From: a candidate division TM6 bacterium GW2011_GWE2_41_16
GTDB lineage: Bacteria > Babelota > Babeliae > Babelales > Babelaceae
DNA length: 33,447 bases
Reading direction: 5' to 3'
Assembly (NCBI GenBank): GCA_000996695.1
Contig: LCAT01000007.1
Coordinates: 1-33,447, forward strand
Part shown: positions 1 to 33,447 of the stretch, piece by piece
Numbering within the stretch: position 1 is the first letter of the stretch
How the letters are laid out: each line of letters begins with the position of its first letter
The notes under the pieces: generated by a model
What the model was told of the DNA's origin: nothing
The model's input: the letters and a program-made list of their open reading frames with translations, nothing else
Databases searched by the model: none
Program-made: the position numbers and the translations under genes

Positions 1-133
1 TCTTCTTTTCACTTCATTCCTTGGATCTCTTTTTTGGATACCCTTTGCCAAGAATAAGTGTACCTGTTTAGTGTCTTTTTAAAAACGGCGCTCTATATAC
101 CCTTACAAAAAAGTATTGCAAAATCGAACATAA

Positions 134-153
134 AGGGGAGCATATACTCCCCT
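134..153 (-). terminator. Hairpin terminator downstream of the MerR-type gene
   Basis: A perfect 7 bp stem (AGGGGAG / CTCCCCT) with a 6 nt loop lies about 70 bp past the stop codon of the regulator gene. A short T-rich tract follows on either strand (CTTTT on +, TTTATG on -), so it may work in both directions. The rest of bases 1 to 222 shows no convincing gene. Confidence 0.5.
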
Positions 154-222
154 CTTTTACATATCATTGGTGTTTACAGATAAAACCCGTAAAACCAACA
201 CCTCATTTTCTATCTGTTTTGA

Positions 223-1209
223 CTAAAATTTCGTTTTCAGCGCCTTATCGATCCATTGTATAGCCATGGGATCGAGGCATAACTCTGTTGCTTTTTGTGG
301 ATGCATTTTGTGTAAAATTTGAATACCAAACATCATGTCTATGGTGCTTCCCATGCAATTCATGGCAAGTATTTCACGCCATTGTTCTGCTATTTTTTTG
401 CCCACGGCACTCTCTGGGTCAATATTCAAATTATTAGAGATATCTTTGTGGAGCTTGGTCCAAAGCTGTAATTGATATTCTATCATTGCTTGTCCAAACC
501 AGATTGAGCCTTCCTTATTTAAAGCGCCTTCTCCAGCAACATTCCTTTTCGCATACTCCACAATTTCTTGTGCTTCAGCTTCAGTTATTTTTTTGTTTGC
601 TTTTTGTGCATCAAGCATTGCACTGAATTTTTGGAACTCAAGAAAAGCTTCAACTGCGCGCGTGCCATCTGGGCCTTTAGGATCACCAAGTTTGCCGCTG
701 TTGATTGCGGTAAATAGATCAAACCATGCGCCAATCTCTTTGGGATACCGTTTTTTAAGATCAATAAAGCGATCCTGTTCTTTTTCGCTGAGCTTGCTCA
801 CCCAGGTATTTTTCAGTTCTTCTGACATGTGATACCTCTCTATTAATTTGATTAAATTGTTGTGATCGAAGGATTTCGATGACCTGTATTGATCTAAAAC
901 ATCAGAAAGAGCATCATGCGCTGATCGCAGATTATCAGATTGCTGCATGAGCATCTTTTGCTGCAGCAATAAATGCTCATGGAGACTCTGTTTTTGTTGC
1001 AACATGGTTTTTATAGTGCTCAAGTCAAAACCAAAAGACTTAAGCGCTATGATGTGCTGCAACGTTGCCAGGTCATCCTCTGAATACCAACGATAGCCAT
1101 TTGCCGAGCGACCCGATGGCTTTAACAAGCCAATTTTATCGTAATGGTGCAACATGCGCACCGATATTTTGGTCACATCACTGAGTTCTTTGATTCGCCA
1201 CTGCGTCAT
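223..1209 (-). CDS. MerR-family transcriptional activator with C-terminal TipAS-like helical domain
   Basis: Predicted one-component DNA-binding regulator of 328 residues. The N-terminal 70 residues form a MerR winged helix-turn-helix (RIKELSDVTKISVRMLHHYD, then GYRWYSEDDL). A long coiled coil follows (roughly 75 to 120), then a helical C-terminal region whose layout recalls the TipAS ligand-binding domain of multidrug-responsive MerR proteins. That domain match is by general character, not by a diagnostic motif. I chose the ATG at 1209, not the longer in-frame start at 1266, because AGGAAGG sits just upstream of it and the HTH begins within a few residues. A MerR-type promoter with a 19 bp spacer lies directly upstream, which suggests autoregulation. 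No transporter or resistance gene lies beside it on the same strand, so its target is unknown. Confidence 0.85.
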   Translation of the reverse strand: MTQWRIKELSDVTKISVRMLHHYDKIGLLKPSGRSANGYRWYSEDDLATLQHIIALKSFGFDLSTIKTMLQQKQSLHEHLLLQQKMLMQQSDNLRSAHDALSDVLDQYRSSKSFDHNNLIKLIERYHMSEELKNTWVSKLSEKEQDRFIDLKKRYPKEIGAWFDLFTAINSGKLGDPKGPDGTRAVEAFLEFQKFSAMLDAQKANKKITEAEAQEIVEYAKRNVAGEGALNKEGSIWFGQAMIEYQLQLWTKLHKDISNNLNIDPESAVGKKIAEQWREILAMNCMGSTIDMMFGIQILHKMHPQKATELCLDPMAIQWIDKALKTKF

Positions 1210-1229
1210 CGTTTTTTCCTTCCTACATG

Positions 1230-1260
1230 ATCTTAAGGCATGACACCATGTCAGGGTCAA
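1230..1260 (-). promoter_or_regulatory. MerR-type promoter/operator with 19 bp spacer
   Basis: Read on the minus strand: -35 TTGACC (1255-1260), a 19 bp spacer (1236-1254) and -10 TAAGAT (1230-1235). The spacer holds a perfect inverted repeat TGACA-TGG-TGTCA (1241-1253). A 19 bp spacer with a central dyad is the classic arrangement that MerR activators untwist. The predicted transcript starts about 13 nt before the ATG at 1209. Confidence 0.75.
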
Positions 1261-1547
1261 GAACAAACTGTAAACTTTTTTTACCTATACAAATACATTG
1301 ATTTTGTTCGGGATTGTAAGCAACAAACATAGCTATAGAAAGCTCTATTTTGCGATATATATTTTATGATATACCCAAAATAAAAATTTTCAAACAAGAA
1401 AAATAATGATGTTTATTGCAAATATTTTTATACATGAGAAAAACGCACCTTCGCACATTCGCAATCACATCTCATGTATTGCGCAATGTTTGATCGTTTT
1501 TTTATGGTTATGGTATACATCTTTACGCTCAAAAAAAGGAGTTTTGT
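1261..1547. other. Divergent intergenic region; possible promoter of the 885-residue gene
   Basis: AT-rich region between the divergent regulator and exported-protein genes, with no ORF worth calling. On the + strand, TTGATC (1490-1495) and TATACA (1514-1519) are 18 bp apart and could be a promoter. A perfect palindrome ATTGCGCAAT (1478-1487) lies just upstream of that -35 and could be an operator. AAGGAG (1536-1541) is the ribosome-binding site of the following gene. Confidence 0.4.
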
Positions 1548-4205
1548 ATGCATTTTAATAGGTTCAAAAAATATTTAAACGTTTTACTCTGCATACTGTT
1601 TATTGCAGGGACTCTCAGTACGTATGCAACAAACCTTAATAACCTCAAAGGCACCGTATCTATTTTGCCGCCTGAGTTGCGTGATGTCAGTTTGCTCGAA
1701 GGCGCGGTCGCGTGGGAGAGTGGCTTTGTGCGACAATTGTATGATTTTGGACCCATGCGTAGTTATGAACCAATTAAACGAGGGGCTGAGTCAATTAAAG
1801 ACTATCGAACCATACTTAACAAAGACTATAAAAAATGGGAAAAAAAAATAACGTCACCGATAGCACGTCTTGTACATGCATATTTTTATCGTGTACCAGG
1901 TACAATGGCAGCCTCAGAGTTTGTGCTTGGTAAAGACCATCGGGAAGCTTCTTCAAAAAACTTAATACATAGGTTGGTGCCTCAAATCACTATGTTGTGG
2001 TTGCAAAAGTTTATTGCACCAAACGGACCGCTTTTTTTTGAAAAAAGTGGTCAAATAAAAGAAATAGTTGAGATGCTTACAAAAAAACAGCCAGATCCTT
2101 TTTTCCCAAACTTCTGCTGTCATGAACAAACACCTCGAATCGGAAATCAAGGTGGCGGTGGTTCTTCTAACCCACAGACGGACGTATTGTTTAATGTTTT
2201 AAATGATATTTTGCTTGCGGCTTTGTGGAACAAATGCACAGAATTAGAAGACATCCGATGGTATTACGAAACGCTCAAAAAAGAGCTGCTCTCAAAAATA
2301 CAAGTCATTCATAAAGCCATCACAGTACTTCCAACAGCACAAAAAACAACTTTATCCCCTCGTGTAGAAAAAGCTCAAAAAATTGTGGAATCCTTTCAAG
2401 GCGTATTAGCCCAACAAAAAAATGTGATTGAGCCTTTCGATTATCATCTTGGAGAAGATATTAAAAAACAGGCTTTTGCCTATACAAAAGCTGACTTAAT
2501 GGACCCTGTAAAGTATGAGCAGTTTGTATATGCATCATTGCTGAAAATCGAGGGGCCTACTGATACAACGTATGGCTACGCATCTTTATCTACCATTTCT
2601 GCTGCATCAGGTGGACAGTTCATAAAAATTTTAGAACAGGGCAAAGATATCGTCTTTACCGATTGCACTGAAAATATGATGCGTAATTTTTTTAATCATA
2701 TTCTCTGGACGACTGCAGGGTTTAATGCAGACCTCTTAAAACAATACACCGGTAAAGAACCTCGAGCAGAGATTCTTGGGTTTTACGAAAAACACAAAAA
2801 TCCTTCTTTAGCGGGTGAGCGACAAGCTCATGATGATTGGACAGCTGTGGTGTCGAATATTCCCTATGTTGTGTATAACGAATACAAAAGCAACCAAACC
2901 ATACAAACGACTCCAACGACTACAGGGTATATGTTTGTACCAAGCGGTACATTGCAACCTTTTTTTGAAAACCAAGGATATGTCATTGTTCCCGAAGGCA
3001 GTGCGGTACTCTATAATCTCGAAGCAAATTGCCATAACATTATCTTACTCATGGACCATGTGCTTAATTTAGGTTTGTTTGCAGGAAAAGATATTGCTCT
3101 TGAAGTCCAACGGCCGGATTTTATTGAGCAGTACCTTCCGGTATGCTTTAAATACTTTGGACAGATAAAAGAAAGCCCTCAAGATATTCAAGAGGCGCAA
3201 AAAAAACATACCACTATACATCTTGACGTTGCATTGACAAGTGTTGCACGATTCGGACGTGCTGCGTACCCTGTTACCCTCACAATAGATAGCGGTGGCC
3301 ATGGTTTTTTTGATTCTGTAACAAAAACTGATTCAGGTAACATTCCATTATTCTGGCAACGCCAAGATTTTGTTGCTCTAGAAAATCTCTTACCATCACT
3401 ACAATATCTTGTACCTACGTCAATTTGCTTAGAATGGATGGATAAAAACTTTATAACAGAGCTATGGTTTTATAACACTTTTTTTGCGCAACCAATAGCT
3501 ATTCCTGATTTGGCTTTTGCCCTCAGCAAAAAGTCTTCATTTTATCCACAAACATTTATCGATTTAAGTGAATTTTTAATTTCTCGCAATGCCGATCCAA
3601 GCGTGCGATTAAACCAAACATTGCAACTGTATACACATGCATTTCGCAGTGTGCAAAATTATATTCGAACTATAGCTATAGCACAAGCTGGCTCTCAAAG
3701 CTCTGATTTTAGTATGCGGGAAGATGCGTTATTTTTATTCAGATCACTGGTTGAAATAGGCCAGGGATATCCTGAATCTATAACCGCAGCACAAAAAAAC
3801 ATACAAAGTTTTGATTTAGATGATCGACGAGAATCACTCGATTTATTCAAAACCCTGTTTGAAAAAGGACAGGGGTATCCTGAAGCTATAGTCGCAGCAC
3901 AAACAGGCTTGCAATCTTCTGATTCGGATGTACAGGAAGATGCGATCCGTTTATTTATGCTGCTGGTTGAAAATGGCCAGGGATATCGTGAGGCCATAGT
4001 TGCAGGACAAAAAGGCATGCAAATTCCTGATAAGTATGTTCAGAAAGCCTCTATCAAATTATTCAAAGCACTGGTAAAAAAAGGCCAGGGGTACCCTGAA
4101 GCTATAGCAGCAGTGCAAAATGTTCTGCAAAATACAAACCCTGAAATCGAAAAGCTCATTCAAGAGCTCCATGACCAACTGAAAGCTCAGAAACAAGCTC
4201 TCTAA
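1548..4205 (+). CDS. Large exported protein of unknown function with four C-terminal 36-residue repeats
   Basis: 885 residues; I do not recognise the family. Residues 1 to about 28 are a signal peptide (MHFNRFKKYLNVLLCILFIA then GTLSTYA), so the protein probably acts in the envelope or outside the cell. The central 650 residues show no catalytic motif I can name; a short Gly-rich linker (GGGGSS) lies near residue 203. From residue 738 there are four units of exactly 36 residues (starting at 738, 774, 810 and 846). Each opens with GQGYxEAI-like residues, then AAQ, then a helix ending LFxxLVExG. A degenerate unit precedes them. This pattern suggests an alpha-helical solenoid for protein binding. 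A strong ribosome-binding site (AAGGAG) precedes the ATG, and a long terminator hairpin follows the stop. A surface or secreted effector role is inference only. Confidence 0.85.
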   Translation: MHFNRFKKYLNVLLCILFIAGTLSTYATNLNNLKGTVSILPPELRDVSLLEGAVAWESGFVRQLYDFGPMRSYEPIKRGAESIKDYRTILNKDYKKWEKKITSPIARLVHAYFYRVPGTMAASEFVLGKDHREASSKNLIHRLVPQITMLWLQKFIAPNGPLFFEKSGQIKEIVEMLTKKQPDPFFPNFCCHEQTPRIGNQGGGGSSNPQTDVLFNVLNDILLAALWNKCTELEDIRWYYETLKKELLSKIQVIHKAITVLPTAQKTTLSPRVEKAQKIVESFQGVLAQQKNVIEPFDYHLGEDIKKQAFAYTKADLMDPVKYEQFVYASLLKIEGPTDTTYGYASLSTISAASGGQFIKILEQGKDIVFTDCTENMMRNFFNHILWTTAGFNADLLKQYTGKEPRAEILGFYEKHKNPSLAGERQAHDDWTAVVSNIPYVVYNEYKSNQTIQTTPTTTGYMFVPSGTLQPFFENQGYVIVPEGSAVLYNLEANCHNIILLMDHVLNLGLFAGKDIALEVQRPDFIEQYLPVCFKYFGQIKESPQDIQEAQKKHTTIHLDVALTSVARFGRAAYPVTLTIDSGGHGFFDSVTKTDSGNIPLFWQRQDFVALENLLPSLQYLVPTSICLEWMDKNFITELWFYNTFFAQPIAIPDLAFALSKKSSFYPQTFIDLSEFLISRNADPSVRLNQTLQLYTHAFRSVQNYIRTIAIAQAGSQSSDFSMREDALFLFRSLVEIGQGYPESITAAQKNIQSFDLDDRRESLDLFKTLFEKGQGYPEAIVAAQTGLQSSDSDVQEDAIRLFMLLVENGQGYREAIVAGQKGMQIPDKYVQKASIKLFKALVKKGQGYPEAIAAVQNVLQNTNPEIEKLIQELHDQLKAQKQAL
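3759..4190 (+). repeat. Four tandem 108 bp in-frame repeats
   Basis: Unit starts at 3759, 3867, 3975 and 4083 are each exactly 108 bp apart and begin with GGNCAGGGRTAYC. Each encodes 36 residues opening GQGYPE or a close variant. The units have diverged at many bases while keeping length and frame, so the array is old and selected rather than a recent slippage. Confidence 0.85.
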
Positions 4206-4225
4206 CTATGTTGAAAATTTTCTTC

Positions 4226-4265
4226 AAAACAAAAAGGGCCGGGTGTATTCGGTCCTTTTTGTTTT
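4226..4265. terminator. Bidirectional terminator between convergent genes
   Basis: A 16 bp stem (AAAACAAAAAGGGCCG / CGGTCCTTTTTGTTTT, one G-T pair) with an 8 nt loop. A-rich on one arm and T-rich on the other, it can terminate both the 885-residue gene (+) and ksgA (-). Its right arm overlaps the TAA of ksgA (4264-4266). Confidence 0.85.
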
Positions 4266-5106
4266 AATCAAGTCTATTGCAAAAAAGTTTGTGGTTGCAT
4301 GTGATTAGTGGTTCAGTATTAATTAATAACCATAGCTGCAAAAACTGTTCTTTGGTCATTTGCTGGGCACGCAACACTAACAGTTCTGCGGGTATCGCAG
4401 ATAAATCCATTTGTAATTGCATAAGATTATTTTTGATCGTGCGACGTGGTTGATGAAAGCACACTTTTAATAATTTCCAAAATTTTTCTTCTTGCTCGAT
4501 CACATCAAGCTGGGCGCGCGGCTTAAACCACAACAACCGCGATGTCACCCTTGGCGCAGGCACAAAAGACGTGGGCGGAACCTTTTTGAGCAACTTAAAC
4601 TCGAAGTAATGCTGAAAGTACACCGAAACAAAGCTATACGTACGCCCTGATGTTGCAACGAACTTTTGCGCAACCTCTTCTTGAATCATAACCACGCTCT
4701 CACCGAACAAATCCCGATGCTCTTGTATCTTGGTAAAAAGCGGAAATGTTATTTGATAGGGCAAATTTGCAAGCAACGTCCATGGCGCATGTTCGCGCAA
4801 AGTCTCAAAATCGATTGTGAGAATGTCCTGTTGCACAATCTCCATACGCTCATGCGGATAAGTTGTAGCAACGTACTCAGCCCACTCAGGGTCGATCTCG
4901 AAAATACGTACACGTGCGTGCGGTTGCTGTTGAAGGTCCTTGGTCAAAAAACCATCACCGCAGCCGATCTCCATGATCGATGACTGAGCATTCAGGCTTA
5001 CGCCTGCAAGCATCGCATCAACTACCGATTGATCACGTAAAAAATGTTGTCCGAACTGTTTTTTAAGTTGAAGGCCATGCGCTGAGGCATGGCCTTTTTT
5101 ATACAT
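4264..5106 (-). CDS. rsmA: 16S rRNA (adenine1518/1519-N6)-dimethyltransferase KsgA/RsmA
   Basis: Dimethylates two adjacent adenines in the 3' hairpin of 16S rRNA, using SAM, late in 30S assembly. About 280 residues, close to the usual length. Seen: the N-terminal FGQHFLRDQ signature, SAM motif I EIGCGDGFLT, the acidic ExDxxW region (FEIDPEWAEY), and the catalytic NLPYQIT motif of the rRNA adenine dimethylase family. The C-terminal small domain (RRTIKNNLMQL) is also present. The start is uncertain: ATG at 5106 or GTG two codons upstream (5112), neither with a clear Shine-Dalgarno. It lies about 90 bp downstream of mreB on the same strand. A perfect hairpin lies inside the first codons. Confidence 0.93.
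   Translation of the reverse strand: MYKKGHASAHGLQLKKQFGQHFLRDQSVVDAMLAGVSLNAQSSIMEIGCGDGFLTKDLQQQPHARVRIFEIDPEWAEYVATTYPHERMEIVQQDILTIDFETLREHAPWTLLANLPYQITFPLFTKIQEHRDLFGESVVMIQEEVAQKFVATSGRTYSFVSVYFQHYFEFKLLKKVPPTSFVPAPRVTSRLLWFKPRAQLDVIEQEEKFWKLLKVCFHQPRRTIKNNLMQLQMDLSAIPAELLVLRAQQMTKEQFLQLWLLINTEPLITCNHKLFCNRLD
5071..5100 (+). terminator. Perfect terminator-like hairpin inside the 5' end of ksgA, antisense
   Basis: AAGGCCATGC / GCATGGCCTT is a perfect 10 bp stem with a 6 nt loop followed by TTTT on the + strand, which is the shape of an intrinsic terminator. It lies within the first 12 codons of ksgA, which runs the other way. On the ksgA mRNA the hairpin starts about 10 nt after the start codon. 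Confidence 0.5.
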
Positions 5107-5186
5107 ATTCACTAATTAATGCAGTCTATTAAGAAATAATAATCGCGACATACTCGTACAGAAACTAAAGAAACGGCACATATCAA

Positions 5187-5201
5187 AAGGGCAAGGCCCT
5201 T
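5187..5201 (-). terminator. Short hairpin at the mreB stop codon
   Basis: AAGGGC-CTT-GCCCTT followed by TTGAT on the minus strand, overlapping the TAA of mreB (5200-5202). The T tract is short, so read-through into ksgA is likely. Confidence 0.4.
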
Positions 5202-6255
5202 ATTTCATTAATGCTTCACGGAAGAAGTCGAGATTCTCGAGCATCTTGCCAGCACCGTTTACGACGCACAGCAAAGGATTTTCTGCGCGTTTAACCGGAA
5301 TACCTGTTTCACGAGCAAGTAACTTTTCGAGGCCTCGCAGAAGTGAACCGCCACCTGCAAGCATAATACCGCGATCAACTAAATCAGAAGAAAGTTCTGG
5401 TGGAGTGTTTTCAAGAGCTACTCGCACAACATCAACGATTGATGAAACAGTTTCGAGCAGCGCTTCGTTAACTTCAACAGACGTAAGCATAACGGTCTTA
5501 GGAATACCGGTAATTAAATCACGCCCCTTAACTTCCATCGACTCGGATGCGTTGTTATCAACAAGCACGCTTCCGATCGCAATTTTTACTTGCTCAGCGG
5601 TACGCTCACCAATCAACAAATTATATTTACGTTTTACATAGTTAACGATCGCTTGATCCATCTCATCACCACCAACACGAATCGATTTGCAGAACACTAC
5701 GCCTTTGAGCGTAATTACTGCAACTTCAGTCGTACCGCCGCCAATGTCAACGATCATTGAACCCATAGGCTCATGAACGGGCAGACCTGCGCCGATTGCA
5801 GCAGCCATAGGCTCACTGACAACAAATACATCTTGTGCACCTGCTTGACGAACAGCTTCTTCAACTGCACGACGCTCGACTTGGGTAATACCTGATGGAA
5901 CACCGATCACCATGCGTGGCTTGAACAGCGTACGACGATTACCATGAACCTCGTTAATAAAATAACGAATCATGCTTTCGGTAAGCTCAAAATCTGCGAT
6001 AACGCCATCACGCATAGGACGGGATGCCACAATCGTTTCTGGCGTTTTACCAAGCATTTCTTTTGCGCGACGTCCGGCTGCCAGCACTCTGTTGGTACCT
6101 GCTTTAACCGCTACGACCGATGGCTCGTTAAGCACTATGCCTTTGTGCGGCACAAAGACCACGGTGTTCGCTGTGCCAAGATCGATCGCCATATCACAAG
6201 AAAAAAAGTTAAAAAAACGTCGAACAGGAATGAACTTATTAATCATTTCTTTCAC
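5200..6255 (-). CDS. mreB: Rod shape-determining protein MreB
   Basis: Bacterial actin homologue that polymerises on the inner membrane and positions the lateral wall synthesis machinery. 351 residues, normal for MreB. Seen: actin-fold phosphate-1 motif [10 protein letters not shown], phosphate-2 [13 protein letters not shown], adenosine motif [15 protein letters not shown], and the typical [14 protein letters not shown] segment. The N-terminal stretch ([15 protein letters not shown]) could be an amphipathic membrane anchor. The start is either GTG at 6255 (AAAGG 7 nt upstream) or ATG at 6246. It lies 28 bp after an outer-membrane-like gene and is followed by ksgA. The usual mreC and mreD partners are not adjacent. 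Its presence implies a rod or elongating cell with peptidoglycan, consistent with glmU in this window. Confidence 0.96.
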
Positions 6256-6283
6256 GGCAGAACCTTTTATTATTTTTTGATAC

Positions 6284-7642
6284 TTAAAACTGCAATTCGC
6301 CTCTTAACGATATTCCATATGTTTTAAAGGCATGCTTTCCGCCAATAAAACCTATCGGTATATCCCAGAATAACCCAAAAATCGGTTTTCGTGTACTTTC
6401 ATCATCACATTCCGATGCCGTATCGTAAAGGGCGCCAATCGTTATAAAATCAGAGCTCCAATTTGAAGCATCACAAATATGCTCAAAATTTATTTTCTTA
6501 GAAGTATCAGCACGACGATCACAGAATGTATCTGTCATATGAAAAATGCCTGTATATGCTGCATAGCACCCGAAACCACCGCGCATATGCTCAATCGCAA
6601 CATACGGACATACACCAAAGGTCACGCCTGGAGAAACATTTAAGCATCCCTCAAGCACACCCATATCAGCCGGTTCGCGATAAATGGGTAAACGCATGTC
6701 ATAGGTTTTACTTATACGTTTTTGCATACGAAACCAACAGCCTGCATGCACGTCTTCCTTGAGAATTGCATCAATATCAAGCATCATATACATACCAAAG
6801 GCTTTGTTACCACCAAGAGGCACTGACAAAGGCTGGTTTTTAATTTTTTGCTTAGCAAAAGGCACTAATACACCTGCTTGAAAACCTACATCAAGTTTTC
6901 TAAATTTTTGCCAATATTCGCGCATAAAACCCAGGCGTGCGTATAAATCCATATCACTAAACATATTTTGAGACCACACCGGTGGCTTGAGACAATAGAT
7001 GTTATGTAATCTATTTTTAAGCTCACGCAAATCATACGCATCCCCCGGACCTTGCAAATGAAGATTCGAATGATCATCAAACAAATACTGAACTGCAGCT
7101 TGCGCATGCAAATAGGCAACTTTAAAACCGATACTCAAAAAATCGAACAAATAGGCGCGTCCCACAAAATTTATGCCCTGTGCAGAAAATGTTCCATCAA
7201 GACAGTAAGGCATCATGCTTACGTTTGACCAGTCAGGACGCATAAGAGATGGTGTGTTTTGAGCAAGCCGCAGAGCTTCATCCAAGAAAAATAGATCATA
7301 TCGACCATGAATATCGTACAAACCAACATCATCGCATATGCCATATGAGTCCGCAGCAATCATCAAGAATGGTTCCACCCCAAAATGATATTTTCGATAC
7401 TCTCGAAAATAAGGACGTTCAGTGATTGGAGGCACGCCATAACGACTATCAAACATGCCATAGACTGACTGAAAAGCACTCAATGAACAAAGTGCAAGCA
7501 CAAAGCTTTTACAGCCACAGCTATTAAAACCGCTACAAACGTATCGAAAAAATGATTGTTTTAACGCTATCTTTTCGCGTTCACATGTATATGTTTTAGT
7601 GAATTTCGCTATAAATCGCATTTGTGAAAAAACATGCATCAT
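6284..7642 (-). CDS. Probable outer-membrane beta-barrel protein, unknown function
   Basis: 452 residues with no family I recognise. A Cys-rich hydrophobic segment at about residues 40 to 62 ([19 protein letters not shown]) looks like a signal peptide behind an unusually long N-terminal extension, so the true start may be internal. The mature part alternates polar and hydrophobic or aromatic residues, and the protein ends in Phe ([10 protein letters not shown]). A terminal Phe or Trp is the usual C-terminal signature of Gram-negative barrel proteins inserted by the BAM complex. It lies 28 bp upstream of mreB and probably shares its transcript. Upstream is a tRNA gene. The barrel assignment is inference from the signal peptide, the C-terminus and composition. 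Confidence 0.7.
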
Positions 7643-7683
7643 AAAACTCGCTCGCCTTCTGGTATGCCATTTATTTTAAAATA

Positions 7684-7776
7684 TGGAGGAGAGAGGGGGA
7701 TTCGAACCCCCGATCCCGATTAACTCGAGATAACCGATTTCGAATCGGCCGCCTTCGACCTCTCAGCCATCTCTCC
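7684..7776 (-). tRNA. tRNA-Ser (anticodon CGA)
   Basis: 93 nt including an encoded CCA. On the minus strand the acceptor arm GGAGAGA pairs with TCTCTCC, followed by T and CCA. The anticodon stem GCCGA/TCGGT encloses the loop TTCGAAA, giving anticodon CGA (reads UCG). A long variable arm and a T arm (GGGGG-TTCGAAT-CCCCC) confirm a class II serine tRNA. Confidence 0.96.
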
Positions 7777-7812
7777 ATGCACATCATTTCAAACATTACC
7801 AGCATACGAGTT

Positions 7813-8727
7813 TTAGTTCAGGTCTGCAACACGATCTCCTGCACGCACAACGGTTTCAATACCTTTTGATGAATTATCGAGTATATCGGCCCGAACCTTA
7901 AGCATTTTTGGAGGGAAAATCAAAACAACGGTAGATCCACCAAACAAGAAATATCCAATTTCGTCACCTTTTTTTAAAAAAGTATCAGGTTCAAATAATT
8001 CTTTTATTTTTCCTACAGATAGCGCTCCAACCGGCATAATAATAAATTGTGGTCCTTGCTTGGTTGTTCCCATAATGAGATGGCGCTCATTGTGCTCTAA
8101 CGGTTGTTTGCCCATCTGATACGCCGTTGGACTCACCGAGTCATACCGCGTACCCAATTTTTTTGCTGCAGAAAGATACCCATCCAAAGGCATATGAAAA
8201 CGATGATAGTCCTGAGGTGAAAGCCTAAAAACAAAAATCGTGCCACCATTAAATCGCGTAGTGATATACGGATCAGCAACCATATTTTCAATAGATACTT
8301 TAGTTCCTTTAATAGGAAACTCGACAGAATCAAAAGCGTTATCAATCACCAACAGACGTGAATCAGCCGGTGAACACAAAACATCAGATTGATCAAAACG
8401 TCGCGCTCCGGGTTTAAGTTTACGAATAAAAAAATCGTTCAAAGACTTATATTTTGATATGTCTTGGATTAATGCATCACTCATATCAACATGATATTTT
8501 TCAATAAATGATTTGATCGAGGATTTACTTAAAAAACTACCTGCATACACGCCCACCACTTTACTCCACAAAGATGATGATGTTGCAATGCTTCCGACGA
8601 CCTTACCAACGGCATTACCGTACAACCACTCAAGCATAGTTGCATCTTGAATATCTTGCGCATGCATTGATGAGCAATTGCACAAAAAAAACATAGCCAA
8701 AACAGATTTATTCAGCACCTTTTTCAT
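7813..8727 (-). CDS. psd: Phosphatidylserine decarboxylase with N-terminal signal peptide
   Basis: Converts phosphatidylserine to phosphatidylethanolamine using a pyruvoyl group made by self-cleavage. 304 residues. Seen: Asp122 in PADSR, His175 in DYHRFHMP and Ser265 in the FGGST cleavage site, which together match the Asp-His-Ser self-cleavage triad of the family. Cleavage would fall before Ser265, leaving a long beta chain and a short alpha chain. The first 23 residues (MKKVLNKSVLAMFFLCNC then SSMHA) look like a cleavable signal peptide, unusual because bacterial Psd normally works on the cytoplasmic face of the inner membrane. AGGGGGGAG precedes the ATG. No phosphatidylserine synthase gene lies nearby, so the substrate could come from elsewhere, possibly a host; that is speculation. 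Confidence 0.92.
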   Translation of the reverse strand: MKKVLNKSVLAMFFLCNCSSMHAQDIQDATMLEWLYGNAVGKVVGSIATSSSLWSKVVGVYAGSFLSKSSIKSFIEKYHVDMSDALIQDISKYKSLNDFFIRKLKPGARRFDQSDVLCSPADSRLLVIDNAFDSVEFPIKGTKVSIENMVADPYITTRFNGGTIFVFRLSPQDYHRFHMPLDGYLSAAKKLGTRYDSVSPTAYQMGKQPLEHNERHLIMGTTKQGPQFIIMPVGALSVGKIKELFEPDTFLKKGDEIGYFLFGGSTVVLIFPPKMLKVRADILDNSSKGIETVVRAGDRVADLN

Positions 8728-9091
8728 ACTCCCCCCTTTTTTGAGAAATGAAAATGATAAAAAATATGTATAATTAAAAGAAAAAATATCAAAATAAAGT
8801 CTCTTTTTTCAATCGTTTTAATACTCTTCCTGAATAAAAAACAATGTACAGTGGAGACCCACTAAGCAATGCACATAAAAATATCGTGAATAGCACGATT
8901 AGATTGAATAAACAGAAAGCTTGCCTGCACATGAAAAAATGGCTTTTGCCATAGACTTCACAAAAAAAAATTCGTATACTCACAAAAGAGTTCGATTTCG
9001 ACTACCAAAATGCCTCAAAATGAAATACGATCGCTAACCAAAAAATATATTAATTCCTAAATCGCGGCCCCTCACACAAAGGAGATCGTAC
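8728..9091. promoter_or_regulatory. Divergent intergenic region with a likely glmU promoter
   Basis: 364 bp between psd (-) and glmU (+). On the + strand, TAGACT (8952-8957) and TATACT (8975-8980) are 17 bp apart, a plausible sigma70-type promoter giving a leader of about 100 nt. The palindrome ATGGC-TTTT-GCCAT (8939-8952) abuts the -35. The glmU ribosome-binding site AAAGGAG is at 9078-9084. A 64-codon ORF on the minus strand (8789-8983) is hydrophobic but has no support. Confidence 0.5.
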
Positions 9092-10597
9092 ATGGCGTCA
9101 TTCAACGCGTCGGTCCAAGGAATAATTCTTGCAGCTGGTAGGTCCACAAGATTTAAAACCGAAGGAACAAAACTTCAGTACACACTCTGTGGCCAAGAAA
9201 TGATCATGTTTCCCGTTAAATTACTTAATCAACTCGACATCCCAACGACCATTGTTGTTGGCCACAAAAAAGAGCTCGTAATGAGCATTGTCAACGGACA
9301 CAATCTTTCAGGCATCTCATTCATCGAACAAAAAGAACAACAGGGAACAGGTCACGCACTCAAAGTAACTCAATCTGCATGGTCAGCTGATCATATACTG
9401 GTTATCAACGGTGATATGCCGCTTGTTACGCGCGATACTATCGAAAATCTTATTCAAACGCATCTCGAAGCTTTTGCAGACGTCTCATTTGTTAAGGCAC
9501 ACAACCAAGATCCCACAATTCGAGGTTACGGTCGCGTTATTCGCAAAGGATCGTCAGTCATCGTTAAAGAAGAAAAAGATTTACCCGTTGATGCGCCTAT
9601 CATTTGTTGCGTCAATGCGGGTATTTATATATTCAAGCGCTCGTTTCTTGAAAAAGGAATTGACCGTTTGACCCCAAGCACGGTAACAGGTGAATGGTAC
9701 ATTCCTGATCTGATAAATTTTGCCAATGATAATCGCTACCACGTTGAAACCATTGATGCAGCATTCGATCTTATTCGCGGCGTCAATACGCTCAAGGAAC
9801 TGTGGGAGGCTGAATATCTTAAACGTACCGAGCTTATCTCATATTGGATGAGCAATGGCGTACAGTTTTCAGTTGCACCGCACATTCAACTTGATATCGA
9901 TGTTACTATCGGCTCAGGCACTATCGTTGGACCGGGAGCCCTGATTAAAAAAGGCTCACGTATAGGTCGCAACTGCCGCATTGAAGCGTATACATCAATT
10001 ACCGCAAGCACGATTGAAGAAAATGTCACAATACTACCATTTTCAGTGATCAATGAATCACACGTCGCTGCTGAAGCAATAATTGGACCATTCGCTCATT
10101 TACGCAATAACGTCACAGTTGGCGCACACTCTCATATTGGCAGTTTTGTTGAGGCAACAAAAACTACGATTGGCGAGTACTCTAAAGCAAAACATCTCGC
10201 ATATCTAGGCAATGCGCACATCGGCTCACATGTAAACATCGGTGCCGGAACCATTGTCTGCAATTACAACGGAGTAAACAAGTCAGAAACTATCATCAAA
10301 GATGGCGCTCAAATTGGTGCGCTTAACGCATTGATAGCTCCGATTTCAATTGGACAAGAAGCTATTACGGCCGCTGGATCATCTCTTACCGAAAACGTGC
10401 CAGACAACGGATTTGCTATTGCTCGTACACAGCAAACAACTAAGCATGCCTACGCGCCCATTCTTCGCGAAAAACTGAAAAACAAAAAAAATCTTGATGA
10501 AGTATTGCAAAAAACTACATCCGTAAGCCCAGCTCCTGCACCAAAGGTAACTTATGAAGCAAAGCCGGCATACAAGAAAACAAACTCTGAGCTATAG
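9092..10597 (+). CDS. glmU: Bifunctional GlmU: glucosamine-1-phosphate acetyltransferase / GlcNAc-1-P uridyltransferase
   Basis: Makes UDP-GlcNAc, the entry precursor for peptidoglycan and lipopolysaccharide, in the cytoplasm. 501 residues, slightly longer than usual because of a Lys/Pro-rich tail after residue 460. The N-terminal nucleotidyltransferase domain shows LAAGRSTRF (residues 13-21; the usual Gly is Ser here), EQQGTGHAL, NGDMPL and GYGRV. The C-terminal half is a left-handed beta-helix of hexapeptide repeats with the acetyltransferase signature: FAHLR, AKHLAYLG with the catalytic His, and NIGAGTIVCNYNG. AAAGGAG lies 7 nt before the ATG. It is followed by sbcD on the same strand with a 73 bp gap that holds a hairpin. 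Confidence 0.97.
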   Translation: MASFNASVQGIILAAGRSTRFKTEGTKLQYTLCGQEMIMFPVKLLNQLDIPTTIVVGHKKELVMSIVNGHNLSGISFIEQKEQQGTGHALKVTQSAWSADHILVINGDMPLVTRDTIENLIQTHLEAFADVSFVKAHNQDPTIRGYGRVIRKGSSVIVKEEKDLPVDAPIICCVNAGIYIFKRSFLEKGIDRLTPSTVTGEWYIPDLINFANDNRYHVETIDAAFDLIRGVNTLKELWEAEYLKRTELISYWMSNGVQFSVAPHIQLDIDVTIGSGTIVGPGALIKKGSRIGRNCRIEAYTSITASTIEENVTILPFSVINESHVAAEAIIGPFAHLRNNVTVGAHSHIGSFVEATKTTIGEYSKAKHLAYLGNAHIGSHVNIGAGTIVCNYNGVNKSETIIKDGAQIGALNALIAPISIGQEAITAAGSSLTENVPDNGFAIARTQQTTKHAYAPILREKLKNKKNLDEVLQKTTSVSPAPAPKVTYEAKPAYKKTNSEL

Positions 10598-10607
10598 TAA
10601 GATTGAC

Positions 10608-10635
10608 CAGCCGTCGCGTAAAGCTATGGCTGGCA
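10608..10635 (+). repeat. Simple hairpin CCAGCC...GGCTGG (uninserted form of the 17.6 kb cluster)
   Basis: CCAGCCGTCGC, then GTAA, then AGCTATGGCTGGCA, folding by CCAGCC/GGCTGG. Both flanking blocks recur at 17579-17589 and 17716-17729, where about 125 bp of further hairpins sits between them. No T tract follows, so it is not an obvious terminator. Confidence 0.7.
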
Positions 10636-10670
10636 GGTTAGGAAATACGTAATCACATGTTGATAATGAC

Positions 10671-11984
10671 ATGATATCATTCATACATACTGCCGATCTC
10701 CACTTTGGTGTTGAAAATTACGGTAAAATCGATCAGAAGACGGGAATACATACCCGTCTTCTGGATTTTGAGCATGCTTTTAATCAATGCATAAATTATG
10801 CTATTGATCATAAGGTTGATTTCTTTTTGATCTGCGGTGATATTTACAAAACGGCAACACCTGCGCCAACTCACCAAAAAATATTTGCACGATCAATCAC
10901 GCAACTTCAAAAGGTACATATTCCTGTTGTCATCATTACAGGCAACCACGATATTCCGCTCAGCCAGGGAAAAACGCATGCCATAAACATTTTTCAAGAG
11001 CTTGAGATTGAAAATATTCATATCATCGATTACCCACAAACCATTACGATTAAAACAGCCCATGGAGAAATTGCCATTATAGGCATCCCATGGCCAACAA
11101 AGCAAGACCATAGGGCACTGCAAATCACGGCATGCACACCCGAAAGCAATGATCTTGTGAATACTGATACAAACCGGCCGCATACCGTCTGCGCAGATCA
11201 AAATGGCATGAGCCATACTTCACAGCTCAATAAAACTACTTCCATCGAACTTAATACCTATGCACGTATTCAAAATTTAATACAAAATCTCGATCCAAGC
11301 ATTCCCACTATTCTTGCAGGACATCTCACCTGCAGTGAAGGGCTGTTCTCCGGATCAGAAAAAAAAGCGCTCACGGGAACGGACCCGTTATTTACCCCTG
11401 ATCAGCTCGCACAGGTTCCGTTAAAATACATCGCGCTGGGGCACCTTCATCGATATCAACGCATACCGCACAAAGAGAAACATGTGCCCATTGTGTACAG
11501 CGGGTCAATTGAGCGTATCGATTTTGGCGAGCGCAAAGAAGACAAAGGATTTTGCCATGTGTGCATTGAGGGCTCACGCACCAATGTTACCTTCATCAAA
11601 ACAATGACTCGTGCATTTATACAAATCGATGTAGCGTTAACTGATGAGATAAACCAAACAAACACCATTATGCAAAAAATTCTAGAGCAGCCTATCAAGG
11701 ACTCAATAATAAAAATTACCTATACGCTTGATCGCTCACTCAAAGACCGTGTTGATCGTATAGCGCTTGAACAAGCGTGTGTCCAAGCATGCTTTTTAGT
11801 TGGTATTTTTCCGGTCTATACCGGCGAGCAAAGACGTATGCGTTCGCGCGATATCGATCAGGCGCTCTCGCCATTAGAATCAATCAATTACTATCTCAAA
11901 CAAAATATACCCGATCAACACCAAAGCCTCATGACCAAAGCACAAGCGTTATTTGATGAGCTCAGCACCGAACAAAATATATAG
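10671..11984 (+). CDS. sbcD: SbcD/Mre11-family DNA exonuclease subunit
   Basis: Predicted Mn2+-dependent 3'-5' exonuclease and hairpin endonuclease that normally works with the SbcC ATPase on DNA ends and palindromes. 437 residues. All metallophosphoesterase motifs are visible: D9-x-H11 (HTADLHFG), CGDIYK around Asp57, GNHD at 91-94, AGHLTCSEG, and ALGHLHRYQ. Compared with the family core there is an extra Asn/Thr-rich segment of about 45 residues after IIGIPWPTKQ, before the next motif. The C-terminal part would be the capping domain. No clear Shine-Dalgarno precedes the ATG. No sbcC follows: the next genes are the convergent ATP synthase genes, so the partner must lie elsewhere or be missing. 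Confidence 0.88.
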   Translation: MISFIHTADLHFGVENYGKIDQKTGIHTRLLDFEHAFNQCINYAIDHKVDFFLICGDIYKTATPAPTHQKIFARSITQLQKVHIPVVIITGNHDIPLSQGKTHAINIFQELEIENIHIIDYPQTITIKTAHGEIAIIGIPWPTKQDHRALQITACTPESNDLVNTDTNRPHTVCADQNGMSHTSQLNKTTSIELNTYARIQNLIQNLDPSIPTILAGHLTCSEGLFSGSEKKALTGTDPLFTPDQLAQVPLKYIALGHLHRYQRIPHKEKHVPIVYSGSIERIDFGERKEDKGFCHVCIEGSRTNVTFIKTMTRAFIQIDVALTDEINQTNTIMQKILEQPIKDSIIKITYTLDRSLKDRVDRIALEQACVQACFLVGIFPVYTGEQRRMRSRDIDQALSPLESINYYLKQNIPDQHQSLMTKAQALFDELSTEQNI

Positions 11985-12000
11985 TAGGGCTCTGCCCTAC
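11984..12000 (+). terminator. Hairpin at the sbcD stop
   Basis: GTAGGGC-TCT-GCCCTAC, a perfect 7 bp stem starting at the last base of the sbcD TAG. No T tract follows, so termination is uncertain; it may belong to the repeat element that begins immediately after it. Confidence 0.4.
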
Positions 12001-12260
12001 ACCCGCAAGGGCGTTCGCCCTCCATAACGACCGTAAGTACGTGTCGTTTGGGCCGAAGGCTTGACCCACAAAATAATACAAAGCAATAAATTTACAAATG
12101 CGAAGCTCATGTCCGCCGAAGTTTTATGCGAAGGCTGGATAAAGTGTGAGGGGATATAAAAACGGTAAAAACCGTTTTTATATCCCCTCAGTTACTCACG
12201 GCAAAAGCCATGTATCACGTGTGAATTTTTAATGGGTCAAGGGCGAACGCCCTTGTGGGT
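12001..12260. repeat. MITE-like element with 21 bp terminal inverted repeats
   Basis: The ends at 12001-12021 and 12240-12260 are inverted repeats matching at 20 of 21 bases (core CAAGGGCGTTCGCCCT). Each end is itself a small hairpin, GGC-N4-GCC. The interior has no ORF but contains a 20 bp perfect palindrome arm pair (12147-12166 / 12171-12190) and another GGC-AAAA-GCC hairpin at 12200. The left 70 bp recurs at 19614-19686. The element fills the gap between convergent sbcD and atpA. A non-autonomous mobile or REP-like element is the best reading; no transposase lies in the window. Confidence 0.65.
12147..12190. repeat. Perfect 20 bp inverted repeat with AAAA loop
   Basis: TGAGGGGATATAAAAACGGT at 12147-12166 is exactly complementary to 12171-12190, with loop AAAA. 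The inner part (AAAAACGGT / ACCGTTTTT) has the symmetry of a bidirectional terminator, which would suit its position between two convergent genes. Such a long perfect palindrome is also a known type of SbcCD substrate. Confidence 0.8.
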
Positions 12261-12277
12261 TAAGGATGAAACCCTTA

Positions 12278-13795
12278 TTATTTACACATCATCATGAACT
12301 CACGTGCATAATCAGAAAGCTGTTTGTCCGTTTGAGTAGATATATCAGCATCGTGTTTTATACGATCATAGATCGCTGTTTGTGTATGTTTAATGTAATC
12401 GACAAACTTCCACGCACAATCGACTGCAAGCTTCCACGCACAATCGACTGCAAGATTCTTTTCTTTGCCTTCTAAAAAGCCCTTTTGGAAAAGAAACAGC
12501 ACAATTGCTTGCTGCTCAAAAGGCCGCGTATTGAACTGGTCTTGCTTAAGCAACTCAACCGCAATCGCGCCGCGCGCAAGCTGTCGCTGAGAAACAATAT
12601 CAAGCTCTGTGCCAAATTGCGAAAAGCCAACAAGTTCGCTATATTGCGCCAAATCAAGACGCAAAGACTTGGTTACTTTGCGAATAGCCTTTGTTTGTGC
12701 AGCTCCACCCACACGAGAAACGGATAACTCTCCATTCACTGCAGGCCGCACGCCACTATTAAATAAGTGAGAGTCTAAGAAAATTTGGCCATCGGTAATC
12801 GAAATCAAGTTCGTAGGAATATATGCGGTTAAATCGTCACCCTGCAACTGCACGATCGGCAAAGCAGTGATCGAACCACCAGCCAAAAATTTACCTGAGC
12901 GCTCAAGAAGGTGTGAGTGCAGATAGAAAATATCACCAGGATACGCCTCACGACCAGGAGAACGTCTCATAAGCAACGACATTTCACGATATGCAATAGC
13001 ATGATCGGTTAAGTCGTCGTACACAATCAATACATCACGGCCCTGATCTCTCAGGTATTCAGCAAGTGTTGTTCCAACATACGGAGCCATATATCTACAT
13101 AATACCGCATCCGATGCATCAGCAATAATAATAGCGGTGTATTCAAGCGACCCACGCTCTTGCAGCGTATGCATTAAACGAGCAACGTTCACTTGACGCT
13201 GACCAATCGCAACATAAATACACAGAACGTTTTTGCCTTTTTGATGCAAAATCGTATCCAAAGCAATTGCTGTTTTTCCAGTATTTCGGTTCCCGATAAT
13301 GAGCTCTCGCTGACCACGACCGATTGGCACAAGCGTGTCAATCGCCATGATACCCGTTTCCAAAGATTCGTTCACCGGGCTACGATCTGCTATGCCAGGA
13401 ATATCAACTTCAATAGATCGCTCCTCAACAACGTCTACTGTTCCGAGACCGTCTATAGGCGTGCCAAGCGCGTTTACCACGCGTCCAAGCAATGACTCGC
13501 CAACACCAAGTTTAAAAACACTTTTGGTACGATGAACCATTTCCCCTTCATTCACCGGAATGGTGTTATAAAGAAAAAAAGCGGTTGCAAGATCTTCTTC
13601 AAGATCAAGGATCATTCCTTTATTGCCACCTTCAAATAACACAATTTCACCGTACAGAGCATGCGTTATCCCGTTTATGTGGCACATGCCATCACCAACT
13701 TTAACGACCACACCAACCTCTTCGAGAGTTGTGAGATCACTTTGGGATAAAGCTTTTTCAAAAAGATTTTCCAAATCGGCAGTCTTAAGAGTCAT
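12278..13795 (-). CDS. atpA: F1-ATP synthase alpha subunit
   Basis: Non-catalytic nucleotide-binding subunit of the F1 head. 505 residues, normal length. Seen: P-loop GNRNTGKT near residue 170 (usually GDRQTGKT), IPIGRGQ-like segment (LVPIGRGQRELIIG), YDDLTDHAIAYR, RRSPGREAYPGD, and the arginine-finger region SVSRVGGAAQT. The C-terminal domain carries a duplicated octapeptide (LAVDCAWK twice) from an exact 24 bp tandem repeat. AGGTGA precedes the ATG at 13795. It follows delta in the usual order but with a 166 bp gap holding a repeat. Gamma, beta and epsilon, which normally follow, are absent: the next gene is sbcD on the opposite strand. Confidence 0.97.
   Translation of the reverse strand: MTLKTADLENLFEKALSQSDLTTLEEVGVVVKVGDGMCHINGITHALYGEIVLFEGGNKGMILDLEEDLATAFFLYNTIPVNEGEMVHRTKSVFKLGVGESLLGRVVNALGTPIDGLGTVDVVEERSIEVDIPGIADRSPVNESLETGIMAIDTLVPIGRGQRELIIGNRNTGKTAIALDTILHQKGKNVLCIYVAIGQRQVNVARLMHTLQERGSLEYTAIIIADASDAVLCRYMAPYVGTTLAEYLRDQGRDVLIVYDDLTDHAIAYREMSLLMRRSPGREAYPGDIFYLHSHLLERSGKFLAGGSITALPIVQLQGDDLTAYIPTNLISITDGQIFLDSHLFNSGVRPAVNGELSVSRVGGAAQTKAIRKVTKSLRLDLAQYSELVGFSQFGTELDIVSQRQLARGAIAVELLKQDQFNTRPFEQQAIVLFLFQKGFLEGKEKNLAVDCAWKLAVDCAWKFVDYIKHTQTAIYDRIKHDADISTQTDKQLSDYAREFMMMCK
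12407..12454 (-). repeat. Exact 24 bp tandem duplication in atpA
   Basis: Two identical 24 bp copies (12407-12430 and 12431-12454) encode LAVDCAWK twice, in frame, in the C-terminal helical domain of the alpha subunit. The identity of the copies points to a recent event. Confidence 0.95.
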
Positions 13796-13884
13796 TTTTC
13801 ACCTATAGCAAGATTCGTTTAGATATACACGTTACCATTGCGATTTAAACATATAATCAATGAGCAAATTGGTATAAGTCAAAG

Positions 13885-13956
13885 CGGCGCTTGTCCGCCG
13901 TAGGCTTCATGCGCCTGCCCGCCATAGCCTTGGCGAAGGAAGGAAGGCTGGGAACG
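13885..13956. repeat. GC-rich intergenic repeat (RQGYGGQA type) between atpH and atpA
   Basis: A block such as GTCCGCCGTAGGCTTC and GCCCGCCATAGCCTTGGCG, clearly richer in GC than its surroundings and made of two imperfect tandem units. Translated on the minus strand it gives RQGYGGQA and AYGGQA. From memory, this peptide recurs as a spurious translation of a repeat in many uncultured bacterial genomes; I cannot verify that here. A related piece (TCCGCCGAAG...GCGAAGGC) is at 12112-12134. Confidence 0.55.
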
Positions 13957-13961
13957 CCATA

Positions 13962-14501
13962 TTAGATTAAACGTCGCAACGCATTCATGCGTTTTTTGAT
14001 AGATCGCTCCCACAGAAAAAATGCGCCTTGCATGCGTATGCCAGCAATGAGCATGGCATTTTCTCTGCAAGGACCTGTTATGGTATACCCTGTTTTTTTA
14101 TAAAAAAATTCGCGCATATTTTTTTGTTGATCTTCACTCAAAAGAGGGTACGACTCAAACGATCCTGTCACTATTTTTGTTTTTTCTTCATATAATTGTT
14201 GCAATATGATAACCACATTGCCAAAAAAAGGCATGCGCCCGTTGTTGGATAATAGTGTTACCAGAGGCAACCAAAAAGATCTACGTTCAGACGTTTTAAA
14301 AACATACGTATCAAGCGCTAATTTTTTATCAGCCTCTAACACGTGCCCCATTCCCAAACATGCCACAAACACCTGATTTGATGACCAAAAATTGCGATAG
14401 TCCTCAAGCTGCTGACGAAAGTCTACCGGCAATTTGTCACCAAAAACAACCAAAAATGCTTGCGCATATTTTTTTGCAAGACGAGCATCATTTCTGCGCA
14501 T
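13962..14501 (-). CDS. atpH: F1-ATP synthase delta subunit
   Basis: OSCP/delta subunit that joins the F1 head to the peripheral stalk. 179 residues from the ATG at 14501, which has GAGGAG 7 nt upstream and overlaps the end of the b gene by 14 bp. The much longer upstream reading to 14600 lies in the b gene and is not used. Seen: the N-terminal ARLAKKYAQAFL motif typical of delta, a mostly helical body, and a C-terminal strand region (IAGIRMQGAFFLWERSIKKR) matching the usual 'G..v.igd.v.D.Si...l' ending. Sequence is divergent, so the call rests on this pattern plus position between b and alpha. Confidence 0.85.
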   Translation of the reverse strand: MRRNDARLAKKYAQAFLVVFGDKLPVDFRQQLEDYRNFWSSNQVFVACLGMGHVLEADKKLALDTYVFKTSERRSFWLPLVTLLSNNGRMPFFGNVVIILQQLYEEKTKIVTGSFESYPLLSEDQQKNMREFFYKKTGYTITGPCRENAMLIAGIRMQGAFFLWERSIKKRMNALRRLI

Positions 14502-14976
14502 GTGTCTGCTCCTCACAATTTTTGACAATAGTATCAACAAATGATTGTGCGTGCTCCTTTTGCGTATACACACGTTCAAGATTTTGCTGCGTTTGTGCAA
14601 TGATCTTTGGGACTAGCGCTCGGTACATACATCGCTTTTGAATAGTTCCATATTGTGAGACAAGATGCTTGCACATCACATTACTTTGAGTCTCCAATTG
14701 AGCCCGTCGCTGAGCGGCCCACTCATCATGTTTGCGAGTCCACAGCGCAATCATACGAAACAAACGATCATTAAAAATGAGCTGTGACTCAACAGCACGT
14801 GTCGCTTCTTTTGCACGTTTTTGAGTATTTGCAACATCCAAAGCCATTTTTTTGTCGGTACTTTGCTCCTCTTGCAAGGACTGTCTAAAGCTCGGGATGC
14901 CATAATTTTTCGCAAAGTACCACACCAAAGCGACGATTATTGCAAAATTGAGCAGAATAAAAAACCACTCAAACAT
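14488..14976 (-). CDS. atpF: ATP synthase peripheral-stalk subunit b
   Basis: 162 residues from the ATG at 14976 (AAAGGA upstream; overlaps the preceding gene by 8 bp). One N-terminal transmembrane helix (FEWFFILLNFAIIVALVWYFA) is followed by a long charged helix, the layout of b subunits that form the stator stalk in F-type ATPases. It is the second of two b-type genes in a row. Overlaps on both sides indicate translational coupling within the cluster. Assignment is by topology and gene order; sequence similarity to classical b is weak by eye. Confidence 0.8.
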   Translation of the reverse strand: MFEWFFILLNFAIIVALVWYFAKNYGIPSFRQSLQEEQSTDKKMALDVANTQKRAKEATRAVESQLIFNDRLFRMIALWTRKHDEWAAQRRAQLETQSNVMCKHLVSQYGTIQKRCMYRALVPKIIAQTQQNLERVYTQKEHAQSFVDTIVKNCEEQTHAQK

Positions 14977-15346
14977 GCTCAATCCTTTCTGTAAGCTTTT
15001 GCGCAACGCTTTCTACAATGGTTCCTGTTTCATCAAGATCACAAGCTGCACGTAAACAACGTTCTTTGAGCTCATCAATTTGCAAAGGTTGAACCTCTTC
15101 GCTTATCATTTCGGGCATCTTAATAGAAGCCTCTTTTTTAAGATAAAGCGACAGGGCATGCTGCTCTTCGTGTTTTTTTTCAATAACTTCTTGTTCAAGT
15201 TTTATAAGCTCACGCTGTTTTTCTCGCGTGAGCTCACGATTAATCACTATGCGTACGGCATCCTTCACGAATAATGATCGCATGATGAGATAGGCAATCA
15301 GAAAATGAACCATCTGCACGATAAGCGTTAGGTTTATCTCCAGCAT
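14969..15346 (-). CDS. ATP synthase b-type (b') stalk subunit
   Basis: 125 residues. One N-terminal transmembrane segment (INLTLIVQMVHFLIAYLIM) with Asn-Leu-Thr and Gln residues typical of b and b' subunits, then a charged helical region (REKQRELIKLEQEVIEKKHE). It is shorter than a standard b subunit (about 155-160). Together with the next gene it probably forms a heterodimeric b'b stalk, as in cyanobacteria, plastids and some other lineages. AAAGG lies 12 nt before the ATG. A 322 bp gap with hairpin repeats separates it from atpE, unusual for this operon. Confidence 0.75.
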   Translation of the reverse strand: MLEINLTLIVQMVHFLIAYLIMRSLFVKDAVRIVINRELTREKQRELIKLEQEVIEKKHEEQHALSLYLKKEASIKMPEMISEEVQPLQIDELKERCLRAACDLDETGTIVESVAQKLTERIEHV

Positions 15347-15668
15347 AGCAGGTACTACCTTTTGTTATGACGATTATCATTTTATAGCCATGGCTATTTT
15401 GGCCTGCGCAAACATATTGGTGCGTCGCAAAATAGTACGGCCTTTTAGAGGCGTACCAAGACCGCACTATTTCTTGTTTATGTGATCCAATCACACTATT
15501 TGTGTTTATGGAAGTGCAAAGCCCAAGTGACACGTTAATCACTTGGAGGACTGCGCTATAGAGATAAGGTGCGCCCAGAAGCTCACACGCATTGAAAATA
15601 ACAAAAAAGCACTTCATGCCGTGTGAAAAAAATCTCAAATAATTCGGCTATCAAACATGCCGTCAAAA
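15347..15668. repeat. Intergenic hairpin region inside the ATP synthase cluster
   Basis: 322 bp with no credible gene. It holds at least three stem-loops: AATAGTACGG / CCGCACTATT (15431-15440 / 15462-15471, one mismatch), GTGAT-CCA-ATCAC within 15471-15500, and CCAAGTGA / TCACTTGG (15523-15530 / 15539-15546). The 30 nt at 15471-15500 match 28624-28653 at 27 positions. The 14 nt GCCCAAGTGACACG recurs at 17603-17616. A 132-codon minus-strand ORF crossing the region (15240-15638) is a by-product. The hairpins could tune c-subunit expression relative to the other subunits. Confidence 0.6.
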
Positions 15669-15917
15669 TTAATTAATAGCAAAAATAAGAAGCAGCGCAG
15701 TAATAAACGCAAATAGAGCCGATGTCTCAACAATAGTAAGCGCAAGCAACGTCATGTTGCGAATAGCGCCTTCGCTTTGTGGATAACGACCAATGTTGTC
15801 GCATCCTGTCGCACCAATTTTACCTTGTGAAAGAGCAGGTCCCATGGTACCTAAACCAATAGCCAAAGCTGCAGCAAAACATTTTGCTATTTTTACCCAG
15901 ACAATCATATCTTCCAT
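15669..15917 (-). CDS. atpE: F-type ATP synthase c subunit (rotor ring) with Na+-type ligand pattern
   Basis: 82-residue hairpin of two transmembrane helices that forms the ion-translocating ring. Helix 1 carries the Gly/Ala-rich stretch with GPALSQGKIG. The polar loop has GRYPQSEG (usual RQPE). Helix 2 has the essential carboxylate Glu64 in TIVETSALF. Gln31, Glu64, Thr65 and Ser66 line up with Gln32, Glu65, Ser66 and Thr67 of the Na+-binding c ring of Ilyobacter tartaricus; Tyr70 there is Phe69 here. AAGGA lies 8 nt before the ATG. It is 41 bp downstream of the kinase gene and first among the ATP synthase genes here. The a subunit (atpB), usually just upstream, is absent. Confidence 0.95.
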   Translation of the reverse strand: MEDMIVWVKIAKCFAAALAIGLGTMGPALSQGKIGATGCDNIGRYPQSEGAIRNMTLLALTIVETSALFAFITALLLIFAIN

Positions 15918-15958
15918 TGCAATTATCCTTCTCGTAAAAAAATTTTAACGATAATCAA

Positions 15959-16675
15959 TCAATTTTGTTTAAGTACTGTTTTTGCCGGAAAGTGTAACAC
16001 TTTTTCAAAAAAGGTCACAATCTCACACAAATGCTCATCACGGATCAACTCATTACTTTCAAAATCCTTATTATTATCCAGCACTAACACAGGAATATTT
16101 TTTATGAGGTCTTCTTTGCCGTGTATAAGCCAATCTTCATGTTTTTTATCTAAGCGCTGCAAATAATCAAGCGTCACATTAACCTCTTCAAAACGATTAC
16201 GTTTATGTAAACGCTTAAAGCATACTTCAGGACTCGTACGCAAATAGATAAAGGCGATAGGTTTTTGCACGTGCGTATCAACAAGCCAAGCAAACCACTT
16301 GCAGTACATTTTCCACTCGAGCGATGAAAGATTCCCCATCTCGTAGCTGTTTTTTGCAAAACAAAAACGATCTGAGTATACCGACCGCTCCAAAATTTGT
16401 AAGGGTTGCGTGTTAATTTTTGCTGCTTCTTGTTGAGTTTGTACACGCGTGATAAAAACATATGTTTGAAAGGAATACGCCCAACGTTTTGAATCCTCAT
16501 AAAATTTTTCGAGCAAATTTTCGCCATCCACATCCTGCCATTGAGCATTAGGCTCAAAAACAAGTTGCGCATTAAGCTGCTCGCCAATCAGGCGCAAAAA
16601 GGTAGATTTGCCCGCGCCAACGTTTCCTTCAATTACAACCAATGGTGCATTAACATGTTTTTTTTGAGTGCTCAT
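15959..16675 (-). CDS. Deoxynucleoside kinase, dCK/dGK type (animal-like)
   Basis: Predicted salvage enzyme that phosphorylates deoxyribonucleosides with ATP. 238 residues, normal for the family. Seen: P-loop GNVGAGKST (17-25), FEPNAQW with catalytic Glu41, SFQTY with Gln70, Arg77, ERSVYSDR (96-103), and a LID region around KRLHKRNRFEE. Arg77 and Asp102 correspond to Arg104 and Asp133 of human dCK, the pair kept in dCK and dGK and replaced in thymidine-active members, so purine or dC substrates are likelier than dT. Overall it resembles human dGK/dCK more than typical bacterial dNKs (for example IPVLVLDNNKDF near the C-terminus). It sits 41 bp upstream of atpE and may lead that transcript. 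Horizontal transfer is an inference. Confidence 0.9.
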   Translation of the reverse strand: MSTQKKHVNAPLVVIEGNVGAGKSTFLRLIGEQLNAQLVFEPNAQWQDVDGENLLEKFYEDSKRWAYSFQTYVFITRVQTQQEAAKINTQPLQILERSVYSDRFCFAKNSYEMGNLSSLEWKMYCKWFAWLVDTHVQKPIAFIYLRTSPEVCFKRLHKRNRFEEVNVTLDYLQRLDKKHEDWLIHGKEDLIKNIPVLVLDNNKDFESNELIRDEHLCEIVTFFEKVLHFPAKTVLKQN

Positions 16676-16783
16676 GCGTAAAAATCCCGGACGTTTTTTA
16701 TGAATTTTACAACAAAAATTTTCTTACCTCGCCCAAGCTTACGCCCTTTTTTGTGGTTATTAAAGTGTTGTTTTTTGCTCATG

Positions 16784-16817
16784 AAAAAGCCCACGGTTTT
16801 TACGCCATGGGCTTTTT
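16784..16817 (-). terminator. Terminator after the 180-residue exported protein gene
   Basis: AAAAAGCCCA / TGGGCTTTTT stem (16784-16793 / 16808-16817) with CC/GG extending it across a mismatch. It lies 24 bp after the stop at 16841, with a T tract on the minus strand. The symmetry also allows + strand use. Confidence 0.85.
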
Positions 16818-16840
16818 GTTTTGGTCAAGAATTAAAAAAA

Positions 16841-17383
16841 TTATTTTGCTGGTTCTGGTTTAGCTTCTTCAGCAGGCACGTTTGATTTTGCAAACGTTGC
16901 TACAAAGAATGCTCCTGCTGATTTTGCAAGTCCCGAAGCAATACTATCTCTTTTAGCCCATGATTCAGAAACAGTTTTTTTAATAGATGCTCCCCAGTTT
17001 CTTACGGCTGATTTACCATTTTCAGATGCGGTAAACCACAAGTAAGAACCAAGAGCAATCGCACCACCGTAACGAATTACTGGATACTTGATAGCGTAAG
17101 CAACAACACCTAATGTTACCAATGTTGCAGGCAAATAATGAGGATTTTTTGCGATCACATTTTTAAGAGATCGCACATCATCCGCAAGTTCTATACAAAA
17201 ATAATCACGTAAAGTATCAATTTTTGTTGAGGATGTTGAGCCAGAACCCTTTGTTTTTGCTGTAACGACAACAGGAGGTTGAACTGTAACGGGTTGTTCT
17301 TCTGCCGGTTTTACTTCCATCGCGCATGCACATACAGGTGCAAGCAAAAGTGATGCTAAAAATACATTTTTGAGAAATTTCAT
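16841..17383 (-). CDS. Small exported/membrane protein of unknown function
   Basis: 180 residues, no recognised family. Residues 1 to 21 form a signal peptide (MKFLKNVFLASLLLAPVCAC, then AME). A Val/Pro/Thr-rich linker follows (about 23-52), then a helical region, then two hydrophobic stretches (around 85-98 and 105-118) that could be membrane helices, and an Ala-rich C-terminus ending in a Pro/Glu/Lys tail. It is a stand-alone transcription unit: strong promoter upstream, AGAGG before the ATG, and a good terminator downstream. The layout suggests an abundant envelope protein, but no function can be assigned. Confidence 0.75.
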   Translation of the reverse strand: MKFLKNVFLASLLLAPVCACAMEVKPAEEQPVTVQPPVVVTAKTKGSGSTSSTKIDTLRDYFCIELADDVRSLKNVIAKNPHYLPATLVTLGVVAYAIKYPVIRYGGAIALGSYLWFTASENGKSAVRNWGASIKKTVSESWAKRDSIASGLAKSAGAFFVATFAKSNVPAEEAKPEPAK

Positions 17384-17443
17384 ACAAACCTCTTGTTTAT
17401 ATTTAGTTATAAAAACAATAGAAAAAACTCTATTTGAAAAATA

Positions 17444-17471
17444 ATTCTATCAATCAAAAAAAATTTGTCAA
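17444..17471 (-). promoter_or_regulatory. Sigma70-type promoter for the 180-residue exported protein
   Basis: On the minus strand: TTGACA (17466-17471, perfect consensus), 16 bp spacer, TAGAAT (17444-17449, five of six). The predicted leader is about 55 nt. This is the best match to a housekeeping promoter that I found in the window. Confidence 0.75.
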
Positions 17472-17563
17472 ACATACCCACACAAAAAAGGTCCTATATT
17501 GTACAAAAAAAATGCGCAAAACAAGCGCGCGAACATGAATGGCGTATGCGGCTCACACAAAAA

Positions 17564-17870
17564 ATTGATGTATCGGTTCCAGCCGTCGCATTGAAACTTT
17601 CAGCCCAAGTGACACGCCCAAGCACCTCAATGTTTCAGTACTCGGTTTCACTTGGAGCCTGAAGTCCAGATAAAACGCCTGAGCGCTTCAATGTTTCAGG
17701 CTCAATTTTATCTGAAGCTATGGCTGGCACGAAAAACAGCGACGGCCATTACATTTCGACTTCGAGCCGCATAAACCTTTAATGGCGAGTACGACTAGCA
17801 AACATGATTGATGTATCGGTTCAAACTGGCGACTGCCATTACATTTCTACTTCAAGCCGCGTGAGTCCTT
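17564..17870. repeat. Nested hairpin cluster and duplicated sequence blocks
   Basis: An outer stem CCAGCC (17579-17584) / GGCTGG (17722-17727) encloses two tandem hairpins. Hairpin 1 is CCAAGTGA (17605-17612) / TCACTTGG (17648-17655). Hairpin 2 is CAGATAAAA (17667-17675) / TTTTATCTG (17706-17714). Both enclose the same 12 nt TCAATGTTTCAG (17627-17638, 17688-17699). The outer arms recur, without the insert, at 10608-10635; the hairpin 1 arms recur without its interior at 15523-15546. Two further blocks are duplicated locally: 17564-17579 with 17807-17822 (16 of 16), and 17739-17770 with 17829-17860 (29 of 32). The rest of the 455 bp gap (17384-17838) has no gene. Confidence 0.75.
17739..17775 (-). 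pseudogene. Remnant copy of the ABC permease 3' end
   Basis: On the minus strand this block still reads RLEVEM and a stop in the same frame as the end of the intact permease gene 90 bp away. The differences inside those codons are synonymous (CTT/CTC, GTA/GTC). It looks like the tail of a lost second permease copy or of a local duplication. Only about 35 bp is recognisable. Confidence 0.5.
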
Positions 17871-18648
17871 TTTTGCAGGCTGATGTAAATGCACGTGAGA
17901 GCACAAATGCTACGCACACCCCATAGACTCCAAGCAATGCTGCAGCGACTCCCACCTGCGTCCAAAATCCAGCCACGCCTGTAGCGGTAATGCGCACGAA
18001 CGAAAATATGTGATATAAAGGATTGTATGCAGGAATAGATCGCATAACACTCGGCAACACGTCTATGGAGTAAAATACGCCACTAATAGGCACGAACAGC
18101 CAGCTTGCCGCCCATACAAGTGGATTTGCCTGTTTACCAAGCCAGAGTAAAAGCGCCGTCATCAAAAAGCCCACTATCATGCCCGCGAGTAGAAGAAGCC
18201 CGAGCGCAAGTAATACCGTCCAGCCAAACGAAAAAACCCAGAACCCAAAAATCAGCCATACTAAAAAAGTGCCTATGGAAAAGCTCACCACACCACAAAT
18301 ACCTGCAAGTATTGCTAAAGCAATAACCCATTCAGTTTTGCGCAAAGGCGTTGAGAACAATGCAACAAAATTTGCATCCCACAAATCACGCAAGAGTGCA
18401 ACACCCACTGTGGTATTTGCACGCAAAAAACCATACAGCAATGCAAGATTTGCGAACAAAATGTGCGCTTGCATAACAGAGGTACTATTCGAGGCAACTG
18501 CTGTTTGTGAGATACTTTTGCCCAAAAAACCAAAAATCATAATGTCGATCAAAATCCAATACCAGTAATGAAAAATTTCAAAAGGCTTTTTAAAATAAAA
18601 CAGGTGACGATATAATATCGCCCCTATGCGATACATCGATTCTTTCAT
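17839..18648 (-). CDS. ABC-2 type transporter permease
   Basis: 269 residues; membrane subunit of an exporter whose ATPase is the gene just upstream (35 bp apart). Six hydrophobic segments are visible, including WYWILIDIMIFGFLG, ILFANLALLYGF, VIALAILAGICGVVSFSIG, VLLALGLLLLAGMIVGFLM, and a final VGVAAALLGVYGVCVAFVL. The arrangement and the PFEIFHYWYW start match ABC-2 family exporters of lipids, polysaccharides or drugs; the cargo cannot be told. I chose the ATG at 18648, with AAAGGA 6 nt upstream, over a TTG five codons earlier. The stop codon is immediately followed by a TGGC-N4-GCCA palindrome, and a remnant of the gene's 3' end lies further downstream. Confidence 0.88.
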   Translation of the reverse strand: MKESMYRIGAILYRHLFYFKKPFEIFHYWYWILIDIMIFGFLGKSISQTAVASNSTSVMQAHILFANLALLYGFLRANTTVGVALLRDLWDANFVALFSTPLRKTEWVIALAILAGICGVVSFSIGTFLVWLIFGFWVFSFGWTVLLALGLLLLAGMIVGFLMTALLLWLGKQANPLVWAASWLFVPISGVFYSIDVLPSVMRSIPAYNPLYHIFSFVRITATGVAGFWTQVGVAAALLGVYGVCVAFVLSRAFTSACKKGLTRLEVEM

Positions 18649-18683
18649 ATGTATTCCTTTCAATGATGCTTTTTTATTTTTTA

Positions 18684-19598
18684 TTAGTGCATAAGTGCTA
18701 TAAAATAGTCCTCGAGCGTCGGTTTGCCTACCGATATACTCGAATAATCAACGCCAAGTTGAGCACACTGATTCAAAACTTTTGCAACACTTTGTTCATC
18801 AAGCGCTATTTCAATAAAATCATGTTCCTTTAACTCAAAACGTATCTGGGAAACGGTAAGATACTCGGTTAAACGAGACAGATTTTGAACGACCAGTAAT
18901 GTAAGAGTGACAAAGCAAACTGTTGCGGCAAGACGTTCCGGCGTGTTATCTGCGACAATTTCACCGTTTTTAAGCACAATAATACGATCACACAACTCAG
19001 TAACCTCGGCCATATTGTGCGACGTAAACAACATCGAAACCGTGTGTTGTTTGCTATAGGTTGCGATAAACTGCCGAATCGTTTGAGCATTTTCAGGATC
19101 AAGCGTCGCAGTAGGTTCATCAAGCAGTATTAAATCAGGCTCAACTAAAAATGTACGCGCTAAAATAACTGTGGTCGTTTGGCCTGCAGACAGTCGCGTC
19201 GAATTTTTATGAGCAAGATGTCGAATTCTAAACGCATCAAGCATTTCTTCAATACGTACAGTCAAATGAGACCAATTCATGCCGTACAGTAAACCGTACA
19301 TACGTAGGCACTCATACACCGTTAAATTGCTTGGTAACTTCATAGTGCCTGAAGCAAATGCTATACGTTGAGCATTAAACTGCATTGATCCGGACGTAGG
19401 GGTCAAGACACCAAGCAACATTTGCATCGTGGTTGTTTTACCTGCACCATTCGCACCCAAAAAACCGAGTGTTTCACCGCGAGTAAGCGAAAACGAAATC
19501 TCCTTAACCGCCACAAAGTCTTGGGCGCCACGAACGCGCGCAAACCATGCAGGCTCAAACACTTTTTTTAATTTATGAACAATTAATGCTTTTTTCAT
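18684..19598 (-). CDS. ABC transporter ATP-binding protein (ABC-2 exporter)
   Basis: 304 residues; powers the adjacent permease. Seen: Walker A GANGAGKTTT, the signature LSAGQTTTV, Walker B LILLDEPTATLDP, and the H-loop in FTSHNMAEVTELCDRI. About 85 residues follow the nucleotide-binding domain and probably form an accessory C-terminal domain (IRFELKEHDFIEIAL, ending PTLEDYFIALMH), as in many ABC-2 exporter ATPases. The insertion VRGAQDFVAVKEISF before Walker A is typical of this subfamily. The start at 19598 has TAGGAG 10 nt upstream; a longer reading to 19634 runs into a repeat and is not used. The repeat element at 19614-19686 lies directly upstream, so it may sit in this operon's promoter or leader. 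Confidence 0.92.
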   Translation of the reverse strand: MKKALIVHKLKKVFEPAWFARVRGAQDFVAVKEISFSLTRGETLGFLGANGAGKTTTMQMLLGVLTPTSGSMQFNAQRIAFASGTMKLPSNLTVYECLRMYGLLYGMNWSHLTVRIEEMLDAFRIRHLAHKNSTRLSAGQTTTVILARTFLVEPDLILLDEPTATLDPENAQTIRQFIATYSKQHTVSMLFTSHNMAEVTELCDRIIVLKNGEIVADNTPERLAATVCFVTLTLLVVQNLSRLTEYLTVSQIRFELKEHDFIEIALDEQSVAKVLNQCAQLGVDYSSISVGKPTLEDYFIALMH

Positions 19599-19613
19599 TA
19601 TTTGTTTACTCCT

Positions 19614-19686
19614 ACAAGGGCATTCGCCCTCCATAACGAAAGTATACGTATCGTTTGGGCCGTAAGCCTTGTGAAGGCTTGACCCA
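19614..19686. repeat. Second copy of the left part of the MITE-like element
   Basis: Matches 12005-12070: CAAGGGCRTTCGCCCTCC, ATAACGA, a variable stretch, TCGTTTGGGCCG, then AAGGCTTGACCCA. This copy has an extra 11 bp that creates a new hairpin (AAGCCTT-GTG-AAGGCTT). The AACGA...TCGTT pairing is kept in both copies although the bases between them differ. No right-hand inverted repeat is present. Confidence 0.75.
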
Positions 19687-19716
19687 TGACATAATATTTA
19701 ATCCCAATAAGTCCTG

Positions 19717-20670
19717 TTAATCATTATTATGCAATCGGCTACACCAATCAAGCACAATCCGACGAATTTCGCGCACACCCTCATGAGCATCAATAGAGCC
19801 CACTAAAATATAGCGTGCCATAAACCAACGTCGTACTTTATTCCATAATATGGCATCGCTAAAAGCACCATGTCCTGCTTTCTCTATAATAATCTTTTCA
19901 CCCACACTTTTTGCAAGCGCTGTATCAACAGAGATCATACGTGCTAAATACGATTTGCCGCCAACACCCGCAGCTAAAAATAGCCATGTGCATGATGGCA
20001 AGGCAGATTTATTGATGTTTTCGTACCAGCCGTCCAAGCTTATAACCTTTTTTATCCATTTTTTTGTGGATGCATTTTTCAGCATGGTTACCCCGCCAAG
20101 CGAGTGCCCTAAAGCAATAACATGCAAAGTATCGATACCTGCAAAAAAATGCTGCTGCATAGCACTCCACCCTGAACATTTACTCATAAAATCATCAATC
20201 ATGAACGAGTACTGGTCTATAACCTGCTTAATTAATTGTTCACGATTTTCTTTTGTTATATCTATCGATTGAAATATACCATGCACTTTTGTACCATCAG
20301 CAAGTTTTACCACACGCGCTAAACCGGGCATGTTAATCGCAACAACTACGTACCCATGGCTCGCGAGTTCTTTGAGCAAAAAAAGATAATCAGTGCTCTG
20401 GGACAGATATCCATGAGCAAAAAGCACTAAAGGACAGGTTGTAAAATCTTTTTTGATCGGAAAAAACACGTCATACGGGTATTCAATAGTTTTACCCTTA
20501 TACAAGCAGTGCTCAAACATCGTCAATGACGCCACTCCAAAACTGCCCGTCGGTTTAATCTCAACATTATCAAAAACTGATGAATAAATTGCGCATGCAA
20601 ACAAAGCACCGCAAACACCTATACAAAATAATCCTACGGCTATCCCTTTTGCGATTATATGTGCGTACAT
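19717..20670 (-). CDS. Membrane-anchored or exported alpha/beta hydrolase (PAF-acetylhydrolase/lipase-like)
   Basis: 317 residues. Residues 7 to 30 (AKGIAVGLFCIGVCGALFAC) form a signal anchor or signal peptide. The alpha/beta-hydrolase core shows the oxyanion-hole HG in LVLFAHGYLS, the nucleophile elbow GHSLGG, a likely acid in VISLDGWY, and a catalytic His in KAGHGAFSDA. This order and the LDGWY segment recall platelet-activating-factor acetylhydrolase and related lipases, so an ester or lipid substrate is plausible but unproven. It lies 60 bp downstream of dprA on the same strand and upstream of the ABC transporter, separated from it by the repeat. Only a weak G-rich Shine-Dalgarno precedes the ATG. 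Confidence 0.85.
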   Translation of the reverse strand: MYAHIIAKGIAVGLFCIGVCGALFACAIYSSVFDNVEIKPTGSFGVASLTMFEHCLYKGKTIEYPYDVFFPIKKDFTTCPLVLFAHGYLSQSTDYLFLLKELASHGYVVVAINMPGLARVVKLADGTKVHGIFQSIDITKENREQLIKQVIDQYSFMIDDFMSKCSGWSAMQQHFFAGIDTLHVIALGHSLGGVTMLKNASTKKWIKKVISLDGWYENINKSALPSCTWLFLAAGVGGKSYLARMISVDTALAKSVGEKIIIEKAGHGAFSDAILWNKVRRWFMARYILVGSIDAHEGVREIRRIVLDWCSRLHNND

Positions 20671-20730
20671 AAAGCCCCCAAAGCCCTAAATTACGATCAA
20701 TTATTTTTGATACACACGCTTGAAAGATCC

Positions 20731-21906
20731 CTATCTCCCCGTGACGCGTGACCATCGCCCCATAAAATCTTGCTCTATTACACCATCAAAAGACAAGTCA
20801 TAGAGTTTTGCACGCAGAGTATCAGCACAACTCCACCGACCTAACGCCATCAACTGATCAAAAAATTGGGGCGTTTTGCATGCAGCGTACACATACGCTT
20901 CATCAGAATCTGCAGGATATGCTATTTGTTCACTATGCGACATATTTGTTTGCGAAACACATTCTTTTTCAACCGGTTCAAAAATCGACATGTTCGATAT
21001 TTTGCGATGAGCATTTACACCAAGCAAATTTAAAATATGAGAGCCTGAGTGCACACACTGGGCTCCTTGCGCAATTAATTCGTGACAACCTTCTGAGAGA
21101 GGGTTATCTATTTGACCGGGAACAGCACAAACATCGCGGCCTTCATCCAAGGCATAACGCGCGGTAATGAGCGCACCACTTTTAGCTGCAGCCTGAAATA
21201 CCAGCGTTACACGCGACATGCCCGCAATAATGCGATTACGCGCCGGAAAATTATCCGGTCGAGCCTCTTGCTCAAGACCAAACGAAGAAATTACCGCACC
21301 ACCCGCATCAATTATTTGATCAAACAAAGAATTATTTTCTTTAGGATATGGCCGACACAGGCCTGAACCAAGAACCGCTATCGTTTTAAGCCCAGTACGC
21401 AACGCATGTTGATGAGCACTGGTATCAATACCTCGAGCTCCGCCACTTACTATACACACATCAGTACCCGTGCACTCACGAATAATTTTATCAACACACG
21501 CAAAACCGTACCTATCAGCTTTACGAGAACCTATGCATGCAACAGTATTTTGAATATTCAAAACATCAGCGCATCCATACACATACAACCCGATGGGCGG
21601 CTGATGAATATGCGCAAGCAACTGAGAATACTGCCCTGACAATCGCGAAACCCATACGGCACCAGACTTCTGCAACACATGTTCTTCTGCTTCAAGCATT
21701 CGCATATCAGCCAAGCCATGGACTAAAAACTCTGCGCGAGCTTGCGATATACCAAGGGCACAAAAATCGCGCGTGCCCCATGCATAAAATTGTTCAACAA
21801 GAGCATCATCATGCGTATGCAAAAAATCGATCAGAGGAGCCAGCGTTGCCGGCCCAACCCCGTCGATAAGAGAACAATGCAACAAAAAACGATCGCGCGC
21901 ATTCAT
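20731..21906 (-). CDS. dprA: DNA processing protein DprA
   Basis: Loads RecA onto incoming single-stranded DNA during natural transformation; also found in species not known to be competent. 391 residues. The Rossmann-like DprA core is complete: CIGSRKADRYG, IVSGGARGIDTSAH, VLGSGLCRPYPKEN, NFPARNRIIAG, AAKSGALITARYA, and VPGQIDNPLSEGCHELI. An N-terminal helical region (about 1-60) resembles the SAM-like domain, with GVGPATLAPLI. The C-terminal part after about residue 300 looks like the winged-helix (DprA/Smf) domain. It follows gyrA after 130 bp. A GGC-N4-GCC palindrome lies 33 bp upstream of its start codon. Confidence 0.94.
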   Translation of the reverse strand: MNARDRFLLHCSLIDGVGPATLAPLIDFLHTHDDALVEQFYAWGTRDFCALGISQARAEFLVHGLADMRMLEAEEHVLQKSGAVWVSRLSGQYSQLLAHIHQPPIGLYVYGCADVLNIQNTVACIGSRKADRYGFACVDKIIRECTGTDVCIVSGGARGIDTSAHQHALRTGLKTIAVLGSGLCRPYPKENNSLFDQIIDAGGAVISSFGLEQEARPDNFPARNRIIAGMSRVTLVFQAAAKSGALITARYALDEGRDVCAVPGQIDNPLSEGCHELIAQGAQCVHSGSHILNLLGVNAHRKISNMSIFEPVEKECVSQTNMSHSEQIAYPADSDEAYVYAACKTPQFFDQLMALGRWSCADTLRAKLYDLSFDGVIEQDFMGRWSRVTGR

Positions 21907-22036
21907 GCTCGCACGTACCTTTTATATTCTTAACTTTTATGGCATTCGCCACTTTGATATACACAATTTATTACTTGATCTGGCATTGGTAGGTGTTAAA
22001 TGTGTAACTCTTAGTGAATCTTGCTAAATATTTTTT

Positions 22037-24580
22037 TTATTCTTTGCTTTCTACTACTTCTTCTGACTCTATGGACTTTTCGTCCGCGGACTGTTCAGTC
22101 GCTGACTGGTCAGTTTCAGACGATTCCGCCGAAGCTTCTTCATCATGTGACGCAACAACACCTGCAAGTAATTGCCCTTCATCAAGACGCGTCAATCGTA
22201 CGCCTTGAGCCTGACGACCCATGGTACGAACTTGCGATGATGGCAGACGAATAATTTTGCCGGAGACGTCAATCAACAAGAGCGTTGATAAGTCATCAAC
22301 AATCACAAGACCAATAACTTCACCATTACGTTCATTTGTAGGAATGGTTCTTACACCCATACCACCACGATGCGCAACTCTAAAGTCACCTACGCGTACA
22401 CGCTTACCATAACCATGTGCCGTTGCAAATAAAATGTCCTTGTCATCAGACACAACTTCCATGCCTACGACACGATCGTCCTTCTTAAGACGAATACCTC
22501 GTACACCGGCAGCTTGTCTACCCATAGAACGCACTTCAGTTTCCACAAATCGAATACCCATGCCATGAGCCGTTGCAAGCACAATTGAATCAGCACCGGT
22601 ACTCAACGCACAAAAGGCAAGTTCATCACCTTCTTGCAAAGTAACCGCACGGATACCGGTTGTACGAATTTTTGCAAATAACGAAGCAGGAGTACGCTTG
22701 ATAACCCCGAGCTTAGTAACCATAACCATAAACTGATTTTCAAGGTTACGCGCACACACAATTTTTACGACCGACTCGCCTTCTTGCAACGAGATAACGT
22801 TCACAAGAGCTCGGCCTTTAGCCAAACGCGATCCTTCTGGAATTTCATACACAAACATGCCATAAATACGACCGGTGTTGGTAAAGAAAAGCACCTCATC
22901 ATGCGTACGAGCAATAAAAATATCTTCAACAACATCGTCAGAGTCATCAAGAGCAGTCATGCCCATTTTGCCCTTACCTCCACGATGTTGTACATTGTAA
23001 GTTTCGAGCAATACGCGCTTAATGTAACCCTTACGAGTCAATGTTACTACAACATCTTCGTCTGCGATTAATGCAGCGTCATCCAGCGTTTCAGCTGCAT
23101 CTGCAATAATAGTGCGACGTTTATCAGCGTACAGATTTTTAATTTCAACAAGTTCTTGTTCAATTTGGCCTATTAAGATAGTTCTATCGGACAAAATTGA
23201 ACGGAAAAAATCGATCTCTTTTGCAAGATTTAACAGCTCATCTTGTAGTTTTTTGCGCTCAAGACCTGTTAAACGTTGCAAGCGCATTTCCAAAATAGCT
23301 TTTGCCTGCTCAGTAGACAACTCAAATTTTTCAATCAATTTTTGTGATGCTTCTTCAGTTGTTTGCGTAGACTTGATCGCTGCAATAATTTCTTCGATTG
23401 AGTTTAATGCCTTGATAAAACCCTGAATGATATGTTCGCGCGCCTGAGCCTTTTTGAGTTCAAACTTTGTTCGCTTGGTTATAATCGTTTCACGATATAT
23501 TAAAAACTCACGAATGATATCCCTGAGAGCAAAAATACGCGGACGATTATCAAGCAAACCGAGCATCATAAAGTTAACCGATGATTCAAGCTCGGTGTAT
23601 TTAAACAGTTGATTCATCACCAGAGCAGGGTCTTCTCCGCGCTTAATTTCAATAACTACGCGCACGCCTTCTTTGTTAGACTCATCACGAATATGCGTAA
23701 TGCCTTCAATAATTTTATCGCGTACAAGATCAGCAATTTTCATAATTACTGAGCTTTTTTGCATTTGATAGGGAAGCTCTTTGATAATGAGCGATTGGCC
23801 ACCCTTTTTAGTTTCTTCAACCTCAATGATAGCGCGCAAACGAAGACTACCACGCCCGGTAGAATATGCTTTAACGATTCCACCACGTCCGCAGATCATG
23901 CCACCGGTTGGAAAGTCAGGTGCTGGAATAAGAGAAAATAATGTTTCATCAGATATATTTGAATCATGTAACATGGCAATACATGCAGATACCACTTCAC
24001 CAAGATTGTGCGGTGGGATCGATGTTGCCATACCAACTGCAATACCAGCTGTTCCATTAACCAACAAATGCGGTATGCGACTTGGCAATATAACTGGTTC
24101 AACGGTGGATTCATCAAAATTTGGAACAAACTCAACCGTTTCTTTATCAATATCGGTCAAAAGTTCTTGCGCAATTTTTTGCATACGAACTTCGGTATAA
24201 CGCATTGCTGCAGCAGAGTCGCCATCCTGCGAGCCCCAGTTACCTTGACCGTCAAGCAATGGATAGCGCTTGGAAAAATTCTGCACCATGCCAACCATAG
24301 TTTGGTATACCGCCTGATCACCGTGCGGGTGATATTTAGCAAGAACATCACCAACAACGCGCACGGATTTATGGTACGATCTGTTATAGAAAAAACCTAA
24401 TTGATGCATGGCATACAACACACGACGATGAACTGGCTTAAGACCATCGCGCACGTCAGGGATTGCTCGACTGACGACAACCGACATTGCGTAATCTAAA
24501 AAAGAAGACTTAAGCTCTTCCTCAATAAGCACTGGCTTGAGCCGTAACTCTAAGCGAGTCTCAGTTCCGTTGGTTTCCAT
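22037..24580 (-). CDS. gyrA: DNA gyrase subunit A
   Basis: Breakage-reunion subunit of gyrase, which adds negative supercoils with GyrB. 847 residues from the ATG at 24580, which has GGAG 6 nt upstream; alternative starts at 24592 and 24601 lack this. Seen: RDGLKPVHRRVLYAM, the catalytic Tyr128 in AAMRYTEVRM, and the GyrA box as QHRGGKGKMG (usual QRRGGKG), which identifies gyrase rather than topoisomerase IV. C-terminal beta-pinwheel blades follow, then an acidic Ser/Glu tail of about 35 residues. In the quinolone pocket the sequence is HPHGDQAVYQT: both positions that are normally Ser83 and Asp87 (E. coli numbering) are Gln. No gyrB is adjacent. Confidence 0.97.
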   Translation of the reverse strand: METNGTETRLELRLKPVLIEEELKSSFLDYAMSVVVSRAIPDVRDGLKPVHRRVLYAMHQLGFFYNRSYHKSVRVVGDVLAKYHPHGDQAVYQTMVGMVQNFSKRYPLLDGQGNWGSQDGDSAAAMRYTEVRMQKIAQELLTDIDKETVEFVPNFDESTVEPVILPSRIPHLLVNGTAGIAVGMATSIPPHNLGEVVSACIAMLHDSNISDETLFSLIPAPDFPTGGMICGRGGIVKAYSTGRGSLRLRAIIEVEETKKGGQSLIIKELPYQMQKSSVIMKIADLVRDKIIEGITHIRDESNKEGVRVVIEIKRGEDPALVMNQLFKYTELESSVNFMMLGLLDNRPRIFALRDIIREFLIYRETIITKRTKFELKKAQAREHIIQGFIKALNSIEEIIAAIKSTQTTEEASQKLIEKFELSTEQAKAILEMRLQRLTGLERKKLQDELLNLAKEIDFFRSILSDRTILIGQIEQELVEIKNLYADKRRTIIADAAETLDDAALIADEDVVVTLTRKGYIKRVLLETYNVQHRGGKGKMGMTALDDSDDVVEDIFIARTHDEVLFFTNTGRIYGMFVYEIPEGSRLAKGRALVNVISLQEGESVVKIVCARNLENQFMVMVTKLGVIKRTPASLFAKIRTTGIRAVTLQEGDELAFCALSTGADSIVLATAHGMGIRFVETEVRSMGRQAAGVRGIRLKKDDRVVGMEVVSDDKDILFATAHGYGKRVRVGDFRVAHRGGMGVRTIPTNERNGEVIGLVIVDDLSTLLLIDVSGKIIRLPSSQVRTMGRQAQGVRLTRLDEGQLLAGVVASHDEEASAESSETDQSATEQSADEKSIESEEVVESKE

Positions 24581-24786
24581 CGAGATCTCCATGTATAACA
24601 AAATATACTAAACAAAGACACGACCGATAGGGTGGTCGAGTGAATGTATTACAAGATTCAATAAACAAAATGCATAAACAACAACTATACCTCTTTTACC
24701 TTTTTTTGTCAGTGCCTGTTCAAAAAAACTTCTGCTTTTTTTACAAGAAATGCATGCGTGCTTTTACTCATACCTTTCGCAAAAAC

Positions 24787-24815
24787 TTAAAATTTTGAGG
24801 TTTTTTGGGTATAAT
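24787..24815 (+). promoter_or_regulatory. Probable lon promoter
   Basis: TTAAAA (24787-24792), a 17 bp spacer and a perfect TATAAT (24810-24815). The leader would be about 48 nt. No CIRCE-type heat-shock repeat is visible. Confidence 0.6.
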
Positions 24816-24833
24816 ATAGATACTTAAATATTT

Positions 24834-24853
24834 CGTACATTCGTTTATGTACG
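24834..24853 (+). promoter_or_regulatory. Inverted repeat in the lon leader
   Basis: CGTACAT-TCGTTT-ATGTACG, a perfect 7 bp inverted repeat, sits between the lon promoter and its Shine-Dalgarno (AAGGAG, 24856-24861). It could be an operator or an mRNA hairpin next to the ribosome-binding site. Confidence 0.5.
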
Positions 24854-24869
24854 CGAAGGAGCTTTTGTT

Positions 24870-27296
24870 ATGAATCAAGATCAAAATCAAGAAAACAGTT
24901 CACAAAAAAACCTCGCGCTCTTACCTCTTAAGGGCGTGGTCCTTTTGCCTAAAAGCATTATTCCTATCATTGTTGGCCGTCAGTCATCGATACTTGCAGT
25001 TGAGCATGCACTCAAACATGACAATATGCTTTTTGTCACAGCACAAAAAGATTCCGAAACAGAAAATCCAACCGTCAATGACGTGTTCGATTATGGAACG
25101 CGCAGTTTGATTCTTCAGGTCATGCGCATGCCAAAAGGTATGCTTAAAATTCTTGTCGAAGGTATCTGTCGATCCCATCTTATACAAACGATCGAAACAG
25201 AGCCGTTTATTCTTACTCAAACCCAGGATGTGGTATCTGAGGATCAAACTCTAAACACAGAACTTGAGGCAACGTGGCGCGAGCTCCAAAAATTATATGC
25301 AACTTACGCGCAACTGAATCAAAAGGTTCCGGCTGATCTTTTGGGAGCAGCCCATACTTTTGAGGATATTGATGCAGCAACTGATACTGTGGCAGGACAC
25401 ATCACTCACTCGATAGAAGATCGGCAAGTGATTGTACGCACGGTGGATTTAAAAACACGTATTTTAGCCTTATGCACATTCATCTCAAAAGAGATCGATA
25501 TTTTGCAAACTGAAGAGCGCATTCGCAGCCAGGTACAAAAACAGGTCGAAAAAAATCAACGCGAATATTATCTCAACGAACAAATCAAGGCGATTCAAAA
25601 AGAACTCGGACGTGACGATTACCAGGCTGAAATAGGGGGCGTTGCAGAGCACGTGCAAAAGCTTGATCTGCCCGCTGATATACGCGAACGTATTAACAAA
25701 GAAATACACCGACTTGAGCAAATGTCGCCCATGTCACCAGAAGCAAGCGTAAGCCGCACATACATCGATTGGTTGATATCCTTGCCATGGTCAAAAATGA
25801 GTAAGGATTCTGTCAGTCTCAAAAGGGCAGAAGAAATTCTCAACCAATATCATGCTCAACTTAAAAAACCAAAAGAACGCATTATCGAGTACCTTGCTGC
25901 CCAAAAATATGCTCAAACACTCGAGCGTTCACCTATTTTGTGTTTAGTTGGACCTCCTGGTGTTGGGAAAACATCTCTGGCAGAATCCATAGCTAAAAGT
26001 CTTGGCCGCAAATTTGTGCGTATCTCTCTTGGTGGTGTACGCGATGAAGCCGAAATTCGTGGGCACCGGCGCACGTATGTCGGAGCGCAACCGGGCAAAA
26101 TTATCCAAGCAATAAAAAAAGCGGGCACCAAAAATCCGGTTATTTTGCTCGATGAAATCGACAAGATGGCACACGATCTGCATGGAGACCCTGCATCAGC
26201 ATTACTTGAAGTGCTTGATCCAGAACAAAACAAATCGTTCACCGATCATTATATTGAAGCTGAATTTGATCTTTCAAAAGTGCTGTTTATCACCACGGCA
26301 AACATGATTGATGGAATTCCGTACCCTCTTTTTGACCGCATGGAAATTATTCGTCTTTCCGGATACACCAATGACGAAAAATTGGTGATTGCACAAAACT
26401 TTTTGATTCCACGTGTTCTCAAAGAGTACTCGGTCAAAAAAACGCAACTCAAACTAGCCCCAGAAATCGTTCAGCTCATCATCAATGAATACACAAAAGA
26501 GGCGGGCGTGCGCCAGCTTGAGCGCGTATTAGCTAAGCTCACACGTAAAGCGATACAACTCTTTTTAGAGAATCCAAAAATAAAAAGCGTCACCGTTGAT
26601 GAAAAGCTTATGCGCGAGTGGCTTGGACGCTCAACCGTACGGCCTACATCGTTAGAACAAGCAGAAAGCAATCGTATTGGCCTCGCGATCGGTCTTGCAT
26701 GGACAGAACTTGGCGGCGATATTTTGGAAATCGAGGTTACTACGCTTCCGGGCAAGGGAAACCTCTTACTTACCGGACAGCTCGGAGAAGTTATGCAAGA
26801 GTCCGCCCAAGCAGCACTGAGCTATGTACGCTCACGAGCTCAAGAGTTCGGATTAAAAGATAACTTTCATACCTCCAAAGATATTCATATTCACTTGCCC
26901 GAAGGCGCAACACCAAAAGACGGCCCTTCAGCCGGTATCACCATGTGTACTGCGCTTGTATCGTCTTTGACAAAAATACCGGTCAAGCCGCATCTGGCTA
27001 TGACGGGTGAAATTACCCTTCGCGGACGAGTTCTTGCGATTGGTGGGCTTAAAGAAAAGCTCTTAGCAGCTCGTCAAAATAATATTACACTAGTCATACT
27101 GCCGCTGGAAAATGAAAACGATATGCTAGATATTGCTGCAGAAATCGGCGAGCAACCAGCACGTATTTTCGTAAAGCATATGGATGAGGTCCTGGTACAC
27201 GCACTTGAGTGCTCACCGTTTATACATACAACGGTCGAAAAAAAAGCGTGCACAACCAAAACTAAAAAAAATAATAAACAAAAGAAAGCACGATAG
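24870..27296 (+). CDS. lon: ATP-dependent protease Lon (LonA)
   Basis: Cytoplasmic AAA+ protease that degrades misfolded and short-lived regulatory proteins. 808 residues, typical of LonA. Domains in order: N-terminal LON substrate-binding domain ([18 protein letters not shown] onward), coiled-coil region ([19 protein letters not shown]), AAA+ module with Walker [10 protein letters not shown] near residue 361 and Walker [10 protein letters not shown], then the serine protease domain with DGPSAGITM (Ser near 687) and the partner Lys in GLKEKLLAA near 728. A Lys-rich tail follows. A clear promoter and AAGGAG precede it. A small lipoprotein gene follows after 72 bp on the same strand. Confidence 0.98.
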
Positions 27297-27368
27297 CGAT
27301 TTATAATTAAATTGGTACAAATCAAAAATGGCGAATGCCATATCATCATTTTTAAAGGATGTTCTTTT

Positions 27369-27653
27369 ATGAACAAGATTTTAAGCATCGTTCTTTTGAG
27401 TTCAGTAGTTGTTCTTGCAGGTTGCACAAGCCGCAGCAAAAAAGCTGTTGCTCCAAAAACCGAGCAAGTAGTAACCGAGCAGCCAGCTCAACCAATGGTT
27501 GAAACAGTTGTTGTTGAAACAACCACCATCGTTGAACCAGCAGCTCAAGAAGTTGACATTGAAACAGAACGCGTTTCTGGTGTAGAACAAGATCGCGTAT
27601 CAGGCACAGCACAAGAAGACGTGCAAAACTGGACAGCTGAAGAACTCAAGTAG
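27369..27653 (+). CDS. Small lipoprotein, unknown function
   Basis: 94 residues from the ATG at 27369, chosen because AAAGGA lies 8 nt upstream and the protein then begins with a classic lipoprotein signal (MNKILSIVLLSSVVVLAGC, lipobox LAGC). The mature part is low-complexity, rich in Val, Glu, Thr and Gln (for example VVVETTTIVEP), and probably extended or disordered. It ends at a perfect terminator. A GGCGAATGCC palindrome lies in its leader. Role unknown; an outer-membrane-tethered spacer protein is one possibility. Confidence 0.8.
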   Translation: MNKILSIVLLSSVVVLAGCTSRSKKAVAPKTEQVVTEQPAQPMVETVVVETTTIVEPAAQEVDIETERVSGVEQDRVSGTAQEDVQNWTAEELK

Positions 27654-27672
27654 TTCATCGCCTTTCGATTAT

Positions 27673-27710
27673 AAAAAAGCCCACGTAAAAAAAATTACGT
27701 GGGCTTTTTT
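27673..27710 (+). terminator. Strong terminator after the lipoprotein gene
   Basis: Perfect 16 bp stem (AAAAAAGCCCACGTAA / TTACGTGGGCTTTTTT) with loop AAAAAA, 20 bp after the lipoprotein stop. Its symmetry also allows it to serve the amidase gene from the other side. Confidence 0.95.
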
Positions 27711-27737
27711 ATATGTCGCGCTATATTTTGTCACCAG

Positions 27738-27787
27738 GTCAAGCGCTGGGTGCTTGTGGGTCAAGGGCAAAGCCCTTGTTAATGACC
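27738..27787. repeat. Multi-branch hairpin at the end of the amidase gene
   Basis: Two adjacent stem-loops, CAAGC/GCTTG (27740-27744 / 27752-27756) and CAAGGGC-AAA-GCCCTTG (27762-27778), enclosed by GGTCA/TGACC. The string GTGGGTCAAGGGC relates it to the MITE-like element (GGGTCAAGGGC at 12234-12244). It overlaps the last codons of the amidase gene. Confidence 0.55.
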
Positions 27788-28432
27788 ATACTGACTCTTT
27801 CTATCGTGATACAGCAAATTCAAATAATGCCAGTCAAGACCCCACGGATCGGTTTTTATGAACTCACCAATAGTCCCAAGCATATTAAGCTCATTTCGAA
27901 ATGCTATGTCTTCCGGACGCGAAGCTACCATAGAATGTCCAAGCACATGCTTAATATCGTGTCGCGTTTGAATATCTTTGATCAGCCAGACAAGAGACTC
28001 GTATTGCTGCTGAGTAATAGAGTGACACTCATCATTAATCAGCTCTATGCCGATGGAAAATAGATTACAGTTAACCCGACCATCAGGCTGAGGCATGGTC
28101 GTATACTGTGCATGATGGGCCAAATCATTTTCTGGAGCATTGCGATAGATAGTCCCCGCACGATCAATCGTATAATGTGGTCCTTTGTGATAAAAACGCC
28201 ATACCTGAAAAGCACCCTCAACACTAAAAATATCATCTGATACCTGTTCTATTGCTGCATCAAGTTGTGGCATATAACATGAGGTGTGCAAAAGAATTGT
28301 GTCCACAACTCTTTTTTCAGGCCATGCTTCTGTGTCGGGTAGCAAACACTCAATAATCTGAGGTTGTTCAACAGCATGCACAAAAAAACAGAGCCACACA
28401 GAACTGTATATAAAACAATTTTTGACTCCCAT
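27779..28432 (-). CDS. Exported N-acetylmuramoyl-L-alanine amidase (Amidase_2/AmpD fold)
   Basis: Predicted zinc hydrolase that cuts the bond between N-acetylmuramic acid and L-Ala in peptidoglycan. 217 residues from the ATG at 28432 (AGGGGG upstream); the longer reading to 28522 is not used. A signal peptide (NCFIYSSVWLCFFVHA) puts it in the periplasm. Seen: first zinc His in TILLHTS, HYTIDRAGTIYR, FSIGIELIND with the conserved Glu, and GHSMVASRPEDI with the second His and an Asp. These fit the type 2 amidase fold. It lies alone between two strong terminators. Likely roles are wall turnover or release; action on other bacteria's peptidoglycan is also possible. Confidence 0.88.
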   Translation of the reverse strand: MGVKNCFIYSSVWLCFFVHAVEQPQIIECLLPDTEAWPEKRVVDTILLHTSCYMPQLDAAIEQVSDDIFSVEGAFQVWRFYHKGPHYTIDRAGTIYRNAPENDLAHHAQYTTMPQPDGRVNCNLFSIGIELINDECHSITQQQYESLVWLIKDIQTRHDIKHVLGHSMVASRPEDIAFRNELNMLGTIGEFIKTDPWGLDWHYLNLLYHDRKSQYGH

Positions 28433-28521
28433 TTTTGAGCCCCCTTTTTGGTCAAAGTTATACATGTCTTTGTCATGAAAAAACGATAACAAAAAGGGAT
28501 AATTCAAATATAGATTCCACA

Positions 28522-28563
28522 AAAAAGCAGGGAGCCTAAAAATTTTTAGACTCCCTGCTTTTT
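28522..28563 (-). terminator. Long bidirectional terminator hairpin
   Basis: AAAAAGCAGGGAG / CTCCCTGCTTTTT (28522-28534 / 28551-28563) enclosing a second perfect stem CTAAAAA / TTTTTAG. It separates the 119-residue protein gene from the amidase gene. Confidence 0.9.
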
Positions 28564-28589
28564 ATAGATCTCTGTCGAAAAAATTATTT

Positions 28590-28653
28590 ATGGCAAAAGC
28601 CATTATGGCCCGCTCAAAAGTGTTCCTTGTTTATGTGATTAAATCACACTATT
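28590..28653. repeat. GGC-N4-GCC palindrome plus dispersed 30 nt repeat
   Basis: ATGGC-AAAA-GCCAT (28590-28603) is followed by a 30 nt block (28624-28653) matching 15471-15500 at 27 positions, centred on GTGAT-TAA-ATCAC. The similarity to the 15.5 kb region weakens after this but resumes as GACT.CGCTATA near 28683. Confidence 0.65.
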
Positions 28654-28674
28654 CATGACCATGGATGAGCAACG

Positions 28675-29034
28675 CTAAGTGGACTTCGCTATATGTGAGC
28701 TTACATGTGCAACAAGCGAGCTCAGTGCGATTAAGGCTAAACCGCCACCGCACTCGCACCCAATAATAATTTTTTGATTTTTGGTGAGCGGACGGCGCTT
28801 AAAAAGGTATTCATGAACTTCCTGGTATCCAATAAGCAAAAGCACGGTGCCTACCACGATACACGCACCACCACGGCACGAATGAATCACGGACCTTTTT
28901 GTCTCATTAAGAGCGTGCTCTATTGTGGGAGAAAAAAGCTCGTCAATTGGCCACGTTGCATGCATCATTGAACTTGTGTTGAGCAACAAGGCACAACATA
29001 CACTCAATAGTATAGTACGCACGTAGGTAGCCAT
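28675..29034 (-). CDS. Small exported membrane protein, paralogue of the 185-residue protein upstream
   Basis: 119 residues, unknown family. Signal peptide (TILLSVCCALLLNTSSMMHA), then two hydrophobic segments (CIVVGTVLLLIGY and GGGLALIALSSLVAHV). It shares with the protein at 30124-30681 the order RG..C.VVGT, then Y...H, then a Cys-x2-Cys-Gly-Gly-like CECGGGLALI, which suggests common ancestry. AAAGGA is 9 nt before the ATG. It lies 76 bp downstream of the M48 peptidase gene and may be the last gene of that operon. Confidence 0.7.
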   Translation of the reverse strand: MATYVRTILLSVCCALLLNTSSMMHATWPIDELFSPTIEHALNETKRSVIHSCRGGACIVVGTVLLLIGYQEVHEYLFKRRPLTKNQKIIIGCECGGGLALIALSSLVAHVSSHIAKST

Positions 29035-29110
29035 AGTTCATAATCCTTTCTCGCACACACAACACTCACTCAACTGCATTCCCAGTGTTGTTATATGTAG
29101 CACATTTTTT

Positions 29111-30127
29111 TTATTGTGCGCTATCTTTTTTCGATTTATCGTTTGACTCTGACCAGCCATGTTTTTTAGCAATGCGCTTTGCATGCTCAAGACGGTAATA
29201 ATCGTACGGATGCTGTGAAAAAAGACGACACTTAATAGTGTACGCCAACCACTGCTTGATCGTTGGTTTTTGCGACAGGTCTTGGGCGAAAATTCCGGTA
29301 GGTTTATAGTGCTTTACGCCACGATTATGCATCACCGTAAGAGCCGTAGCACCAGTGTACGCATCAGCCTTTAAGCGTGAAAAGGCATATTGGTCAGCAT
29401 CATGTTCTTTTTTGTATCCTGATGCAAAATTATATGCATACATCGTTGCCAATGTAAGCATAAAGTTTATGTAGGAATGAGGCACGGTACGCAAAACATT
29501 TTGTTTTTTAACCATCGCAAAATAAGTCTTATTAAAAACTTTTTGAAGACCATAGTGCGCTCCATACCACCCTGCGACCAATAATGATCTTGATATGCAT
29601 TTTTTACCTAAAATACCACCAAAACGCCATACGCTTGCATCACCATGAGCTCTATGTCCACTCTCATGCAATACAATAAAAGCAAGCTGTGGATCGGTCA
29701 ATTTTGTAAACAATTTTTCATCCAAAACTATTTTTGAGCCTAAACTAAAGGCATTATCACGTACAGCACCCGAGGAGGTGTATACATATGGCAAAAGCTT
29801 TGCGATCTCTTTTTCTGACAGGTATTTTTTTAAAGAATCCTGAAAGCGTCTTTTTTGAGCATCATCAAGCGGCTTTGGATATACACTATCGAACATTCTT
29901 CGTTGATTATATTCTTGATGTGCCATTTGCAAAATAATGCCTACGGCAGGCGACAAAAATCGATCATACTTGCACGCAGCATCTTCAATTTTACTTAAAC
30001 CAGAAGGCTTAGGAGTCGGCACCGTATTGTTCGGTTTAGGATCAGCAGACAATGAAAAAGTTGAAGCACTTACAAGCACCGTCAGGCATACTGCTGAAAA
30101 GCGCTTGACACCAAAAATTTGGTTCAT
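29111..30127 (-). CDS. Exported M48-type zinc metallopeptidase
   Basis: Predicted envelope protease of 338 residues. A signal peptide lies at about 1 to 28 (FSAVCLTVLVSASTFSLSA). The zinc site HESGH is at residues 154-158 and the third ligand is probably Glu241 in EHDADQYA, the HExxH...ExxxD arrangement of M48 (Oma1/BepA-like) enzymes. A hydrophobic region around 217-236 (HSYINFMLTLATMYAYNFA) may touch the membrane. The start codon overlaps the stop of the previous gene in ATGA, so the two are translationally coupled; AAGGA lies 6 nt upstream. By analogy with BepA it could act in outer-membrane protein quality control, but substrate and role are inferred. Confidence 0.88.
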   Translation of the reverse strand: MNQIFGVKRFSAVCLTVLVSASTFSLSADPKPNNTVPTPKPSGLSKIEDAACKYDRFLSPAVGIILQMAHQEYNQRRMFDSVYPKPLDDAQKRRFQDSLKKYLSEKEIAKLLPYVYTSSGAVRDNAFSLGSKIVLDEKLFTKLTDPQLAFIVLHESGHRAHGDASVWRFGGILGKKCISRSLLVAGWYGAHYGLQKVFNKTYFAMVKKQNVLRTVPHSYINFMLTLATMYAYNFASGYKKEHDADQYAFSRLKADAYTGATALTVMHNRGVKHYKPTGIFAQDLSQKPTIKQWLAYTIKCRLFSQHPYDYYRLEHAKRIAKKHGWSESNDKSKKDSAQ

Positions 30128-30681
30128 TTTTTGTCCTTATATTGTTTGAAAGGTAAACGTATACACTTTATTTTTTTTACAAGTTCAGTTGTGTCAGTAT
30201 ATCCCAATTTTTCAGCCGAGAAAATAAGCGCACATCCGCCACATAATTCTAAAGAAGAACACAATAATCTTGCATATTTTTGTTGAGCTAAAGATTGATG
30301 TAACCCGTAACACGCACAAGAAGCTACAAACGTACCTACCACCGCGCAAGAAGTTCCACGCACGATACGCCATACACTTTTTTCTGCACATGCTATCGTT
30401 TTTTCTGAACTTTTTTGGACATCACTCACAAAATCCTTGGCAACCTTTTGGCCACTTGCAATACTACCGGCAATAAGCTTTTGAGCTATTTTGTCAGTCT
30501 TATCAAGCGCTTGTTGCGTAACATCATGAACAGCAGAACTTGCAGAACTTGCCACCGACTTAGCAGCGTCAGCAACAATCGGCTGCATAATTTTATCAAG
30601 GTCCTTAAAAGGCCAAAAGCCTGCACATAGCGGCTGAGCGATTGCCAATACACAAAACAAGAAAAGTACTAATTTTTTCAT
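30124..30681 (-). CDS. Exported helical membrane protein, unknown function
   Basis: 185 residues. Signal peptide (LVLFLFCVLAIAQPLCAGF), then an amphipathic Ala/Ser/Lys/Asp-rich helical stretch (about 35-90) that resembles repetitive surface or phasin-like helices. Two hydrophobic segments follow (GTSCAVVGTFVASCACYG and LELCGGCALIFSAEKLGY), then a basic tail. The second half is related to the 119-residue protein two genes downstream. It is coupled by an ATGA overlap to the M48 peptidase gene, suggesting a functional link such as substrate, anchor or regulator of the peptidase. Confidence 0.75.
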   Translation of the reverse strand: MKKLVLFLFCVLAIAQPLCAGFWPFKDLDKIMQPIVADAAKSVASSASSAVHDVTQQALDKTDKIAQKLIAGSIASGQKVAKDFVSDVQKSSEKTIACAEKSVWRIVRGTSCAVVGTFVASCACYGLHQSLAQQKYARLLCSSLELCGGCALIFSAEKLGYTDTTELVKKIKCIRLPFKQYKDKK

Positions 30682-30741
30682 TATGGTAAACCTATAGTAT
30701 ATGAAGCTATTTTGTTAAATTTTTTTATAGCATAAAAAAGA

Positions 30742-30760
30742 GTGCCTTATTGAAAGGCAC
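30742..30760 (-). terminator. Terminator after the 335-residue protein gene
   Basis: On the minus strand: GTGCCTT-TCAAT-AAGGCAC, then TC and TTTTTT. It lies about 80 bp past the stop at 30842. Confidence 0.85.
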
Positions 30761-30841
30761 CCGTAAAGTAATTTGAGCAATAATAATTTTATAATGACAA
30801 ACAAAAAATTATGCGTGCGCAATACTTTTTTGCATCACTGT

Positions 30842-31849
30842 TTATTTTTTGTTTTTATGTTTTTTTTCTAACTCAAGACGCTGTTGCTCAAGCTTAAGTT
30901 TTTGTTGCTCCAACTTAATGTGGGTATCACCCTGGGCAACTTGTGCAACTGATAATTTTATTTTTTCATCTTGATACATACGATCGGTCTCTATCTGATA
31001 GCGCTGATCAGCCTGCAGCATTAAATCAATAGTGTCATAGGTCTGACGTAAATCACGCAACCCTTGTTTTTCGTCAATATTTGCACGAACACTCAACTGC
31101 AATAGCACAAGCTTTTCTTGCCGAATCCAGTTGACATAATCATGTAGAGGAAATTGCTTCTCAACCTTATTGCGCTTGACCAATCCCATGTCGATAGTCC
31201 AATCATCGTTATGCTCACACACAAGTTCTCTGATGAGATCACATACATGAACCACTCGTTCTTTTTTGAGTTCCGTGTACACCTTGTTCAGACGAGCACT
31301 TATCTGTTCAATTGTTTTTTCATCAAAGGTTCCCTGCTGCAATGCCATAAGCCGTTGTTTAATAGGCTCATAGGCAATCGGGTCAGCGTTCCACTCGGCC
31401 TGACGAGCATGAATATGCGCGCTCAAATTTTTGGCAAGCTTTTCAAATTTATGGGCAGCTCGTTTAAGACCACCCTGCCATAAGACACCATCCAGCATAA
31501 AGTCATAGGCTTTCACGATTGATTGTATCGATACATCATCATCCTCAATATGTAAAGCCTTTTTGAGATCATACTTATCCATTAAAAACAGTGCATACTC
31601 ATGCTCCCACTCATCACAGACACGCGCTAAACGGGTATCCTGAGTTTTTATTAAATACCAGGCAATGCTGCCAACAGTGACCGCGCAAGCTGTGGCAAAA
31701 ACGGCATTGGCAACCTTCACCGCAGTTGGCAGCTCTATTACATCTTTTTTTGGTGCTTTAACATATAAGGCATATACATCAAATTTAGCGTGGCAAGGCA
31801 AAATGCTCATGCAACATAGACACACAAAACTGCGCAGAATACGATTCAT
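30842..31849 (-). CDS. Exported coiled-coil protein, paralogue of the neighbouring 377-residue protein
   Basis: 335 residues, unknown family. Signal peptide (MNRILRSFVCLCCMSILPCH), then a transmembrane helix (FATACAVTVGSIAWYLI) followed by TQDTRLARVCDEW. The rest is helical and charged, with a coiled coil at the C-terminus (EQQKLKLEQQRLELEKKHK). The TM-TQDxRLxRxC segment, an SIQSIVKAYDFMLD-like helix and a CDLIRELV-like helix also occur in the same order in the gene just upstream (32120-33253). GGAG lies 7 nt before the ATG. Likely anchored in the inner membrane with a long periplasmic or cytoplasmic helical domain. Confidence 0.8.
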   Translation of the reverse strand: MNRILRSFVCLCCMSILPCHAKFDVYALYVKAPKKDVIELPTAVKVANAVFATACAVTVGSIAWYLIKTQDTRLARVCDEWEHEYALFLMDKYDLKKALHIEDDDVSIQSIVKAYDFMLDGVLWQGGLKRAAHKFEKLAKNLSAHIHARQAEWNADPIAYEPIKQRLMALQQGTFDEKTIEQISARLNKVYTELKKERVVHVCDLIRELVCEHNDDWTIDMGLVKRNKVEKQFPLHDYVNWIRQEKLVLLQLSVRANIDEKQGLRDLRQTYDTIDLMLQADQRYQIETDRMYQDEKIKLSVAQVAQGDTHIKLEQQKLKLEQQRLELEKKHKNKK

Positions 31850-31897
31850 ACCTATTCTCCTCTACTACAAGGTATTAATAAGAACGGCTCTTACTCC

Positions 31898-31926
31898 AGT
31901 ATTGTGTGGTCTATACGCAAGGTCAA
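31898..31926 (-). promoter_or_regulatory. Possible promoter of the 335-residue protein gene
   Basis: On the minus strand TTGACC (31921-31926), 17 bp, AATACT (31898-31903). A perfect TATAAT also lies just upstream (31929-31934) but without a good -35. Leader about 45 to 75 nt. Confidence 0.35.
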
Positions 31927-32014
31927 ATTATAGGCAATTCTCTTAAACACGCACTTAAAAAAACGATCAACTCTGTTGATTGCATAAATAATTAATCTAT
32001 TTGCGCATGTCTCA

Positions 32015-32059
32015 ATGGCGTTTGCCATAAAAAAACAGGAACGTCTTTTACAACGTTCC
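32015..32059 (-). terminator. Terminator after the 377-residue protein gene, with adjoining palindrome
   Basis: On the minus strand GGAACGT / ACGTTCC (32053-32059 / 32038-32044), then TG and a run of seven T. The T run leads directly into the palindrome ATGGC-AAAC-GCCAT (32015-32028). Confidence 0.8.
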
Positions 32060-32119
32060 CGGCTTATAATCATGGATAATAATAAAAATTTTATGTGAAT
32101 TGTATTGCGCGTCTGTTTT

Positions 32120-33253
32120 TTACGCCGCCTTGAGATCATTAACAAAATTCTTTACCGCACCATAAAAAGTTTTCATGCGATTGGCAAAAAATACTGCGCG
32201 ATACGCACGCTTAATAGGGTTCATGTGTGGAGTCGTTCCCGCTTGCGCATGTTTTTGTTCCAAAGATTCTTTTTTTAACGCAATTTGCTCTTCTGTTTGC
32301 ATAACCCCTGTCTGCATAAGAGAAAGCTCACGTTCTTTGAGAACAAGCATTTGCTCGCGCCCATACTGTTCACTCATTTGAGCTTCACCGTAACAGATAT
32401 TATATGCATTCAACAATTCAACTAAAAATTGTTTTTCAGGCTCTGCCGTGCCCTTAATCATGCTCTCAACCGCATTGATTTCATCAACAAGAAAATACAG
32501 ATACACATGCATAGGGTACTGTTGTTTATTTTTACGAATACGCAAAAGACATGCAGAACAACGCCGGTTGATAAACAACTGGCTTTGTTCTGGCATCTGT
32601 ATAGCCTCAGGCACCGTTTTTTTAATCAACTCACATATAAACTGGATTCTTGAAGTACCAAGTGCATCATGAGCGGCCTTCAGAATTGCTTTATTTTTTT
32701 CTAAATTTTCCGCAGCAAATAAAGCGGATTGAGCATATTGTTCAAGTTTTTGTTTGCGTGATCCATATTTTAATGCGTTACCTGCCCATGTTTTTTGACG
32801 TCGTTGAACATGGCTCGCAAGCTGCCCACTCATGTCATTTAATATTGTTGATGCGTTTTTAAGATCATGTACAAGCTCATCATATAAATTAACAATAGAC
32901 CTGACTGAATAGGTATTATCACGAAACAATTTCGCTACCGCGTCTACGGGAGAAATGCCATCAGCTAAAAATGGCGAAAACCGTTGAGTGTATTTTTCGC
33001 ATGTGCGAATCAAACGAACATCCTGAGTCACATACCAACACCATGTAACACCACAACCAATAGCGCATAAAGCAACTAAGGCGCTTATGCGAAAAGCTGG
33101 TTTTTTTATCCAAGAAACATGCTTAAGTACGGGCGTTTTTACTTGTGCCATTACGACTTTGGAAATTGTCGGTATTTTGGCATATTGCATGTGGGACTGG
33201 ACGCCCAGAACACAGAGCAACATAAAAATAAACCACGATTTTTTAATAACCAT
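32120..33253 (-). CDS. Exported coiled-coil protein, paralogue of the neighbouring 335-residue protein
   Basis: 377 residues, unknown family. Signal peptide (FIFMLLCVLGVQSHMQYA), a transmembrane helix around residues 52-70 (ISALVALCAIGCGVTWCWYV) followed by TQDVRLIRTCEKY, then a long helical region with SVRSIVNLYDELVHDL and FICELIKKTV. A helical, charged C-terminus (VLKERELSLMQ, ALKKESLEQKHAQ) is followed by a basic stretch. The matching order of elements with the next gene shows a tandem duplication followed by strong divergence. AAAGGG lies about 10 nt before the ATG. No function can be assigned; an envelope-spanning scaffold is one option. Confidence 0.8.
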   Translation of the reverse strand: MVIKKSWFIFMLLCVLGVQSHMQYAKIPTISKVVMAQVKTPVLKHVSWIKKPAFRISALVALCAIGCGVTWCWYVTQDVRLIRTCEKYTQRFSPFLADGISPVDAVAKLFRDNTYSVRSIVNLYDELVHDLKNASTILNDMSGQLASHVQRRQKTWAGNALKYGSRKQKLEQYAQSALFAAENLEKNKAILKAAHDALGTSRIQFICELIKKTVPEAIQMPEQSQLFINRRCSACLLRIRKNKQQYPMHVYLYFLVDEINAVESMIKGTAEPEKQFLVELLNAYNICYGEAQMSEQYGREQMLVLKERELSLMQTGVMQTEEQIALKKESLEQKHAQAGTTPHMNPIKRAYRAVFFANRMKTFYGAVKNFVNDLKAA

Positions 33254-33353
33254 ACAACTTACACCCTTTGAAAAGCACTTATTTATATATTATGAATATG
33301 CATCAAGAATATAATGAAAAAAACTTAATGTAAATAATAAATATAAAAAGTGA

Positions 33354-33381
33354 AGACCTGCGGCTTAAAAGCCGCAGCTTC
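33354..33381. repeat. Strong GC-rich hairpin near the right end
   Basis: CTGCGGCTT / AAGCCGCAG (33358-33366 / 33369-33377), extended by GAAG/CTTC after a 2 nt bulge. No T tract follows on either strand. It lies about 100 bp upstream of the 377-residue protein gene, beyond an AT-rich stretch that probably holds its promoter. Confidence 0.6.
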
Positions 33382-33447
33382 GGACTGGATATGAGCAAAA
33401 TACTGGCGATGATTTTAAAATTATTTTGAAACCAAGCGCTTGTTAGA

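Follow-up and report, generated by a model that had tools for sequence, protein, structure and literature searches.

Integron attC sites keep their structure while the sequence of their stems varies. The Correia/NEMIS and RUP elements are MITEs with a TA target, and RUP is linked to IS630. The Rickettsia palindromic elements (RPE) are selfish palindromes, some of which are fused in frame inside ORFs (PMC2229807), and in the RHE hairpin elements of sponge mitochondria the stems are conserved and the loops vary (PMC2800124). In the sections available, the paper on Babela massiliensis reports one transposase gene and makes no mention of palindromes.

The DNA analyzed here (the window, 33,447 nt) comprises bases 1-33447 of contig 7 of candidate division TM6 bacterium GW2011_GWE2_41_16, the study genome (G000), which is a 0.94-Mb, 35-contig draft that is 94% complete. 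Base-by-base examination covered approximately 445 kb (47% of the genome), and whole-genome searches covered the remainder; L-numbers (e.g. L066) denote labeled sequence stretches of this genome. The nested hairpins at 17579-17729 of the window and their relatives elsewhere in the genome are probably miniature palindromic mobile elements, non-autonomous and recursively nested, that form lineage-specific families (Table 1). In the nest, an S hairpin encloses two tandem V units, each of which holds a T hairpin in its loop. The original prediction, made from the letters of the window, had described an outer stem around two tandem hairpins with an identical 12 nt core, and had located the outer arms and the arms of the first inner hairpin elsewhere with only GTAA and TTAA, respectively, between them; the coordinates check out, and both solo hairpins and the shared core are present. 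The two inner stems had been called unrelated, but they are not wholly so: both hairpins belong to the V family and have the outer pairs CCA/TGG and the loop border in common, and the middle five pairs are variable and covary. The covariance-model match for the first V unit spans 17595-17660. Within the window the exact core TCAATGTTTCAG is found in these two units only, and genome-wide it has 13 exact matches, or 22 with one mismatch allowed versus 5 for a reversed control pattern. Folding of the cluster relative to shuffled sequences gave z = -3.4 as RNA and a weaker z = -1.7 as DNA. The nest is flanked by direct repeats (17538-17588 and 17781-17831, 73% identical), and a second direct-repeat pair around it (17739-17770 and 17829-17860) is 91% identical.

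The small units are mostly 25-60 nt and fall into several families, with nesting up to three deep. S units follow the pattern CCAGCCGTCGC/GCTATGGCTGGCA and variants, V units the pattern C[CT]TACGGCCCA-arm-TACGTACTTACT-arm'-TGGAG, and W units the pattern TGGTGCGTC..GACCGCACTA; T is a core hairpin that sits in V loops, and P, Q, and R are longer elements with terminal inverted parts. Besides V, at least five further nested families (P, Q, R, S, and W) were found genome-wide, which extends the original prediction. The P element of the window carries an S-type unit (12110-12138) in addition to its V unit. A long perfect central hairpin, e.g. GGGGAAATAATAAAACGGTTTTTACCGTTTTATTATTTCCCC, was observed in P elements at L070:5780-6054, L084:2508-2764, and window 11984-12283.

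Table 1. Hairpin units and host elements of the window, and S units read in frame elsewhere in the genome (L-numbers).
Feature	Position	Strand	Remark
Outer hairpin S, left arm CCAGCCGTCGC	17579-17589	+	
Inner hairpin 1, V unit (CCAAGTGA/TCACTTGG)	17605-17655	+	T hairpin in loop
T core TCAATGTTTCAG in V unit 1	17627-17638	+	
Inner hairpin 2, V unit (CCAGATAA/TTATCTGA)	17666-17715	+	T in loop; tandem to unit 1
T core TCAATGTTTCAG in V unit 2	17688-17699	+	
Outer hairpin S, right arm AGCTATGGCTGGCA	17716-17729	+	
Solo (empty) S hairpin	10607-10635	+	GTAA between arms; 3' of GlmU gene, just 5' of SbcD gene
P element, ~260-300 nt	11984-12283		Inverted ends, long central perfect hairpin
V unit inserted in P element (GGGTCAAG|GGCGAACG)	12017-12061	-	Matching unfilled sequence at window 12229
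W hairpin	15418-15469	+	Encloses inverted W hairpin at 15433-15458
Solo V hairpin	15522-15548	+	TTAA between arms
V unit, P-like context	19626-19668	-	
R element TATGGCATTCGCCA...TTGCT	21920-22025	+	Recurrent V host family
Q element TATAGCGAAGTCCA...TGGCAAAAGCCATA without V	28578-28696	-	Recurrent V host family
S units read in frame as TTQP...GGQAT linkers	L065:236-2326, L066:53-4690, L068:19936-19965		

BLAST of the cluster and a pattern search with the core returned many dispersed relatives in the genome, and the covariance model of V (R1) gave 64 matches; together with the 13 exact core matches, these bear out the expectation that further copies exist. The same model had 0 matches in the relative from the same genus (G001), 0 in G002 and G003 (the latter being 1,118,422 bases in one contig, 27.5% GC), and two or fewer weak, chance-level matches in any one of the other relatives. 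A regular expression for the S family found 23 copies in stretches of the study genome and 0 in G001-G003. The query 17560-17750 had no match at E<=1e-4 in the other 100 of the 101 genomes searched in the order. Searches of genome_contigs (named GTDB genomes, from which near genomes may be left out) yielded 5 stretches, about the chance expectation, and searches of viral_contigs yielded 0 and 1 matches. In 397 kb of study-genome stretches, 402 12-mers had at least 5 occurrences and at least 30-fold excess over expectation, compared with 24, 93, and 14 in the shorter stretches taken from three relatives (~200 kb each); a large share of the 12-mers behind the count of 93 look like coding repeats. 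Self-BLAST of the stretches delimited 122 repeat regions, which fall into recurring units.

Insertion was assessed by joining the flanks of filled copies and then seeking an unfilled match elsewhere in the genome. For V, the joined flanks of the S host in L081 matched L067:14182 with 0/26 mismatches, those of the Q host in L082 matched L079:18821 with 1/26, and those of the P host at window 12051 matched window 12229 with 2/26. Insertion of W gave 0/28 in another W (matched at other loci) and 1/28 in Q, and insertion of S gave 2/28 both in Q and in the loop of a P hairpin, whereas 60 random pseudo-units used as a control had 4-7 mismatches and never fewer than 4/26. These near-zero-mismatch empty sites, located in the same genome as the filled copies, indicate at the sequence level that hairpin units inserted into one another, as had been proposed. 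The evidence comes from within one draft genome in which many copies share a host site; since many V units occupy one site of a host family, part of the V copy number may reflect amplification of composites rather than fresh insertion. Gain of V is simpler than loss, because V is found in no fewer than four unrelated hosts (S, Q, R, and P) and also occupies a site 3' of a tRNA-Arg gene. The V insertion point lies 3' of (A/G)AG in these hosts, with a target duplication no longer than about 2 bp. Sites are not restricted to loops: in both the Q and the P host, V interrupts a stem arm. Where Q lies inside R, the sequence is compatible with a TA duplication; none was seen at V and W insertion sites. 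The V unit next to tRNA-Arg (L168:1501-1544) is immediately 3' of the gene (1414-1490), and at L081:6842-6941 a tRNA sequence is flanked by S-type repeats.

Hairpins this short, with no long target duplication, a position 3' of a short fixed motif, and a mostly intergenic distribution, could be REP/REPIN or IS200/IS605-type palindromes moved by a Y1 (RAYT/TnpA) transposase. However, the Y1 model (PF01797) had no match in the 94%-complete genome (5/14 controls match), no TnpB was found in the genome, and the S and V ends have no unpaired GTAG/CGTC tag next to the stem (consensus in PMC3733652), which makes this explanation unlikely. Mobilization by Y1/RAYT and the TnpB route were both rejected on these grounds, and so was reverse transcription, since the genome contains no reverse transcriptase (RVT_1). 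REP/RAYT elements and attC sites had been offered as the closest analogies, as analogies only; actual membership is contradicted by the lack of a Y1/RAYT transposase or TnpB in the first case and of a cassette array and a linked integrase in the second. As to the proposed search for a Y1 transposase or a tyrosine integrase, the former is absent and the latter is represented by a single tyrosine recombinase gene on another contig. An IS630-type element was located at L066:5280-6410 (-), inserted in a Thr-rich gene, and a run of nine A divides its transposase between two frames, probably a programmed frameshift. The ends of this element (TACCATT/AATGGTA) are unlike the unit ends (TATRGC, TAAGGG, and others), a comparison that rests on this first element, as the second IS630 match is truncated at a contig edge. 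No transposase could be linked to the S, V, T, and W units.

The arms of the units vary together. Across 57 distinct V units, Watson-Crick pairs make up 259 of the 285 pairs in the middle stem (26 mismatched cells); with arms swapped between copies the count was 163 on average and 192 at most, and 0/10,000 shuffles reached the observed value. At stem positions 4-8 of 36 distinct V units the count was 158/180 (shuffled mean 101, maximum 126), and in the subset at the P site (n=16) it was 75/80 (shuffled mean 55, maximum 69). A gap-free alignment of 16 V units had 18 double-change cells versus 6.6, the V covariation score was 0.365 versus 0.192, and T arms gave a weaker instance of the same pattern (66 versus 52; 3/20,000 shuffles). 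Since pairing of the arms was part of the basis on which units were selected, the pairing level is inflated, but not the excess of own-arm pairing over pairing with the arms of other copies. The predicted combination of conserved interiors with variable yet pairing arms is thus upheld by the covariation score and by the shuffles.

Stems that covary around conserved loops usually indicate functional RNA, and the units lie mostly between genes even though the stretches are ~86% predicted coding. They could accordingly be structured RNAs or transcription signals (terminators, mRNA stabilizers) selected in transcripts, with nesting as helix insertion. This is quite improbable, however, because V orientation is random relative to the transcription of flanking genes (12 same, 13 opposite), which favors a DNA-level element, because Rfam models matched only one tRNA in the window, because the units are absent from all relatives searched, the same genus included, and because copies also occur inside ORFs. 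The mismatch types in V stems (13 A-C versus 2 G-T) had been considered as a sign of RNA-level selection from wobble pairs; this was set aside and the count was not used, because the V copies are not independent. Some S units are in frame within Thr/Pro-rich linkers (TTQP..GGQAT) of large ORFs, and a V unit at L185:456-499 brings a stop codon into a reading frame of the TTQP...GGQAT type. The gene for SbcD, a subunit of a palindrome-cleaving nuclease, lies directly beside the solo S hairpin (window 10671-11984). It is intact here and present in 14/15 family relatives, and loss of SbcCD as the cause of the burst was therefore ruled out.

Mutation without mobility was also considered, in which template switching makes and perfects hairpins, with gene conversion or duplication spreading similar sequences. 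Template switching can produce both compensatory stem changes and new hairpins (PMC8794818), and the V stems have few mismatches; it may explain how the arms stay paired. As an account of the units as a whole it is very unlikely, since near-identical units with defined ends lie in unrelated hosts with clean empty sites, and in 34 copies the V loop points the same way relative to its flanks. Two V loops flagged as inverted, a possible sign of template switching, read forward on inspection, the loop being nearly self-complementary. Integron-like cassette recombination sites (attC) folded as single strands would share the variable stems and conserved unpaired parts, and a tyrosine recombinase is present, but the sole such gene is on another contig and the units lack pairing with cassette genes and are found inside one another and inside ORFs, so that this origin is extremely improbable.

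Under the preferred reading, that of miniature palindromic mobile elements, the hairpin families (S, V, T, W, and, as longer elements, P, Q, and R) spread through the genome and, being common in it, repeatedly inserted into each other, with certain preferred positions often hit again. The units would move as DNA by means of a transposase that acts in trans and reads the hairpin and its loop, and arm pairing would be maintained through selection acting on the hairpin, through template-switch (quasipalindrome) correction, or through a combination of the two. It is possible, but doubtful, that they form a new class of mobile hairpins of 25-60 nt, recognized by the loop, with a stem that is free to vary if paired, assembled into recursive nests, and moved by an enzyme beyond the HUH, DDE-MITE, and reverse-transcriptase types. 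With empty and filled sites in one genome, the locus provides a natural record of selfish hairpins colonizing one another in a reduced genome, and it points to a putative mobilizing enzyme in a little-studied lineage. Since paired substitutions alter the stems and the loops are retained, the system also allows a test of whether recognition or template-switch mutation keeps the hairpins paired.

Among known systems, the units are best read, by analogy, as related in kind to the RPE, the Correia/RUP MITEs, and the mitochondrial hairpin elements. The attC sites resemble them in stem sequences that vary while the structure is kept, and differ in that the study genome has no cassette array seen and no linked integrase. 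REP/REPIN sequences are likewise clustered hairpins of 20-40 nt in many copies, but the study genome lacks RAYT/Y1 and the GTAG/CGTC tag, and the units are nested instead of forming head-to-head dimers. The likeness to Correia/NEMIS and RUP consists of the terminal inverted parts of P, Q, and R, the apparent TA duplication of Q inside R, and the presence of an IS630-type transposase, whereas the unit ends do not match the resident IS630 and V and W show no TA duplication. Like the RPE, the units are lineage-specific, occur in a small genome, are mostly dispersed, and include in-frame copies in ORFs (S units of L066, L065, and L068); the RPE are set apart by their description as single elements of 105-146 bp, as the units are mostly 25-60 nt, belong to several families, are nested, and have covarying arms. 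With the mitochondrial RHE/DHE they share independent hairpin invasions, tandem and multi-hairpin clusters, and the lack of a known enzyme, and relative to the sponge RHE the pattern is the reverse, with loops largely kept and middle stems that vary by paired changes.
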